Program-made: the position numbers and the translations under genes
Notes under the pieces: model-generated
The model's database searches: none
Told to the model about the DNA's origin: nothing
Seen by the model: the letters and a program-made list of their open reading frames with translations, nothing else
Part shown: in pieces, positions 1 through 64,000 of the stretch
Layout of the letters: each line of letters starts with the position of its first letter
Numbering within the stretch: the stretch's first letter is position 1
From: Synechococcus sp. 8F6
GTDB taxonomy: Bacteria; Cyanobacteriota; Cyanobacteriia; PCC-6307; Cyanobiaceae
Assembly: GCF_002252665.1 (NCBI RefSeq)
Contig: NZ_NQKZ01000001.1
Span: forward strand, 310,001-374,000
Length of the DNA stretch: 64,000 nucleotides
Direction: 5' to 3'

Positions 1-1182
1 CAGCATCGGCTGCGGCGGGTGCTCGTGGCCACCCAGTTGGGTGCGGCCCTGGCCCTGGTCGCCCTGGGTTGGGCGGGGCGCGGTCTGGCCGAGCGCTTGG
101 GGGTCTGGCTGGGAAGCCAGAACGGGATGGGTACCGCTCCCCAGGGATGGCTGGATGCGGGCGTTTTTCTGCTGTTGGTGTTGCTGGCAACCGTGCTGGG
201 CGGGCTGCTGCCCAAGGCCTGGGTGTTGCACCGGCCGGAGGTCTCAGCCCTGCGGCTGGCACCCCTGCTGGATTCCGTGATCCGTAGCCTGGCCCCGCTG
301 CTGTCGTTGCTGGAGCGCTTCAGCGGCACCCTGTTGCGTCTGTTGGGGCTTCCCCGCAACTGGGATGAGCTGGTGCCGGTGCTCTCCGCCGGAGAGCTCG
401 AAACCCTGATTGAAACCGGCAGTGTCACGGGTCTGATGCCCGATGAACGCAACATCCTGGAGGGGGTGTTTTCGTTGCGCGACACCCTGGTGCGTGAAGT
501 GATGGTGCCGCGCTCCGGCATGGTCACCCTGCCGCTGGATGTGAGCTTTGCGGAGCTGATGCGGGAAGTGCACGACACGGCCCATGCCCGCTTTCCGGTG
601 ATCGGCAGCTCCCTTGACGACGTGCGTGGCCTGCTGGACCTGCGGCGTCTGGCCGATCCGATGGCCCGGGGCCTGCTTAGTGCCGACACGCCCCTGGCCC
701 CTTACATCACCCCGGTGGCCCGGGTGCAGGAGAGCACCCCCCTGGCCGAGCTGTTGCCGCTGATTCGCAGTGGTCAGCCCCTGCTGGTGGTGGTGGACGA
801 GCACGGCGGCACCGAGGGCCTGGTGACCGTGGTCGACCTCACCAGTGAGATCGTTGGAGATGAGGACGATTCCCTCGAGGCGGCTCAGGATCTGCAGCAA
901 CTGGGCGAGGGCTGCTGGTCGGTGGCGGGTGATCTCGAGATCTTTGAACTCAACCGGCAGCTGGGCCTGCAGTTGCCCGAGGCGGAAGGCCATCACACCC
1001 TGGCGGGCTTCCTGTTGGAGCGTCTCCAGCACATCCCTGCCCCGGGCGAGGGCCTGCGCTGGAAGGGGCATCAGTTTCGGGTGTTGGCCATGGATGGGCC
1101 CCGCATCGAACGGGTGCAGATCGAGCGCCCGGTGGCGGAGCCGATCCCTGATAATGCGCCCAGCCGTGAGCCCCAGCCATGA
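1..1182 (+). CDS. CNNM/CorC-type membrane protein with CBS pair (5' end outside window)
   Basis: Predicted inner-membrane protein of the hemolysin C/CorC/CNNM family, linked in this family to divalent cation export or magnesium homeostasis. The frame is already open at base 1, so the N-terminus is missing; a GTG at 19 is only an internal candidate. Visible order: hydrophobic CNNM segments (first ~100 residues), then a CBS pair (residues ~150-275, with REVMVPR at the start and LVVVDEHGGTEGLVT in the second CBS), then a CorC_HlyC C-terminal domain (~290-365). The stop overlaps the next ATG by 4 bases, suggesting translational coupling. Family assignment is firm; substrate is inferred only. Confidence 0.85.
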   Translation, partial: QHRLRRVLVATQLGAALALVALGWAGRGLAERLGVWLGSQNGMGTAPQGWLDAGVFLLLVLLATVLGGLLPKAWVLHRPEVSALRLAPLLDSVIRSLAPLLSLLERFSGTLLRLLGLPRNWDELVPVLSAGELETLIETGSVTGLMPDERNILEGVFSLRDTLVREVMVPRSGMVTLPLDVSFAELMREVHDTAHARFPVIGSSLDDVRGLLDLRRLADPMARGLLSADTPLAPYITPVARVQESTPLAELLPLIRSGQPLLVVVDEHGGTEGLVTVVDLTSEIVGDEDDSLEAAQDLQQLGEGCWSVAGDLEIFELNRQLGLQLPEAEGHHTLAGFLLERLQHIPAPGEGLRWKGHQFRVLAMDGPRIERVQIERPVAEPIPDNAPSREPQP

Positions 1183-2171
1183 ACCCTGTGCGCGTGGGTG
1201 TCATCGGCATCGGCAACATGGGCTGGCACCACGCCCGGGTGCTGAGCCTGATCAAGGATGCCCAGTTGGTCGGCGTGGCCGACCCGGATGCGGTCCGCGG
1301 TGAGCTGGCGACCCAGCAGTTCGGCTGTCGCTGGTTCCCGTCCTATGAGGCGATGCTGCCGGAGGTGGACGCGGTCTGCATTGCCGTGCCCACCCTGCTG
1401 CATCACCGGGTGGGCCTGGCCTGCCTCAAGGCGGGCGTGCACGTGCTGATCGAGAAGCCGATTGCCGCCAGCCAGGAGGAAGCCTCGGAGTTGATCCAGG
1501 CGGCCGAAGCGGCCGGGCGGCTGCTGCAGGTGGGCCACATTGAGCGGTTCAACCCCGCCTTCCGCGAGTTGGTGAAGGTGGTGGCCAATGAGGAGGTGGT
1601 GGTGCTGGAGGCCCGGCGCCACAGTCCCAACGCCGATCGGGCCAACGACGTGTCGGTGGTGCTCGACCTGATGATCCACGACATCGATCTGGTGCTGGAA
1701 CTGGCCGGGGCCCCGGTGATTCGGTTGGCGGCCGCCGGCGGGCGCAGCGCTGAAGGTCCGATCGATTACGTCAACGCCACCCTGGCCTTTGCCAACGGGG
1801 TGGTGGCGAGCCTCACGGCCAGCAAGATGGCCCACCGCAAGATCCGCAGCCTCTCGGCCCACTGCCGGAGCAGCCTGGTGGAAACCGACTTTCTCAACCG
1901 CACCCTGCACATTCACCGCCGTGCCCATGAATCGGTGAGCGCCGACCATGGCGAGTTGGTGTATCGCTCCGATGGCGTGATCGAGGAGGTGAGCACCACG
2001 TCCATCGAGCCCCTCTACGCCGAGCTTGAGCACTTTCTGCAGTGTGTGCGCGGCGTGGACACTCCTGCGGTGGGTGGTGTGCAGGCCTCCCGGGCCCTGC
2101 TGCTCGCCGATCTGATCGAGCAGTGTGTGGAGCAGCCCAACCTCTGCATGAGTCTTGAGGTGCCGATCTAG
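1179..2171 (+). CDS. Gfo/Idh/MocA family NAD(P)-dependent oxidoreductase
   Basis: A 330-residue sugar- or inositol-type dehydrogenase, probably cytosolic. The N-terminus has a Rossmann dinucleotide motif (GVIGIGNMGWHHA), then the family's EKP motif (HVLIEKPIAAS, ~residues 89-99), then the Gfo/Idh/MocA C-terminal domain with MIHDIDL as a likely active-site segment. It overlaps the upstream CBS-protein gene by 4 bases (ATGA) and its end overlaps the convergent GH15-type gene by 4 bases. The substrate cannot be read from sequence; UDP-sugar or glucose-type substrates are possible given nearby carbohydrate genes. Confidence 0.85.
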   Translation: MNPVRVGVIGIGNMGWHHARVLSLIKDAQLVGVADPDAVRGELATQQFGCRWFPSYEAMLPEVDAVCIAVPTLLHHRVGLACLKAGVHVLIEKPIAASQEEASELIQAAEAAGRLLQVGHIERFNPAFRELVKVVANEEVVVLEARRHSPNADRANDVSVVLDLMIHDIDLVLELAGAPVIRLAAAGGRSAEGPIDYVNATLAFANGVVASLTASKMAHRKIRSLSAHCRSSLVETDFLNRTLHIHRRAHESVSADHGELVYRSDGVIEEVSTTSIEPLYAELEHFLQCVRGVDTPAVGGVQASRALLLADLIEQCVEQPNLCMSLEVPI

Positions 2172-5100
2172 GTCGCTTTGGCTGGGTCGGTGAGCTGGCG
2201 TAGGGCTTCGAGTTGCCAGCGGCGGCAGTCGCCAGGCGACGCCAGGTAGAAGGCATCCCAGGCTTCCGCCTTGTGCAGGCCGTACTGCTCTGCTGCGATG
2301 TCGGGATGGCGTTGTTGCCAGCCCACCCGCACGGCATGCCCGATCACCACGTCCAGCACCAGGTCGTCGTCAAACACCACCTCGGGGTTGGCGCCCACGA
2401 ACGCGATCAAGGTGATCAGGGTTTCGGTGCAGAGCTGGCGGTAGTCGGGGGCTTCGATTTTGCTCAGCAGGTGATCGACGAGGGCGGCGAAGTTGCGTTC
2501 GCCGGGGGTCTTTTCGCTCAGCAGCGGCGCACTGTCGAGGCGGTTGCGCTTCTCGAGTTTGTCGCCGATCACGATGCCGCGGCAGTGGTGCAGCAGATCC
2601 CAGATGCCGGGGTAGAAATCGCGGGGTACACGGCCCAGGGCCCCAAGCCGCAGTCGGTGTTGCAACCAGCAGCCCTCCTTCGGCAGTTCCTCAAGCGGAT
2701 CGGGCACGTCCCAGCGCACCCGGCCGCTCACATGCAATTGCTCCTTGCGCTGCAGGGCGGCCTTGGCGTGCTCCAGGTCGGCCAGCACCGCCCGCAGGCG
2801 GCGTTGGATGGCGTGGGGAGGCTGGTCGCAGAGGGCCTCAAAGGCATCGATCGGGCTTCGATCGGTTTCGGTGGCCAGTTCACTGGTGAGCAGCAGCAGC
2901 AGTTGACCCAGTTGCAGGGTGAGGCTGCCGCTGAGCAGCGCTGGCTCGTGGCGGGCCAGGCCATCGAGGGCGAGCAGCAGCTCCTGCTGCAGCATCCATT
3001 CCCGGCCGTCTTCACCGCTGAAGCGCTTGATCATGGCGGCGATGCTGGCGCTGCCCTGGGGTTCGCTGATGCGGGAGTCGCTGGTGTAGTTGCGCCCCAC
3101 CACCACCTGCTTCTGGCGCACCAGCAGGTCGGTGAGGGCGTCCTCCAGCTGGGGATGCACCAGATCGAGGGCCCCGGCGACGCGCCGCACCACGTTCCAG
3201 TCGGCTTCGGCCAGGGCCCGGCGGTACACCTCTTCCAGCAGCGCCTGCAGGCGCACCGGCTGGTTGCCGGCGGGCCCCTGCAGGCGTGAATCGGGGCCCA
3301 GGCGACGCACCAGCTGTTCGAGCACTTCGCCCTGCTCTTCCAGAGAGGAACTGCGCCAGAGCCGTTCGGCGAGGTCGCCGATGCTGATGTCCTGGCGCTC
3401 GAGGTCCTGCTCTTCGCGGGCCGACAGCGGCGCCTGGCTGGTGCTGGCCCGCAGCAGGGTGGGGGCCGGGGGCTGGGGCAGCGTTGCCAGGCCCGCCTGG
3501 GGTGGTAGCTCCACCCAGCTGCCCTGGTCCAGCAGGTCCGTCAGGCTGCCCAGTTGCACCGGCACGCCGTCCAGCAGGCCAGTCTGTAACTCCCTCCCTA
3601 GCCGCAGAAAGGCCTCCGGGTTGGCCTGGAGGGCCCCTTCGGCCACCGGGATCAGCAGCAAGGGCGCGCCGCTGCCCCGCCAGTGGCGCTGCAGCAGCCG
3701 CAGCTCGGCTATCACGGCATCCACCAGTTGTTCCGGATCGTCGGCGAGGTAGAAGGTGTCCTCCTCCAGCACGGCCGGCAGGAAGGCCAGCCTGGTGTCG
3801 CCCTGGCGGTAGAGCCGGGCCGTGGCCATGGTTTCCATCCGCACTGGCGGGTGGCCGCTCAGCCCTAGGGCCGGGTTGGCGCCCACCTGGGCCATGCGCT
3901 GGGCCAGCTCCTGGGAGCTGCCGATCCGTATGGCCGTGGCGTGCTCAGCGCCGTGGGCCAGCGGCAGGCCAGCGGCTTGCAGGGCCGCGGCGATGCCGGC
4001 ATGGGCCGGCACCAGGGCCACCAGCACCTGGTCGGCCCCGAAGGGGCTGGGCCGGCGGCGGCCGATGGGGTCGAGGTCGTCCGGGCTGATCAGCCCGTGC
4101 AGCAGCAGGTCGGCGAGCCAGGTGAGGCTCTGGGTCCAGAGCAGCGGCACGTTGGGATTGGCCACCCGGGGCTGGCTGCCCGGCTGGCGCCGTTCGGCCT
4201 CGATCGCCTTCTCGGGCACCAGATAGAGCTCGGGAAGCAGCGCTCCCCCCTCCTGCTCCAGGCTCACCTCCGCCAGGCGCTGCCGCCACTGACGGGCCTC
4301 ATCCCAGCGCTCCTCGCAACAGGCGGTGACCAGCTCGTAGGCCCAGAACAGGGGCCACTCGCATTCGATGTGCTCGAACTGGGCCAGCTCCTCCCGCTCG
4401 TAGTGCAGGCGGGTGTGGTCTTCGACCACGGTCTGGTGGCCATCGCGGCGGAAGCGCTTGTAGCCGTATGTGCCGCCTAGCTCGGCGCGGATCTTGGCGC
4501 GGGTGCGCTCCGCCAGCTGGGGATCTTCCACCGCCCAGGCGGGGTAGCCGATCACCGAAAGACAGGCGCTGTCCACCTCCTTGCTGGCCGACTCGCGCGG
4601 CAGTAGGCCGCGCAGCGCCCGCCGCAGCCGCACGATGGCGTCGTGGGGGATCACCAGGCAGCAGCTTCCATCGCCGTGGGGGCCGTAGAGATCAAGGCCT
4701 TCGAGGGCTTCCAGGGCCGCCTTCACCAGGCCGATGGAACTGGCATTGCGCTCCGGCAGACCGTGGTTGCCCTTGTCACCGCGCTCCCAGATGCCGTAGT
4801 CGGCCACGCGGTAGGCGCGAGCCACGTAGTACACCAGGTTTTGCACGAAGTCGCATTCGTGGCTGCTCTGCACCACCACCAGCCCCGAGCGGGTCAGCTG
4901 AGCCAGCTGCAACAGAAACAGCGCCGTGGCGTCGAGCTGCAGATGCCCCCAGCCGTCGTCGGCCACCACGGGGCCACCGCTGGCTGTGTCGAACTTGGCG
5001 TGGATGGCGTGCAGCCGGTGCAGGCTGTGCTTGAACCGCTCCACCTTCGGGGCCTGGCGCAGCATGGCATTGAGCAGGCCGCGCATCAGCTGCAGCACCC

Positions 5101-5410
5101 GCCCTTCGAGCTCATAGACCCGACGGCTCGGTCCCCGCAGCCGGCGATGGGCGAGGGCCAGTCCCCAGACGCATTGAATCGAGTAGATGCAGTCGCGAAC
5201 CCAGGCGTCGGCGTAATTGCCGTGCACGGTGTGGGCTGTGCTGGCGGGCAGGAGGCCCGTGATCGGGTGCTGCCGGCTCAGCACCACCCGATCGATCTGC
5301 TGATCGAGCTCCTGCAGCACGGCCCAGGCTTCGGCAGGATGGGTACCGATCGCTTCTGTTGAGGCGCTCGTTCCCGTGATTGGCCCCGAGATTGGCAGGG
5401 ATTGCGCCAT
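2168..5410 (-). CDS. GH15-family / phosphorylase-kinase-alpha-like (alpha/alpha)6 barrel protein
   Basis: A 1080-residue protein resembling bacterial and cyanobacterial members of glycoside hydrolase family 15 that are most similar to the regulatory alpha/beta subunits of phosphorylase kinase. The N-terminal half carries the barrel: HTVHGNYADAWVRDCIYS (~residues 60-77), DDGWGHLQLDATALFLLQL and YGIWERGDKGNHGLPERNASSIG. The C-terminal half is a long helical extension of unknown role. I chose the ATG at 5410 because barrel similarity follows it; the open frame continues upstream to 5896 only by overlapping the divergent wecG-type gene. Likely works on or senses alpha-glucans; whether it is an active hydrolase is unproven. 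Confidence 0.8.
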   Translation of the reverse strand: MAQSLPISGPITGTSASTEAIGTHPAEAWAVLQELDQQIDRVVLSRQHPITGLLPASTAHTVHGNYADAWVRDCIYSIQCVWGLALAHRRLRGPSRRVYELEGRVLQLMRGLLNAMLRQAPKVERFKHSLHRLHAIHAKFDTASGGPVVADDGWGHLQLDATALFLLQLAQLTRSGLVVVQSSHECDFVQNLVYYVARAYRVADYGIWERGDKGNHGLPERNASSIGLVKAALEALEGLDLYGPHGDGSCCLVIPHDAIVRLRRALRGLLPRESASKEVDSACLSVIGYPAWAVEDPQLAERTRAKIRAELGGTYGYKRFRRDGHQTVVEDHTRLHYEREELAQFEHIECEWPLFWAYELVTACCEERWDEARQWRQRLAEVSLEQEGGALLPELYLVPEKAIEAERRQPGSQPRVANPNVPLLWTQSLTWLADLLLHGLISPDDLDPIGRRRPSPFGADQVLVALVPAHAGIAAALQAAGLPLAHGAEHATAIRIGSSQELAQRMAQVGANPALGLSGHPPVRMETMATARLYRQGDTRLAFLPAVLEEDTFYLADDPEQLVDAVIAELRLLQRHWRGSGAPLLLIPVAEGALQANPEAFLRLGRELQTGLLDGVPVQLGSLTDLLDQGSWVELPPQAGLATLPQPPAPTLLRASTSQAPLSAREEQDLERQDISIGDLAERLWRSSSLEEQGEVLEQLVRRLGPDSRLQGPAGNQPVRLQALLEEVYRRALAEADWNVVRRVAGALDLVHPQLEDALTDLLVRQKQVVVGRNYTSDSRISEPQGSASIAAMIKRFSGEDGREWMLQQELLLALDGLARHEPALLSGSLTLQLGQLLLLLTSELATETDRSPIDAFEALCDQPPHAIQRRLRAVLADLEHAKAALQRKEQLHVSGRVRWDVPDPLEELPKEGCWLQHRLRLGALGRVPRDFYPGIWDLLHHCRGIVIGDKLEKRNRLDSAPLLSEKTPGERNFAALVDHLLSKIEAPDYRQLCTETLITLIAFVGANPEVVFDDDLVLDVVIGHAVRVGWQQRHPDIAAEQYGLHKAEAWDAFYLASPGDCRRWQLEALRQLTDPAKAT

Positions 5411-5431
5411 GGGTGCACCAGTGCCAGTGGC

Positions 5432-6199
5432 ATGCCAGCCACTAATTCTCCACCCCCACCCCCCCCCGCCCCTATGGCAGCAACGGCAACCGAACCACAG
5501 CGCACCAGCGTTCTGGGGGTTCCGGTGGATGTCTGCGCCGACGTGGGCGAAGCGGCCCTGGCCCTGTGGCAGCGGGGCGGCGGCCAGATCGTCACCCTCA
5601 ATGCCGAAATGACGATGGCGGCCAAGGCCGACCCTGCCCTGGGCGCGGCAGTTGCTTCGGCGGCCTTGGTGATTCCCGACGGTGCGGGGGTGGTGTGGGC
5701 CCTGGGCCGCCAGGGTTTCCGGGTGCGCCGCAGTCCCGGCATTGAGCTGGCCCGCAACCTGCTGGCCCATGCCGCTGCCCACGGATGGAGGGTGGCCCTG
5801 GTGGGCGGCTCGCCGGCGGTGATGGAGCAGCTCACCGCCCGCCTGCGCCAGGAGCTCCCCGGGCTGCAGCTGGTGCTCAGCGCCCACGGCTACCAAAGCA
5901 CCGAGGCTTGGCCGGGCCTGGAGCAGCAGCTGGTCGGCGCCCGGCCTGATCTGGTGTTGGTGGCCCTCGGCGTGCCGCGGCAGGAAACCTGGATTCAGCA
6001 GCTGCCGGGGCGCCGGGGTGGTCTCTGGATGGGCGTGGGCGGCAGCTTTGACGTTTGGGCAGGGGTCAAAAAAAGAGCCCCCACCTGGATGGGAGCTCTA
6101 CAGATCGAGTGGTTGTACCGCTTGGTGCAGGAGCCGAGCCGCTGGCGGCGCATGCTGGCTCTGCCGGCCTTTGCCTGGGCGGTGCTGCGGCAGGGTTAA
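5432..6199 (+). CDS. WecG/TagA/CpsF family glycosyltransferase
   Basis: GT26-type transferase that adds an aminosugar (typically ManNAc or ManNAcA) to a lipid-linked precursor in cell-surface glycan synthesis. Diagnostic segments: TLNAEMT, PDGAGVVW, RSPGIELARNLL, VALVGGSP, PDLVLVALGVPRQETWI and VGGSFDVWAGVKKRAP. Length about 240-255 residues fits the family. The start is uncertain: ATG 5432 gives a proline-rich leader over a run of nine C (5459-5467), whereas ATG 5474 follows the run and starts just before the conserved region. It is divergent from the GH15-type gene with almost no space between starts. A WecA/MraY-type partner lies at 20035-21132. Confidence 0.88.
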   Translation: MPATNSPPPPPPAPMAATATEPQRTSVLGVPVDVCADVGEAALALWQRGGGQIVTLNAEMTMAAKADPALGAAVASAALVIPDGAGVVWALGRQGFRVRRSPGIELARNLLAHAAAHGWRVALVGGSPAVMEQLTARLRQELPGLQLVLSAHGYQSTEAWPGLEQQLVGARPDLVLVALGVPRQETWIQQLPGRRGGLWMGVGGSFDVWAGVKKRAPTWMGALQIEWLYRLVQEPSRWRRMLALPAFAWAVLRQG

Positions 6200-6228
6200 G
6201 GCCCGTTGGCTCGGCGGAAACCCACCGC

Positions 6229-6372
6229 TCAGCGGAAACCCACAGAGGCCTGCCACACGAAGGCCAGCAGCAGGAAAAACAGGGGGATGATCGGCAGGAT
6301 GTCCACCAGGGGGCCGAAGGCCTGGTAGGCCTCGGGGAGCTGGGCCAGGGTCTGCAGGGTGTAGGCGGCCAT
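6229..6372 (-). CDS. psbK: Photosystem II reaction centre protein K
   Basis: A 47-residue single-pass thylakoid protein. The C-terminal part reads [20 protein letters not shown] then VWQASVGFR, the standard mature PsbK signature with one membrane helix, and a short N-terminal extension is removed after translation in known homologues. PsbK binds at the periphery of the PSII core near CP43 and helps hold pigments and plastoquinone. It lies alone on the minus strand between the wecG-type gene and tgt, 30 bases downstream of tgt, and may be co-transcribed with it. Identification is very secure. Confidence 0.96.
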
Positions 6373-6401
6373 CCCGGAAATCACTGCGCGTGAGGCGGAC
6401 G

Positions 6402-7445
6402 CTACCACGTGTGGGCGGCTGGGGAATCGGCGTCCCACGGAGCGAAATCCTCTGCAAAACAGCCGTCCTGGATCGCCCGGCCCATGGCGCTGCTGAAGCG
6501 CCCCAGCTGGGTGATGTTGTGCAGGCTCAACAGGATCTTGCCCAGCAGCTCCTCGCTCTTGATCAGATGGTGCAGGTAGGCCCGGGTGTGGTTCCGGCAG
6601 GCCGGGCAGGGGCAGCTGGCATCCATGGGGGTGTGGTCGTGGCGGAAGCGGGCGTTCTTGAGGTTCCAGCGCTCGCCGCCCACCAGGGCAGCGCCGTGGC
6701 GCCCCAGCCGGGTGGGGATCACACAATCAAACAAGTCGAAACCATTGGCCACCGCGATCGCCATCTCCCGCAGGGTGCCCACGCCCATCAGGTAGTGGGG
6801 CTTTTCCTCCGGTAGCAGCGGCCCCAGCTGACGCACGATCCGGTGCATCTCTTCGGTGGGCTCGCCCACGCTCACGCCGCCCACGGCGATGCCAGGCAGG
6901 TCCAGTGAGGCCACCATCCGCGCCGATTCCTGGCGCAGATGGGGGAAGCAGCCGCCCTGCACGATGCCGAACAGGGCCTGATCGGGCTTGGTGTGGCTGG
7001 CGATGCAGCGCTCCAGCCAGCTGTGGGTGCGGCGGCAGGCGGCGGCCACATCCGCTTCGCTGGCGGGGTAGGGCGGGCATTGGTCGAAGGCCATGGCCAC
7101 GTCGGCCCCCAGAGCCATCTGGATCGCCATCGAGCGCTCGGGGGTGAGCTCGATCCGGGCCCCGTCGCGGGGGGAGCGGAACACCACGCCGTGGTCGTTG
7201 ATCGTGTTGATGTCGCCCAGGCTGAACACCTGGAAGCCGCCGGAATCGGTGAGCATCGGGCCGTCCCAGCCCATGAAGCGGTGCAGGCCGCCGGCGTCGG
7301 CCACGATCGCCTCGCCCGGCTGCAGATGCAGGTGATAGGTGTTGGAGAGCACCATCTGGGCGCCGGTGGCGCGCAGTTGATCCGCCGTGACCCCCTTCAC
7401 CGTGGCCAGGGTGCCCACCGGCATGAACCGGGGCGTGGTCACCAC
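6402..7445 (-). CDS. tgt: Queuine / tRNA-guanine transglycosylase
   Basis: Bacterial Tgt replaces guanine-34 of GUN-anticodon tRNAs with preQ1 on the way to queuosine. Seen: [12 protein letters not shown] near the start, [13 protein letters not shown] with the catalytic Asp region, [32 protein letters not shown] including the nucleophile region, and the C-terminal zinc site ([17 protein letters not shown]). The GTG at 7445 is the first usual start codon, but family-type sequence ([12 protein letters not shown]) continues in frame upstream to about 7520 with no ATG, GTG or TTG. The real N-terminus is probably ~20-30 residues longer from an unusual start; see findings. Confidence 0.9.
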
Positions 7446-7572
7446 GCCATGGGGCGTGTGGAAGCAGCCGCAGCGGGCCCGGGTGCGTTGGCAGCGGGCC
7501 GTGATGGCGAAGGAAAAGGCGGGTGGGAAGCTGATTGCGCCGAACCGGTGCTGTTCTGACGCTAGGTGTCGC

Positions 7573-8343
7573 TTGCCGAAGCCTTTCTCTGGGTGGATTC
7601 CTGGCTGGCTCGCCGATCTGGCGGGGGCCTGGGTGTTTTATTCCGTGCTGCCGGCCTGGCCCGGGGTGCCGCTGCGCTTTGAGCGCATCGCCCGCTTTGG
7701 TCCCCTGATCGGTCTGGTGCTGGGCGGGCTGCAGGCCCTGTTCTGGGGGCTGTCGGCGGGCTGGTTGCCGCTCGGGGCCCAGGTGGCCGTGGTGCTGGCC
7801 CTCGGGTTGAACCTCACCGGTGGCCTGCACGTGGATGGGGCGATGGACACCGCTGATGGGCTGGGCGCCGGCCCCCGGGCCCTGGAGGCGATGGCGGACA
7901 GCCGCGTGGGCGCTTCAGGGGTGCAGGCCCTGGCCGTGCTGCTGCTGCTGCGGGCGGCGGGTCTGCTGTGCCTGGCAGCCGCCGCGCCACCGGCCCTGCT
8001 CTGGGCTGCCTTCTGGGGCCGGGTGGCCCCCCTTGTGGCCATCCAGTGGTTCCCCTATCTGCGAAAGCAGGGCAGCGCCGGTTTTCACCGGCAGCACTGG
8101 CGGGGGCTGGCAGCGGAACTGGCGCCGGCGCTGCTGGTGCTGCTGCTGGCGCTGGTGCTGTGGGGTTGGCTTGGCGGCTCCCCTCCGCAGGTGATCGGCC
8201 TGGTGCCGGCGCTGCTGGTCCCTCTCTGGCTGGGGCGCCGTCTCGGGGGCCACAGCGGCGACAGTTACGGCGCCTGCGTGGAGTGGGCCGAAAGCCTGGC
8301 GCTGCTGCTTAGTGGTCTGGGGCTGCGGCTCCTGGCAGCCTGA
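7573..8343 (+). CDS. cobS: Adenosylcobinamide-GDP ribazoletransferase
   Basis: CobS joins adenosylcobinamide-GDP and alpha-ribazole to make adenosylcobalamin, an integral-membrane step in B12 synthesis. The family signature is clear: [19 protein letters not shown] (~residues 79-97), followed by DSRVGASGV and several hydrophobic helices, then [17 protein letters not shown] near the C-terminus. TTG 7573 gives 256 residues, close to the usual size; ATG 7504 would add 23 residues and intrude into the upstream region of tgt. The 3' end overlaps the convergent histidine kinase by 35 bases. Cofactor use in the cell is not shown here. Confidence 0.88.
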
Positions 8344-9436
8344 GGCAAAAGGCATTGCCCTGCGGTGGCAGCTCCGGCGCCACGGCGGCGGGTGGTACCA
8401 CCAGGTTGAGTTCGCCGCCAAGGCTGCGGGCCAGGTCTCGGCCCAGGGCCAGTCCCAGCCCCGTGCCCGGCAGATTCTGACCATCACGCCCCCGAACGCC
8501 CCGCTCGAAGATCGTCTCCCGTTCCTCGGGCACAATCGGCGCGCCGCCGTCCCAGACCGCCAGTTGCCAGGCACCTCCCGCGAGGGGCTGGCAGTGCAGG
8601 CCAATGGCGCTGCCGGCGGGGCTGTAGCGGAAGGCGTTTTCCAGCAGGTTGGCCAGGATTTCGGCCACAGCGCCGCTGTCGCCGTGCCAGTCGGGCATGC
8701 GGGCAGGCGGCTGCCAGGGGCGACCCTGCAGGGCGGCGGTGGCGGAGGCCCGCTGCAGCAGTGGCTCCAGCCAATCTGGCAGGGGTTGGCCCTCCGGTCC
8801 CACCAGCCCTGGCGGAAGCAGCAGGGGCTGGGCCGCCTCGCCGGAGACCACCGGTGTCGTGCTGCGGCCCAGCTGGCTGAGGGCATCGACGTAGCGGTTG
8901 AGCTGGCGCTCCTCGGCCAGCAATCCCTCCACCAGGGGGCGGTTCTGGCCGTCCTGGTCCAGGCGCCGCAGCAACAGCTGGCCAAAGGTGCGCAGGGCGG
9001 CCAGGGGGTTGCGCAGTTGGTGAAGCAACAGGCCCAGCTCCGCCTCCTGTTGCTTCAGGGTCTGCTGCAGCCGCTGTTGTTCCAGGTCGAGGCAGAGAGC
9101 TTCGGTGAGACACAGGGCTACGGCCTGCAGTCGCTGGCCAAGGGTGTCGGGCCACGGCAGCGTGCTGGTTTCCACCTGGATGGCCCCCAGCAGCACGTTG
9201 TGGTGACGCAGCGGCAGCCAGCGCCGTTGTTCGGCCGGCAAGCGCAGCGGGCTGCTTGCCTCCACGGCCGGGAGGGCTCGGCCATCGCTGGGCCACTGGC
9301 CAATGGGAACCAGGCTTGGGGCGCTGCCGTTGCCGGGCTGGGTGACGTACACCACCAGCGACTGCAGATCACCCCGGTCGGCGAACTGGGCCAACTGAAA
9401 GCGAAGCAGGCTCAAAAACCTTTCGGAGACTTGCAT
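8309..9436 (-). CDS. Soluble sensor histidine kinase (GAF-like N-terminus)
   Basis: A 375-residue protein with no membrane helices: an N-terminal GAF-like sensor region (~1-125), a HisKA-type dimerisation helix with LLLHQLRNPLAALRTFGQLL (phospho-His ~residue 140), and a HATPase domain with N-box NLLENAFRYSPAG, G1-like WDGGAP and G2 PGTGLGLALG. The residue after the His is Gln rather than the usual Glu/Asp. No response regulator is adjacent. Start chosen at ATG 9436; a TTG at 9445 is possible. It overlaps the cobS 3' end tail to tail. Signal and partner are unknown. Confidence 0.85.
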   Translation of the reverse strand: MQVSERFLSLLRFQLAQFADRGDLQSLVVYVTQPGNGSAPSLVPIGQWPSDGRALPAVEASSPLRLPAEQRRWLPLRHHNVLLGAIQVETSTLPWPDTLGQRLQAVALCLTEALCLDLEQQRLQQTLKQQEAELGLLLHQLRNPLAALRTFGQLLLRRLDQDGQNRPLVEGLLAEERQLNRYVDALSQLGRSTTPVVSGEAAQPLLLPPGLVGPEGQPLPDWLEPLLQRASATAALQGRPWQPPARMPDWHGDSGAVAEILANLLENAFRYSPAGSAIGLHCQPLAGGAWQLAVWDGGAPIVPEERETIFERGVRGRDGQNLPGTGLGLALGRDLARSLGGELNLVVPPAAVAPELPPQGNAFCLRLPGAAAPDH

Positions 9437-9445
9437 CTGAGCCAA

Positions 9446-9868
9446 TCAACCGCCGCCCTGCCGAAAAAATTTCAAGAGGGCGTGGGAAAACCGAGAAAAA
9501 GTCTTAAGATCTTTGGTATCGACCAATACGACGCGGTCCGCAAGCGGGCAGCGGCTCAACGTCGTGACGCCCACACACCTTTGTTGCCCTTTCCGGTAAT
9601 TGAGGCTACAGCAGAGACAGATCCGACTTTTTGCCGATCCATGCTCTCTGTTGTTCGCAACCCGAATGGGCGGGTTGCGGTGTCACTGACCTTTTGGGCC
9701 GGCTGACGCTTCCGGGCATCAGAACGTTTGGACGTCGTCCGTGCTGCCGGTTTTCCGGCTGCCTGGGCGGGCTGAGTCACGGACCCTGCGCATGTTTTGC
9801 GCTCCCATGGTTCGTTCCCCTCCGGTTTCTCCTCGTCCCCTCACTTCTCCCCCCGCGGGAGCCGCTCA
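9446..9868. other. 423-bp intergenic region with a strong hairpin
   Basis: No convincing ORF. The clearest structure is a hairpin at 9656-9679: a perfect 9-bp stem (CGCAACCCG / CGGGTTGCG) around a 6-base loop, followed about 10 bases later by a short T run. A pyrimidine-rich stretch occupies roughly 9825-9856 just before the DUF3155 start, and GGGAG at 9857-9861 could be its ribosome-binding site. The region may hold promoters for the divergent kinase and DUF3155 genes and possibly a small RNA, but I recognise no known RNA family. Confidence 0.4.
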
Positions 9869-10240
9869 ATGTCCAAGAAGCGCAAGCGGATCAGCCGTCG
9901 CCGGCTCGCCGGCCAGCGGGTACTGGCCCATGTCCCCACCTTCAACCTGGAAACGGGTTCCCACAAGCCGGTCACAGCGGCCCGCCGCTACATCGCCGAG
10001 GAGCTGCTGGTGCCCCCCGCGATCCTCAACGTGCGCCGCAACGAGCACACCACCGATCGCTTCTTCTGGGGCGAGAAGGGCCTGTTCAGTGCCCAGTACG
10101 CCGAAGAAAATCATTTCCTGTTCCCTTCGCTGCGTTCGATCGTCGATCGCATCGGTGAAGACGTTCTGTTCGAAGGCATCGAAGCCCTCGCCGCCGATGA
10201 CTGGGAGGAAATGGAAGAGTACGAATACGCCTTCGTCTGA
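9869..10240 (+). CDS. DUF3155 family protein
   Basis: A 123-residue cyanobacteria-specific protein of unknown function. It starts very basic (MSKKRKRISRRRLAGQRVL), continues with the conserved HVPTFNLETGSHKPVTAARRYI, and ends strongly acidic (DDWEEMEEYEYAFV). The basic head suggests nucleic-acid or ribosome contact, but that is inference. ATG 9869 was chosen because the conserved start follows it and a GGGAG lies 8 bases upstream; the open frame upstream is non-conserved. It is followed by the convergent hydrolase gene, with a GC-rich hairpin (10256-10274) between the two ends. Confidence 0.85.
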   Translation: MSKKRKRISRRRLAGQRVLAHVPTFNLETGSHKPVTAARRYIAEELLVPPAILNVRRNEHTTDRFFWGEKGLFSAQYAEENHFLFPSLRSIVDRIGEDVLFEGIEALAADDWEEMEEYEYAFV

Positions 10241-10252
10241 CAGGCGATCTCC

Positions 10253-10882
10253 TCAGGCCGGCCACTGGCCGGCCAGGTAATGGCGCAGGGCTGGAAACAG
10301 GCTGGTGTCGATGGTGTGACCACCGGCAAAGCCGATCAGGTCAGTCTCAATTCCACCTTGGCGCAGTTGCTCCTGCAGCGCTTCGCTCGCCCCATAGGGC
10401 ACCACCGGATCCTGTTCGCCATGGGTGAGCAGGATCTTTTTGATGGTCTGTGCGCCGGGCTGCCAATCCGGATGGGGATAGCCGCTGCAGCTGATCAGTC
10501 CGGCCAGGGGCAGACCTGCTCCGGATGTGCTCACATCCAGGGCCATGGCAGCCCCCTGGGAGAAGCCCAGCAGCACCGTCTGCTCCAGGGGCACCTCGGA
10601 GGCAAGCTGCTCCAGCCGTTGGCGCAGATGGGTCCGGGCCGCGGGCAGCTGGGGCCAGTTCGGCTGCTGCAGGTCGTACCACTGGCGGCCGCTGCCGCCC
10701 GGGTGGGGCAGGGGTGCCCGCAGCGCCACCACGCTTACCGCGGGCTCCACCAGTAGCTCAGCCAGGTCGAGCAGGTCATCGGCGTCGGCGCCCCAGCCGT
10801 GCAGCAGCACCAGCCGCCGCTCGCTCTGGTGAGGGCCCAGCCGGATCAGGTTGTCGCTGGCGGGGCTGCTGGGGGCGGTCAT
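10253..10882 (-). CDS. Alpha/beta hydrolase, phospholipase/carboxylesterase family
   Basis: A 209-residue cytosolic serine hydrolase of the YpfH/carboxylesterase 2 group. The oxyanion segment LLHGWGADADD is at ~residues 26-36, the nucleophile elbow GFSQGAAMAL (Ser ~109), the acid near GEQDPVVPYG, and the catalytic His in FAGGHTID. Substrates in this family are small esters, acylglycerols or lysophospholipids; none can be assigned here. It is convergent with the DUF3155 gene and divergent from purH with a gap of about 54 bases. Confidence 0.85.
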   Translation of the reverse strand: MTAPSSPASDNLIRLGPHQSERRLVLLHGWGADADDLLDLAELLVEPAVSVVALRAPLPHPGGSGRQWYDLQQPNWPQLPAARTHLRQRLEQLASEVPLEQTVLLGFSQGAAMALDVSTSGAGLPLAGLISCSGYPHPDWQPGAQTIKKILLTHGEQDPVVPYGASEALQEQLRQGGIETDLIGFAGGHTIDTSLFPALRHYLAGQWPA

Positions 10883-10936
10883 GGCGCGGGTGCTGCTGCT
10901 GCGTAGGTTGGCTCCAGACCAACATCCTTGGCAGCC

Positions 10937-12505
10937 ATGGCCCCCACGGCCCTACTCAGCGTCTCCAACAAGGAGGGATTGGAGCCCCTGGCCCAGGGGC
11001 TGCTGGAGGCCGGCTACGCCTTGATTTCCAGTGGCGGCACCGCGGCTGCGCTCCAGGCCGCCGGGTTGCCCGTCACCAAGGTGGCGGAGCACACCGGGGC
11101 CCCTGAGATTCTGGGGGGACGGGTGAAGACCCTGCACCCCCGCATCCACGGCGGCATCCTGGCCAAGCGGGCTGAGCCCGGCCATCAGGCGGATCTGGCG
11201 GCCCAGGGCATCGCCCCGATTGATGTGGTGGTGGTCAACCTCTACCCCTTCCGCGAGACCGTGGCCGATCCGGCGGTGGCGTTCGACACCGCGATCGAAA
11301 ACATCGACATCGGCGGGCCAGCCATGGTGCGGGCGGCCGCCAAGAACCATGCCGATGTGGCGGTGCTCACCAGCCCCAGCCAGTACGGCTCCTTTCTCGA
11401 GGCCCTGCGGGCTGGCGCCCTGACCCCAGCCCTGCGCCGCCGCCTGGCGCTGGAAGCCTTTCAGCACACCGCCAGTTACGACGCGGCGATCAGCACTTGG
11501 CTGGCCGCCCGTCTGGAGGCAGACGCTGCGGAGGAGGCGGCTGCTGCTGAGGGGGCGGCGCCCCTGCGACTCGAGCTGCCCGCTCGCCAGAGCCTGCGCT
11601 ACGGCGAAAACCCCCATCAACAGGCCACCTGGCACAGCGAGCCCGCTGCCGGCTGGGGCGCCGCTGACCAATTGCAGGGCAAGGAGCTCAGTTACAACAA
11701 CCTGATCGATCTCGACGCGGCCCTCGCCACGGTGCGGGAGTTTGGCTACGGCCCTGGAGCCGAGCCGGCCGCCGTGGTGGTCAAGCACACCAATCCCTGC
11801 GGGGTGGCCACAGGCCGCGATGGCGCCGATGCCCTCACCCGGGCCCTGGATGCCGATCGGCTCTCGGCCTTTGGCGGCATTGTGGCGCTCAACCGCCCGG
11901 TGGATCTGGGGGCCGCGGAGCAGCTCGGCAGCCTGTTTCTTGAGTGCGTAGTGGCGCCGGGCTTTGATGCTGCGGCCCGGGAGCGGCTGGCTTCCCGCAC
12001 CAATCTGCGGCTGCTGGAGCTGGCCCCCGAAGCGATCGCGCGGGCCTCGCGGCGGCAGCTGCGCAGCCTGCTCGGCGGTGTGTTGGTGCAGGCACTCGAC
12101 GACCAACTGGTGGAGGAGAGCGCTTGGCAGGTGGTGAGCGAGCGCCAGCCCACCAGCACGGAATTGAACGACCTGCGCTTTGCCTGGAAGCTGGTGCGCC
12201 ACGTGCGCTCCAATGCCATCACCGTGGCCCGGGATGGCCAGAGCCTGGGCATCGGCGCCGGCCAGATGAACCGGGTGGGCTCAGCCCGGCTGGCCCTGGA
12301 GGCAGCCGGCGACAAAGCCCGCGGTGCGGTGCTGGCCAGTGATGGCTTCTTCCCCTTCGACGACACCGTGCGCCTGGCCGCAGGCCATGGCATCAAAGCC
12401 GTGATCCAGCCTGGCGGCAGCGTGCGCGATGCCGACTCGATTGCGGCCTGCAATGCTCTGGGCCTGGCGATGGTGGTCACCGGCCAGCGCCATTTCCTCC
12501 ACTGA
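10937..12505 (+). CDS. purH: Bifunctional AICAR formyltransferase / IMP cyclohydrolase
   Basis: PurH performs the last two steps of IMP synthesis. The N-terminal MGS-like cyclohydrolase domain opens with [16 protein letters not shown] and contains [16 protein letters not shown]; the larger AICARFT domain has [34 protein letters not shown] and a C-terminal [22 protein letters not shown] 10937 gives 522 residues, the usual length; an in-frame TTG at 10928 is less likely. Divergent from the hydrolase gene. All expected motifs are intact. Confidence 0.96.
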
Positions 12506-12607
12506 AGTCCCCCGGTGGGCGGGGTGAGCTGTAGCTTCGCTCCGACACCGCTCTGCCCAGCTCCCGGTTTTCATCGCCGGTGCCCATCGCCAGCCCCCTC
12601 CGACGCC

Positions 12608-13072
12608 ATGCCTGAAGCGCTCGCTTACAACCTCAACTTTCTCCATCCCCTGCTGATGGGTGGTCTGCTGGCCCTGTCGGGCTACGGGATGTTCCTGGGT
12701 ATCAAGGCCAAGAAAACCCGCACCGCCGACGCTGAAACCCGCAAGACCCTGATCAAGGGCCAGTTCGCCAAGCGCCATTTCCAGATCGGCAGCCTGATCC
12801 TGGTGCTGATGGTGCTGGGCACCTTCGGCGGCATGGCCGTCACCTACCTGAACAACGGCAAGTTGTTTGTGGGGCCCCACCTGCTGGTGGGCATCGGCAT
12901 GACCTGCCTGATCGCCCTGGCCGTGGCGCTCACCCCGTTGATGCAGCAGGGCAACCTGATTGCCCGCAAGGCCCATGTGGGCCTGAATATGGCGATGATG
13001 ACCCTGTTTCTCTGGCAGGCCGTGAGCGGACTGCAGATCCTCAACAAGATCTGGGAGAACAGACCCGCCTGA
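12608..13072 (+). CDS. DUF4079 family membrane protein
   Basis: A 154-residue integral-membrane protein of a mainly cyanobacterial family of unknown function. Four hydrophobic helices can be seen: FLHPLLMGGLLALSGYGMFL, IGSLILVLMVLGTFGGMAV, GPHLLVGIGMTCLIALAVAL and VGLNMAMMTLFLWQAVSGL. Conserved His residues in helices 1 and 3-4 (FLHP, GPHLL, KAHVGLN) recall cytochrome b561-like haem binding, which is a guess from pattern only. It follows purH by about 100 bases on the same strand. Confidence 0.82.
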   Translation: MPEALAYNLNFLHPLLMGGLLALSGYGMFLGIKAKKTRTADAETRKTLIKGQFAKRHFQIGSLILVLMVLGTFGGMAVTYLNNGKLFVGPHLLVGIGMTCLIALAVALTPLMQQGNLIARKAHVGLNMAMMTLFLWQAVSGLQILNKIWENRPA

Positions 13073-13093
13073 GCCTTCAGTCCGCCTGAGCCC

Positions 13094-13738
13094 TCAGAAC
13101 TGGGCGTACCGCCGGGGCGGGCAGTCGAGGTTGTGGCTGGCGTGAAAGTCTTCCTGCACCTTCCAGGTGAGTTTCCGGGAGATCTGTCGCACGATCTGCT
13201 TCAGCAGGTGGTCGCCGCTCGACTGCACCAGCCCGTCGGGCAGCAGGGTGATCACCCCTGGCAGGCGGATCCAGACGCAGAGGTCGAGTTCCCAGCGCAC
13301 CAGGGTCAGCGGCCGAGAATCGTCGGCCTCGTCGAGGCGCAGTGAGGCGTTGAACTCGACGTCGTAGAGACCGTCCAGGGCGGGATCGCCGCCGTGGTTC
13401 GGCACCGTGAGGATTCGGTAGAGCCCCTGGTCCTGGGGCAGCAGTTCCAGGCCGATGGTGGGCTCCACTTCAAAGCCGAAGTTGCCAAAGGTGCCAAGCG
13501 TCAGGGCGTAGCCCTGGCAGCCCAGGGGCTGCACGGTCATCGGCGCAGCGCAGCGACGGAACCAGCCCTCGTGGTGATCCAGGTAGTGGGCGACCACGGG
13601 CGCGCTGGCCCGCATTTCCATCACGTCGGCGAAGGCACTGGCGTAGCGCCGCACCCGGGAATCATCGCTGTGGCGCAGCAACGGGGACGCGCTCACGGCT
13701 CTCGTCGCCGGGCTGTCGTCGGCCGGAGTCAGGTCCAT
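13094..13738 (-). CDS. DUF1997 family protein
   Basis: A 214-residue protein of the cyanobacterial/plastid DUF1997 group, function unknown. The conserved core begins at YLDHHEGWFRRCAAPM and continues through YALTLGTFGNFGFEVEPTIGLEL; the end has SRKLTWKVQEDFHASHNL. No signal peptide or membrane helix is evident. Start placed at ATG 13738; a TTG at 13771 would add 11 residues. It faces the DUF4079 gene with a 21-base gap. The fold resembles sterol/lipid-binding SRPBCC-type proteins only loosely, so no role is claimed. Confidence 0.8.
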   Translation of the reverse strand: MDLTPADDSPATRAVSASPLLRHSDDSRVRRYASAFADVMEMRASAPVVAHYLDHHEGWFRRCAAPMTVQPLGCQGYALTLGTFGNFGFEVEPTIGLELLPQDQGLYRILTVPNHGGDPALDGLYDVEFNASLRLDEADDSRPLTLVRWELDLCVWIRLPGVITLLPDGLVQSSGDHLLKQIVRQISRKLTWKVQEDFHASHNLDCPPRRYAQF

Positions 13739-13892
13739 GTCCAGCGGTGCGGTCGACAACAGCAAAGACAACAGCGGCGACTCCTGGCGATGGACCCGCC
13801 GAAGACGGATCCGCTCGATCTTTAATCAATGTAAAGCCACTGCAGCGACCTTTCGGGGCCTGCTGTGACACCCGGACACCCACGGGCCGGAC

Positions 13893-15089
13893 TCACGCGG
13901 CGCAGAGTTCGATCAGCCGCTCAATGACGTCTTCCACCACCCGATCTGGGGTGGAGGCTCCGGAGGTGATGCCCACCCGGATCGGGCCCTCGGGCAGGAA
14001 GGGCAGCTCAGTTTCCAATTCGCCGCCTAGGGGCATGTGCTCGATCCGGTTGCCGGGCCCGATGCGCTCAGGGGTGTCGATGTGGAAGGAGCGGATGCCC
14101 CGGCTGACGGCGATCTCCTGCAGGTGGGTGGTGTTGGAGGAGTTGTAGCCCCCGATCACGACCATCAGATCCAGCGGTTCATCCACCAGGGCGAAGATGG
14201 CGTCCTGGCGCTCCTGGGTGGCGTCGCAGATGGTGTTGAAGGCCAGGAAGTGCTCGTTGAGCTCGGTGGGGCCGAAGCGCTGCAGCATGGTGCGCTCGAA
14301 CAGGCGGCCAATCTCCTCGGTTTCACTCTTGAGCATGGTGGTCTGGTTGGCCACCCCCACCCGGATCAGGTCGCGGTCGGGATCGAAGCCGGGGGAGCAG
14401 GCTTTGGCGAAGCGCTGCATGAAGGCCTCACGATCCCCCTTGCCGAGGATGTAGTCGCTCACCATCTGGGCCTCGGCCAGGTCGAGCACCACCAGGTAGG
14501 TGCCGGCGAAGCTGCTGGTGGCCAGGGTTTCCTCGTGCTTCACCTTGCCGTGAATGATCGAGGTGAAGGCGTGCTTCTTGTGCTTCTCCACCGTGTTCCA
14601 CACCTTGGAGACCCAGGGGCAGGTGGTGTCGACGATGTGACAGCCGCGCTCATTGAGCAGTTGCATCTCCTGAACGGTGGCGCCGAAGGCCGGCAGGATC
14701 ACCACATCGCCGCTGGCCACCTCGGAGAAGTCCTTCACGCCGTCTTCCACGGAGATGAACAGCACGTTCATCTCGCGCAGGTGATCGTTCACCGAGGGGT
14801 TGTGGATGATTTCATTGGTGATCCAGATCCGCTCGGTGGGGTAGTGGCGGCGGGTTTCGTAGGCCATGGCCACGGCTCGCTCCACCCCCCAGCAGAAGCC
14901 AAAGGCTTCGGCCAGCCGCACGGTGAGCCGACCGCGCTGCAGGGTGTAGCCGTTGTCGCGCAGTTTGGCGATCAGATCGCTTTGATACGCCTTCTCCAGG
15001 CTGCCGGCCACCTCGTCGCCCAGGCCGAAGCCGCGGCGGTTGTAGCGCTCCGAGTGGTGCAGGGAGCGTTTGAAGGCGCGGGTATCCAC
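13893..15089 (-). CDS. ispH: 4-hydroxy-3-methylbut-2-enyl diphosphate reductase
   Basis: IspH makes IPP and DMAPP in the last step of the non-mevalonate isoprenoid pathway that feeds carotenoids, phytol and quinones. It is an [4Fe-4S] enzyme; the three cluster Cys segments are visible ([26 protein letters not shown] and the region near [10 protein letters not shown]), along with the C-terminal GITSGASTP. At 398 residues it is the longer cyanobacterial/plant-type form rather than the ~315-residue enterobacterial one. Start is GTG 15089. It sits 26 bases downstream of sfsA in the same direction on the minus strand order. Confidence 0.95.
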
Positions 15090-15115
15090 AACAGCCGGAG
15101 CTTGGGGCTCCGACT

Positions 15116-15880
15116 CTATGGGCGGCCGGCGGGGCCTTGTCGTTCCACGCTGGCCAGCCCCTGCCAGCTCACCGTGCTGGCCGTGAAGCAGTAACGGCAG
15201 GGCAGCACCTCCACGCCGGCGTCCAGGGCCTGGCGAAACAGGACGCCGTAGCGCGGATCGGCCGCGTCGCCAGGGGCAAAGCGCGTCACGTCGCTGCGGC
15301 TCAGGCAGGGCACCAGCACGGCCCGGCTCGCGGGCAGCAGGGCCATCAACTCCAAGAGATGTTTCTGGCCCCGCTCGGTCACGGTGTCGGGGAACAGGCC
15401 CAACTCGCCATGGGTCCAGGTGGTGTTCTTGACCTCCAGGTAGATCGGTCGGGGATCGGCGGCGCCATCGGCCGGGGTGAGCAGCAGGTCGATGCGGCTG
15501 CGGCGCCCTTCGCCGTAGGGCACCTCCGCCCGAATGCTTGCGATCGGGCCCAGCCAGGGCTCCAGGCAGCCGGCTTCGATCGTGGCCCGCACCAGCCGGT
15601 TGGGCAGGGCTGTATTGATGCCCACCCAGATCGGCTCTCCCGCGGCGCCCTGCACCTCGGCCTGCTCCCAGGTCCAGGCCAGCTTGCGGCTCGGCGAGGG
15701 GGCATGGCGCAGCCGCACCCGGCCGCCGGGATGGAGCACGCCGGTCATGGGACCGGTGTTGGGGCAGTGGGCCGTCACCACCTCGCCGTTCTCCAGCTCC
15801 ACATCGGCCAGGAAGCGTTTGTACCGCTTCACCAGGGTGCCCTCCACCAGCGGGTCGAGGCTGAGCACGGGGGTGGCCAT
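15116..15880 (-). CDS. sfsA: SfsA family protein (sugar fermentation stimulation homologue)
   Basis: A 254-residue SfsA homologue with an N-terminal OB-like part ([32 protein letters not shown]) and a nuclease-like C-terminal domain ([29 protein letters not shown]). In this family the D/E-x-K arrangement suggests a restriction-enzyme-like nuclease fold, while the older 'sugar fermentation' name comes from E. coli overexpression. ATG 15880 chosen; the frame is open further upstream only antisense to murJ. Divergent from murJ with about 75 bases between starts. Confidence 0.88.
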
Positions 15881-15955
15881 GGCGGGTGGGCTGGGTTGCA
15901 GCGGTGCAAGCCAGCCATACTGCCGCTCAACTCCCAGGGCCCAGGGCCCCTCTGG

Positions 15956-17578
15956 ATGGCGAAGTCCCTGCGGCGCATTGCCCTGATCGTGGCGGTGGCC
16001 ACCGCCCTCAGCAAGGTGGCGGGCTTGGTGCGCCAGCAGGTGATCGCCGCCGCCTTTGGCGTGGGCATTGCTTACGACGCCTACAACTACGCCTATGTGC
16101 TGCCCGGCTTTCTGCTGATCCTGCTGGGTGGGATCAATGGTCCTTTCCACAGCGCCATGGTGAGCGTGCTGGCGCGCCGGCCCCGTGCCGAGGGTGCCCA
16201 CGTGCTGGCCGCGATCAACACCCTGGTGGGTGCGGCGCTGATTGGCGTCACCGTGCTGCTGTTCGTTTTTGCCGATCCGCTGATCACCCTGGTGGGCCCG
16301 GGTCTCGATGCTGTGCGCCACGAGGTGGCTGTGCTGGAGCTGCGCTGGATGGCGCCGATGGCCTTGTTTGCCGGTTTGATCGGTTTGGGTTTCGGGGCGC
16401 TGAATGCCGCCGATGAGTTTTGGTTGCCTTCGGTGAGCCCGCTGCTCTCCAGCGTGGCGGTGATCGCCGGGCTGGGGATCCTGTGGTGGCAGCTGGGCCC
16501 GGCGATCGCCTTGCCCGAATACGCCATGGTGGGCGGCGCCGTGCTGGCCGGCACCACGCTGCTGGGGGCGGTGTTCCAGTGGCTGATTCAGCTGCCGGCC
16601 CTGGCCAAGCAGGGGTTGCACAGGTTTCAGCTGGTGTGGGACTGGAAGCACCCCGGCGTGCAGGAGGTGTTGCAGGTGATGGGCCCAGCCACGCTTTCTT
16701 CGGGCATGTTGCAGATCAACGTGTTCACCGATCTGTTCTTCGCCTCGGGAATCGTGGGGGCGGCGGCTGGCCTGGGCTACGCCAACCTGCTGGTGCAGAC
16801 GCCCCTGGGCCTGCTCTCCAACGCCCTGCTGGTGCCCCTGCTGCCGGTGTTCGCCCGGCTCACGGCTCCGGCCGATCGCCCTGAGCTGATCGGCCGCATC
16901 CGCCAGGGCTTGATGCTCTCCAGTGCCTCGATGCTGCCCCTGGGGGCGCTGATGGTGGCCCTGGCCGGTCCGATCGTGGCGCTGATCTATGAGCGGGGGG
17001 CTTTCAACGCCAGCGCCGCCGCCCTGGTGGGCGGGCTGCTGATGGCCTACGGCGTGGGCATGCCGGCCTATCTGGGGCGGGATGTGCTGGTGCGGGTGTT
17101 CTACGCCATGGGCGATGGCACCACGCCTTTCCGCTTCTCGGTGGCTGGCATCGGCCTGAACGTGATCTTTGACTGGTTGCTGGTGGGCGGGCCCACTCCC
17201 TGGGGGCTGCAGCTGCCGGCCCTCAACTTCGGCGCGCCGGGCTTGGTGCTGGCCACCGTGGCGGTGAACCTGATCACCTGCGGCGGGCTGCTGCTGGCCC
17301 TGCAGCGGCGGCTGGGCGGGCTGCCATTGCGGCTGTGGGGTCGCGACAGCCTGCTGCTGCTGGGATCAGCTCTGCTGGCGGGACTGGCGGCCTGGGCTCT
17401 GGCGATCGGGGTGGCCTGGCCGCAGCACCTCTGGGGCCGGCTGCTGGAGTGCGGCTTTGCCGGAGGCCTGGGGCTGCTGGTCTATGGCCTGCTGGCCAGC
17501 TGGGCTGGGGTGCCTGAGGTCAGCGATTTGATGGCCCAGCTGCGCGGCAGGCTTCCGCGGCTTGGCGCGCCGCGCTAA
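15956..17578 (+). CDS. murJ: Lipid II flippase
   Basis: A 540-residue multi-pass membrane protein of the MurJ/MviN (MOP) superfamily that moves lipid II across the inner membrane for peptidoglycan assembly. It starts MAKSLRRIALIVAVATALSK and shows the conserved VAGLVRQQVIAAAFG and GVGMPAYLGRDVLVRVFYAMGDGTTP segments; about 14 hydrophobic helices are consistent with the family. The start ATG 15956 fits homologues. Its 3' end overlaps the convergent small gene by 4 bases. Confidence 0.93.
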   Translation: MAKSLRRIALIVAVATALSKVAGLVRQQVIAAAFGVGIAYDAYNYAYVLPGFLLILLGGINGPFHSAMVSVLARRPRAEGAHVLAAINTLVGAALIGVTVLLFVFADPLITLVGPGLDAVRHEVAVLELRWMAPMALFAGLIGLGFGALNAADEFWLPSVSPLLSSVAVIAGLGILWWQLGPAIALPEYAMVGGAVLAGTTLLGAVFQWLIQLPALAKQGLHRFQLVWDWKHPGVQEVLQVMGPATLSSGMLQINVFTDLFFASGIVGAAAGLGYANLLVQTPLGLLSNALLVPLLPVFARLTAPADRPELIGRIRQGLMLSSASMLPLGALMVALAGPIVALIYERGAFNASAAALVGGLLMAYGVGMPAYLGRDVLVRVFYAMGDGTTPFRFSVAGIGLNVIFDWLLVGGPTPWGLQLPALNFGAPGLVLATVAVNLITCGGLLLALQRRLGGLPLRLWGRDSLLLLGSALLAGLAAWALAIGVAWPQHLWGRLLECGFAGGLGLLVYGLLASWAGVPEVSDLMAQLRGRLPRLGAPR

Positions 17579-17835
17579 GGATCCAGGCGGACCTCCCGCT
17601 CGGCCCGCACCTGCACGGGGATTTCCAGGTGCGAACGGCCCAGCATCTGGGGCCCATCCACCGAAAAGATGCGGGCTTCGATGCCGAACTCCTTGAAGGC
17701 GGTTTCGAGTTCCTGGATCAGGGCCTTCTCCACCTGGGCCTCGGCATCCACCACCTTGCCGATCAGGCGCCCGCCCAGGCGACCCATGCGTTGGCGCACC
17801 ACGTCGCGGGCGTTGGTGACCTCAATGACCAGCAC
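17575..17835 (-). CDS. Conserved hypothetical protein, 86 aa
   Basis: A small soluble protein with no motif I recognise. It begins MLVIEVTNARDVVRQRMGRL, has a charged helical centre (AEAQVEKALIQELETAFKEF) and a beta-rich end (FGIEARIFSVDG, HLEIPVQVRAEREVRL). Its composition matches core genes, and the well-formed amphipathic pattern plus placement between convergent murJ and the DUF3181 gene support a real gene. Start ATG 17835. Function not assigned. Confidence 0.65.
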   Translation of the reverse strand: MLVIEVTNARDVVRQRMGRLGGRLIGKVVDAEAQVEKALIQELETAFKEFGIEARIFSVDGPQMLGRSHLEIPVQVRAEREVRLDP

Positions 17836-17859
17836 AGCCCGTCGCCAGGTGGCGCAACC

Positions 17860-18150
17860 TTATCGGCAAAACGGCTCCAGCACCTCTTCGAGATCGCGCA
17901 GCTGGCCGGCCGGCACCAACCGCGCCAGGGGCAGGCGCGTCGGCCCGCCACCGATGGGCACCTGCACCGCTTCAAGCGCCTGACGCGCGCACACGCCAGC
18001 CCCCTGGTCGAGGCGGCCGGCACATTCGATGGCCAGAGTCTGGGCCAGGCCGGCATCGCCGAGGTAGAGATGCCAACCCGCCACCTGCAGGTACAGGCGA
18101 TCGGCCAGGGCCAGTTCGAGCTCCTTGAGATCAGCGGCGTTGAGGGTCAT
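17860..18150 (-). CDS. DUF3181 family protein
   Basis: A 96-residue cyanobacterial family protein of unknown function. Visible features: an N-terminal helix ADLKELELALADRLYLQVAGWHLYLGDAGLA, then GVCARQALEAVQVPIGGGPTRLPLARLVP and a Leu/Glu-rich end LRDLEEVLEPF. Length matches the family. It lies 3 bases downstream of the 2TM gene and 24 bases upstream of the 86-aa gene, so these three probably form one short minus-strand operon. Confidence 0.8.
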   Translation of the reverse strand: MTLNAADLKELELALADRLYLQVAGWHLYLGDAGLAQTLAIECAGRLDQGAGVCARQALEAVQVPIGGGPTRLPLARLVPAGQLRDLEEVLEPFCR

Positions 18151-18153
18151 GGC

Positions 18154-18420
18154 TCAGGGTTTGTCGGATGGCTCGGGGCTTCTGGCTTCGGGGCTCGGGC
18201 GCAGGGCGATCACCGTTCCAATGTGCACCAGCAGCACCGCCAGCCAGCTGAGGGTGAGCCAGTTGAGGTGGTCCCAGGGGTGGCGCAGTTCCTGCACGAC
18301 CCACAGGCCGCTGTTGAGGGCAGCAAATAAGGCGGCGTGGAGCGTGAGATTCACGATCCGCTCGAAGTGCCTGTAGGTGGGGTCTTCGGGGTTGGCGGGG
18401 CCGTACCAGCGGATGGGCAT
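18154..18420 (-). CDS. Small two-helix (2TM-type) membrane protein
   Basis: An 88-residue protein starting MPIRWYGPANPEDPTYRHFE with two hydrophobic helices (LTLHAALFAALNSGLWVV and LTLSWLAVLLVHIGTVIAL) joined by ELRHPWDHLNW, which matches the short 2TM-domain pattern. Function unknown. ATG 18420 fits the conserved start; the frame upstream to 18498 has no similarity and runs up to the tRNA. First gene of a likely three-gene operon with the DUF3181 and 86-aa genes. Confidence 0.75.
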   Translation of the reverse strand: MPIRWYGPANPEDPTYRHFERIVNLTLHAALFAALNSGLWVVQELRHPWDHLNWLTLSWLAVLLVHIGTVIALRPSPEARSPEPSDKP

Positions 18421-18498
18421 GGGCGGAGTGGCGGGGGAGGGCGGCGGATGGCAGGTTGATTGACGGATGGGCCCTCCGTGCGGTGAAAATGGACCCAT

Positions 18499-18572
18499 GC
18501 GCTTGTAGCTCAGCGGATTAGAGCATCTGACTACGGATCAGAGGGTCGGGAGTTCGAATCTCTCCAGGCGCG
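18499..18572 (+). tRNA. tRNA-Arg (anticodon ACG)
   Basis: A 74-base cloverleaf: acceptor 5' strand GCGCTTG pairs with CAGGCGC (one G-U), the D arm holds AGCTCAGCGGATTAGAGC, the anticodon stem-loop is CTGACTACGGATCAG with ACG as anticodon, and the T arm carries GGGAGTTCGAATCTCTCC. No CCA is encoded. ACG is expected to become ICG and read CGU/CGC/CGA, the abundant Arg codons here. A terminator follows within 15 bases. Confidence 0.96.
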
Positions 18573-18584
18573 CTTCTTTTCACA

Positions 18585-18606
18585 ACCGCTTCCGGGCGGT
18601 TTTTTT
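18585..18606 (+). terminator. Rho-independent terminator after tRNA-Arg
   Basis: A 5-bp stem ACCGC / GCGGT (18585-18589 with 18596-18600) around TTCCGG is followed by seven T (18600-18606). It sits 12 bases after the tRNA end and ends that transcript before glyA. Confidence 0.8.
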
Positions 18607-18668
18607 GTGCCCTTCGCTCGGCTTTGGGAGTGCTTCTTTACGATCGTCGTACGAACGAACCCTTCACC

Positions 18669-19970
18669 ATGGCCCATTCCGGCGGTGCTGCCCTGAACCA
18701 GTCCCTCGCCGCCGGTGATCCTGCCATCGCCGCGCTGATTGCCAAGGAGCTGGAGCGCCAGCAAACCCATCTCGAGCTGATCGCTTCGGAAAACTTTGCC
18801 TCCCGCGCCGTGATGGAGGCCCAGGGCTCGGTGCTCACCAACAAGTACGCCGAGGGCCTTCCCGCTAAGCGCTACTACGGCGGCTGCGAGCACGTGGATG
18901 CCATCGAGGAGCTGGCGATCGCGCGGGCCAAGGAGCTGTTTGGTGCCGCCTGGGCCAACGTGCAGCCCCACAGCGGCGCCCAGGCCAACTTTGCGGTGTT
19001 TCTGGCGCTGCTGCAGCCCGGCGACACGATCCTCGGCATGGACCTCAGCCACGGCGGCCACCTCACCCACGGCTCGCCGGTGAACGTGAGCGGCAAGTGG
19101 TTCAAGGCCGTGCACTACGGCGTGGATCCCGACACCCAGCAGCTCAACTTCGACACGATCCAGCAGCTGGCCCTGGAGCACAAGCCCAAATTGATCGTGT
19201 GCGGCTACTCCGCCTACCCGCGCACCATTGATTTCCAGGCCTTCCGCGCCATCGCCGATGAGGTGGGCGCGGTTTTGCTGGCCGACATAGCCCACATCGC
19301 CGGCCTGGTGGCTGCCGGCGTGCATCCCAACCCTGTGCCTGTCTGTGATGTGGTCACCACCACCACCCACAAGACCATGCGCGGACCCCGCGGCGGCCTC
19401 GTCCTCTGCCGCGATGCCGAGTTCGGCAAGCAGTTCGACAAGGCCGTGTTCCCCGGCAGCCAGGGCGGCCCGCTCGAGCACGTGATCGCCGCCAAAGCGG
19501 TGGCCTTTGGCGAGGCGTTGCAGCCCTCCTTCAAGGCCTACAGCCAGCAGGTGGTGGCCAACGCCCAGGCCCTGGCGGCCCGCATCCAGGAGCGCGGCAT
19601 CGCCGTGGTCAGCGGTGGCACCGACAACCACATCGTGTTGCTCGATCTGCGCAGCATCGCCATGACCGGCAAGGTGGCCGACCTGCTGGTGAGCGATGTG
19701 CACATCACCGCCAACAAGAACACGGTGCCCTTTGATCCCCAGTCGCCGTTTGTGACCAGTGGCCTGCGCCTCGGCACGGCCGCTTGCACCACCCGCGGTT
19801 TCGACGAGGCTGCTTTCCGCGAGGTGGCCGATGTGATCGCCGATCGCCTGCTCAACCCCGAAGACAGCTCCATCGAGCTGCGCTGCCGCGAGCGGGTGGC
19901 AGCGTTGTGTGAGCGCTTTCCGCTCTACGGCGAACTCGCCGATGCGCAGCGTCAGCTGCAGCACGCCTGA
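18669..19970 (+). CDS. glyA: Serine hydroxymethyltransferase
   Basis: PLP enzyme interconverting serine and glycine with tetrahydrofolate, the main source of one-carbon units and relevant to photorespiratory glycine. Seen: [20 protein letters not shown] near the N-terminus, [39 protein letters not shown], the PLP-lysine segment [14 protein letters not shown], and [14 protein letters not shown] near the end. 433 residues is normal. ATG 18669 is the family start. It stands alone downstream of the tRNA-Arg terminator. Confidence 0.97.
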
Positions 19971-20034
19971 TCCCGGCATACACCCGTAAGGTGGGCCCCA
20001 AAGGCCGCCCCCCGGCTTCCTTCGGTCTGGCCCT

Positions 20035-21132
20035 GTGACCCTCGCCTACAGCCCTAACGCGGCCGCCCTGCTGACTTTCGCGGTGGCGGCCTTGTGCACG
20101 GCTCTGGTGGTCCCGCTGGTGCGGTACCTGGGGCTGCGTTGGGGGCTGGTGGATGCACCCGACCCCCGCAAGCAGCACACCACGCCGATGGTGCGGCTCG
20201 GTGGGGTGGGCATCGTGGTGGCCTTCAGCCTGGCCCTGGGCCTCACCTGGGTGTTTGGGGGCTTTGCCGATCTGGCCGCCGAAAAAGACCAGTTGATCTG
20301 GACCACCCTGGCCGGGGCCCTCTGTTTTTTCCTGATCGGTCTGGCCGACGACCTGTTCGCCCTACCGCCCCTGCCCCGGCTCGGCGGCCAGTTGGCGATT
20401 TCGATGCTGGTGTGGAACGAGGGGGTGCGGATCGGCAGCATCGAGTTGCCGATGGGCTGGCTCGGGGGGGCGGATCTGCAGCTACCCCTGCCCGACTGGT
20501 TGAGCCTGTTGGCCACCTTGATCTGGCTGGTGGGCATCACCAATGCGATCAACTGGCTGGATGGGCTCGATGGCCTGGCGGCTGGCGTGAGCGGCATCGC
20601 CGCGATTGGCCTGCTCTCGGTGAGCTTCAGCCTGCACCAGCCGGCCGCTGGCCTACTGGCCGCGGCACTCGCCGGCAGCTGCCTGGGCTTCCTGCGCCAC
20701 AACTTCAACCCCGCCCGCATCTTCATGGGCGATGGCGGCTCCTATTTCCTCGGTTTTGCCCTGGCCGCGATCAGCATCGTTGGCCCGGCCAAGGGGCTCA
20801 CCAGCGTCAGCCTGCTGCTGCCCCTGCTGATCCTGTCGCTGCCGCTGGCCGACATGTCGGCGGTGATCATGGGGCGCCTCAGCGAGGGCCACTCCCCTTT
20901 CTATCCCGACCGGCGTCACCTGCACCACCGCCTGCTGCGCACGGGCCTGAGCCACCGGCGCACGGTGCTGGTGATCTATGCCTTCACCCAATGGCTGGCG
21001 TCGCTGGCGCTGGTGCTGGTGAATGCCGAGATGCGCTTTCTCTGGCTGGCCTTGGCTACCGCGGTGTTGATCTGGGTGCTGGTGACCACGCGCCGGACCC
21101 TGCAACGGCCAGCAGCCAGCTCGGAGCGCTGA
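20035..21132 (+). CDS. WecA/MraY-type undecaprenyl-phosphate sugar-1-phosphate transferase
   Basis: A 365-residue polytopic glycosyltransferase family 4 (PNPT) enzyme that starts lipid-linked glycan assembly by moving a sugar-phosphate onto undecaprenyl phosphate. Diagnostic motifs: [21 protein letters not shown] (~residues 40-60), [26 protein letters not shown], the catalytic [12 protein letters not shown], and the cytosolic HLHHRLL motif typical of WecA-type enzymes rather than MraY. Start is GTG 20035. It ends 4 bases before cinA. Probable partner of the WecG-type transferase at 5.4-6.2 kb. Confidence 0.9.
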
Positions 21133-21136
21133 GGTC

Positions 21137-22417
21137 GTGAGCGCCGAGATCCTCTGCATCGGCACCGAGCTGTTGCTGGGCAACATCACCAATGGCAATG
21201 CCCGCTGGCTGGCGGAGCAGCTGGCGGCCCTGGGCATTCCCCATCACCGCCAGAGCGTGGTGGGCGACAACCGCGAGCGCCTGATCTTGGCGGTGCGAGA
21301 GGCGGCCGGCCGCTGCCGGGTGTTGATCACCACCGGTGGGCTCGGCCCCACGCCCGACGACCTCACCACCGCGACCCTGGCGGCCGCCTTCGACACGCCC
21401 CTAGTGGAGCACCCCGACATCTGGGCGGAGATCCAGGCCCGCATCGCTGCCCGCGGGCGGGTGTGCTCCCCCAGCAACCGCCAGCAGGCCTTTCTCCCCC
21501 AGGGGGCTCAAGTGTTGCCCAATCCCACCGGCACGGCGCCGGGGATGATCTGGACCCCGCCCGCTGGAGCGGGGATCCAGCCCGGTTTCACGGTGCTCAC
21601 CTTCCCTGGGGTGCCCAGCGAGATGGAGGCGATGTGGCAGGCCACTGCCGCACCCTGGTTGCGTGCCGCTGGTCTGGCCGAGGGGGTGTTTGCCAGCCGC
21701 ATGCTGCGCTTCTGGGGCGTGGCTGAATCGACCCTGGCCGATCAGGTGGCCGATCTGCTGGAGCAGGCCAACCCCACCGTGGCTCCCTATGCCGGCGCCG
21801 GCGAGGTGAAGCTGCGGCTCACCGCCCGGGCCACCAGCACGGCTGAGGCCGAGGCGCTGCTGGTGCCGCTGGAGGCCGAGATCCGCGCCCGCACCGGCGC
21901 GGCCTGCTTTGGTGCCGACGACGATTCCCTGGCTTCGGTGGTGCTGGAGCAGCTGCGGCGGCGGGGCGAGACCCTGGCAGTGGCGGAGAGCTGCACCGGC
22001 GGAGGGCTCGGCGCGTCCCTGGCGGCGGTGCCGGGGGCGTCCGATGTGTTTCTGGGCGGGGTGATCGCCTATGCCAACGGGGTCAAGCAGGGGCTGCTGG
22101 GGGTGCCGGCGGCGCTGCTCGAGAGCCACGGTGCCGTGAGCGATCCGGTGGCGATGGCCATGGCCGAGGGCGCCCGCCGGGCCACCGGGGCCACCTGGGC
22201 GATTGCCGTGACCGGCATCGCCGGCCCCGCTGGTGGCAGCGCCGAGAAGCCGGTGGGGCTGGTTCATCTGGCCATCGCTGGCCCCGATGGCTGCAGCAGC
22301 GAGGGGGTGCGCTTCGGATCGAGCCGCGGACGCGCCTGGATCCAGCGGCTCACGGCCGGTGAAGCGCTCCATCGCCTGCGTTCACGCCTGCTGGTGACCC
22401 ACGACGCTTACTTGTGA
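21137..22417 (+). CDS. cinA: CinA-like protein (competence/damage-inducible, NMN deamidase domain)
   Basis: Two-domain protein of 426 residues. The N-terminal MoCF_biosynth/COG1058 domain begins [19 protein letters not shown] and carries [13 protein letters not shown]; the C-terminal nicotinamide-nucleotide amidohydrolase domain contains [20 protein letters not shown] and [12 protein letters not shown]. Family members recycle NMN and clear ADP-ribose-type by-products; in some cyanobacteria natural competence is known, so a competence link is possible but not shown. GTG start at 21137. Likely co-transcribed with the upstream transferase. Its 3' end lies in a 20-bp tandem duplication. Confidence 0.92.
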
Positions 22418-22450
22418 ACCACAACATTCACTTGTGAATCACAACATCCA
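22411..22450. repeat. 20-bp imperfect tandem duplication at a convergent gene junction
   Basis: Two adjacent 20-base copies, 22411-22430 and 22431-22450, differ at two positions (CTTGTGAACC/ATC variant and ATTCA/ATCCA variant). The first contains the end of cinA and the second the last codons of the debranching-type gene, so the tail VVIHK of that protein is mirrored downstream out of frame. Confidence 0.8.
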
Positions 22451-24530
22451 CGCCGCTCGTGCGGCGCTTCACCAGCACGCCCGTGTCCAGCTCGCCCCGG
22501 TGCAGCTGCAGGTCGATCTCCTCCTCGCCCAGCCGCAGCCCGTGGATCTCCAGCAGGTTGATCCGCTCCGGTAGCACCGGATTGCGGAACAACACCTCCA
22601 CGCGACCGCTGTCGGGGTTGTGGCCGATCCCCATGCCGGTGATGGCCTCGAGCAGCCCAAACAAGCTGCCACTGGCCCAGGTCTGGGGGCTGCAGGCCAC
22701 CGGGTAGTGGGTCGGCCCCTCGTCGGACTGGCGCGGGAAGCCGCAGAACAGTTCCGGCAGGCGCTGCAGCGGCATGGCCTGGGCGGTGTCGAACAGGCCC
22801 ATCAGCACCCGCATGGCCTCCGGGGTGTGGCCATAGCGGGCCAGCCCCAGCGCGATCAGCGCGTTGTCGTGGGGCCACACCGAGCCGTTGTGGTAGCTCA
22901 TCGGGTTGTAGCGGGCTTCACCCTCGTCCAGGGTGCGAATCCCCCAGCCGTTGAAGCTGCTGGGGGCCATCAGCTGTCGGGCGATCGCGCTGGCAGCGGT
23001 CTTGCTGGCCAGGCCGGTCCAGAGGCAGTGGCCGGCATTGGAGGCACGCACCTCGCAGGCCTCGCCCTGGCCGTCGAGGGCCAGGGCATAGGAGCCGATC
23101 CGCTCGCACCAGAAGGCGCCGTGGAAGTGGCGCTGCAGCTGGCGGGCCTCCTGCAGCAACCGCTCCGCTTCGGCATCGTGGCCGAACAGCCGCTGGATGT
23201 GGGCCATGGCTCGGCGGGCCCCATAGCTGTAGGCCTGCACCTCGCAGAGGGCGATCGACCCCTCCGCCAGACGACCATCGGCGTGGTGAATGGCATCGTC
23301 GGAATCCTTCCAGCCCTGGTTGCGCAGACCCCCCTGTGCTGTTCTCTGGTAGCGCAGGAAGCCATCGGTAGCGCTGCTCTCGGCAGCGCGGATCCAGGCC
23401 ATCGCCCCGTCCAGGGCGCCGCGCAGCTCGCGGATGAAGGCCTGATCGCCACTGCGCATCAGGTAGTCGCCCGCCAGGATCAGAAACAACGGCGTGGCAT
23501 CGACGCTGCCGAAGTAGTGGGCAAAGGGCACCTCGCCCAGGGCGGCCATTTCCCCCAGCCGCGCCTCATGCAGCACCTTGCCGGGTTCCGCATCGCTGGC
23601 GGGGTCGGCATGGCGGGCCTGGTGCTCCGCCAGAAACCCCAGCACGCCACGGGCCAGCCGGGGTTCGAACAGCAGCAGTTGCCGGGCCGTGATCAGGCCA
23701 TCGCGCCCGAACGGACAACTGAACCAGGGCACCCCGGCGTAGGGGTACAGGCCATGGTCCAGCTGGCTGGAGAGCAGGTGCACATCCGAGGTGGAGCGGG
23801 CGATCCAGCAGTTGAAGGCAGGGTTGTCGCTGGTGACGCTGGCGGCCAGCCGGCTGGCCTCGCGGAAGCGATCCACCGCGGCTTCCAGGGCCGCATCAAA
23901 CGCCGCCTCCGGTGTAGGTGGCTGGCGGTTGCCATCGGGATGGAAGTCGAGCACCAGGCAGAGCCGCCGCGGGCGGCGGGGCTCCAGTTGCAGGCTCAGC
24001 TGCAGGCAGGCTTCGTCCACCTCCTGCACAGGGCCGCTCAGCCGCACCAGGGTGCAGCGATCGCTGTTGTCGAGCCCGCGGTACACCGCTTCGAGTCCCT
24101 CGGGGGTGCAGGTGCGCACGGTGCGGCCACGCTCCGGTCGCTGGTAGCCCCTCACTTCGAAGATGTCGCGAAAGTCGGCGTCGAAGTGCAGCGTGATCGG
24201 CACCTGCAACGACGTTTGGGCAAAGCTGGTGAAGGTGAGTTGCTGCAGAAAGGCCGTCGGCGTGAGCACCGTGCTTCGCTCCAGATGCACGGTTTCGTCG
24301 TCGTTGCTGAGATGGCTCACCTGCAGCCCCAGTTCCCCCCGTTCGGTGGAGCTCAGCACCGCTCCAGCGCGGCCCCGCAGCCGCCATTCCAGTCGGCTGA
24401 CGTGGCGCGTGCCCCTGTGAAAGACCCCTGAGTCCGCATGGGTGTCGGGGTGGATCTCGCCCCGGGCATCGAGCATCGCGAAGGTTTCCCCGTTCTTCAG
24501 CACGAACGGGGGGAGCACGTCATGCGGCAT
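22428..24530 (-). CDS. Amylo-alpha-1,6-glucosidase / glycogen debranching-type protein
   Basis: A 700-residue protein with an N-terminal glycogen-debranching-associated domain (HADSGVFHRGTRHVSRLEWRL, ~residues 30-50) and a C-terminal (alpha/alpha)6 barrel of the GDE/MGH type (GVPWFSCPFGRDGLITARQLL, then YNPMSYHNGSVWPHDNALIA). These proteins are usually annotated as amylo-alpha-1,6-glucosidases or mannosylglycerate-type hydrolases acting on alpha-glucans or related glucosides. It overlaps the downstream-coded GT4 gene by 11 bases, so the two are likely an operon; a paired hydrolase/transferase suggests storage glucan or glucosyl-solute turnover. Confidence 0.85.
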   Translation of the reverse strand: MPHDVLPPFVLKNGETFAMLDARGEIHPDTHADSGVFHRGTRHVSRLEWRLRGRAGAVLSSTERGELGLQVSHLSNDDETVHLERSTVLTPTAFLQQLTFTSFAQTSLQVPITLHFDADFRDIFEVRGYQRPERGRTVRTCTPEGLEAVYRGLDNSDRCTLVRLSGPVQEVDEACLQLSLQLEPRRPRRLCLVLDFHPDGNRQPPTPEAAFDAALEAAVDRFREASRLAASVTSDNPAFNCWIARSTSDVHLLSSQLDHGLYPYAGVPWFSCPFGRDGLITARQLLLFEPRLARGVLGFLAEHQARHADPASDAEPGKVLHEARLGEMAALGEVPFAHYFGSVDATPLFLILAGDYLMRSGDQAFIRELRGALDGAMAWIRAAESSATDGFLRYQRTAQGGLRNQGWKDSDDAIHHADGRLAEGSIALCEVQAYSYGARRAMAHIQRLFGHDAEAERLLQEARQLQRHFHGAFWCERIGSYALALDGQGEACEVRASNAGHCLWTGLASKTAASAIARQLMAPSSFNGWGIRTLDEGEARYNPMSYHNGSVWPHDNALIALGLARYGHTPEAMRVLMGLFDTAQAMPLQRLPELFCGFPRQSDEGPTHYPVACSPQTWASGSLFGLLEAITGMGIGHNPDSGRVEVLFRNPVLPERINLLEIHGLRLGEEEIDLQLHRGELDTGVLVKRRTSGVDVVIHK

Positions 24531-25629
24531 GAAGCAGGGGGTCGCGGGGTGGGCAGGGGCTGTGCAGGGAACGGTGACCGTCCTGGGCTGGCGGGTCGTC
24601 GTGGACGTCGATCAGGCGGCGGTAGAGCTGTTCGTACTGCTCGGCCTGGCGGGTCACGCTGAAGCGCTGCTCGAAGTCGCGTCGCACCGCACGGCGATCG
24701 AGCTGGTCGAGTTGGCGCACGGCAGCCACGGCCTCGGCGATTGAGTCGACCAGCACGCCGTTGAGGCCGGGTCGGATCACCTCCGGTGTGGAGCCGTTGC
24801 GCCAGGCAATCACGGGGGTGCCACAGGCGTTGGCTTCGATCATCACCAGCCCGAAGGGCTCCGCCCAATCGATCGGGAACAGCAGGGCGAGGGCATTGCC
24901 CAGCAACTCCTGCTTGCCGGCGTCGTCAACCTCGCCGATGAACTCCACCAGGGGATTGCCTTCGATCAGGCCCGCGATGTGGTCGCGGTAGTAGGGCGCA
25001 TCACAGCTATCGATCTTGGCGGCCACCTTCAGCGGCAGGCCCAGCTGGCCGGCGACGGCGATGGCCCGGTCGAGGCGTTTTTCTGGCGAGATGCGTCCCA
25101 CAAAGGCCAGGTAGTCGTCGGGCTCACGCACCGGTTGATAGAGATCCAGGGGCAGGCCGTGGTACACGGTGGCCAGCCAGTGGGCCTCGGGCAGGGGTTG
25201 GCGCTGCGCTTCCGAGATCGACACCAGAGGCAGCTGGTGGAACCGCCGGTACAGCTGGGCGCGGTCGGGGGCGGTCAGGGGGCCATGCAGGGTGTTGAGG
25301 TGGGGCACCGGCAGCTGCCGCACTAGGGGGTAGTGGCTTGCTCCGGTGTGGAAGTGCAGCACGTCGAAGCGATCGAGCTGATCCATCAACTGGTCCAACT
25401 GGATCAGTTCCGGCACGGTGGGGTCGCCGCTGTAACCCGCCAGGCGCAGGGCCTCGGGCACGCAGGGGAACAGCTCGGCGCTGGTGCGGGAATCGCCGCT
25501 GGCGAACAGCACCACGGCGTGGCCACGCCGCACCAGCTCTTCGGTGAGGTAATGCACCACCCGTTCGGTGCCGCCGTAGCGCCGGGGCGGGATGCTCTCG
25601 CAGAGCGGGGAAATCTGGGCAATTCGCAT
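24520..25629 (-). CDS. GT4-family glycosyltransferase
   Basis: A 369-residue GT-B glycosyltransferase. Start MRIAQISPLCESIPPRRYGGTERVV is typical of bacterial GT4 enzymes, and the C-terminal nucleotide-sugar site is seen in YLAFVGRISPEKRLDRAI and WAEPFGLVMIEANACGTPVIAWRNGSTPEV (EX7E-like). Cytosolic or peripheral membrane. Donor and acceptor are unknown. First gene of a pair with the debranching-type gene, which starts inside its 3' end. Confidence 0.88.
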   Translation of the reverse strand: MRIAQISPLCESIPPRRYGGTERVVHYLTEELVRRGHAVVLFASGDSRTSAELFPCVPEALRLAGYSGDPTVPELIQLDQLMDQLDRFDVLHFHTGASHYPLVRQLPVPHLNTLHGPLTAPDRAQLYRRFHQLPLVSISEAQRQPLPEAHWLATVYHGLPLDLYQPVREPDDYLAFVGRISPEKRLDRAIAVAGQLGLPLKVAAKIDSCDAPYYRDHIAGLIEGNPLVEFIGEVDDAGKQELLGNALALLFPIDWAEPFGLVMIEANACGTPVIAWRNGSTPEVIRPGLNGVLVDSIAEAVAAVRQLDQLDRRAVRRDFEQRFSVTRQAEQYEQLYRRLIDVHDDPPAQDGHRSLHSPCPPRDPLLHAA

Positions 25630-25778
25630 CGCTTGCGCGGACGGAGAGGGGCCGCGGCTCGTGTCGTCCGTGACATCTCAGTCATAGAGAGGGTTTTGGG
25701 GCGCGCGGCAGCCGGATCTGAGGCGAATGGGGCCCGGGGTGCAGCTCTAGGCTGGTTCGTCAGTCGAACGGGTCATCC

Positions 25779-27188
25779 GTGAGCGCCGGCACCCTCTACG
25801 ACAAGGTCTGGGATCTGCATCAGGTGGCTGAGCTGCCCGGCGGCTCCACCCAGCTGTTCATCGGTCTGCACCTGATCCATGAGGTGACCAGCCCCCAGGC
25901 GTTTGCCGCCCTGAAGGATCTGGGCCTCGGCGTGCGCCATCCCGAGCGCACCGTGGCCACGGTGGATCACATCGTGCCCACCACGTCCCAGGCGCGGCCC
26001 TTCGCTGATCCCCTGGCTGAGGAGATGCTCGGCACCCTGGAGGCCAACTGCGCTGAGCACGGCATCACCCTGCACGGCCTGGGCAGCGGCCGCCAGGGGA
26101 TCGTGCACGTGATCGCCCCCGAGCTGGGCCTCACCCAGCCGGGCATGACTGTCGCCTGCGGCGATTCCCACACCTCCACCCACGGCGCCTTCGGCGCGAT
26201 CGCCTTCGGCATCGGCACCAGCCAGGTGCGCGATGTGTTGGCCAGCCAGAGCCTGTCGATGGGCAAGCTCAAGGTGCGGCGCATCTGGGTGGATGGCCAG
26301 CTGCAGCCGGGCGTTTATGCCAAGGATCTGGTGCTGCATGTGATCCGCACCCTGGGCGTGAAGGGCGGCGTGGGCTACGCCTATGAATTCGCGGGCCCGG
26401 CCATCGACGCCCTGTCGATGGAGGAGCGCATGACCCTCTGCAACATGGCGATCGAGGGCGGCGCCCGCTGCGGCTATGTCAACCCCGATGCAGTCACCTT
26501 CGCCTATCTCCAGGGCCGCCCCTATGCCCCCAGCGGCGAGGCCTGGGAGCGGGCCATGGCCTGGTGGAGCAGCTTGGCCAGCGGCCCTGAGGCTGTGTTT
26601 GACGATGAGGTGCGTTTCGATGCGGCCTCCATCGCCCCCACGGTGACCTGGGGCATCACCCCGGGCCAGGGCATCGGCGTGGATGAAGCCGTGCCCACCC
26701 TGGAGCACATCGCCCCCGATGAGCGCCCCCTGGCTGAGGAGGCCTACCGCTACATGGACCTGCAGCCCGGGGCGCCGATCGCCGGCACGCCGGTGGATGT
26801 GTGCTTCATCGGCAGCTGCACCAATGGCCGCCTCTCCGACCTGCAGGCGGCGGCGGCGGTGGCCAAGGGCCGGCATGTGGCTCCGGGCATCAAGGCTTTT
26901 GTGGTGCCGGGCAGTGAACAGGTGGCGGCCGCGGCGGAAGCGGAGGGCCTCGACCAGGTGTTCATCGCCGCCGGCTTCGAGTGGCGCGAGCCCGGCTGTT
27001 CGATGTGTCTGGCCATGAACCCCGACCGGCTTGAAGGCCGTCAGATCAGCGCCAGCTCCAGCAACCGCAACTTCAAAGGCCGTCAGGGTTCGGCGACGGG
27101 CCGCACCCTGCTGATGAGTCCGGCGATGGTGGCCGCTGCGGCCATCGCCGGCCAAGTGCGCGACGTGCGTGAGCTGCTGCCGGCCTGA
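25779..27188 (+). CDS. leuC: 3-isopropylmalate dehydratase, large subunit
   Basis: LeuC with LeuD isomerises 2- to 3-isopropylmalate in leucine synthesis. A 469-residue aconitase-family protein starting GTG 25779 ([15 protein letters not shown]). It contains [16 protein letters not shown], and the [4Fe-4S] cysteines in FIGSCTNGR and [14 protein letters not shown], plus [11 protein letters not shown]. All cluster ligands are present. leuD follows after about 70 bases on the same strand. Confidence 0.97.
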
Positions 27189-27258
27189 GCCGATCCCCGC
27201 GCGTTCCGCTCCGCTTCCCCCTGATTCCTTGCCCCCTGATCACGCCGTGTCCGCAGCC

Positions 27259-27885
27259 ATGAGCAGCCCCTCGTTCCCCATGGGCCCCATTACCGGGCTC
27301 CACGGCCGTGCCGTGGTCGTTGCTGGCGATGACATCGACACCGACCGGATCATCCCAGCCCGTTTTCTCAAGTGCGTCACCTTTGATGGCCTGGGTGAGC
27401 AGGTGTTCGCCGACGATCGGGTCGAACTGGCCGCGGCCCCGACCGGCCCCCATCCCTTTGATCGTTCCGAGGTGCAGGGGGCTTCGTTGCTGGTGGTGAA
27501 CCGCAACTTCGGCTGCGGCTCCAGCCGCGAGCATGCCCCCCAGGCCTTGATGCGCTGGGGCATTCGTGCCGTGGTGGGCGAGAGCTTTGCCGAGATCTTT
27601 TATGGCAACTGTCTGGCCCTGGGCATTCCCTGCTTCACCGCCGCCCACGACGTGGTGCTGAGCCTGCAGGCGGCGCTGGCCGCCGTGCCCGATCAGGAGT
27701 TGCGGCTGTCGCTGGATCCCCCCGCCCTGGAGGCCCCCGATGGGCGCCTTTGGGAGCTCGAGCTCCAGGCTGGTCCTCGGCAGATGTTGCTCACCGGGCA
27801 GTGGGATGCCACCTCCCAGCTGTTGGCCCATGGCGCCCACCTGGAGCGCACCGCCGCGGCCCTCCCTTATCTCAACGGTTTCTAG
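27259..27885 (+). CDS. leuD: 3-isopropylmalate dehydratase, small subunit
   Basis: The swivel subunit of isopropylmalate isomerase, 208 residues from ATG 27259. Signatures: DDIDTDRIIPARFLK near the N-terminus and NRNFGCGSSREHAPQAL, with the substrate-binding Arg, then GESFAEIFYGNCLALGIP. It follows leuC directly. Its last 14 bases overlap the convergent LptD-like gene, so mRNA ends of the two genes must run into each other. Confidence 0.96.
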   Translation: MSSPSFPMGPITGLHGRAVVVAGDDIDTDRIIPARFLKCVTFDGLGEQVFADDRVELAAAPTGPHPFDRSEVQGASLLVVNRNFGCGSSREHAPQALMRWGIRAVVGESFAEIFYGNCLALGIPCFTAAHDVVLSLQAALAAVPDQELRLSLDPPALEAPDGRLWELELQAGPRQMLLTGQWDATSQLLAHGAHLERTAAALPYLNGF

Positions 27886-30286
27886 GCCGGGGCACGAAGG
27901 GGGTGCCGGTGCCCGTGAAATTGAAGTCGTTGAGCTTGACGCGGATGCCGCCGATGCCGTCGTAGGGGCTGTAATACACCCCGAGCTCGTAGGAGCGGCG
28001 CTGCAGCTTCACTTCCACATAGGAATAGGAAACATCGCCGTAGAACTCTGAGCCGTTGTCGATGTTGAAGGTGGCGCCGGCCTCGACCACCAAAGGCCCG
28101 TAGATCTGTTGGGCGGCTTGGAAACTGAGGGTGCGCAGGTCCACCGTTCGATCGAAGCCGAAGGGACTGCCTCCGCCCAGGAAGGTGCCCGCGATGGAGG
28201 CGGAGAAGCGGGTGTAATCCAGGAAGGGCTTGTCAAACTGGCCGAGGGTGAAGCTGGGGCCGCCCCGGAGGGTGAGGGTGCTCTGGTTGGAGCCGTTGCT
28301 GTAACTGGCCAGGTAGCCACTGGCCCCGAAGTCGACGCCTAGGCCGGGAACCACCGGGCTGGGTGCGTAGCGGAGGCCCCGTTTCGGGTCGTCGCTGGCG
28401 TCAAGAGCGCTTCCCTGCCAAAGCTGCAGGGTGGTGCCGATCGCCAGATTGGCGTAGCTGCGCCAGAGGGTGTCCAGGGTGTTGGTCTCAAAGAGTGTCG
28501 CTTGGTAGTTGCCCGATTGGGCGGCCCAGTTCAAGACGACAGGCGTAAAAAATGGACCCTTGGTTTGACTGGGTATCGGCTGCTCGGCTGAATCGCCATT
28601 GCCAGTTGCGGCTGGTTTGGGACGATTAAAAACTGCCGTGCCGGCAAGATTGGCTCCGTAGGAATACGCCACGGTCTGCAATCCCAGGCTGCCGTTGTAG
28701 ATGCGTTCGCGGTAAGAGCCAAACAGGGCAGCACTGGCACTGTCGTGGCCAGGAAGACTCAGGGGAGCGCTCAGGCGCGTGATGCTGCGGGTGCCGGAGC
28801 GGAAATTGTCAGGATTGAACGTGGATAGGCTGGCGTCGGCATCAAGGGAGACCCAGCCCATGGGCAGGTTGAGGGCGGCGAGCAGGCCGAACATGTCGCC
28901 GAATGTGGCTGACTGTTCAACGGTGGGGCTGGCCAGGCTCTCGCCCGGCAGCACGAAGCTGCTGGTGCGGCCTTCCAGGGCCCGCTGCACCATCAGTTGC
29001 GGTTGCAGTTGCAGGCTGCCGCCCCGCCCCAGTTTGATCGGCTCCAGGTTGTAGCCGATGTAAAAGCCATCGCGATCGTCTTTGTCGGTATCGATGGCAA
29101 ATCGAGCTTCCTCTTCGCCAATGGTGGTGTTGGTGATGGCCGGCAGGGAAACTTTGCCGTCGAGCAGGATCTGGGTGCTGCGGCTGCTGATGCGGGTGAC
29201 ACCCCGCTCATCCATCACGGCCACCACCTTGCGCGCCAGGCTCCACGAGCCGGCCGGGGTGAAGGGATCATTGGTGAAGGCCATCGCCTCGGCTGTCCAG
29301 CGGTTGCCCCGAATTCGGATCTGGGAGCCCTGGAAGCGGATGCGGCTGATCGTGCCGCCTTTGTTGGAAGTCGGTCGGTAGCCCTGGCCGTTGCTGTTGA
29401 GCGAATCGGTGGTGTCGATCACGGCCGCTAGGTCGACCTTGATGCTGGTGCTCCAGCTCTGCTGGAACCTCACGTTGGCCAGGCGGGAATCGACCGCGGC
29501 GGGGCGATCCAGATCCAGAGCTGTCGGAGGCAGGGCGGTAGAGGATGGGATCGGCTCAGGGTTGGGAGGCCCACCCGCCTGGGGGGGGCCAAAAGCCACC
29601 GATTCCAGCGCCCGATTCAGGGGCAAAACCCGCTGGGAGAGCTCGCTGCCTGGGCAGCCGGCTGGAGCCGGCATGGTGGGCTGGCTGATGCGACCGGGCG
29701 GCAAAAGCCGCACCAGTGATCGGGCATTGGGGCTGGCACTCAGCGGCGGGCAGGCGAAGGCCGGACCTGGGGCTGTGGCGCCAGGGGCTGCTTCAGGGCT
29801 GTTGACATCCCGGGCGAGGGTGTCCTGGTCGATGACGCCATAGACATCCTCAATCTCGCCACTGCCTTCCCAGTCGCTGTAGCGCAGACGGCTCGCCTGC
29901 AGGTATTGATCGCCTTTGCTGAGACGAATCTGGCCAGAGGCGTAGACGCTGCGGCTGCTTTCCGCCAGCTCCACCCGATCGGCCAGGAGGCGCCAGCCAT
30001 TGAACCGGGCTTCAACGTTTCCGCTGGCCACGAACCGGCCGAGCTGCTGGTCGTAGCCCTGCTGGTCGGCCCGAACCACCACAACGCCGGAGGCCTGCGT
30101 GGCTGGGGTGGTGGGCGCCGCGGGAATGGAGCGCTCGCCTGGGTCTCGGAGTTCTTCGGCCGCCAGGGTGGCCGGACTGAACAGGGCCGGCAGCAGCAGG
30201 GCTGGAAGGACTGCCGACGCCCGCTGCCAGCAGAATTGGCCAGGCCGGAACCCGGCCTTGAGGCTGAGACACAAAACCCGGATCAT
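27872..30286 (-). CDS. LptD/OstA-like outer-membrane beta-barrel protein (DUF3769-type)
   Basis: An 804-residue exported protein. An N-terminal signal peptide is visible (SAVLPALLLPALFSPATLAAEE, cleavage near residue 43), then an OstA-like segment (GRFVASGNVEARFNGWRLLADRVELAESSRSVYASG), a proline-rich linker (~residues 160-260) and a long beta-rich C-terminal barrel ending with alternating strands (YVEVKLQRRSYELGVYYSPY). The layout matches cyanobacterial LptD-like proteins thought to insert lipopolysaccharide into the outer membrane. Convergent with leuD, overlapping 14 bases. LPS role is inferred from the family. Confidence 0.8.
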   Translation of the reverse strand: MIRVLCLSLKAGFRPGQFCWQRASAVLPALLLPALFSPATLAAEELRDPGERSIPAAPTTPATQASGVVVVRADQQGYDQQLGRFVASGNVEARFNGWRLLADRVELAESSRSVYASGQIRLSKGDQYLQASRLRYSDWEGSGEIEDVYGVIDQDTLARDVNSPEAAPGATAPGPAFACPPLSASPNARSLVRLLPPGRISQPTMPAPAGCPGSELSQRVLPLNRALESVAFGPPQAGGPPNPEPIPSSTALPPTALDLDRPAAVDSRLANVRFQQSWSTSIKVDLAAVIDTTDSLNSNGQGYRPTSNKGGTISRIRFQGSQIRIRGNRWTAEAMAFTNDPFTPAGSWSLARKVVAVMDERGVTRISSRSTQILLDGKVSLPAITNTTIGEEEARFAIDTDKDDRDGFYIGYNLEPIKLGRGGSLQLQPQLMVQRALEGRTSSFVLPGESLASPTVEQSATFGDMFGLLAALNLPMGWVSLDADASLSTFNPDNFRSGTRSITRLSAPLSLPGHDSASAALFGSYRERIYNGSLGLQTVAYSYGANLAGTAVFNRPKPAATGNGDSAEQPIPSQTKGPFFTPVVLNWAAQSGNYQATLFETNTLDTLWRSYANLAIGTTLQLWQGSALDASDDPKRGLRYAPSPVVPGLGVDFGASGYLASYSNGSNQSTLTLRGGPSFTLGQFDKPFLDYTRFSASIAGTFLGGGSPFGFDRTVDLRTLSFQAAQQIYGPLVVEAGATFNIDNGSEFYGDVSYSYVEVKLQRRSYELGVYYSPYDGIGGIRVKLNDFNFTGTGTPFVPRPRNR

Positions 30287-30417
30287 CGAGCCCAGAACCG
30301 CTGGTGAAGCTGGCCAGTACGGGAATGTCGGGAACGCATGTCTGCCACTGTTCCCGCGCCGATCACCCGATGGCCGCGATCATCCCATAGGGATTTGATC
30401 GTCCGTCCGTTGCAGGG

Positions 30418-30537
30418 TCAGTCTTCGAGGTCCTTGCGGCTCGGGGTGCGGCTGGGGTCACTGGCCAGGAAGCCGAACACGAAGATCCCGATAAAGAAGA
30501 AGACGACCGAATAAACCGAGATCTTGAGGGCGAGCAT
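30418..30537 (-). CDS. psbI: Photosystem II reaction centre protein I
   Basis: A 39-residue single-helix thylakoid protein. It begins [20 protein letters not shown] and ends [17 protein letters not shown], an almost canonical PsbI. It binds next to D1 and CP43 and is among the earliest small subunits to join the PSII assembly intermediate. It lies alone on the minus strand, between the LptD-like gene and the divergent GH38 gene. Too short for most ORF callers, but the assignment is secure. Confidence 0.97.
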
Positions 30538-30651
30538 GGTTCGGCCTTGGGGAACGGCGAGCGGGTGACAGGGAGTGACAGGCGCCTTGGTGGGCCTGGT
30601 CGACCCCGCGGCAGCGGGATCATCCTATGGGACTCGGCTTGCCATCCAACG

Positions 30652-33579
30652 ATGCCTGAGGCCCCTGCACCAGGGCTGCCCCTGCGGATTGAAACGTTTC
30701 AGTCACGTTCGCCTCCGTCTCGTTCCCGTTGGGATCTGCAGCCACTTTGGAGCTGCCACCAGGCGGATGGCTCCCTGGGGCCTGCCCTGGATGACCCCTG
30801 GGGGGCGCGGCATCGGCCCGATTGGGCGGCCCGGGGGCTGGTGATCTGGCCTCGCGGCGGCCAGTGGCGGCAGCTGACCCTGGATCTGGCTTGCCCACAG
30901 GACTGGCGGCAGCTGCAGGCTCCGGCGCCGGTGGCCCAGGCGCGACTGGTGCTGCGCTGGTGGGCCGACCAGGTGGAGTTGCGGGTGAACGGCCAGCCCG
31001 TGCATGCCGGCGACCTGTTTGACACGGCCTGCCGCTGGCTGTTGCCCGAGAGCTGGTGGCAAGGAGAGGTGCTGCAGCTCGAGCTGCGGCTGCGCAGCCC
31101 CCTGCACGACGACGGCGCCCTGATCGAAAGCCGGCTGGAACTCGAACCTCTGGATCCGGCCGATCCTGCGGCCCTGCTGGCCGAGACCAAGGCTGAGCTG
31201 GCCCAGATGCGGGCGGGGCAGCCGCTGGCGGGCGGCTTCCATGTGCTCGGCCATGCCCATCTGGATCTGGCCTGGCTGTGGCCGGTGGCCGACACCTGGC
31301 AGGCCGCCGAGCGCACGTTCGCCTCAGCCCTCGATCTGATCGAGCGCTTCGAGCACCTGCACTTCGGCCATTCCACTCCGGCCCTTTACGCCTGGCTGGA
31401 GCAGAACAGGCCGGCCCTGTTTACCCGGCTGCAGCATGCGGTGGCCGCCGGCCGCTTCGAGCCGATCAATGGCCCCTGGGTTGAGACCGACTGCGTGCTG
31501 ATCAGCGGCGCCTCGCTGCTGCGCCAGTTTCAGCTGGGCCAGCACGACAGCGCTGCCAGGTTTCCTGGGCTGGAGCATCCGCTGGCCTGGCTGCCCGACA
31601 GCTTCGGGTTTGCGGCTGGCCTGCCCGCAGTTGCCCACAGCACCGGTGTGCGCTGGTTTTGCACCCACAAACTCTTCTGGAACGCCACCAATCCGTTCCC
31701 CCACCGGCTGTTTCGCTGGCGCAGCCGCTGCGGATCCGAGGTGCTGGCCTTGATGACCGCACCGATCGGCACCGACGGGGATCCGGTGGCGATGGAGCGC
31801 TATCGGCTGGCTTGGGAGGGGGCGAGTGGCGTGGATCAGGCACTTTGGTTGCCGGGGGTCGGCGATCACGGCGGTGGCCCCACGGCCGAAATGCTCGAGC
31901 AGCTGGAGCTCTGGCAGCACCAACCAGAGGCCGCGCCGCAGCACCACGGCAGCCTTCGTACCTATCTGGCCGCGCTTGAGCCCTTAGCCCCCCGGCTGCC
32001 GGTGTGGCGCGATGAGCTCTATCTCGAGCTGCACCGCGGCTGCGCCACCTCACGGCCAGACCAGAAGCGCCACAACCGCACCCTGGAGCGCCTGCTGCGG
32101 GAGGGGGATCTGGCTCAGGCTCTGGCCGGCGCGTCAGGGGCCCTGGCGGGCGGTGCTGTGGGCGGCTCAGCGGAGCCTGCCGACTGGCGGCCGCTGCTGT
32201 TTCAGCAGTTCCACGACATCCTCCCCGGCACTTCGATTCCGGAGGTGTTTGAGCAGGCCGAGCCTCAGTGGCGCGCGGCCCGCCGCAATGCCTGCCGGCA
32301 GCGGGATCGCGCCCTGCACACCTGGCTGGGGGGCGGACCGGACTGGTGGGTCGCCCAGCTGCAGCCCCTGCCGGCCCGGGCCCGCACCTTGCGGATGCCG
32401 CCGGGCGCCTGGAGCCATGGCGGCATCGGCCTGCCGGCCCAGGCGGCCTGGGCCGGTGGCCAGTGGCTGCAGCTGCCCGCCCTGGCGGGGGTGGAAGCCC
32501 TGCCCCTGGAGCGCAGAGCGGCGCCCGCAGCTGCGGTAGAGGCGCCGGTGTGGGTGGAGGGCTGGCGTTGCGGCAATGGTCTGGTGAGCTTTGCGCTGGG
32601 TCCGGGGGGCCTGGAGCAGCTCTGGGATGGCGCGGGTCAGCCCCAGCTGGCGGGCCCCCTGGCCTGGCGGCGCTACGCCGATCGGGGCGAGTTCTGGGAT
32701 GCCTGGGATATCGCCGCCAACTACCGCGACCATCCGCTGGCCTGGGCTTGGCAGGGTGAGCCGATCTGGCTGGAACAGGGGCCGCTCTGCACCAGTTTTC
32801 TGTGGCGGGGGCGCTGCGGTGCCAGTGCGGGGCGGCTCGAGGGGCGGTTGCTGGCCAATACCCCCTGGCTGGAGCTGGTGCTGAGCGTCGATTGGCGCCA
32901 GCGCCATGAGCTGCTGCGTCTGGAGGTGCCCCTGGCCCAGCCTGCCCAGCGCTGGGCCGCCGACACCTCCGGCGGTGTGCTGGAGCGGCCCGCCCAGGCC
33001 GTGACGGCCCGGGAGCAGGCCCGCTGGGAGGTGCCGGCGATCAGTTGGCTGGCCTCGGTGGCGGCTGGCGGTGAGGGCTTGGCGGTGTTGCTCGACGGGC
33101 CCCAGGGTGTGTCGGCTTGCCCGGAGCAGTTGGGGATCTCGCTGCTGCGGGCCCCCACCTGGCCCGATCCCGGCGCCGACAACGGCTTTCAGCGCCTGCG
33201 CCTGGCCTTGCTGCCCTGCTCCTCCGGCTGGAGCCCCGCCCAAGTGCCCCAGCAGGCCGTGGCTTTCCGCGAGCCCTTCTGGCTGCGTCCGGCGGTGGCC
33301 CAGGGCCGGCCTGGGCGGCGTCAGGCTTTTCCTCCCCTGGGCGAGGGGCTGCTGCTGCTGGGCTGCCGGCCGTCAGGAGAGGGCGGAGCCGTGGTGCTCA
33401 CCGTGCAGAACTGTTCCCCTGCCCGCCGCCGTCTGGAGCTCGGCAGCGCCTGGCACCTGCTCGAGCGCCTGGACGGCCTGGATCAACCGCTGTTGCGTAC
33501 CCAGGCGTCTGGAGGGGATCCCTGGTTGCTGATGCCCTGGAGCCTGGGGTTCTGGCGGATTCGGCCAGCCAGGGATTGA
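30652..33579 (+). CDS. GH38-family alpha-mannosidase-type enzyme
   Basis: A 975-residue glycoside hydrolase family 38 protein. The metal and catalytic segment GHAHLDLAWLWP is at ~residues 199-210; the nucleophile region WLPDSFGFAAGLP at ~310-322; further catalytic-domain motifs are HKLFWN and GVGDHGGGPT. The C-terminal half is beta-rich as in other members. No signal peptide, so cytosolic, where mannosidases cut free oligosaccharides or mannosyl compounds. ATG 30652 chosen because similarity starts after it. Transcribed divergently from psbI and convergent with psbN. Confidence 0.88.
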   Translation: MPEAPAPGLPLRIETFQSRSPPSRSRWDLQPLWSCHQADGSLGPALDDPWGARHRPDWAARGLVIWPRGGQWRQLTLDLACPQDWRQLQAPAPVAQARLVLRWWADQVELRVNGQPVHAGDLFDTACRWLLPESWWQGEVLQLELRLRSPLHDDGALIESRLELEPLDPADPAALLAETKAELAQMRAGQPLAGGFHVLGHAHLDLAWLWPVADTWQAAERTFASALDLIERFEHLHFGHSTPALYAWLEQNRPALFTRLQHAVAAGRFEPINGPWVETDCVLISGASLLRQFQLGQHDSAARFPGLEHPLAWLPDSFGFAAGLPAVAHSTGVRWFCTHKLFWNATNPFPHRLFRWRSRCGSEVLALMTAPIGTDGDPVAMERYRLAWEGASGVDQALWLPGVGDHGGGPTAEMLEQLELWQHQPEAAPQHHGSLRTYLAALEPLAPRLPVWRDELYLELHRGCATSRPDQKRHNRTLERLLREGDLAQALAGASGALAGGAVGGSAEPADWRPLLFQQFHDILPGTSIPEVFEQAEPQWRAARRNACRQRDRALHTWLGGGPDWWVAQLQPLPARARTLRMPPGAWSHGGIGLPAQAAWAGGQWLQLPALAGVEALPLERRAAPAAAVEAPVWVEGWRCGNGLVSFALGPGGLEQLWDGAGQPQLAGPLAWRRYADRGEFWDAWDIAANYRDHPLAWAWQGEPIWLEQGPLCTSFLWRGRCGASAGRLEGRLLANTPWLELVLSVDWRQRHELLRLEVPLAQPAQRWAADTSGGVLERPAQAVTAREQARWEVPAISWLASVAAGGEGLAVLLDGPQGVSACPEQLGISLLRAPTWPDPGADNGFQRLRLALLPCSSGWSPAQVPQQAVAFREPFWLRPAVAQGRPGRRQAFPPLGEGLLLLGCRPSGEGGAVVLTVQNCSPARRRLELGSAWHLLERLDGLDQPLLRTQASGGDPWLLMPWSLGFWRIRPARD

Positions 33580-33582
33580 GCC

Positions 33583-33735
33583 TCAGTCGTCGTGGTCGTC
33601 GAAGGGGTCGGTGAGTCCCTTGGAGGGCGGACCGAAGGCCTGATACACCCCGAAGCCGGTCAGGGCCAGCAGCACTGCCAGAACGGCGAGGGCCACGGAT
33701 AGGGCCGGAGAGCTTGTGGTGGCGGTGGGGTCCAT
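33583..33735 (-). CDS. psbN: Photosystem II assembly protein PsbN
   Basis: A 50-residue single-helix protein: hydrophobic helix ALSVALAVLAVLLALTGFGV, then the conserved YQAFGPPSKGLTDPFDDHDD. PsbN is not a stable PSII subunit but is needed for assembly and repair of the reaction centre. It is divergent from psbH with about 130 bases between starts, the classic cyanobacterial/plastid arrangement, and its stop lies 4 bases past the GH38 stop. Confidence 0.97.
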   Translation of the reverse strand: MDPTATTSSPALSVALAVLAVLLALTGFGVYQAFGPPSKGLTDPFDDHDD

Positions 33736-33868
33736 AGGGGGAAATCGGCGGGCCGGTCGGCGGGCAGGTGACGGGTTGCTTCACAACTGTCTTCGCCCCG
33801 GCGCGCTGAGGCACGCAGGCCCCTTACAGTAACGAGAGCGAATCCATGCCCGAGAGGCTGCAGAAGTC

Positions 33869-34069
33869 ATGGCCCAACGCACCCGCCTCGGAGACATCCT
33901 GCGCCCACTCAATTCGGAGTACGGCAAGGTTGTTCCCGGCTGGGGCACCACACCCGTGATGGGCATCTTCATGGTGCTGTTCCTGGTGTTCCTGCTGATC
34001 ATCCTGCAGCTGTACAACAAGTCGCTCCTGCTCGAGGGCATCACCGTCAACTGGAACGGCCTCGGCTGA
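33869..34069 (+). CDS. psbH: Photosystem II phosphoprotein PsbH
   Basis: A 66-residue thylakoid protein. It starts [20 protein letters not shown], has [20 protein letters not shown] as its membrane helix, and ends with a lumenal tail ([16 protein letters not shown]). It lacks the Thr-rich phosphorylation extension of plants, as expected in cyanobacteria. It supports QB-site function and CP47 assembly. Followed after 36 bases by tatA on the same strand, possibly as one transcript. Confidence 0.97.
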
Positions 34070-34105
34070 GCCGGCGCTGTTCGCTCCGCCCCACCCCTTC
34101 TCCCA

Positions 34106-34405
34106 ATGAACGTCTTCGGCATCGGCCTTCCCGAATTGGCGGTGATTGCTGCCATCGGGTTGCTGGTGTTTGGGCCGAAGCGTCTACCAGAGCTGGGGAA
34201 AACTCTGGGGCGCACCCTCAAAGGGTTCCAGTCGGCCTCCTCCGAGTTCGAAAAGGAATTTCGCTCAGCCATCGCCACCACCGATCTGGCATCCGCTGAT
34301 CTACCGCCTGCGGCGCCTGCCAGCGTCGATCCGGAGCCAACGGCCCAGGTCCTTGATCCGACGCCCTTGCCTGATGATCCGTCGGATGCGCGTCCGGCGG
34401 CCTGA
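34106..34405 (+). CDS. tatA: Sec-independent protein translocase TatA/E
   Basis: A 99-residue TatA-type subunit. The N-terminal membrane helix (GIGLPELAVIAAIGLLVFGPKRLPELGK) contains the conserved LPEL..GPK.LPELGK pattern, followed by the amphipathic helix TLGRTLKGFQSASSEFEKEF and an acidic, Pro/Ala-rich tail. It forms the pore for export of folded twin-arginine substrates into the thylakoid lumen and periplasm. It lies between psbH and pth, with 6 bases to pth. Confidence 0.94.
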   Translation: MNVFGIGLPELAVIAAIGLLVFGPKRLPELGKTLGRTLKGFQSASSEFEKEFRSAIATTDLASADLPPAAPASVDPEPTAQVLDPTPLPDDPSDARPAA

Positions 34406-34411
34406 TCTGCC

Positions 34412-35047
34412 GTGAGCTCAGGGTCTCCGGCGTCGGCTGCGCCGTTGCAGCTCCTGGTGGGCCTGGGCAATCCAGGCTCCAAATACGCCGCAACGCGCCA
34501 CAACGTTGGGTTTATGGCGCTGGAGCGCCTCGCCGCTGCCGGGGGCACCGCGTTTCGCCAGCAGCCCAAGTTGCATGGTCTGCTGGCGGAGGTGGGCCAG
34601 GGGGCGACACGCCTGCGGCTGTTGATGCCCCAGACCTACATGAACGACAGCGGGCGCTCGATCCGGGCCGCCCTCGACTGGTTTGGTCTGGAGCCGTCCC
34701 AGCTGCTGGTGGTGGTGGATGACATGGATCTGCCCCTCGGCAAGCTGCGCTTGCGGGCCTCTGGCAGTGCCGGCGGCCATAACGGCCTGCGCAGCACGAT
34801 CAGCCATCTGGGCACCCAGGACTTCCCGCGTTTGCGCATCGGCATCGGTGCTCCGGCCCAAAACCCGGCTGAACGCCGCGCCCGCACCGTGGGTCACGTG
34901 CTGGGGCGCTTCAGCGCGGCCGAGCAGCCCCTGCTTGCGGCGGTGCTGGCCGAGGTGGAAGCCGGCATCGGCTTGATCCAGCGCCTCGGGCTGGAGCGGG
35001 CCGGTAACCGTCTCAACAGTTTCCAGCCGGAAGACGCGGCAACCTGA
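34412..35047 (+). CDS. pth: Peptidyl-tRNA hydrolase
   Basis: A 211-residue Pth1 enzyme that releases tRNA from stalled peptidyl-tRNAs. Seen: LLVGLGNPGSKYAATRHNVGF with the catalytic His, then LMPQTYMNDSGRS, VVVDDMDLPLGKLRLR and GSAGGHNGLRS. The GTG at 34412 gives a short Ser/Ala-rich leader before the conserved core. Downstream the DUF3146 gene starts after 4 bases, suggesting an operon tatA-pth-DUF3146. Confidence 0.95.
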   Translation: MSSGSPASAAPLQLLVGLGNPGSKYAATRHNVGFMALERLAAAGGTAFRQQPKLHGLLAEVGQGATRLRLLMPQTYMNDSGRSIRAALDWFGLEPSQLLVVVDDMDLPLGKLRLRASGSAGGHNGLRSTISHLGTQDFPRLRIGIGAPAQNPAERRARTVGHVLGRFSAAEQPLLAAVLAEVEAGIGLIQRLGLERAGNRLNSFQPEDAAT

Positions 35048-35051
35048 CGCC

Positions 35052-35309
35052 ATGGCGCGCCTTCCCTCCACCACGGCCCAGCTGCGGGTGCTGCACCAGA
35101 GCTTCAGCCAGCGGGTGCTGGAGGGGGAGGTGAGCGCCGGTGGCTATCAGTGGAGGTTTCGTTGGGCTTTCGATCGCGGTGAGCTCAGCGTGGAGCCGTC
35201 GTTGGGCCGGGCCCTGATCCAGGACGCCCTGCTGCGCTATCTGCTCAAGGTGGATTACCAACTGGAGCCAGGTGGCGACTACGCCTTCACGGTGCGGGCT
35301 CGCTTCTGA
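35052..35309 (+). CDS. DUF3146 family protein
   Basis: An 85-residue cyanobacterial protein of unknown function; core TAQLRVLHQSFSQRVLEGEV followed by WRFRWAFDRGELSVEPSLGRALIQDALLRYLL. Soluble, mixed alpha/beta. Starts 4 bases after pth and its last 23 bases overlap the convergent YqgF/RuvC-like gene. Family match is by memory of the pattern; no function is proposed. Confidence 0.78.
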   Translation: MARLPSTTAQLRVLHQSFSQRVLEGEVSAGGYQWRFRWAFDRGELSVEPSLGRALIQDALLRYLLKVDYQLEPGGDYAFTVRARF

Positions 35310-35751
35310 GGCCCTGCAGGCTGCGGCGCACCTCCGGCGTGGGCCGCTGCAGCCGTAAGCCGCTGTGTCGCTCCACCAACAGCTGGGCCACCACGTCGTC
35401 GATGTCGCGGCGGGGTAGCCGCAGACCCGCCGGCAGCAGCCGCCACCAACCGCTGGCTGGAAACAGCTCCCAGTAGCGATCGCGGGCGGCCAGGGTGCTG
35501 CCGCGCTCGTCGACCAGCTCCAGCTTCAGGGCCAGTGCGGCCAGCGGGCCGCGCCAGGTGCCACTGCTGGTGCCGTTGCCCACCACCACCCGGGTCAGCC
35601 CCTGGCGTCGCCAGGCCTGGAGCTGGGCCCGGCTCGCCTCCGGGGGCAGGATCGCCGCCTCCAGAACGCGGGCTTGCGCTAGATCGGCCAGCACCAGGCC
35701 ACATTTGCTGCGGCCTGGATCGAGCCCCGCGATCAAGCCCGCCGCCGTCAT
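35287..35751 (-). CDS. RNase H-fold resolvase-like protein (YqgF/RuvC-like)
   Basis: A 154-residue protein that opens LIAGLDPGRSKCGLVLADL, the first beta hairpin and catalytic Asp of RNase H-fold YqgF/RuvC-type nucleases. RVVVGNGTSSGTWRG and LVDERGSTLAARDRYWELFP include a second acidic site, and RDIDDVVAQLLVERH a C-terminal acidic motif. Members process Holliday junctions or pre-rRNA; this cyanobacterial version is distinct from standard RuvX. It overlaps the DUF3084 gene by 4 bases (ATGA), so they are likely one operon. Confidence 0.75.
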   Translation of the reverse strand: MTAAGLIAGLDPGRSKCGLVLADLAQARVLEAAILPPEASRAQLQAWRRQGLTRVVVGNGTSSGTWRGPLAALALKLELVDERGSTLAARDRYWELFPASGWWRLLPAGLRLPRRDIDDVVAQLLVERHSGLRLQRPTPEVRRSLQGLRSEPAP

Positions 35752-36965
35752 GGGCGGCCGGGGCCTGGGCCAGCGCCGGCCGGCGCGCCAGGTCGCAGCC
35801 AGCGCACCTCCACCGCAATTGGGTCGGGGGTGTCGGCATCGCGCATGGCCACGGCTTCCAGTTGCGCCACCTGGCCCGCTGGCCTTTCGCTCAGATCGCG
35901 GCCCAGTTGGCTCAAACGGGCCGCATCAAACTGCAGGCCCTCCGCCGCGGTGCCCTGGCGTTGGGCCTTGGCATAGGCCGCCGCCAACAGCAGGTTGAGC
36001 CGGCGATTGATCGCTTCCACGCTGCTGAGGTCGCCTTCGATGGTGGTGCTGGCCAGCACTTCGCCGGCCTTGACGACAGCCCGGTTTGGGCGGAGGTCGG
36101 GGAAGGCGAGCACCTGGCGCTCACCCCGCAACACGTTGGCGGCCGACAGGATGCTCACCACCCAGCTGCCGGGTTTGGCCAGGAGTCCCTCCAATTTGGC
36201 GATGTCGCTCTTGGGCACCAGCAGGATCTGGCGGTCGACCTGCTGGCCAGGCAACACCCGCCGGAATGCGGAGAGGTTGGCTTGTTGCAGCAGGGCCGTG
36301 ATCACGGCGCTGGCCTGCTCGGGCTGCTCCAGGGTCACCTTGGCGCTGGCCAAGGTCTGACCGCTGGTGATCACCACATCGCCGCGGCGCAGGGCAATCA
36401 GGTTGCTCTCAAGATCCTTGAGTTCTTGGGCGCCTGCGGCAATGCGGCGGCGCACCTGGGCCAGTTCGGTTTCGGTGCGTCGGATGTCAGCGTCGCGGTC
36501 TTGAACCTCACGGCTGAGCCGTGTGCGTTCCACCTCCAGGCTGTTGCGTTGGGCAACCAGCGGAGCCAGTTCCTGACGCAGCTGATTGGCCCGCGCCTGG
36601 GCCTGTTCGAACCGCTGTTGCGCATCCCGTTTCCCCTGTTCGGCCCGGTTGAGCTCCTGCTGGCTGGTGGCCAGTTGGGCCTGACTGCTGGCCAGCTGGC
36701 GGCGGCTGCTCTGCAGACGATCCTCCAGCCGATCGAGCTCGAACAGACCCGTGCGCAGGCGCTCACTCACCAGCAGCATCAGCCCCAGCGAGATCGCGCT
36801 GATCAGGCTGCCGGTGAGCACCGTGATCAACACGGCGGTGCGTCGGGGCCTCAGCTTGAACAGACTGAGGCGCGCCTTGCCAACCCGGCTGCCCAGCCGG
36901 TCACCCAGGGTGGAGAGCACTCCCCCCAGGGCTAGCAGCGCCAAGATCAGCAGCCAGCCGGTCAC
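35748..36965 (-). CDS. DUF3084 coiled-coil membrane protein
   Basis: A 405-residue cyanobacterial protein: an N-terminal membrane segment (GWLLILALLALGGVLSTLGDRLG), a second one (TAVLITVLTGSLISAISLGLMLL), then a long coiled coil (~residues 70-190, rich in Gln/Arg/Glu) and a globular C-terminal region (GDVVITSGQTLASAKVTL onward). Function unknown; the layout suggests an envelope-anchored scaffold. It sits just downstream of ntcA on the same strand. Confidence 0.82.
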   Translation of the reverse strand: MTGWLLILALLALGGVLSTLGDRLGSRVGKARLSLFKLRPRRTAVLITVLTGSLISAISLGLMLLVSERLRTGLFELDRLEDRLQSSRRQLASSQAQLATSQQELNRAEQGKRDAQQRFEQAQARANQLRQELAPLVAQRNSLEVERTRLSREVQDRDADIRRTETELAQVRRRIAAGAQELKDLESNLIALRRGDVVITSGQTLASAKVTLEQPEQASAVITALLQQANLSAFRRVLPGQQVDRQILLVPKSDIAKLEGLLAKPGSWVVSILSAANVLRGERQVLAFPDLRPNRAVVKAGEVLASTTIEGDLSSVEAINRRLNLLLAAAYAKAQRQGTAAEGLQFDAARLSQLGRDLSERPAGQVAQLEAVAMRDADTPDPIAVEVRWLRPGAPAGAGPGPGRP

Positions 36966-37013
36966 ATGCGTCTGCGAACGGGCCCCAGTATCCCTGCCCC
37001 TCAGCCGAAGCGC

Positions 37014-37754
37014 TCAGCTGAAGCGTTTGGCCAGGGCAATCGGGTCAAAGACGGTGATTTTCTTGCGGTCGATCTGCACCAGGCCGTCGTTGCGTAGATC
37101 CCCCAGCAGGCGGGTGATCGTGACGCGCGTGGAGCCGATGGCTTCGGCGATGGCCTGGTGGGACAGGCGCAGATCGATGGTGATGCCCTCGCTGCTGGGA
37201 ACGCCGAAGTCGCGGCAGAGCACCAAGAGAAAGCTCACCAGCCGCGAGCTCATGTCCCGGTGGGTGAGGGTTTCGATCATCGTTTCGGTTTGCAGGATGC
37301 GTGAGGAAAGGCCCTGCAGCAGCAGCAACCCGACGCTGGCGTCCTGCTCGATGGCGCGCCGCACCGAGGTGGCTGGAGCGGTCACCATCTCGACCCGGGT
37401 GAAGGCCACAGCGTGATAAAAGCGATCTGAGCGCTGGCCCGTGAGCAGGGACAGCACCCCAAACAGGCTGTTTTCCCGCAGCAGGGCCACCGTGATTTCT
37501 TCGCCGGATTCGTAGACGCGCGAGAGCCGCACCGCACCGCGGCGCAGCAGGTACACCCGTTCGGCTGGATCGCCGGGGAAAAAGATCGTCTTGCCCCGTT
37601 CGATCGTTTCGACGCTGCTGCCGGCCAGCCCGCGGATCACCTCCAGCAGGGTGGGACTGGCCTGGCCAGCGCTGCCCATGCCGGCCACCACCCCTGGGGC
37701 CCCGGTCGATGGGGTGGCGGCGGTACGGCTGAATCCGTGGGTGGCGCCAACCAT
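37014..37754 (-). CDS. ntcA: Global nitrogen regulator NtcA
   Basis: CRP/FNR-family transcription factor that senses 2-oxoglutarate and controls nitrogen assimilation in cyanobacteria. After a variable ~35-residue N-terminus come the cNMP-like effector domain ([31 protein letters not shown]) and the helix-turn-helix [25 protein letters not shown] near the C-terminus, identical in pattern to known NtcA recognition helices. 246 residues. A possible NtcA box lies about 50 bases upstream of its ATG, consistent with autoregulation. Confidence 0.95.
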
Positions 37755-37804
37755 CGTGGCTTAGGCAAGTGGCCGGACCCTAAGGATCACCCGGGGGTGC
37801 CCCT

Positions 37805-37818
37805 GTAGCAACGCACAC
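37805..37818. promoter_or_regulatory. Possible NtcA-binding site upstream of ntcA
   Basis: GTA at 37805-37807, eight bases, then CAC at 37816-37818: one mismatch from the GTA-N8-TAC consensus (read on the other strand it is GTG-N8-TAC). It is 51 bases upstream of the ntcA start codon. Autoregulation of ntcA is known in cyanobacteria; this particular site is inferred. Confidence 0.35.
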
Positions 37819-38014
37819 GATTTACCGTCGCCTTGCTGTTGCCCCTGGCTGGTTTTGGGCGCAGCAGTACGGATGTTTCCACCAGGGATGGTGTCATTCG
37901 CTTGTGGAACGGTCCGATCCCGCTACATTCAGGTCCCCGGGGGCCGCAGTCGCGACTTCTCTGGTGGGGAGTCACGTCCCTGTTTGTCCTGCCCCTTGTC
38001 CTGACTCGGTGTTC

Positions 38015-38635
38015 ATGACCGCCAGCTTGCCCGTCCCAGGTCTGACCTCAGGAGCCGGAGCGGGTTTTTCTGCGGTCCAGCACGTTCTCCATCGCCCAGG
38101 CCATCGCCCCCTGGCGGCGGTTTCTCCCGCTCCCGTGCTGCGTTTGGTGGCCCAGCAGGAGGGTCTGCTCCAAATCCACACGGCTCCGTTCCGGGGCAGT
38201 TTCGGTGCGGTGCTCAGCCAGGCCCTGCGCACCGCCGGGCTGGGCAGTCGGGTGCTGGTGAGCCAGTTTCTCAAGGGTGGCGTGGATCAGGGGCTGGAGA
38301 GCAGCCTTTGGCTTTGTGGCCGTCTGCAGTGGTTGCGGCCCGGGGTGCCCGCCTGCCTCTCGGAGCGGGCCGCCAACCAGGATCAGGAGTCGGTGGAGGC
38401 GGTGCGCCAGGTGTGGGCCTTCAGCCGTGAGCAGTTGCTCAGTGGCGCTGTCGATCTGATGGTGCTCGACGAGCTGGGTCTGGCGGTGGAGCTGGGCTAC
38501 ATCGACAAGGCCGACGTCGTGGCCACCCTCGATCGCCGGCCGGCCCATCTGGATGTCATCCTGACCGGTCCGGCCATGGCTGCTGAGCTGATGGCGATGG
38601 CCGACCAGGTCACCCAGCTGCGTCGAGGTCTCTAA
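38015..38635 (+). CDS. CobO/BtuR-like P-loop protein with degenerate Walker A
   Basis: A 206-residue protein aligned by eye with corrinoid adenosyltransferases of the CobO/BtuR type: RVLVSQFLKGG, and the Walker-B-like LMVLDELGLAVELGYID plus ADVVATLDRRPAHLDVILTGP, are all recognisable. However the expected GxGKGKT loop is replaced by APFRGSFGAVL, so ATP binding is doubtful. ATG 38015 was picked because it precedes the conserved part. The stop overlaps the dcd ATG by one base, so the two are translationally coupled. Function may have shifted away from B12 adenosylation. Confidence 0.7.
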   Translation: MTASLPVPGLTSGAGAGFSAVQHVLHRPGHRPLAAVSPAPVLRLVAQQEGLLQIHTAPFRGSFGAVLSQALRTAGLGSRVLVSQFLKGGVDQGLESSLWLCGRLQWLRPGVPACLSERAANQDQESVEAVRQVWAFSREQLLSGAVDLMVLDELGLAVELGYIDKADVVATLDRRPAHLDVILTGPAMAAELMAMADQVTQLRRGL

Positions 38636-39228
38636 TGCTCAAGAACGATCGCTGGATCAACGAGCAGGCCGCGGCCGGAATGCTGCAGCCTTTCCAGTCG
38701 AGCCTGGTGCGTCACCTGGATCCCGACACCGCCAGTTCACCGGTGCTCAGCTACGGCTGCTCGTCCTATGGCTACGACCTGCGCCTGTCGGCGAAGGAGT
38801 TTCTGATCTTCCGGCACGTGCCCGGCACGATCATGAACCCCAAGCGGTTCAATCCGGCCAACCTTGAGCCTGCGCCCCTGCATGAGGATGAGGATGGCGC
38901 CTATTTCATCCTGCCGGCCCATTCCTACGGGCTGGGGGTGGCGCTGGAGAAGATGAAGGTGCCGCCCAATATCACTGTGATCTGTCTGGGCAAAAGCACC
39001 TACGCCCGGCTCGGCATCATTGTCAACACCACTCCTGCAGAAGCCAGCTGGGAAGGGCACCTCACCCTTGAGTTCAGCAACTCCTCCGGGGCTGATTGCC
39101 GGATCTATGCCAACGAAGGCATCTGCCAGTTGCTCTTCTTTGAGGGCGATCCCTGCGAAACCACCTATCAAGATCGGGCCGGTAAATATCAGCACCAGCC
39201 CGAGCGCGTCACCCTCGCCCGCATTTAA
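38635..39228 (+). CDS. dcd: dCTP deaminase
   Basis: A 197-residue trimeric nucleotide enzyme that turns dCTP into dUTP, the source of dUMP for thymidylate. Seen: LSYGCSSYGYDLRLS (substrate-binding), HSYGLGVALEKMKVP, GKSTYARLGIIVNTTPAEASWEGHLTLEFSN with the catalytic Glu region, and ICQLLFFEG. ATG 38635 shares its A with the preceding stop codon. It converges on thyX, overlapping by 4 bases, so two steps of dTTP supply face each other. Confidence 0.94.
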   Translation: MLKNDRWINEQAAAGMLQPFQSSLVRHLDPDTASSPVLSYGCSSYGYDLRLSAKEFLIFRHVPGTIMNPKRFNPANLEPAPLHEDEDGAYFILPAHSYGLGVALEKMKVPPNITVICLGKSTYARLGIIVNTTPAEASWEGHLTLEFSNSSGADCRIYANEGICQLLFFEGDPCETTYQDRAGKYQHQPERVTLARI

Positions 39229-39950
39229 GGCGCCAGGCGAGCCTTGTGCAGCCGGCTCTTTTCATACCACTCGGCAAATTGCGGGGTCCAGGCCTGTAAG
39301 TGAGGCCACATCAGGTCGCAGAGCTCGCGGATTTCCTGCTGCGCATCGAGCTTGGCCCGCAGGTCGAGGAAGTGCAGGAAGGCCCGCAAGGTGAAGCTCA
39401 CCACGAAGTGCTGGCGGTAGTCGAAGGGCAGGATGCCGCGCGCGTGCTCTTCAGCGAAGCCCGCCGCCAGCAGGTCGCGGTAGCGCTCCGCCGCCGCCCG
39501 GCAGAGATCCAGATCCACGGCCCGCTGCTCGTCGGTGTAGGCGTATTTCTTGCCCTGCCGGTCGCTGTAGCTGCCAACCGGGCGGAGGTAAAACACCTCC
39601 TCCAGCTCCAGCTCTCCGTTGGCCGCTTTGCAGATGCGATCGCCCGTGTAGCGCATCGACTGCACGTCAAAGCTCACCCCCACACGGTGCGTGCGCGCCT
39701 GCTGCATCACCGAGTGGGGAAACCAGCCCACGTTGAGCACGATCTGGGCGTGCTCCATGGGGCCGTAGTGGCCCCGCTCTCCGGCCAGTAGCCGCTTGAT
39801 GCAGATCTCGCCCGCCTTGGTTTCGTCAGGCCAGTTGGCCGTGTCTGCGACAACAAACCCCTCGCTGTAGTCCTGGTGCATGCCGGCATACACGCACTGC
39901 TGGGGGTTGGGCGTAGCGGCGATCAGGGCGACGCGGAAACGGGGATCCAT
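39225..39950 (-). CDS. thyX: Flavin-dependent thymidylate synthase
   Basis: ThyX makes dTMP from dUMP with FAD and methylene-tetrahydrofolate. In this 241-residue protein the signature region reads ARTHRVGVSFDVQSMRY (~residues 83-99), a variant of the RHR-X7-S motif with Thr before His-Arg and one extra residue before the Ser. Other supporting parts: GERGHYGPMEHAQIVLNVG and RGILPFDYRQHFVVSFTLRAFLHFLDLR. No thyA is visible in this window. Convergent with dcd. Confidence 0.92.
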   Translation of the reverse strand: MDPRFRVALIAATPNPQQCVYAGMHQDYSEGFVVADTANWPDETKAGEICIKRLLAGERGHYGPMEHAQIVLNVGWFPHSVMQQARTHRVGVSFDVQSMRYTGDRICKAANGELELEEVFYLRPVGSYSDRQGKKYAYTDEQRAVDLDLCRAAAERYRDLLAAGFAEEHARGILPFDYRQHFVVSFTLRAFLHFLDLRAKLDAQQEIRELCDLMWPHLQAWTPQFAEWYEKSRLHKARLAP

Positions 39951-39970
39951 GGCGGATTTCAGGGGGGAAA

Positions 39971-40579
39971 TTAGGCGTGGCTGCGGGGTCCGGCCATCGT
40001 GGCAGCCTTTGGCGCGCCTGCAGCGACTTCGCCCTCTGTGACGTCGACGCTGGTGTTGGAGGTGGTGTTGGGCGTGGCATCGAGGCTGCTGACGGCGCCC
40101 ATGCCGGCCAGGGCGGGTAGGGGTTCGCCGGCAATCAGGGCGCTGCTGAGGGCCTGCAGTTCTGCCGTGCTGCGGGCCCCGATCGAGCGGCCCACGGGCG
40201 TTCCGGCGGCATTGAACAGTTCCAGCTGGGGAATGCCGTTGACGTCGAAGCGCTCCAGCTCCGGCTGCCAGCGGGGGTTGTCGACGTTGAGCAGCACCAC
40301 ATCAAGCGTCCCCCGGTGTTGGGCCTCGATCGTCTCCATGGCCGGCGCCATGCTGCGGCAGGCCTCACACCAGTCGGCGTAAAACTCCACCACCGTCGGC
40401 TTGCCGTTGCGCAGGGCCACGGGCAGATCGAGCGACTGGCGCGCTAGGCGCTCCAGGGGCGCTTCGGGGTGCAGGCCACCCCGAAACCACACCAGGCCAG
40501 CCGCCAGCAGCACGGCCAGCACCAGCAGCAGCAGGCGTTCGCTCGGGCCTAAGCCGGGGTTTGGCGAGGGGCTGGTCAT
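39971..40579 (-). CDS. Membrane-anchored thioredoxin-like protein (TxlA/HCF164-type)
   Basis: A 202-residue protein with one N-terminal membrane helix (LLLLVLAVLLAAGLVWF) and a thioredoxin domain: TVVEFYADWCEACRSMAP holds the CxxC (Cys-Glu-Ala-Cys), then VVLLNVDNPRW and the cis-Pro segment NGIPQLELF. This matches cyanobacterial TxlA and plant HCF164, thylakoid proteins that pass reducing power to lumenal cytochrome b6f assembly. The C-terminal ~45 residues are Thr/Ala-rich and not conserved. Start ATG 40579 (nearest to the membrane helix). Confidence 0.85.
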   Translation of the reverse strand: MTSPSPNPGLGPSERLLLLVLAVLLAAGLVWFRGGLHPEAPLERLARQSLDLPVALRNGKPTVVEFYADWCEACRSMAPAMETIEAQHRGTLDVVLLNVDNPRWQPELERFDVNGIPQLELFNAAGTPVGRSIGARSTAELQALSSALIAGEPLPALAGMGAVSSLDATPNTTSNTSVDVTEGEVAAGAPKAATMAGPRSHA

Positions 40580-40687
40580 GGCTGCAGGCTGCGCAGGGCG
40601 CACTGAGGGAGCGTGGCTGCACTTTGCCAGTGCTTGCTAGCGTTTTGCTTGAGGTGAACCGGCCTTGTTCGTCCACCGGCCTCCCCT

Positions 40688-41101
40688 GTGAAACGGCGCC
40701 TCACCTTGCATTTTCCCCGCGAAGCGGTGCACCTGCCGATCACCTATCGGTTGGCCGTGGATTTCGACGTTGCCGCCAAGATCCTGCGGGCTCAGATTGC
40801 CCCCAACCAGAGCGGCACCATGGTGGTGGAGCTCTCGGGCGACATCGACGAACTGGCGGCCGCTGAGGCCTGGCTGGAGAGCCAGGGGTTGGGTCTCAAC
40901 CGGGCGCCGGGGCAGATCGCCATCGACCGCGGCCGTTGCGTCGATTGCGGCCTGTGCTCCAGCGTTTGCCCCAGCGGCGCCCTCAGCCTACGTCAGCCCG
41001 CTTGGCAGCTGCACTTCGATGCGCAACGCTGCCTGGTCTGTGAACAGTGCATTCCGAGTTGTCCTCTGGATGCCATTGCCCTGGTGTTGGCTCCCCCGTG
41101 A
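40688..41101 (+). CDS. NIL-domain ferredoxin with two [4Fe-4S] motifs
   Basis: A 137-residue protein with an N-terminal NIL domain (RLTLHFPREAVHLPITYRLA; ~1-75), a ligand-binding fold also found on methionine importers, and a C-terminal bacterial ferredoxin domain with CVDCGLCSSVCPSG and CLVCEQCIPSCPLD. Each has CxxCxxCxxxCP, enough for two cubane clusters. Such proteins are common in cyanobacteria and plants and may serve sulfur or methionine metabolism; the partner is unknown. Start GTG 40688. Stop overlaps the next gene's ATG by one base. Confidence 0.85.
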   Translation: MKRRLTLHFPREAVHLPITYRLAVDFDVAAKILRAQIAPNQSGTMVVELSGDIDELAAAEAWLESQGLGLNRAPGQIAIDRGRCVDCGLCSSVCPSGALSLRQPAWQLHFDAQRCLVCEQCIPSCPLDAIALVLAPP

Positions 41102-41574
41102 TGGCCCTGGTGCGTCTGCTGCTGTTGCCTGTGCGGGCACCAATGCTGCTGGTTCTGGCGGCCATCGCCGTCTACGAGGGGCTGCAGTGGAGCCAGCCGC
41201 TGGAGGGAGCCGCTGCCTCGGGAATGGGGCAGTTGTCCAGTTTGTTCTGGTCGCTGGATTGCCTCCACGCCCTGCTGGTGGTGGTGGTGTGCACGATGCC
41301 CGATCTGCTGTTGCAGCGGATCTCCAACGTGATGGCTTCCAGCCGGGTGATGAGCCTGGTGATCACGTTGCTGATCGTCACGGTGGGGGGCCTGTATCTG
41401 CTGCACCTCAAGGTGCTCACCAACGTGCTGATCCTCGGTTCGACGGTGCTGCTGGCCCGCCTGGATCTGGCCCGGGTGCGGGTGGCGCCTCCACCCCTGA
41501 TCCTGGCCGGGGCCCTGGGGGGGCTGGTGCTCGCGGGGGCCGGCGTGGGCCGCTGGCTGGCCAGCAGCGGTTAA
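41101..41574 (+). CDS. Conserved hypothetical membrane protein
   Basis: A 157-residue protein with about four membrane helices (VRAPMLLVLAAIAVYEGL, LFWSLDCLHALLVVVVCTM, VMSLVITLLIVTVGGLYLLH and LILAGALGGLVLAGAGV). No family recognised. Start ATG 41101 overlaps the NIL-ferredoxin stop, so an operon with it is very likely and may point to a redox-linked role, which is only inference. It ends overlapping the lytic transglycosylase stop by 4 bases. Confidence 0.7.
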   Translation: MALVRLLLLPVRAPMLLVLAAIAVYEGLQWSQPLEGAAASGMGQLSSLFWSLDCLHALLVVVVCTMPDLLLQRISNVMASSRVMSLVITLLIVTVGGLYLLHLKVLTNVLILGSTVLLARLDLARVRVAPPPLILAGALGGLVLAGAGVGRWLASSG

Positions 41575-43589
41575 CAGCCCGGCGTGGGCCGTTGCTGGAA
41601 GCTCCACAGATTGCCGAGCACCTTTTTGACGTAGAGCCGGGTTTCGGGATACGGGATCGCTTCGATCCAAAGCTCGGGGTCCTGCTGCAGCTGGGGGTTC
41701 ACCCAGCCGGCTACGGCGCCGGGGCCAGCGTTGTAGCTGGCGGCCATCAGCACGGGGTTGCCCTGCCATTGCCCCAGCAGTTGCTTCAGGTAACGGGCGC
41801 CGAGCTGGGCATTGCGGCTGGGATCGCGCAGGGCCTCGGGCCCAAGCGGACCCCCGGCCAGTTCGGCTGCGGTGTCCGGCATCAGTTGCAACAGCCCCAC
41901 GGCACCGGCGCTGGAGCTCACCCCAGGGCTGAAACGGGATTCCTGCTTGGCCACGGCGGCCAGCAGGGTTGCTGGCACGGCCGAGGCCGTGGCGGCTCGC
42001 TCCAGCTCCGCCACAAAGCTGGGGGTCTGCAAACTGCGCTCCAGTTGCTGCGCCAGCCCGCAGGACTGACCTGCGGGAAGCCGCAGGCTGGCCTGCTCCA
42101 GTTGCCCCAGGCCGATCCAGTGGTCGCCCACGGCGCGGCGCAGCCGGCCTTCCAGCAGCAGCTCCCGCGGAGCGCGGGGGGGGAGGGCGCGGCCCGTGCG
42201 CCAGTGCTCCCAGGCCTCCAGGGGTTGGTCGAGGCGCCAGAGCCGATCGAGGGCGGGATCGCCGCTGGCCAGGGGCTGCCAATTGGGGAGCAGGAGGGCA
42301 GGGCTGCGGCGTGGATCGAGGCTGAGATCCCCCTGGCCGAGCCGCACCGCGGCGCGCCAGCCGTAGTAACCCTCGGGATGGCGCTGGAGTAGGCGGGTCC
42401 AGGTGCTCTTGGCCTCGCTCCGCTGCCCCTGTTGCCATTGGCTGAAGCCCAGCCAGAAGCGCTGGCGGCCCGCCAGTCCCACCGGCAGCGCATGGTCGAT
42501 CGGTGCGCTCAGCAGCGCCTCGGCCGTGGCCCACTGGCGCTCTAGCAGAGCCCGCCGGGCCCGTTGCCACTGCAGCTCCCAGCTGGCCGGATCGGCGGGC
42601 CAGCGCTTCAGCACCGCCAGCACGGCCTCGGTGCCTGGGTCCAGGGCGCGCCGGGCCTGCACCGGGGCGGTGTTCTGCAGGCTGGCGGGTAGCGCGGCGA
42701 GGGCCTGCAGGCTGCTTGGCCCGGGTTGCTCGCTGAGCAGGGCCACGGCCTCGCGGGCCTGGGGGGAGCCCGGCGCCGAGCGGGCCAGCTGCAGCAGCCG
42801 GCCCTGGGCCTGCTGGGCGCTGCCGCCGCTGAGCAACGCCTTGGCCAGTGCCAACTGGGTGTCGAGGCCGGGCTGGCTGCCGTTCAAGCAGGCCAGGGCG
42901 GCTTCCGCATCGCCCAGTTGCGCCAGGCCACCGGCCAGCTGGTCGCGCTGTTGGGGTGTGGGGGCGGCAGTGGGTTGCCGGCAGGCCTGGCGCAGCCGCG
43001 CTGCAGCGCCGGGCCAGCGCACACCGTGGCGGGCCAGGTGCAGGGCGCCGTCGCGGCGCGTCTCTGGGGCCGGGCCCGCCTCCACCGCAGCCGCTAGGGC
43101 CGCTGGATGGGCGGCGAAGCGCTGGAGCAGCTCCTGGCGGAGCCTGGGCTGGTCTCGGCCGAGGACGTAGAGCGCATCGGCAGCGGCCGGCGTCTGGGGG
43201 AAGCGCCGCAGCAGTTGCCGCCAGCGCTGCTGGGCGGCTTCGCGGTCTGCCAGCGCTTCGGCGGCCAGGGCATCGCGCTTGAGCACCAGGGCGGCGAGGC
43301 CATCGCGGCCCCAGCCCTGGCCGCGCAGCAGCTGGCGCGCGCGCGCCGGGTCCTCCCCCTGGCGGCCCAGCAGCAGCAGGTTGGCCTCCCGGCGCCGCGC
43401 TGGATCGGGGGAGAGCCGGCTCAGGCGCTCCAGATGGGCCGTGGGGGTGTTGGGGTCCGGTGCCGGGAGTTGGTTCAGCAGGGCCCGACCGCCCACCAGC
43501 GCCGCGCCACTACCCAGGCAGGTGAGGGCCAGCAGCAGGGGGAGGCGAGCCAAGGGCAACAGCGGCACGGCTTTTGCATTCTTCGGCAT
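41571..43589 (-). CDS. slt: Soluble lytic murein transglycosylase
   Basis: A 672-residue periplasmic enzyme that cleaves peptidoglycan to 1,6-anhydro products. An N-terminal signal/anchor (LLPLARLPLLLALTCLGSGAALVGG) is followed by a long helical superhelix with TPR-like repeats (~60-480) and a C-terminal Slt domain: AKQESRFSPGVSSSAGAVGLLQLMP (catalytic Glu), NAQLGARYLKQLLG and ASYNAGPGAV. The start ATG 43589 overlaps the upstream plus-strand region of a small membrane gene. Convergent with the gene at 41101. Confidence 0.9.
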   Translation of the reverse strand: MPKNAKAVPLLPLARLPLLLALTCLGSGAALVGGRALLNQLPAPDPNTPTAHLERLSRLSPDPARRREANLLLLGRQGEDPARARQLLRGQGWGRDGLAALVLKRDALAAEALADREAAQQRWRQLLRRFPQTPAAADALYVLGRDQPRLRQELLQRFAAHPAALAAAVEAGPAPETRRDGALHLARHGVRWPGAAARLRQACRQPTAAPTPQQRDQLAGGLAQLGDAEAALACLNGSQPGLDTQLALAKALLSGGSAQQAQGRLLQLARSAPGSPQAREAVALLSEQPGPSSLQALAALPASLQNTAPVQARRALDPGTEAVLAVLKRWPADPASWELQWQRARRALLERQWATAEALLSAPIDHALPVGLAGRQRFWLGFSQWQQGQRSEAKSTWTRLLQRHPEGYYGWRAAVRLGQGDLSLDPRRSPALLLPNWQPLASGDPALDRLWRLDQPLEAWEHWRTGRALPPRAPRELLLEGRLRRAVGDHWIGLGQLEQASLRLPAGQSCGLAQQLERSLQTPSFVAELERAATASAVPATLLAAVAKQESRFSPGVSSSAGAVGLLQLMPDTAAELAGGPLGPEALRDPSRNAQLGARYLKQLLGQWQGNPVLMAASYNAGPGAVAGWVNPQLQQDPELWIEAIPYPETRLYVKKVLGNLWSFQQRPTPGC

Positions 43590-43618
43590 TCTGGGGAGGT
43601 TCGGATCCGGCCTTGCTG

Positions 43619-43834
43619 GTGCGCCTGCCCCCTCTGCCCCCCTATCTCTCCAGCCTGCCTGGCGCCGAGCAGCGGCTGCGGGCGTTGCGGGTGCTGGCGG
43701 CGGCCGGATTGGTGCTGTTGCTGCGCCCCTGGTGGTCGCTGATCTGGCTGCCGGGCTGGGTGGTGGGACTGCTGCTGCTGTGGGCCGTATGGGAGCTGCT
43801 GCGCTGGATCTGGTGGCCCCGGCGCTGGCGTTGA
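43619..43834 (+). CDS. Small conserved-looking membrane protein, 71 aa
   Basis: A GTG-started frame giving VRLPPLPPYLSSLPGAEQR then two hydrophobic helices (LRVLAAAGLVLLLRPWW and SLIWLPGWVVGLLLLWAVWEL) and a Trp/Arg-rich end. Nothing recognised. It fills the gap between slt (divergent start 30 bases away) and glmM (49 bases downstream), and its hydrophobic pattern is not explained by antisense coding. Moderate support only; start uncertain. Confidence 0.5.
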   Translation: MRLPPLPPYLSSLPGAEQRLRALRVLAAAGLVLLLRPWWSLIWLPGWVVGLLLLWAVWELLRWIWWPRRWR

Positions 43835-43882
43835 GGGCTCCCGCCAGTCCACGTAGCCTGAGCTCCTTCGCGGCACCTGCCC

Positions 43883-45283
43883 ATGGCCGAGCTGGCTCCC
43901 CATCCCGTCGGCCATCCCCTGAGGGGTGGCGTGGCTGGCTTCGGCACCGATGGCATCCGCGGCCGCGTCGGCAGCCAGGTGAGTCCGGCGTTGGCGTTGC
44001 AGGTGGGCTTCTGGTGCGGTCAGGTGCTGCCCGCCGGCGCGCCGGTGCTGATCGGCATGGATTCCCGCAGCAGCGGGCCGATGCTGGTGGCGGCACTCAC
44101 CGCGGGCCTCACGGCTGCGGGCCGGGAGGTGTGGACCCTTGGCCTCTGTCCCACGCCCGCGATTCCCGGTGCGATCAGGCGCCTGGGGGCGGCCGGCGGG
44201 CTGATGGTGTCGGCCAGCCACAACCCTCCTCACGACAACGGCATCAAGGTGTTTGGCGCTTCCGGCGCCAAGCTCAGCCGCGGCCAGCAGCGGGCGATCG
44301 AAGCGGGGCTGCAGGGTGTGGATGGGGGCCCCGGTGCTTCGGGTGGCTTCAGCGGCACCGGTGTCGTGCTGGATCGCCACGATCTGCTGGCCGACTACCA
44401 ACGCGCCCTGCTGGCCAGCGTTAGGGGTCGCCGGCTGGAGGGGTGTCGGATTGTGCTCGACCTCTGCTGGGGTTCGGCGACGGCCTGCGGCGAGGCGGTG
44501 TTCCGCGCCCTCGGAGCTGAGCTCACGGTGCTGCACGGCCAACCCGATGGCGAGCGCATCAACGTGGGCTGCGGCAGCACCCACCTCGAGCCCCTGCGAC
44601 AGGCGGTGATTGAAAAGGGCGCCGCGATGGGCTTTGCCTTTGACGGCGACGCCGACCGGATGCTGGCGGTGGACGGCCAGGGCCGGGTGGTGGATGGCGA
44701 CCAGATCCTTTACCTGTGGGGATCGTCGTTGCTGGCGGAGGGGCAGCTGCCGGCCAATCGCATCGTTGCCACGGTGATGTCGAATCTCGGTTTTGAGAGG
44801 GCCTGGCAGGCCAAGGGCGGCGTGCTGGAGCGCACCGCCGTGGGTGATCAGTACGTGCACCAGGCGATGGAGCAGATGGGGGCGGGCCTGGGCGGTGAGC
44901 AGTCGGGCCACATCCTTTCGGCCCGTCACGGCATGAGCGGTGACGGTCTGCTCACGGCCCTGCAGGTGGCCACCCTGCTGCACCGCTCCGGCCAGAGCCT
45001 GGCCGACTGGATGGACAACAGTTTCCAGCCCTATCCCCAGACCCTGGTAAATGTGACGGTGCCCGATCGACAGCGGCGTCAGCAGTGGCAGCAGTGCGAG
45101 CCCCTGCGGCAGGCCGTGGAGGCCGCGGAGGCAGCCATGGAGGGCCGAGGCCGGGTGTTGGTGCGGGCCAGCGGCACCGAACCGCTGTTGCGGGTGATGG
45201 TGGAGGCGGCAGAGCAGCCGTTGGTGGATCACTGGGCCAGCCAGCTGGCCGCTGAAGCCGAACGGCATCTGAACGCGGCCTAA
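43883..45283 (+). CDS. glmM: Phosphoglucosamine mutase
   Basis: GlmM converts glucosamine-6-P to glucosamine-1-P on the way to UDP-GlcNAc for peptidoglycan and LPS. 466 residues; GFGTDGIRGRVG near the start, the phosphoserine loop VSASHNPPHDNGIKVFG, the metal-binding FAFDGDADRML, GEQSGHI, and RASGTEPLLRVMVE at the end are all intact. Starts ATG 43883. Its 3' end overlaps a convergent GlcNAc-kinase-type gene by 4 bases. Confidence 0.96.
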   Translation: MAELAPHPVGHPLRGGVAGFGTDGIRGRVGSQVSPALALQVGFWCGQVLPAGAPVLIGMDSRSSGPMLVAALTAGLTAAGREVWTLGLCPTPAIPGAIRRLGAAGGLMVSASHNPPHDNGIKVFGASGAKLSRGQQRAIEAGLQGVDGGPGASGGFSGTGVVLDRHDLLADYQRALLASVRGRRLEGCRIVLDLCWGSATACGEAVFRALGAELTVLHGQPDGERINVGCGSTHLEPLRQAVIEKGAAMGFAFDGDADRMLAVDGQGRVVDGDQILYLWGSSLLAEGQLPANRIVATVMSNLGFERAWQAKGGVLERTAVGDQYVHQAMEQMGAGLGGEQSGHILSARHGMSGDGLLTALQVATLLHRSGQSLADWMDNSFQPYPQTLVNVTVPDRQRRQQWQQCEPLRQAVEAAEAAMEGRGRVLVRASGTEPLLRVMVEAAEQPLVDHWASQLAAEAERHLNAA

Positions 45284-46281
45284 TTTGCGGCCCCATCCGC
45301 GGCGGAGGATGCCAGGCAGTCGCGGGCCAGGGCGAGGGCGCCGCTGCAGGCATCTCCATCCGGCGTCAGCAGCTGGGCGCCGGGGCAGCGAAGTTCCAGG
45401 GCGGCGGCCAGCCGGGCGCGCAGCAGGGGCAGGTGCTCCAGGGCGCCACCCATGGGCCACACCGGCGGCGCCTCCAACTGCAGGCGTTGGCTGATGGTGA
45501 TCACCATCTGGGCCAGGGCGAGCGCCGAGCGCTCCACCACCGCCGCGGCGGCCGCATCACCCTCGCTGGCGGCGGCCATCACCAGGGGGGCCAGGCGGGC
45601 GAAGCCCGCAGCGCCGAAGTTTGGTTCCACCACCTTGGCCTTGATCGCCTGGGCGGCGTGGGGATCGTCTGGGTGCACGTCCAGCCCGGCCCACAGCCGG
45701 GCGCGCAAGGGTGAGTCGGGCTGGCGGCCATCCGCCATCTCCAGGCTCAGGGCCAGCCCATCGCGGCCGATGTCCATGGCGGAGCCGGCCCCATCGAGCA
45801 GCCAGCCCCAGCCGCCGCAGCGGTGCTCCAGGCCGGCCGGGTTGCGCCCCACGGCGATCATGCCGGTGCCGCTGATCACCACGATGCCGCCCCGGTGACG
45901 GCCCATGGCGCCGCGCAGGGCCGTGCGCTCATCCCCGGTGACCACCACCCGCGGCAGGGGCAGCCCCAGGGCTTGGGCCGCCAGCTCGCGGGCGGCAGCT
46001 TGCACCGGAGCGCCCACCTCGATGCCGCTGGCCCCGATGGCGGCCGCCAGCAGGCGGGTGGGCGCTGGCGCTGTGCCAGCAGTTCCGAGCTGGCTGCAGG
46101 CCTGGGCCCAACTCTCCTGGAGGGCCGAACGCAACCGAGCGGGGCCTTCGGGAGCGGCCAGGTGACACACCCCGGGCCCCTGCCCTTCCGCCAGCACCGC
46201 AGCGCCGTCGGCGTCGCTCAGGCGACAGGTGGTGTGGGTCTGGCCGGCATCGAAGCCGGCGATCAACCGGAGTTCAGCCAC
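45280..46281 (-). CDS. BadF/BadG-type ATPase, probable N-acetylglucosamine kinase
   Basis: A 333-residue ASKHA-fold kinase: phosphate-1 loop GFDAGQTHTTCRLS at the start, GVVVISGTGMIAVG-type segment (IVVISGTGMIAVGRN), GGWGWLLDGAGSAMDIGRDGL as substrate loop, and PVWPMGGALEHL as adenosine loop. This matches the N-acetylglucosamine kinase subgroup that phosphorylates amino sugars recovered from peptidoglycan. GTG start at 46281. It faces glmM and overlaps ictB by 8 bases; an amino-sugar recycling role is inferred from family and neighbours. Confidence 0.8.
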   Translation of the reverse strand: MAELRLIAGFDAGQTHTTCRLSDADGAAVLAEGQGPGVCHLAAPEGPARLRSALQESWAQACSQLGTAGTAPAPTRLLAAAIGASGIEVGAPVQAAARELAAQALGLPLPRVVVTGDERTALRGAMGRHRGGIVVISGTGMIAVGRNPAGLEHRCGGWGWLLDGAGSAMDIGRDGLALSLEMADGRQPDSPLRARLWAGLDVHPDDPHAAQAIKAKVVEPNFGAAGFARLAPLVMAAASEGDAAAAAVVERSALALAQMVITISQRLQLEAPPVWPMGGALEHLPLLRARLAAALELRCPGAQLLTPDGDACSGALALARDCLASSAADGAAN

Positions 46282-47596
46282 GATCAGGAGTGGCTCCCGC
46301 CTCCGTAGCAGCCCCCGCCGCGAGGGTGGCCACGCAGAACCAACCGATCAGTTGGACCTCGGGCCGGAAAAAGATCGTGTCGGTGAGTCCTTGCACGCCA
46401 AGTCCGGCGATCACGGCGATCACGGCCAAGGCCGGCAGACTGAACACCCCATCGCCGCGCCACAGGCTGATGGCGCGGCGCAAGCTCGCCACCAGCAGGC
46501 CGATGCCCGCCAGCAGCCCCGGGATGCCGGCCTCGACCGCCAGCTCGAGAGGAATGGAGTAAGCGCTGAGGGCGTTGAACTTGGGTTGCTGAAAGAGCGG
46601 ATAGATCTGGTTGAAGGCGTCGTTGCCAGGGCCGATCCCCAGCCAAGGGCGGGCCTGGATCATGTCCAGCGCCGCCAGCCACACATTGATGCGGAAGTTG
46701 TTGGAGCTGTCCTGCCGGCCTGCCACCAGGCTCATCACCCGCACCCGCAGCGGCTCCACCTGGGTCACCAGCACCACCAGCAGGGCCGCACCGCCAAGCA
46801 GCAGCAGCAGGGGAACCACCTTGCGCCACAGGGGAGGCCAGGCGCGGGTGCCGCGGATGGCGAGCAGCAACACGATCACAGCGGCTTCGGCCACCAGTCC
46901 CATCCAGGCGCCGCGGCTGTAGGTGAGCACCAGGGCCGCCACCCCGAGCACCAGGGCCGTGAGGGCAAACAGTTTGCGTGCCCCCCCAGGCCAGCGCAGC
47001 AGGGCCACCAGCGCCAGGGGCAGGATCGGCAGCAGGTATCCCGCCAGCAGGTTGGGGTTCTCCAGCGTGCTGTAGATCCGCACCGTGCCATCGGCCACGG
47101 AGTTGGGGTCGGCCCAGCGGGCCAGCTCGGCGGTGTCGCCGTAAAGCTGGCGGATGCCGATCACGCAGGTCACCAACTCTCCGGCCAGCAACGCCGCCAC
47201 GATCCGGTCCCACCAGATGGATGCCGTTGCCAGCAGCTGGCGCATCAGGGCGTACACCCCGAGATAGCTCGCCAGCTTCAGCAGCCCCTTGGCGGCGGCC
47301 AGGGGCACCGGGGAGAAGCCCGTGGCCAGCAGGGCCAGGGCCAGGATCCCCAGGATCCAGCGATCGATCTCTCCCAGGGGCCCCGGGGGGGTGCGTAAAG
47401 CCAGCAGCAGCCACAGCAGGCCACTGGCCAGGATCAGCAGGCTTAGGCCGCTGCGGGTCACCAGCGGCAGGCCGGCCATCAGGGCACACAGCACCAGGCC
47501 GGCAATCAGGTGCAAATGCCGCCCGAGGGCCCTACTGGAAGCGCTTTGGAGCGTGCCCTGCCAGCGCAGCAGAACGGGGATGGTGGGGGCGCTCAA
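46274..47596 (-). CDS. ictB: IctB-type O-antigen ligase family membrane protein
   Basis: A 440-residue polytopic protein of the Wzy/O-antigen ligase fold. IctB was first reported as affecting inorganic carbon accumulation in Synechococcus but its transport role is disputed. Signatures: YSTLENPNLLAGYLLPILPLAL, LTYSRGAWMGL, and RINVWLAALDMIQARPWLGIGPGNDAFNQIYP near the C-terminal periplasmic loop. Around 10-12 membrane helices. Starts with TTG at 47596. Downstream gene is the kinase, overlapping by 8 bases. Confidence 0.82.
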   Translation of the reverse strand: MSAPTIPVLLRWQGTLQSASSRALGRHLHLIAGLVLCALMAGLPLVTRSGLSLLILASGLLWLLLALRTPPGPLGEIDRWILGILALALLATGFSPVPLAAAKGLLKLASYLGVYALMRQLLATASIWWDRIVAALLAGELVTCVIGIRQLYGDTAELARWADPNSVADGTVRIYSTLENPNLLAGYLLPILPLALVALLRWPGGARKLFALTALVLGVAALVLTYSRGAWMGLVAEAAVIVLLLAIRGTRAWPPLWRKVVPLLLLLGGAALLVVLVTQVEPLRVRVMSLVAGRQDSSNNFRINVWLAALDMIQARPWLGIGPGNDAFNQIYPLFQQPKFNALSAYSIPLELAVEAGIPGLLAGIGLLVASLRRAISLWRGDGVFSLPALAVIAVIAGLGVQGLTDTIFFRPEVQLIGWFCVATLAAGAATEAGATPDRG

Positions 47597-47612
47597 GGGG
47601 CGAAGGCTGCCG

Positions 47613-48305
47613 TCAGGCCGGATTATCGACCCCTTCCAGCAGATCCTCCAGGGTGTCGAGCGGTGGCAGGTTGTGGCTGTTGCGCCGGTAGAGCACTCGG
47701 TACACCGGCAGCCCCTGCGCCAGCACGTAGGTTTCGCGCTCGGTGGGCACCGGTAGGGGGTTGTCGGCCCGCCAGGGACGGCTGTCTTCGGGCGGGCGAT
47801 CGAAGCCGCCAGTGGCCTCGATCAGCTGCACCATCGGCGTGATCACCGCCAGCACATCGCTCTGGATGAACAGCTCCCGCCCTGGGGCCAGGGCCTCGGC
47901 CAGGGCCAGCAGCAGGGCGGGCTGCAGCACCCGCCGTTTGTGGTGCTTCTTCTTGAACCAAGGATCCGGAAACTGGATCGAGACCCGCTCCAGCAGTCCG
48001 GTGGGCAGCGCCGCCAACCAGTCCTGCAGGCTGATGTTGGCGTTGCAGAAGAGGATGTGCAGGTTGGTCAGGCCCAAGGCCTGGCGCTCGACTTCAGCGG
48101 CATCCACCAGGGCCCGGCGGATCTCCACGCCGAGGTGGTTGCGGCCAGGCTGATGCTGGGCCAATGCCAATAGAAAGCGGCCGCGGGCGCAGCCGATGTC
48201 GAGGTGCAGGGGCTGATCCGGCGCACTGAACAGCTCCGCGGGCGCCGGTAGGCGCCGGGGCTGTTGGAAGAAGCGGCTGAGCGGATTGACGTGCTGGCGC
48301 ACCAT
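47613..48305 (-). CDS. trmB: tRNA (guanine-N7-)-methyltransferase
   Basis: A 230-residue SAM-dependent enzyme forming m7G46 in the tRNA variable loop. [17 protein letters not shown] is motif I, followed by [13 protein letters not shown] and the hallmark [21 protein letters not shown], and a conserved [24 protein letters not shown] end. ATG 48305 overlaps the stop of the upstream FIST gene by one base, so translation is coupled. Confidence 0.94.
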
Positions 48306-49585
48306 CAGCTGTCTCCGCGCTGCACCAGAAAGGCGAGGCTGGCGGTGTAGCCATGCAGGTGGGTGCTGCCGGCCACCGGCCCGATCTCGCCATTGCAGAA
48401 CACCCCGGCGATCGGCACCTGGGCAAACGTCTCGCGGCAGAGGCTCACGTCGCCATCGGCTTCGCCGTAAAGCCCTGCGCCCCTGCCAAGACAGGCGAAC
48501 AGCAGGGTGGCCAGGGGCTCTGGTTGGCGCGCTTGCTGCCGGCCGAGGAGCTGGCGCAGTTCTTGGCGTGAGGCGGCAGCATCGCGCAGCTGGAACTGCA
48601 CCTGTTGACCCACCCGCATGCGTTCGGCCACGGCCACGGCCCCATTGCGAGGATCCACGCCGATCAGGTTGCGCACCAGGAAGGCCGTGGGACCGTCCGG
48701 TTCTGCGCGCTCGAGGCTGAAGCTGCTGCGGCCGACCCCCAGAAACAGGGAGTTCTTCACCAGCTCCCGCTCTCGGGGGTTGAGCTCGGTGAGGATCGCT
48801 TGCAGGGCGGCCACCGGGCTGCGGCGGGCCTGGCCCTGGCTCACTTCCAGCACCACATTGCGTTGGGCTTGTTCGACATCGAACACCGGGCCGATCGGGC
48901 GACAGCCCTGGGCCACGACCGGATCGAGCTGCCAGGCACCGCCGATCAGGCAGCCGACGGCTCCGCGCACGACCTGGTCGTTGAACAGCAGGGAGCCATG
49001 GGGGGCGCTGTGCTGGCCGGCAATGCCGCCGAGTTTGACCGCCTCCGGAGCGGCGTAATCCAGGCCGCTGATCAGATCGTTGATGCGGGAGCAGCTGGGA
49101 TCCACCAGCAGCAGCATCGAGGGGCTGGACGCGGGGTTGGCTGGTTCCGGAACGCCCAGCAAGGCGCGCCAGGGGTCGGCTGGGCCATCCAGGTCGGGCA
49201 GGGTGTCGGTGTTGATGGCAAAGGGTTGGAGCTTGGCGCCAGGCAGGCGCAGCAGGGTGACGCTCAGGGCCGGCTTGTTTTCCAGTTCATGGGGGGCTCC
49301 GGAGGGGTCGGTGCCCACCACGCCACCACCCACGCAGCCCAGCCAGTGCTCGGCCCGCAGCTGCTCGCGCAGCAGGGGCAGCAGCCGCGGCAGATCACTG
49401 GCGTAGCTGGCCGCGGCAAACACCAGGGCCAGATCCGCTGGGCCTGCGCCGCGCAGCTGGCGGGCAATGCTCTCCACCGCAGCCTGCAGGGAGGTTTCGG
49501 TGGCCAGGGCGGTGCGGCACCAGGCCTGATCGGGCCGGCCTGCGAAGGGGCGGGAGAGCCAGCTGGGCAGTGAAAAGGCGGCCAT
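48305..49585 (-). CDS. FIST-domain sensory protein
   Basis: A 426-residue protein with FIST N (~residues 25-240) and FIST C (~250-410) domains; recognisable parts are [41 protein letters not shown]-type [15 protein letters not shown] and [16 protein letters not shown] near the end, with [10 protein letters not shown] as the final FIST motif. FIST proteins are predicted small-ligand sensors, possibly for amino acids. Chosen ATG is 49585. Coupled to trmB. Upstream neighbour DUF3177 is divergent. Confidence 0.85.
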
Positions 49586-49621
49586 GGGCTGGACCCTATC
49601 GTCCGCCGGGGGCCACGGATA

Positions 49622-50275
49622 ATGGCGCCTTACCGAACCAGCCGCGTGCTCGCCGCCCTGCCCGAACCGTTGTACCGCTCGCTGGTGTGGCTCGATGTCC
49701 GCCTGGCCGTCCTGTTCAGCATCGCTTTGCCCCTGGTGCTCTTGATCTGGGCCACCGTGCGGCGCGAGGGCGCCCTGGTGCGGCTGCTGGGCATCTATTG
49801 GAAGGTGGCCAGCTTGCTGCTGCTTGCCACCCTGTTGCTCACCGACCGCCGGCCCCTGGGTTTTGTGCTGGCCGTGCTGGCCCAGCTGCTGGTGGTTGTG
49901 AGTGTGTGGTTTTGGCTGGATCTCAACGAGGAATTGGCCGATCTGCCGCCCTGGCGGCCCTTGCCCCTCACTCTGCGCATCTGGCGCTGGAGCCTGACGG
50001 TGTGGGGTCTGGCGGGGGCGGCCTTCAGTGCTACGGCCCTCCATTGCCTGGATGGCGCCGCCCTGGGCAAGGCCCAGTGCGCCATTTGGATCCAGCCCCC
50101 CCTGGGGCTGCACCGCCACGTGGAAGCCCTGTTTGATTTCGTCTTCGGCGGCGAGTGGACCCCGGCCGTGGCGGCGTTCATTGGCTACGTGGGCCTTGTG
50201 GCCTACGTGGTGGGCCTGCTGCAATGGCTGCTGGTCCGCCTACCCAAGCAGGGCCGCATCGCTGGAGAGTTCTGA
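49622..50275 (+). CDS. DUF3177 family membrane protein
   Basis: A 217-residue cyanobacterial integral-membrane protein of unknown function with about five hydrophobic helices (SIALPLVLLIWATV, LLLLATLLLT, FVLAVLAQLLVVVSVWFWL, and so on) and a loop containing HCLDGAALGKAQCAIWIQPP with two Cys. ATG 49622 lies close to the divergent FIST start. The DUF7734-type gene follows after 3 bases. Confidence 0.82.
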   Translation: MAPYRTSRVLAALPEPLYRSLVWLDVRLAVLFSIALPLVLLIWATVRREGALVRLLGIYWKVASLLLLATLLLTDRRPLGFVLAVLAQLLVVVSVWFWLDLNEELADLPPWRPLPLTLRIWRWSLTVWGLAGAAFSATALHCLDGAALGKAQCAIWIQPPLGLHRHVEALFDFVFGGEWTPAVAAFIGYVGLVAYVVGLLQWLLVRLPKQGRIAGEF

Positions 50276-50278
50276 GGG

Positions 50279-50596
50279 GTGGCGATCGTGGATTCGGCTC
50301 TGCTTGCCCAGTTGGAGCTGCTCAGTCGCGATCGCCCCGACCGGGTGCTCCGCTTGCGTGGCCAGTTGCAGGGCGCTGCTGAGGTGGCGGAAGCGTTTGA
50401 GCTGGTGATCTTTCGGGGCTTCTCGAGCAGCACCACCCATCCCACGGCCTACGACCCTGATCAGCCGTTGCTGCCTGATGGAGCCGTGATCGAGACGGCT
50501 GAACTGCTGCTGGGGCCCCTCAACCCCTCCGCTGAACAGCGGCTGGCTGGTCCGGCACCGGTGGATGGGTTTCTCGATCCCGCCAGCTGGCTCTGA
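50279..50596 (+). CDS. Conserved cyanobacterial/plastid protein (DUF7734-like)
   Basis: A 105-residue soluble protein; the conserved core is ELVIFRGFSSSTTHPTAYDP followed by DQPLLPDGAVIETAELLLGPLNP. The same pattern occurs in plant plastid proteins of unknown function. GTG start at 50279, 3 bases after the DUF3177 stop, so an operon with it is likely. It ends 4 bases before the convergent cupin gene. Confidence 0.7.
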   Translation: MAIVDSALLAQLELLSRDRPDRVLRLRGQLQGAAEVAEAFELVIFRGFSSSTTHPTAYDPDQPLLPDGAVIETAELLLGPLNPSAEQRLAGPAPVDGFLDPASWL

Positions 50597-50600
50597 AGGC

Positions 50601-51124
50601 TCACAGGCACCCCGCACAGAGGCGTTGCCAGTGCGGGCAGATCCGGCTCAGGGGCTCGGCATGGGCGGCCAGCTGGGCCTGGCTCGCCAGCTCGAAGTCG
50701 GCGAAGTCAAATCCGGGTGCCACGGTGCAGCTCACCAGGCTCCAGGCGCTGCCGGGCAGGGGTTCGGCTGCAAACCAGCTGCCCGCCGGCACCATGTGCT
50801 GGGGCTGCACTCCGGCCGACAGGTCGAGCCCCAGATGGGTGGAGCGCGCCTGGCCAGCCGGGCAGAGCTCATGGATCACCAGTCCGCCACCACCGTGGTG
50901 ATGCCAGAGCTCGTCGGAGGCGATGCGATGCCAGCACGAGCGCTCGCCCGCTGCCAGCAGAAACAGGATCGCCGTGCTGGCTGCCCTGGGCCCCCGCGGG
51001 CTGTTCACCTGTTCGCTGGCCCGGTAGGTCTCGCGGTAGTGACCGCCTTCCGGGTGGGGCTGTAGCTGGAGCTGGGCGATCAGCTCTTCGGCACGGAACT
51101 CAGGGCCCGCTGCCGCAGGGCTGT

Positions 51125-51128
<4 letters not shown>
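50601..51128 (-). CDS. Cupin protein, DUF985 family
   Basis: A 175-residue cupin: LQLQPHPEGGHYRETYRAS, STAILFLLAAGERSCWHRIASDELWHHHGG and HMVPAGSWFAAEP are the family landmarks, with His/Glu positions for a metal or ligand. Function unknown. Start ATG 51128 overlaps the ileS stop by 4 bases, so the gene is translated as the tail of an ileS-cupin pair. An upstream extension to 51218 would only run inside ileS. Confidence 0.82.
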
Positions 51129-54073
<2,945 letters not shown>

Positions 54074-54098
54074 GTCGCCACAGGGCAGCAAGGGCCGA

Positions 54099-54635
54099 TT
54101 ATCCCGCTTGGCTGCTGGCCGCCTCCGGCTCTGCTGGTTCAGCCTCGATCAGGGCATCGATCTCGGCAAAAGAGCTCACCACCACGGTGCCTGCCGGCTC
54201 GGGTTCCTCGGGGCGTACCCAGCGTTTGCCGCTGGTTTTCGGTTGGCGGCGCTCCGCGAACCACTGCCCCAGCCCGGTGCTGCTCGCGCCCACCTGGGCG
54301 ATCAGATGGGTCACGGTCGCTCCCGCCTGCTGCAGGCTCGTCTGCCAGCGCTCCTTCGACCAGAGCCGCTGCTGTTCCTCCTGGCTGAGCTGCCGCCAGC
54401 GCCCCTGGGACACCTCCGCCGCTAGACGGCCGATCAGCAGCCCCCCGCAGAGCACGCCCAGCATTGGTGCTCCGGTGAGCCGATCGGCACTGGTCACCAA
54501 TATCAGGCCCAGCAGGAGCACCACGGCACCCCAGACCGAGTCCCGCGGCCGGCTCAATTCGGTGGCCAACAGCGGCAGCAGCAGGATGGCGAGGCCGAGC
54601 AGCAGTGCCAGGAGTCCGCCCAGGGTGGCGAGCAT
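54099..54635 (-). CDS. Ycf66-like membrane protein
   Basis: A 178-residue protein resembling Ycf66: it starts MLATLGGLLALLLGLAILLL, has a second helix pair (SVWGAVVLLLGLILVTSADRL, GAPMLGVLCGGLLIGRLAAE), then a soluble charged region (ELSQEEQQRLW-type, WQTSLQQAGATVTHLIAQ) and an acidic end. Ycf66 is common to cyanobacteria and some plastids, function unknown. The GTG-rich upstream extension to 54782 overlaps tRNA-Leu antisense and is rejected. It follows ileS after a short gap on the same strand order. Confidence 0.72.
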   Translation of the reverse strand: MLATLGGLLALLLGLAILLLPLLATELSRPRDSVWGAVVLLLGLILVTSADRLTGAPMLGVLCGGLLIGRLAAEVSQGRWRQLSQEEQQRLWSKERWQTSLQQAGATVTHLIAQVGASSTGLGQWFAERRQPKTSGKRWVRPEEPEPAGTVVVSSFAEIDALIEAEPAEPEAASSQAG

Positions 54636-54715
54636 GGCCGGATCAGAAGGATTCCACCATTCTGGGTGGCCTCCTGGGTGTGCGCTTCTCGCTCCTGTCC
54701 CTACAGTCCCGGTTC

Positions 54716-54797
54716 GCCCACCTGGCGGAATTGGTAGACGCGCTGGTTTTAGGTACCAGTGGCCTTGGTCGTGGGGGTTCAAGTCCCCCGGTGGGCA
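54716..54797 (+). tRNA. tRNA-Leu (anticodon UAG)
   Basis: An 82-base class II tRNA: acceptor GCCCACC pairs with GGTGGGC, D arm TGGCGGAATTGGTAGACGC, anticodon stem-loop CTGGTTTTAGGTACCAG with TAG anticodon, a long variable arm (TGGCCTTGGTC), and T arm GGGGGTTCAAGTCCCCC. No encoded CCA. It reads CUN leucine codons. crtR starts about 55 bases downstream. Confidence 0.97.
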
Positions 54798-54852
54798 TCA
54801 ACATTTTCTTAAGTTGCCGGGAGCCAACCCTTTGGGACCTGTTTCAACCGCG

Positions 54853-55878
54853 ATGACACAGGTTTTGGTAGCGACCCCCACGACCGTCGCCCCTGTCGGG
54901 GCTAAGCCGACACCGTCGAGCTTGGTGCCGCGCGAGTTTCTCGATCCCCCGGCCCCCTGGAATCCCACGGTGGGCCTGTTCCTGGCCGGCTATGGCCTGG
55001 CAGCCCTCACGATCTGGGGCTGGTTTGCGGGGGGCTGGCCCCTGCCCATGTTGCTGGCCACCGGATTTCTGGCCTTGCACCTGGAGGGCACCGTCATCCA
55101 TGACGCCTGCCACAACGCTGCTCACCCCAACCGCTTCTGGAACGCGGTGATGGGCCATGGCGCCGCCCTGCTGCTCGGCTTCAGCTTTCCGGTGTTCACG
55201 CGGGTGCACCTGCAACACCACGCCCATGTCAACGACCCCAAGAACGACCCGGATCACATCGTCAGCACCTTCGGGCCGTTGTGGTTGATCGCACCGCGCT
55301 TCTTTTATCACGAGCTGTTCTTTTTCCGCCGGCGTTTATGGCGCCGCTATGAACTGCTCGAGTGGGGGATGGCCCGGGGCATTTTTGCGGCGATTGTGAT
55401 TGCGGCCGCGAAATATAATTTTCTCGATTTTGTGTTCAATTGCTGGTTTGCACCGGCTCTGATGGTGGGAGTCACCCTCGGCCTGTTCTTCGACTACCTG
55501 CCCCACCGCCCCTTCCAGTCGCGCAACCGCTGGCACAACTCACGTGTTTATCCAGGGCGGCTGATGAATTGGCTGATTATGGGGCAGAACTACCACCTGA
55601 TCCACCACCTCTGGCCATCGATTCCCTGGTTTGAATATCGGCCTGCCTATCACGCCACCAAACCGATTCTGGATGCCAAAGGCTCACCTCAGCGTCTTGG
55701 AGTGTTTGAAAGCAAAAGCGATGGGTTCAATTTCCTTTATGACATCTTCTTGGGGGTGCGCAGTCACCGCAAGAAGCGCAGCAGGCTGCGTCCCATTGCT
55801 GCCCTGATGCCCACCCGGCATGCGCGCCGGCGCGTGCTGGAGCTGCTGCACCGCACGGCCGTTTCCCCTAAGCGCTAG
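54853..55878 (+). CDS. crtR: Beta-carotene hydroxylase
   Basis: A 341-residue membrane di-iron enzyme of the fatty-acid-hydroxylase/desaturase type that makes zeaxanthin from beta-carotene in cyanobacteria. The His clusters are complete: HDACHNAAH (~78-86), HLQHHAHVNDPKNDPDH, and NYHLIHHLWP; there are about four helices. ATG 54853 matches the family, about 55 bases after tRNA-Leu. The tail (PKR) is basic. It faces gatC. Confidence 0.9.
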   Translation: MTQVLVATPTTVAPVGAKPTPSSLVPREFLDPPAPWNPTVGLFLAGYGLAALTIWGWFAGGWPLPMLLATGFLALHLEGTVIHDACHNAAHPNRFWNAVMGHGAALLLGFSFPVFTRVHLQHHAHVNDPKNDPDHIVSTFGPLWLIAPRFFYHELFFFRRRLWRRYELLEWGMARGIFAAIVIAAAKYNFLDFVFNCWFAPALMVGVTLGLFFDYLPHRPFQSRNRWHNSRVYPGRLMNWLIMGQNYHLIHHLWPSIPWFEYRPAYHATKPILDAKGSPQRLGVFESKSDGFNFLYDIFLGVRSHRKKRSRLRPIAALMPTRHARRRVLELLHRTAVSPKR

Positions 55879-55905
55879 GAGCTCGTCCGTTAGTCGACCC
55901 GAATT

Positions 55906-56199
55906 TTAGTCGGCCAGAATTTTTGGCACGCGAATGAAGTTGCCTTCCCGCTGGGGGGCTTCGTCGAGAAGCTCTTCCCGCACGCTGGTGGGCGTCACGA
56001 TGTCCTCGCGGGTCACGTTCACCACTTCCACGGCACGGGTGGTGGGAGGCACGCCTTCGGTGTCCACCGTTTCCAGGTGGGCTACATAGTCGAGGATGCG
56101 CTCCAGCTGCCCGGTGTAGGTGGCGATCTTCTCCTCCGGCAGGGCGAGGCGGGCCAGTTGGGCCACCTTGCGCACGTCGTCGGCAGTGATCTTGCTCAT
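55906..56199 (-). CDS. gatC: Aspartyl/glutamyl-tRNA amidotransferase subunit C
   Basis: GatC (97 residues) holds the GatCAB complex together for making Gln-t[23 protein letters not shown] begins the family, and [22 protein letters not shown] and the C-terminal [18 protein letters not shown] are typical. Standard length. It lies 33 bases downstream of the creatininase-family gene on the same strand. Confidence 0.93.
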
Positions 56200-56232
56200 G
56201 GGGGCTGAACTCTCTGGCCTCGAAGCTAGCGC

Positions 56233-57015
56233 TCAAGCCAGAAAGGCTTCCAGGTCGGCGGCCAGGGCCGTGGCAGCCAGATCCAGGAAGCGCTCACCGT
56301 GGCTGGGCTGGGCCAGATAGGGGTTGGAGCCCATGCGGCCGTCAGGGTGGCGGCGGCGGAAATCCTCGGGCCCGTGGATGGGCCCGGCGGGGGCCGGTTC
56401 CGGCAGGGGGCGCTGCTTGGTTTGCAGGCTGGGCTCCAGGTGCAGGGTGAGGGCGATCTCGCTGGGGGTGGCATGGTGGCCCTCCTGGTCGCCATAGAGG
56501 CTGCGGGCCTCCTGCATCACCGGCCCAGCCATGAACCAATTGGCCAGCTTGCAGCGCAGCTGTGGGGCATTCGGCAGCCCGCGACTGGCGGCGGTGGCAT
56601 AGGCCTGGGCGAAGGCGGCCTTGCTGGTGGCGATGTTGCCGCCGTGGCCGTTGATCACGTAGATCCGCTCGAAACCGTGGCGCGCCAGCGACAGCACCAC
56701 GTCGTGCAGCACCGCCAGCAGGGTGGAGGGCTGCAGGCTCACCGTGCCGGCAAAGCCGAGGTGGTGCTCGGCCATGCCGAAGGCCTGGGCCGGCGTCACC
56801 AGCACGCCGGTGCGGCGGCCCACCTCCAGGGCCACCGCTTCGGCGGTGAGCGCGTCGGTGCCGATGGCGCCGGTGGGGCCGTGCTGCTCGGTGGAGCCCA
56901 GGGGCACGATCACGCCCTTGCAGTGCTCCAGATAGGCCTCCACTTCGGGCCAGCTGCGCAGTTGCAGCCGGATGGCTTCGGTGGGGCTGGCAGCCCGAGG
57001 GGCGGATTGGGTCAT
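56233..57015 (-). CDS. Creatininase family amidohydrolase-like protein
   Basis: A 260-residue member of the creatininase/MftE-like metal-dependent family. Typical landmarks: VIVPLGSTEQHGPTGAIGTDALTAEAVA (metal ligands E, H, D), HGFERIYVINGHGGNIA, and GHHATPSEIALTLHL. These proteins cleave lactam or formamide-type bonds in several pathways; the pathway is not identified here. Start placed at ATG 57015. A TTG upstream adds four residues. Divergent from the DUF6679-like gene with about 60 bases between starts. Confidence 0.85.
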   Translation of the reverse strand: MTQSAPRAASPTEAIRLQLRSWPEVEAYLEHCKGVIVPLGSTEQHGPTGAIGTDALTAEAVALEVGRRTGVLVTPAQAFGMAEHHLGFAGTVSLQPSTLLAVLHDVVLSLARHGFERIYVINGHGGNIATSKAAFAQAYATAASRGLPNAPQLRCKLANWFMAGPVMQEARSLYGDQEGHHATPSEIALTLHLEPSLQTKQRPLPEPAPAGPIHGPEDFRRRHPDGRMGSNPYLAQPSHGERFLDLAATALAADLEAFLA

Positions 57016-57078
57016 GGTGAACAGCAACGGGCCCGGGCGGGCTGCCTAGGATTTCGATGCCAGCAGTGCCCAGGGCCC

Positions 57079-57375
57079 ATGCTGCACCGCAAGCTCTACC
57101 AGTTTTGTGCCGAACAGCGCCCGGTGTGGGTGTTCCTGCGGGACCAGCAGCGCTGGATCGAGGAGGCCACCGTGGTGGAGATCGAGGGAGATCTCGTCAC
57201 CCTGCGCTACGACGCCGAGGACGACGACGAAACCCACAGCTGGGAGGAGAGCGTGCGTCTCGACTCGATCGGTGCCGTCAGCACCCGCCTGGCCTATGTG
57301 TGCCGCAGCGGCAGCCCCGATGACGTGATCACCTCCGAAGACTGCCCCGAAGCCGAGCGGCTCAGCAACCCCTAA
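57079..57375 (+). CDS. Cyanobacterial DUF6679-like protein
   Basis: A 98-residue soluble protein beginning MLHRKLYQFCAEQRPVWVFL; core RDQQRWIEEATVVEIEGDLVTL then an acidic centre and DCPEAERLSNP at the end. It matches my memory of a cyanobacterial family (DUF6679) whose role is unknown. ATG 57079 fits this start; longer frames run antisense to the creatininase gene. It faces the small membrane gene at 57386-57523. Confidence 0.72.
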   Translation: MLHRKLYQFCAEQRPVWVFLRDQQRWIEEATVVEIEGDLVTLRYDAEDDDETHSWEESVRLDSIGAVSTRLAYVCRSGSPDDVITSEDCPEAERLSNP

Positions 57376-57385
57376 AAAGGCTGGA

Positions 57386-57523
57386 TCAGTGGGCGGTGCC
57401 GTTGCCGTCGTAGTTGTCGGTGTCGTAGTAGCCGCCCTTGGTGCCGAAGAACAGGGTGGCCAGCACAAAAAAGCCGCTGCCGAAGATCAGCACGGTGGCG
57501 AGGGTAAAGCCGGTGGAGTTCAT
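57386..57523 (-). CDS. Small single-helix membrane protein, 45 aa
   Basis: Sequence begins [21 protein letters not shown], so one membrane helix, followed by [22 protein letters not shown], a hydrophilic tail that looks strongly conserved across picocyanobacteria. The layout recalls very short thylakoid complex subunits such as NdhP-type NDH-1 subunits, but I cannot confirm the identity. Its start codon overlaps that of the divergent DNA-glycosylase remnant by two bases (57522-57523). Last core gene before the island. Confidence 0.65.
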
Positions 57524-57866
57524 GGCAGCCCGCAGGCCTGATGCATCAAGGCCCAGTCTGCTGGCTGCCGCGGCTGCTGGCGAGCAGCGCCCCGATCTTG
57601 TGGGGAATCCGTTGCCGAAGGCGTTCTTCGCCCGCCCCGCTGAGGTGGTTGCCCCCGAGCTGATCGGCTGCCTGCTGGTGAAACGCCAACCCACTGGGGA
57701 GCTGCTCTGGGGCGTGATTGTGGAAACGGAGGCGTATTGCCAATCCGAGCCCGCCTGTCACGGGCACCGCCGCCGCACCCCCAGCAACGAAACCCTGTTT
57801 GGGGAGCCAGGGCGGTTTTATGTCTATGTGAGTTATGGCATTCACCACTGCGTGAAGGCGGCCTGA
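57522..57866 (+). pseudogene. 3-methyladenine DNA glycosylase, truncated 5' remnant
   Basis: The frame encodes the first half of an AAG/MPG-type alkylpurine DNA glycosylase: [21 protein letters not shown], the catalytic [30 protein letters not shown]. In intact homologues the sequence continues as a valine/asparagine-rich core for another ~90 residues; here it ends two codons later at a stop (57864-57866). The break is at about 57855, where the mobile island begins. Start codon uncertain: ATG 57522 or GTG 57600. Function presumably lost unless the island excises. Confidence 0.82.
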
Positions 57867-57978
57867 GTATTTCTGCCCACTGTCTTGGCCTGGATTTTCA
57901 TGGTCTCGGCAGGGTCAAAAGCCAATGCCCAAGCCGCTTCCCAAGGATTTCCCAGATTTTCCCTCCCAGGTGATGCCC

Positions 57979-57996
57979 AGGGCTACATAGGGCTAC
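57979..57996. repeat. Two 8-bp direct repeats, possible recombinase site
   Basis: AGGGCTAC occurs at 57979-57986 and again at 57989-57996, a 10-base period equal to one helical turn. It lies between the truncated glycosylase gene and the recombinase gene, where arm or core att sites are often found. No other evidence supports binding. Confidence 0.3.
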
Positions 57997-58091
57997 GAAA
58001 CGGGTTGAGGGGCTTGGCCGCGGCGATGGGTCGGCCATAAGCCAGAGGTCAGAAGAGGCGTTGAGCGCCCAACGACCTGAGGCAACTACCC

Positions 58092-59168
58092 ATGAGGAAA
58101 GCACCATCGCTGAGAAGCAACAACGGGGCACTGCAGGTCCGTGTGCGCCTTGATGGGCGGGATGTCTTCATCAACCGTCTGGGTCGCTGGGAAGACCCTG
58201 TGGCAGTGGCGAGGGCACAGGCCATCAGTGCCCAGATATGGAGCGACTACCAAGAGGGGACGTTTGACCGCTCCCTGCTGCGCTACACGCCACTGGTGAA
58301 GGGTCAGCAGGTAGGACTGCTGGATGCGATGCAGGCACTGGCAGACAGCACCCATAACGCCCGCTGCATCCATGCCCTGAGGGTCGTGCAGGGTTACGGG
58401 AAACCGCTGAGAAACCGCAGTGACGTTGAGGACTTTGTGCGGTGGATGCAGGCCAAGCCTCTTGCCAACCGCACCATCGCTGGGATTTTGCAGGTGTGCC
58501 GCAATGCCAACCCCAGCAACCGCCAACTCTTTACCTACCGCCTGACCCTCAAGCAGCGGTCTGTGCAGAGCGATGTGCTGAGCATTGAGGAAATCGGCAT
58601 GGTGCTCAGGGACATGAAGGAGCAGGAGAGCTGGTTTTACCCGCTGTTTCTGCTCTGGTTGAGCACGGGACTACGGAATGCCGAGATTCGGGGACTGACC
58701 TGGGACTGCATCCGCTGGACCGACAAGGAGCTGCTGGTCTGTAAGTCGCTGAGAAGGGATGGTTATTCCAGCGGGAAGGTGGTCTGGGCGACGACCAAGA
58801 CAGGCAAGGAGCGTGTCGTGCCCCTGAGCGATGCGGTGATGGAGACCCTGCTGGAGCACCAGTGCCAGATGCAGGAGCAGGGCCTGTATCAGCGAGAGGG
58901 GCTGGTTTTCCTATCGCCTGACACCTACACCAATGTGTATGACCATCTGTTGGGTCGGGTGTGGCATCGGTCCTTGAAGCGGTGCGACCTGAAACCACGA
59001 CGCCTCTATGCCCAGCGCCACAGTTTTCTGTCCCATGCGCTGGCGATGGGTAACTCACCAGCAGACCTGGCACAGATTGCTGGCCATTCCACCGAGATGC
59101 TGCTGAAGACCTATGCCAAGCCAACAGGCCGCATTAAGTTGCCGTCATGGCCTGAAATTGCAAATTGA
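58092..59168 (+). CDS. Tyrosine recombinase / phage-type integrase
   Basis: A 358-residue site-specific recombinase likely driving integration and excision of the island. N-terminal arm-binding part (LQVRVRLDGRDVFINRLGRW, ~residues 14-33, similar to DUF3596-type Arm domains), core-binding region, and a catalytic domain with all key residues: Arg in STGLRNAEIRGL, Lys in TKTGKERVVPL, RHSF with the second Arg (Tyr at the usual His position of HxxR), His in GHSTEM and the nucleophile Tyr in LKTYAKP. ATG 58092. Intermediate base composition between core and AT-rich island. Closest known group: integrases of cyanobacterial islands and phages. Confidence 0.9.
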   Translation: MRKAPSLRSNNGALQVRVRLDGRDVFINRLGRWEDPVAVARAQAISAQIWSDYQEGTFDRSLLRYTPLVKGQQVGLLDAMQALADSTHNARCIHALRVVQGYGKPLRNRSDVEDFVRWMQAKPLANRTIAGILQVCRNANPSNRQLFTYRLTLKQRSVQSDVLSIEEIGMVLRDMKEQESWFYPLFLLWLSTGLRNAEIRGLTWDCIRWTDKELLVCKSLRRDGYSSGKVVWATTKTGKERVVPLSDAVMETLLEHQCQMQEQGLYQREGLVFLSPDTYTNVYDHLLGRVWHRSLKRCDLKPRRLYAQRHSFLSHALAMGNSPADLAQIAGHSTEMLLKTYAKPTGRIKLPSWPEIAN

Positions 59169-59563
59169 AAAAGGATGCTTATTCCTAATCTATAAAAGTG
59201 GGTGCATCCTATCTCAATGCCTCATCATCAAATCACTGGCCAGGGTCTCAGTCCTGTAGGTAGGGAGCAGCAGGGTCCCTCTGTCTGCGTTGCTGATGCT
59301 GCTTGACCTTGTGTGCCAGTCGTGCAGAGCACCCTGCCTGCTGCTGAGGGGTCAGGCGAGGCAGTTTGGTGATGGCTGGTTTCGGTGGTCCTGAAATCAT
59401 TTGATTCTGTTTGCTTTCAGCACCATCTCCAGCACTGCTGCAACCAGTTTTCTCGATTCCACTACCTGATTCCACCACCTCTTCACCAGACACCCCTGTG
59501 ACCTTCCCAGAGACCCTCTGAGCAGCATTGGAGAGTGTGGGTGCATTGGTGCCCTTCCCCGTC

Positions 59564-59573
59564 AGACCCAACC
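59564..59573. repeat. Target-site duplication, left copy
   Basis: AGACCCAACC directly before the left inverted repeat; identical to 60816-60825 after the right one. In the interrupted gene it codes (on the minus strand) for the LGL part of a glycine/leucine segment. Confidence 0.9.
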
Positions 59574-60815
59574 CAGGGCTGATTCAAAGTTTCAGCAGGG
59601 TTTCGCTTCCGGCCGGCGCATCGCCATCGCCAGCAGTGCCGTGATGTCGTGCATCACCGCCTGCAAGCCAGCCCGGATTGACCGGAACCCAGCCAGGCGC
59701 AACAGGTTCAAGGCGGCGGTGCGCAACGTGGCCATGACGCCGGCGCCATTCCCCCGGTAGCGGTGGGCGTCCTCGTGGAGCTGGGTGTCGCGAATCCAGT
59801 GCCAGCCCTCAATGCTCCAGCGGTCGCGCACCAGTTGCAGCAGTGTTTCTGGGGTGGTGCGCAGGCTGGTGATAAATAGGTGGGTGGCTTGAAACGGCTT
59901 GCCGTCGCGGGTGCCGACCGCAAACACCTCCACGATCCAGCTGGTGCCGATCCATGCCTCGCGGATGTGTTCCGGTGCCTGCTTGGCGCGCAGCGTCCAG
60001 GTGATGTCGCGGCCGTGGCCAGCCTCATGAGCCCCTGCTACAAAAGGGATCTTGCGCTTGCCCTGGAACTGGCTGTGGATCTGACGGTGGAGGTTTTTCT
60101 GGTTCGCCTTGACCGTCAGGAGGAAGTCGGCCCCCTGCTCCTGGAGCTGCCGAAAAACGGGCGCTGGGTATGGAGCGCGTCCGCCTGGATCAGCACGCCC
60201 TCGAGATCCAGCTCGCCGAGCAGTTGGCGCAGCACCGCCCGCTCGTGGTTTTCGCCGGTGGCGTAGCAGGCCTGGCTGATCGCCACACCCAAGGTGGCCG
60301 AATACAGCGTGACCTGGGCAATGAACGCCGAGCCGCCACCGGCGGTGGGCTTTATGGAGCCTCGGAGCGTCTTGCCGTCACACACCAGCTGATCGAGATC
60401 GCCTGCCCCGCCTGGGATCTGGGCGATTGTCCAGTCACGGATCGCAGCGCACAGCGCCGTCACGTCCACCTGGTGAAAGAAGTAGCGGAACGAGGAATCT
60501 GATGGCGGACGCCTGAGCTCAATCCCCAGCGCCTTGGTAAGAACGGTGTGGTGGCGTATGGCGAATCGCTCCAGATCCCGCAGGCTCTGGCAGCCGCTCA
60601 GGATTCCGAGCACGGCCACCAGCAGCAGATACCAAGACGGGAAACGCACCCCACGTCGCATCCGGGCATCTGGAATCGACCTCAGGTAGCTGATCAGGTC
60701 GAGATCGGTTGCGGCAGAGGCGCTGTCGGGCACAAGGAGGAGGCGTTTCCACCGACCTCAACCCATGCTGACAGAAGCGCCAAGGGCGGCTGTGACACAC
60801 TTTGAATCAGCCCTG
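59574..60815. mobile_element. ISAs1-family insertion sequence (1242 bp)
   Basis: Outer ends are perfect 17-bp terminal inverted repeats (CAGGGCTGATTCAAAGT at 59574-59590 and its complement at 60799-60815). They are flanked by a perfect 10-bp direct repeat AGACCCAACC (59564-59573 and 60816-60825), the target duplication. The single gene between them is an ISAs1-type DDE transposase, minus strand, broken by a frameshift. Size and ~10-bp duplication fit ISAs1. Insertion interrupts a zinc-ribbon gene. Confidence 0.93.
59592..60733 (-). pseudogene. ISAs1-type transposase, frameshifted
   Basis: The N-terminal half (from 60733) holds the H-repeat-associated domain and ISAs1 hallmarks: PDARMRRGVRFPSW, VCDGKTLRGS with the first catalytic Asp, and QADALHTQRPFF with the second. 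A run of five T on the coding strand (60153-60157 as A on the plus strand) then shifts the frame and the first ORF soon stops at 60116. In the -1 frame the rest of the protein continues: RQLQEQGADFLLTVKANQ, the WSIEGWHWIRDTQLHEDAHR region and a final EAKPC stop at 59592. One missing base in the T run explains it, so this copy is probably inactive unless slippage occurs. Confidence 0.88.
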
Positions 60816-60825
60816 AGACCCAACC
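60816..60825. repeat. Target-site duplication, right copy
   Basis: AGACCCAACC directly after the right inverted repeat, the second copy of the 10-bp duplication made when the IS inserted. Confidence 0.9.
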
Positions 60826-61153
60826 CATCACGCTCTGCCACATACTCCAAGAAGAGCGATGGAAAGTGGTCTTCTAAGAAGGTGTGAAACTGCTTGCCAG
60901 TCCCACAGCGATGACACTTGAAGTTGAGTGCATTGCCATTGCTGTAGAAGTATCCTTTGCAACGACCTGAAGTCATTGCTCGACCTTTGTGGTCTTTGCT
61001 TCCCAGTTGGCAATAAGGGCACTGGAAACGGTAGGCATTGAGTTGCCTGCTGAAGTGCGGTAGCAAGCCGCTAATTTGATTCAAATACTTGTCTTCTATG
61101 CTTGAAATACTGAGATTTAATGTCATGGCGATATCGGCTTTCTTTCTTTGGTG

Positions 61154-61182
61154 ATTATAGCATAGAATTTCTGATGTGTAAA
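61154..61182 (-). promoter_or_regulatory. Near-consensus sigma-70 promoter for the zinc-ribbon gene
   Basis: On the minus strand: TTTACA (61182-61177), 17 bases, then TATAAT (61159-61154). Five of six and six of six matches at ideal spacing. Predicted start of transcription is about 61147, leaving a ~20-base leader before ATG 61126. Confidence 0.75.
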
Positions 61183-61199
61183 TCCTCAAATGCATAAAT

Positions 61200-61215
61200 A
61201 ACCTTGTATAAGGTT
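61200..61215. promoter_or_regulatory. 16-bp palindrome between divergent promoters (candidate operator)
   Basis: AACCTT-GTAT-AAGGTT, perfect 6-bp arms. It lies between the minus-strand promoter (61154-61182) and the plus-strand promoter (61251-61279). The left half-site with its flank (AACCTTGTA) recurs at 61281-61289, directly after the plus-strand -10 box. A dimeric repressor could control both promoters. No regulator has been shown. Confidence 0.55.
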
Positions 61216-61250
61216 GAAGAAGATATTGGCTATTGATTCCCAAGGGGGTC

Positions 61251-61279
61251 TTGACATAAACGCTAAAAAGCATTATAAT
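61251..61279 (+). promoter_or_regulatory. Perfect-consensus sigma-70 promoter
   Basis: TTGACA (61251-61256), exactly 17 bases, TATAAT (61274-61279): every base matches the consensus. Predicted transcription start near 61286, 276 bases before the first plausible start codon (61562). Drives either a long-leader mRNA for the small genes or a separate small RNA. Confidence 0.8.
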
Positions 61280-61285
61280 AAACCT

Positions 61286-61560
61286 TGTAGTTGCTTCAAT
61301 CAAGTATCTATTGATTCTTCTGGTTGATTCCATTAAGATGCTCCATGAGGGAATCATTAAAGTCCCCTAAAGAAGCATCATCTAACTCCTCAAGTATTTA
61401 TCTTGAGTCAATATGGTGTTTATCCATTAAAACTCAAAAGAAGACCCAAATAAATATCAATCCGCTATTCATCTAAGACCGTATTGACTCAGGGGCCAGA
61501 TTCCTCCTGAATCAATTCATGATAAATAGTTAAAAATTAAATCAAGAAATCACCAGAAAA
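61286..61560 (+). ncRNA. Candidate structured leader or small RNA
   Basis: About 275 AT-rich bases after a perfect promoter with no convincing ORF but several self-complementary parts: TGATTCC/GGAATCA (about 61322-61355), CTCAAG/CTTGAG with a 7-base loop (about 61387-61406), and a long-range 15-base pair CTTGAGTCAATATGG (61402-61416) with CCGTATTGACTCAGG (61479-61493), two mismatches; the second and third compete for the same bases, as in a switch. No known RNA family recognised. Confidence 0.4.
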
Positions 61561-61561
61561 T

Positions 61562-61735
61562 ATGTATTGCAGAAGCAAGGTCCAGCAAATCAGTTTTAAG
61601 TGTAGAGAATATCCACTATTGATGTCACAGCAGAAAAAGTTGATGGAATTCTACGGAATGGACATGAGTGGTCTCTACAAGCACCTTCTTAGAGAAAAGC
61701 ACTCTCAACTGTTTTCTGCTTCAGTCGCTCCATGA
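61562..61735 (+). CDS. Small ribbon-helix-helix-like protein, 57 aa
   Basis: ATG 61562 to TGA 61735 encodes MYCRSKVQQISFKCREYPLL... with a short beta-strand-like segment (QQISFKC), a helix (LLMSQQKKLMEFYGM) and a second helix (MSGLYKHLLREK), the order seen in Arc/CopG-type DNA-binding proteins. Not recognised as a known family. The stop overlaps the next ATG (ATGA), showing coupled translation, which supports both genes. The ribosome-binding site is weak. Base composition is that of the AT-rich island. Confidence 0.55.
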   Translation: MYCRSKVQQISFKCREYPLLMSQQKKLMEFYGMDMSGLYKHLLREKHSQLFSASVAP

Positions 61736-61893
61736 AAACCTACCGCATTCAGTTAGACCCAGTGGAGGTTGCGATGCTCCAGGAGGTGCAGAAGGTTAAT
61801 CGTGACTATAGGGACTTGCAAGTATTGGTCTCAAGTCAAATTCGTCTGGAATATGCAAAGATGCCTAAGAGTAGGCAGCAAGTAGCGCATTGA
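61732..61893 (+). CDS. Small ribbon-helix-helix-like protein, 53 aa
   Basis: ATG 61732 to TGA 61893: MKTYRIQLDPVEVAMLQEVQ and on, with a strand (TYRIQL), helix (PVEVAMLQEVQKV) and second helix (LQVLVSSQIRLEYAK). It is related to the 60-aa protein at 62689: both begin MKT-aromatic/His-RIQL and share the spacing of acidic and Leu residues. It overlaps the preceding gene by 4 bases. Likely DNA-binding dimer, by pattern only. Confidence 0.6.
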   Translation: MKTYRIQLDPVEVAMLQEVQKVNRDYRDLQVLVSSQIRLEYAKMPKSRQQVAH

Positions 61894-61953
61894 ATCGACA
61901 CAACACACCATCCCCTGGCATCAGATTCTCGTCATGTCTAGAGCGATTGCCTG

Positions 61954-61982
61954 TTGACAATGTGGGAAGCGGGTGCTAAAAT
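61954..61982 (+). promoter_or_regulatory. Near-consensus sigma-70 promoter
   Basis: TTGACA (61954-61959), 17 bases, TAAAAT (61977-61982). The predicted start of transcription falls on or next to ATG 61989, so the mRNA may be leaderless; it drives the genes at 61989, 62110 and 62324 up to the terminator at 62592. Confidence 0.75.
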
Positions 61983-61988
61983 AAACAC

Positions 61989-62126
61989 ATGAAAGACAGG
62001 CCTAATATTTCACTTGAAATTCCAGAATGTCCTTCATTAGCATCTAATGCTACGGCGCAAGCCAATACATCTTTGCCTCAAGGGGCGTATTTATTATTTG
62101 GAGAATACTATGACAAACGCTATTAA
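61989..62126 (+). CDS. Possible leaderless small ORF, 45 aa
   Basis: Starts ATG 61989, six bases past a -10 box, so no leader would remain. Protein MKDRPNISLEIPECPSLASN... ends YLLFGEYYDKRY. No family seen. Its stop overlaps the 76-aa gene's start region by 17 bases, as coupled small genes do. It could be chance; support is positional. Confidence 0.35.
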   Translation: MKDRPNISLEIPECPSLASNATAQANTSLPQGAYLLFGEYYDKRY

Positions 62127-62340
62127 TAACAATCTCTGGGAGGTTGAGGTCTTTTATGTCCTTCCTGCCGAAGACGAGGAGTTTGGGATTGCTTGGGAGG
62201 AGCATGTAGAAAAATGCTCGGTTTTGCTTCCTGCCCATATCGTAGATAATGACGAGGCACTCAAATACATCCAGAAATCGTCGGATTGGGTGGTCAATCT
62301 TGTGTCCGCAACTCCCGTCGCAGTTGAGTCAAATCAATAA
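62110..62340 (+). CDS. Unknown acidic protein, 76 aa
   Basis: ATG 62110 is preceded by GGAG (62100-62103) at ideal spacing. The protein (MTNAINNNLWEVEVFYVLPA...) is acidic in the middle (EDEEFGIAWEEHVEKC) and has a beta-alpha-beta look (WEVEVFYVL, HIVDNDEALKYIQ, WVVNLVSATPVAV), similar in layout to small phage proteins. No family assigned. It overlaps the next frame and shares one transcript with it. Confidence 0.6.
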   Translation: MTNAINNNLWEVEVFYVLPAEDEEFGIAWEEHVEKCSVLLPAHIVDNDEALKYIQKSSDWVVNLVSATPVAVESNQ

Positions 62341-62566
62341 GGAGGTAAAAGGATTCCTCGCGGAAGCAGTAAGCACACTTCGTCCACATACCATCAATGG
62401 TCGGGTGACTACGATTAATAACCGTGGTCACCTTAAAATCAAGTGTGAATTCCCATCAGGCACTCGCGCATTCGTAATGGGCACAACCCCAAGTGACTAT
62501 CGATGGAAGCATCAAGCCCTTTCGGCGTTGAAGCGTTTTATCTGCACAGCAATCCTTGAAAACTAA
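62324..62566 (+). CDS. Small basic protein, HicA-like C-terminal pattern (start uncertain)
   Basis: The frame from TTG 62324 encodes ~80 residues ending in GRVTTINNRGHLKIKCEFPSG and FVMGTTPSDYRWKHQALSALKRF. The order strand-Gly-His-strand-Pro followed by TPSD-R and a helix is the pattern of HicA-like, double-stranded-RNA-binding-fold phage proteins. A strong Shine-Dalgarno (AAGGAGGT, 62339-62346) lies inside the frame just after the upstream stop, with no usual start codon at correct distance; GTG 62405 is another candidate. Toxin activity is not claimed. Confidence 0.5.
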   Translation: MSQINKEVKGFLAEAVSTLRPHTINGRVTTINNRGHLKIKCEFPSGTRAFVMGTTPSDYRWKHQALSALKRFICTAILEN

Positions 62567-62591
62567 TCCTTGCAGTCACCTCTATGGTCTT

Positions 62592-62627
62592 GCGCCTATC
62601 TCCTTAGTTGGGGATGGGCGCTTTTTT
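62592..62627 (+). terminator. Strong Rho-independent terminator
   Basis: A 12-bp stem (62592-62603 with 62610-62621, two G-U pairs) around TTAGTT, then six T (62622-62627). It closes the 61989-62566 transcription unit. Confidence 0.9.
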
Positions 62628-62688
62628 AATGGAGTTGCTTGCATGATGCTTGGTTGCTCCACCCTTGCAGAGACCTCCAGGAGTCCCG

Positions 62689-62871
62689 ATGAAGACCCAC
62701 CGAATCCAACTGACAGCCGAAGAGCAGAAGAAACTGGAGCAGGTCCTCAGGCGCCTCAGGCAGCATGATGTGCAGTGGTATTTTTTGGCGCTCCTGCAGA
62801 AGCAGTGGCTGAAGTCGTGCCAGGTAAACTCTAATTTTGACATCTATCGCCATTTAAAACTTGCTTCTTAA
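62689..62871 (+). CDS. Small ribbon-helix-helix-like protein, 60 aa
   Basis: ATG 62689 with AGGAG (62679-62683) five bases upstream, stop 62871. MKTHRIQLTAEEQKKLEQVL... shares its first eight positions, apart from one, with the protein at 61732, and has the strand-helix-helix arrangement (HRIQL, AEEQKKLEQVLRRL, WYFLALLQKQWL). Basic overall. Its tail overlaps the convergent J-domain gene by 18 bases. Probably a DNA-binding paralogue. Confidence 0.65.
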   Translation: MKTHRIQLTAEEQKKLEQVLRRLRQHDVQWYFLALLQKQWLKSCQVNSNFDIYRHLKLAS

Positions 62872-63288
62872 TGTGTGGTATGCGGCATTGATTATTTTGG
62901 CCCTTCTAGTGGCCTCATCTTGGATTTCCTTGCTGCACTTTGCAAACAAGTCAGGATGATAAATGCCGATTAACTGCCTGTAAGCTGTCTTGACATTTGA
63001 AAGGGATAAATCAGATGATTTATTCTTAATTCCAAGCACTTTATAGGGGTCCCTTGTAGTAAATCTGCTTGGTGGGTGAGGAAAGCGTATTTCTTCTTTT
63101 CCTTTCTCTCCTTGCTGCTGACGAGGTGCTCCCAGCAGCAGGCTGGCTTGATATTTGGAAGCTTTTGGCTTTAATGCTAAATCCCAATCTCCACGCAGTA
63201 TGCTATACAGGTCAACAGTTTTAGAGATTATCTCTAGCAAAAGAATGCCAGCAAAGCCGCCTGCCATTAACGCAAAAACTATTAACAT
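62854..63288 (-). CDS. Membrane-anchored J-domain protein
   Basis: A 144-residue protein: N-terminal membrane helix (MLIVFALMAGGFAGILLLEI), a ~50-residue linker, and a C-terminal J domain (from about residue 80, DPYKVLGIKNKS) with the HPD motif in GIYHPDLFAKCS and an end helix AKIINAAYHTLRSKF. J domains recruit and stimulate DnaK; with no other chaperone domain and a membrane anchor, it likely brings DnaK to a membrane partner, perhaps the next protein. It lies 37 bases downstream of that gene. Confidence 0.8.
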   Translation of the reverse strand: MLIVFALMAGGFAGILLLEIISKTVDLYSILRGDWDLALKPKASKYQASLLLGAPRQQQGEKGKEEIRFPHPPSRFTTRDPYKVLGIKNKSSDLSLSNVKTAYRQLIGIYHPDLFAKCSKEIQDEATRRAKIINAAYHTLRSKF

Positions 63289-63325
63289 TGGCTTGCCAAG
63301 CCTCTATATGTATCCAGGATAAATC

Positions 63326-63952
63326 TTAGCCTTTAAAAGACAGCCATTTCTTCATGCTGCCAAATTCATCATTTCGTGCTAACTTGACAACTATCCATGC
63401 GAGGCCTGCGTAAGCAACAGACATTGCAGCTATTGACTTAGCCCACATGTAGTCACGCTCGAATTCTGAGCGAGCATTTTGCGTATTGGGCGAAAGCATT
63501 CCGAAAATTCCAACTACCAGGCCGATGACGGATACAACTGAAAAGCATCTTGCATAACAGGTTGCAAGGAAACCCCAGTAACCGCTTGGATTAGCGTGTC
63601 GAGCAGCTTTAAAACTGCACCCAAGCATGTAGACTAGAGATATAAAGTATACAACAGCAGACGTTGTATTAAGAGGGCCTTCGGGGACCGCAAGCATGTA
63701 TAAAATAAACATTGCGACTAACGCAGGTATGCCTGCCATGATTGGTGAGAATATTGTCATCAGCGCGTCTGTCTTGTCTATGAAGAGCGTTACCCGCTGC
63801 TTGCTGTGTAAGATTGCTACGACGACAAATCCAATGATTCCAAAAATCCACGACCGAGTTGAGAAATACTCTGAGAGTATCTCAACAACAGGATTTGCTG
63901 CGGATGTGCTTGTAGTTGCACTGGTCGCTAGCAGATAAAACGATTCGAGCAT
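63326..63952 (-). CDS. Unknown multi-pass membrane protein, 208 aa
   Basis: About five membrane helices: WIFGIIGFVVVAILHS, IFSPIMAGIPALVAMFILYM, AVVYFISLVYMLGCSF, FSVVSVIGLVVGIFGML and IAAMSVAYAGLAWIVVKLA. The N-terminus is Ser/Thr-rich and short. No family recognised. Start ATG 63952. Same strand as the J-domain gene, 37 bases upstream of it, so probably one operon. Base composition matches the AT-rich island, so it is likely cargo of the mobile element. Confidence 0.65.
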   Translation of the reverse strand: MLESFYLLATSATTSTSAANPVVEILSEYFSTRSWIFGIIGFVVVAILHSKQRVTLFIDKTDALMTIFSPIMAGIPALVAMFILYMLAVPEGPLNTTSAVVYFISLVYMLGCSFKAARHANPSGYWGFLATCYARCFSVVSVIGLVVGIFGMLSPNTQNARSEFERDYMWAKSIAAMSVAYAGLAWIVVKLARNDEFGSMKKWLSFKG

Positions 63953-64000
63953 TGGGAATGAAGTAGAAAGTGTGTGGAGAGGATTTTCGAGTTTAGTGGC

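Follow-up and report, generated by a model that had tools for sequence, protein, structure and literature searches.

In the genome of Synechococcus sp. 8F6 (2.51 Mb in 84 contigs), a control region inside an integrative island of about 6.7 kb carries two kinds of element, sigma70 promoters and ATAAATA, which looks like a T4-type late promoter, and in this and related islands one operator word, exact or degenerate, follows ATAAATA and the plus-side sigma70 promoter. The best explanation, to which we give a probability just short of even, is an autoregulated island switch that would couple host transcription to the late transcription of an infecting T4-like cyanophage, as in a satellite or anti-phage island. 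Coordinates are those of the window, the whole stretch of 64,000 nucleotides from 310001 to 374000 of its contig, unless a locus is named. The elements of the control region are as follows.

61154 to 61182, minus strand: sigma70 promoter TTTACA-17-TATAAT with TG, 11 of 12 matches to the consensus.
61194 to 61200, plus strand: ATAAATA, by motif a candidate T4-type late promoter directly before O1, one A in common.
61200 to 61215, no strand: O1, candidate palindromic operator AACCTTGTATAAGGTT, 16 bp, kept in related islands.
61251 to 61279, plus strand: sigma70 promoter TTGACA-17-TATAAT, 12 of 12 matches.
61281 to 61296, no strand: O2, candidate degenerate second operator AACCTTGTAGTTGCTT over the plus start site.
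61395 to 61401, minus strand: ATAAATA facing the zinc-ribbon gene, in a block GATAAATACTT(G/C)AGGA kept in 5 of 8 islands.
61450 to 61456, plus strand: ATAAATA, absent from the other seven aligned islands.
61522 to 61528, plus strand: ATAAATA, 33 nt upstream of the start codon of the first plus-side gene; the distance is 24-33 nt in 6 of 8 islands.

The two divergent promoters, described as near-perfect in the original prediction, lie where it had placed them and are far above the level of shuffled sequence. Promoters with at most one mismatch number three in 60813-62100, as compared with a mean of 0.044 in dinucleotide shuffles, of which 0/1000 reach three, and the one perfect promoter compares with a shuffle mean of 0.001 (1/1000). 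Eight islands can be aligned over the control region, and their conserved divergent layout bears out the earlier view of it as the control region of a mobile island: all eight have a plus promoter of the form TTGACA-17-TATAAT or a variant, with the minus -35 (TGTAAA on the plus strand) beginning exactly 23 nt left of O1. The palindrome proposed between the promoters is also present. AT-rich DNA such as this can well contain inverted repeats of that size by chance (four seen in 60813-62100 against a mean of 1.3, with 56 of 1000 dinucleotide shuffles reaching four); the palindrome was therefore rejected as stand-alone proof, and the weight of O1 comes from its conservation in related islands. 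The search of such islands for the 16-mer, which the original prediction had suggested, recovered it unchanged in the sister island of genome G134, which is without the IS element described below, and as variants in six more, so that the absence of conservation named there as grounds for refutation was not what we saw. With up to three mismatches the 16-mer has one place in the window and one in the whole genome, as does the reversed control pattern in the genome. This single place speaks, weakly given the equally single control, against the site of a host global regulator. A Pho box was likewise rejected: the sites are inverted and not tandem, though TAACCT resembles cyanobacterial Pho boxes as given in PMC3037559.

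The half-site said to be repeated after the plus -10 is there, the 9-mer AACCTTGTA recurring at 61281-61289, but alone it is at chance frequency. In 8/8 aligned islands the second copy of the operator word begins 0 or 1 nt past the plus -10, so that the half-site makes more sense as part of a second, degenerate operator that covers the start site of the plus promoter. This operator has the form AACC-TTGTAGTT-GCTT in the window and AACC-TTGTAGT-GGTT in the island of G177, a genome of the same family. Distances between O1 and O2 fall at 77-81 and 89-92 in the aligned islands, a helical phasing that with n=8 is suggestive only.

The ATAAATA directly before the palindrome had no place in the first account of this DNA. 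It immediately precedes O1 in 7/8 aligned islands, G177 having ATAGATA there. Over the eight islands the motif occurs 14 times in forward orientation, as against a shuffle mean of 1.26, and five times in reverse, as against 0.71 (0/500 shuffles in either case), mostly at three kept places: before O1 (7/8), 24-33 nt before RHH1, the first plus-side gene (6/8), and reversed in mid-leader (5/8). In the host genome (2.51 Mb) ATAAATA is found 24 times, with five occurrences inside the 0.9 kb from 61194 to 62094 and one in the IS. Eight other host contigs examined hold 11/24 sites; the closest groups are two within 0.4 kb and three on a single 5.6-kb contig, and most of these sites are internal to long ORFs. 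At the island sites before O1 a -35 with at least four matches is seen in 1/17, compared with 17% at random positions, which is none above chance. CTAAATA does not behave as a motif in the islands, with no copies in plus and two in minus orientation, a number that 33/500 shuffles reach. In a 50-kb structural stretch of cyanophage Syn9, ATAAATA is the only 7-mer in at least four of 26 upstream windows of 70 bp; it is in 5/26 where 0.23 would be expected, and seven forward and no reverse copies are present in the stretch. For phage DSL-LC03 the count is 3/33 upstream windows, with CTAAATA in 4/33. T4 late promoters have no -35 element according to a review (PMC2988020), and 5'-TATAAAT-3' has served as a T4 late promoter query for cyanophages in PMC3037559. 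The features of such promoters that are present at the island sites are the ATAAATA/TATAAATA -10 element and the lack of a -35, and by this likeness ATAAATA in the islands is a candidate T4-type late promoter. Four islands of another type also carry it, 161-196 nt past the integrase, and at other integrase loci it lies elsewhere or is missing (L063, for example, has none).

Relatives of the island were found by several routes. Among 300 family genomes, 25 have a match to the integrase (E 1e-20 or better), 18 to the zinc-ribbon protein (E 1e-4) and 20 to RHH1 (E 0.01, many close to that limit). The control region has no blastn match in phages or plasmids. A pattern for the whole layout found 29 stretches in GTDB contigs, of which two, in Vulcanococcus sp. 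Con.Enr.2019-1 and Cyanobium usitatum Tous, stand beside a zinc gene and the other 27 read as chance; in viral contigs it found three stretches, none of them true. A more general operator pattern with up to one mismatch hit 102/400 family genomes, mostly unspecifically, its reversed control being frequent in small-genome genera. A second operator word, AACTACGTAGTAGTT, defines class B and was met in G209 and in the second island pair of G134, found via the integrase. In class B the order is reversed, with the sigma70 promoter and its operator first, then ATAAATA and its operator, then RHH1; although the order of the promoter-operator modules thus differs from that of class A, the operator word, exact or degenerate, still follows each promoter. 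Further class B islands are those of G045, G080, G143 and G279 and, with one change, G214 and G247, all six beside a zinc gene; the pattern that found these six contains ATAAATA, and so their ATAAATA is not independent evidence. RHH1 is present in G045, G143 and G279 and was not found in G080, where the contig stops about 0.3 kb past the site, or in G214 and G247, whose contigs continue past the operator. Beside the operator G214 has transposase-like ORFs, and G247 has a small ORF, RHH2-like by eye, 1.1 kb on.

The association was then measured across zinc-gene loci. Two zinc-protein searches gave 49 loci (one hit without a locus is not among them), which after removal of four duplicates and one with a short upstream stretch left 44, each with 600 bp upstream (one with 421). 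An outward TTGACA sigma70 promoter is present in 32/44, against a mean of 0.69 and a maximum of 3 in 200 shuffles, and ATAAATA in the same orientation in 29/44, against a shuffle mean of 5.91 and a maximum of 13. The 12 loci without the sigma70 promoter are all distant (E 2e-14 or worse); the 15 without ATAAATA in the stretch tested include 11 at E above 1e-20 and four close homologues (E below 1e-20). Both elements occur at 25/44 loci, and in 23 of these the two operator words were compared; the two left out are G177, in which the element before O1 is not ATAAATA, and the second of the tandem copies in G134. At loci with several ATAAATA the first was used. On average the words that follow ATAAATA and the sigma70 -10 of the same locus agree at 6.48/9 positions, as compared with 5.59 for swapped pairs (0/5000 permutations) and 3.49/9 for letter-shuffled words. 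Individual loci vary between 3 and 9 matches, and O2 is poor in several class B islands, G279, G214 and G247 matching at 4/9. Since the islands are related, the shuffle and permutation tests overstate independence. When a single operator word recurs at the starts of two kinds of promoter, the best explanation is one repressor, encoded by the element, that guards both.

The remainder of the island has the following features.

57795 to 57856, no strand: left attachment-type repeat, closing the mpg 5' part; 62 nt, with an exact right copy ending at 64588, beyond the window.
58092 to 59168, plus strand: tyrosine integrase at the left end of the island (PF00589, E 4e-15; phrog_1 integrase, E 2e-35).
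59251 to 59573, minus strand: C-terminal part of the zinc-ribbon gene, past the IS, with 82% identity to the intact G134 protein at residues 124-231.
59574 to 60815, minus strand: IS element of 1.24 kb inside the zinc-ribbon gene, DDE transposase in two reading frames.
60816 to 61126, minus strand: N-terminal part of the zinc-ribbon gene, about 104 codons, a stand-alone zinc-binding domain of T4 gp61 primase type.
61562 to 61735, plus strand: RHH1, ribbon-helix-helix-like protein of 57 aa, first gene of the plus operon.
61732 to 61893, plus strand: RHH2, protein of 53 aa, strand-helix-helix type by eye, overlapping RHH1 by 4 nt.
62110 to 62340, plus strand: ORF common to the G134 (a) and G126 islands, start taken from homologues.
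62249 to 62566, plus strand: ORF common to the G134 (a) and G126 islands, weakly similar to phrog_2089.
62689 to 62871, plus strand: protein of 60 aa, weakly RHH2-like, sharing 79% identity over 42 residues with protein 2 of the sister island in G134.
62854 to 63288, minus strand: DnaJ-domain protein (PF00226, E 5e-10), cargo.
63326 to 63952, minus strand: probable membrane protein by eye, without a confident family, cargo.

The island occupies a gene that from its protein sequence we take to be mpg, for 3-methyladenine-DNA glycosylase, and its length of about 6.7 kb follows from the 62-nt repeats ending at 57856 and 64588. Left and right mpg copies share this exact run and are 91% identical over 236 nt; on integration the 5' part of mpg would be exchanged for the carried one, so that a single complete gene is restored. 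Pieces of mpg are at 57541-57856 and 64227-64946, the latter outside the window, and also border integrases in other genomes, G134 having two elements in tandem. The tRNA genes nearest to the island are at 54716-54797 and 68483-68555, and the attachment repeat itself is in mpg. Cargo varies among sister islands: in G134 (L057:12070-14005) a C5 cytosine methylase (PF00145, E 3e-55) and a 295-aa protein of no assigned function occupy the place of the DnaJ-domain and membrane proteins. Scans of the island proteins gave no capsid, packaging or excisionase gene, and among the ten island-region proteins scanned against Pfam (two of them IS transposase parts) there was no match to AlpA, DUF3987, a relaxase, a secretion system or a helix-turn-helix repressor. 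The last three absences, together with a minus-side gene that is primase-like, do not support the original reading of the layout as phage-immunity or conjugative-element control.

That minus-side gene is interrupted in 8F6 by the IS element, whose boundaries were taken from the junction sequences; it has terminal repeats CAGGGCTGATTCAAAGT and is flanked by a 10-bp duplication, AGACCCAACC, at 59564-59573 and 60816-60825. The output of the zinc-ribbon gene may therefore be impaired in this strain. Six uninterrupted homologues have about 191-231 aa. The translation used in the zinc-protein searches (60812-61126) extends 4 nt into the IS. As a profile the protein matches two T4 primase chains of the primosome (E 1.7e-6), and its predicted structure (pLDDT 83) matches the same chains (E 1.2e-4 and 1.4e-4), followed by a DnaG zinc domain at E 0.08. 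By tblastn it matches 534/50,697 phage records, of which 461 bear cyanophage names; among the 30 matches listed of these 534, 29 overlap a gene annotated as DNA primase, the remaining record being without annotation, and the matches end at residue 132-138 of 231, save two at 173. A match covering 80% of the protein was found in 0/534. By sequence, then, the zinc-ribbon protein is a homologue of the N-terminal zinc-binding domain of T4-type primase, without the RNA polymerase catalytic domain.

On the plus side, the small DNA-binding-like proteins that had been noted just downstream are RHH-like and recur in most of the related islands read, G214 and G247 being the exceptions. The ribbon-helix-helix identity of RHH1 is likely, though unproven. 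Its structural model (pLDDT 70) has two helices and no strand formed in the monomer, and in VIA alignment the first 11 of 16 rows (Z 5.4-2.5) include MatP, Arc, CopG and antitoxins, at Z values so low that they may mean merely a common arrangement; Foldseek gave no significant match (E-values 4.2 or worse). Searches by sequence against Pfam, PHROG and the PDB gave no confident match for RHH1, and its sequence profile gave no relevant match in the PDB. Neither the RHH1 of G177 nor two small proteins from G126, which belongs to the same genus as 8F6, have a phage match. RHH1 or RHH2 is the predicted operator-binding protein, an assignment inferred by position only. In the ORF at 62249-62566 homology begins at residue 24, so that its true start is uncertain. 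In G177 (L067, reverse), about 0.75-3.1 kb right of O1, two ORFs resembling IS21-type transposases by eye lie between two pieces of RHH2. The 280-nt leader preceding RHH1 (61286-61565) has a predicted folding energy of -58.9 kcal/mol, as compared with -45.8 when shuffled (z -3.15, 0/200 as good).

Under the explanation we favour, RHH1 (or RHH2) would bind O1 and O2 and, in a negative feedback loop, keep the two plus-directed promoters at low activity. At O1, centred about 60 bp upstream of where the minus transcript presumably begins, the repressor would act on the minus promoter as well, as the fixed distance between the two suggests. If ATAAATA is a T4-type late promoter, an infecting phage would switch the island operon on: infection by a T4-like cyanophage would be the inducing signal, phage gp55 and the sliding clamp driving the operon from ATAAATA, and the minus-oriented copy would give late transcription of the primase-like gene. 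The zinc-binding domain might then dock on the phage primosome or compete in it, with the result that the island replicates as a satellite or that the phage is hindered. The pairing of operator with promoter and the motif itself rest on sequence statistics; repressor, inducer, primosome contact and helper dependence are presumed from them. In this form, as induction by an infecting T4-like phage through the ATAAATA sites, the life-style switch of the original prediction is plausible. More tentatively, and as a possibility well below even, the islands may be a satellite family of T4-like cyanophages that carries its helper's late promoter, with an element-specific repressor guarding that promoter and a host promoter that bears the same operator word, and a captured gp61 zinc-binding domain coupling the element to the phage primosome.

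Several other explanations have to be weighed against this. An autoregulated but otherwise ordinary island, having no phage link, is a somewhat unlikely alternative in which ATAAATA would act as a second host promoter, a weak one, or would extend the operator with AT-rich sequence, the primase-like gene working in the island's own replication. It would agree with the sigma70 promoters and operators being the strongest features, with an AT-rich leader in which ATAAATA could serve the host, and with island-protein scans that showed no packaging genes and three small proteins without phage match. It accounts less well for ATAAATA standing above dinucleotide shuffles both in the eight islands and in the 44 loci, for its rarity in host DNA and lack of a -35, and for its being the motif of Syn9 and of four other-type islands past the integrase. 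An anti-phage island overlaps with the best explanation and differs in output: the late promoter would be a tripwire, the zinc domain a decoy poisoning the phage primosome, and mobility incidental. Homology to cyanophage gp61 without its catalytic domain would suit such a decoy, as would the C5 cytosine methylase of the sister island, a type of gene frequent in restriction-modification, but the integrase, the attachment repeats and the tandem copies point to mobility, and we consider this reading rather unlikely.

A replication origin, with O1, O2 and the long leader as iteron-like sites for the primase-like protein, is improbable. The long AT-rich leader with its recurring words, and an RNA folding that beats shuffles (z -3.15), would fit it; the operator copies, however, are at promoter start sites and move with them, and an origin has no reason to track -10 boxes. 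Least probable of all is a CI/Cro-like immunity switch or conjugative-element control region, which the divergent promoters with shared operators would match, but which is opposed by the primase-like minus gene and by the ten scanned proteins, with neither helix-turn-helix repressor nor relaxase or secretion gene among them.

Known kinds of system include divergent promoters that carry operators, as well as satellites and RHH regulators. CopG and Arc are RHH autoregulators, and they resemble RHH1 in predicted fold, small size, a palindromic operator nearby and the autoregulation presumed here; RHH1 differs in having no sequence family match. The likeness to PICMIs consists in a small island with an integrase, a primase-type gene and few others, dependence on a virulent phage being in our case only suspected. 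According to PMC10803314, PICMIs occur in Vibrionaceae, sit at fis and encode AlpA and a DUF3987/DUF5906 primase, and how the helper activates their early regulon is stated as open. Of int, alpA and DUF3987 the 8F6 island has only the integrase, and it differs further in its mpg site, gp61-type zinc domain and RHH-like proteins. Tycheposons, first described from Prochlorococcus, are, in what the citing descriptions say of them (PMC10872708, PMC11389934, PMC10803314), integrative elements with a tyrosine recombinase, proposed satellites of 4-200 kb with tRNA borders. As far as these descriptions allow comparison, the likeness is that of an integrative element with a tyrosine recombinase, whereas the present island has 6.7 kb, lies inside a protein gene and has no tRNA border. 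With T4-type late promoters, as PMC2988020 and PMC3037559 present them, the island elements share the TATAAAT-type element and the lack of a -35; they differ in being in an island of a bacterial chromosome with an operator directly after. We found no account of a chromosomal island with a T4-type late promoter under its own operator in the literature searched, in which subscription journals were thinly covered, and nothing on a system of the 8F6 type in that on tycheposons, mpg islands, cyanophage satellites and late promoters; no helper phage is known for the islands. How a virulent helper wakes a dormant satellite may here be readable from the DNA, as a phage-type late promoter under a repressor operator next to a host promoter with the same operator word, and this makes the question of switching on directly testable. 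If true, the reading would also mean that picocyanobacteria possess a small family of satellites or defence elements linked to T4-like cyanophages.

Some minor observations concern the wider set of loci. Distant homologues at L047 and L310 have further words after ATAAATA, such as ATATCTCTGTAGATAT, that suggest more operator classes. A second island type with the same integrase family has the integrase, ATAAATA and then a protein of 178-184 aa with an HxH motif (QFHTHLI/QYHTHMI), encoded at L059:8425-8979, L061:9712-10254, L060 (reverse) 1762-2304 and L062 (reverse) 10000-10536. By eye this protein is rolling-circle-Rep-like, its L059 copy being without a confident Pfam family; small RHH-like genes come next, and an IS200-like transposase is present in L061 (PF01797) and, by eye, in L059 and L060. 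In small-genome relatives of genus g18 (e.g. G095:C1:957635), many carry one copy of ATAAATCACT(A/T)TGTAGAGGTT, which resembles ATAAATA together with the operator.
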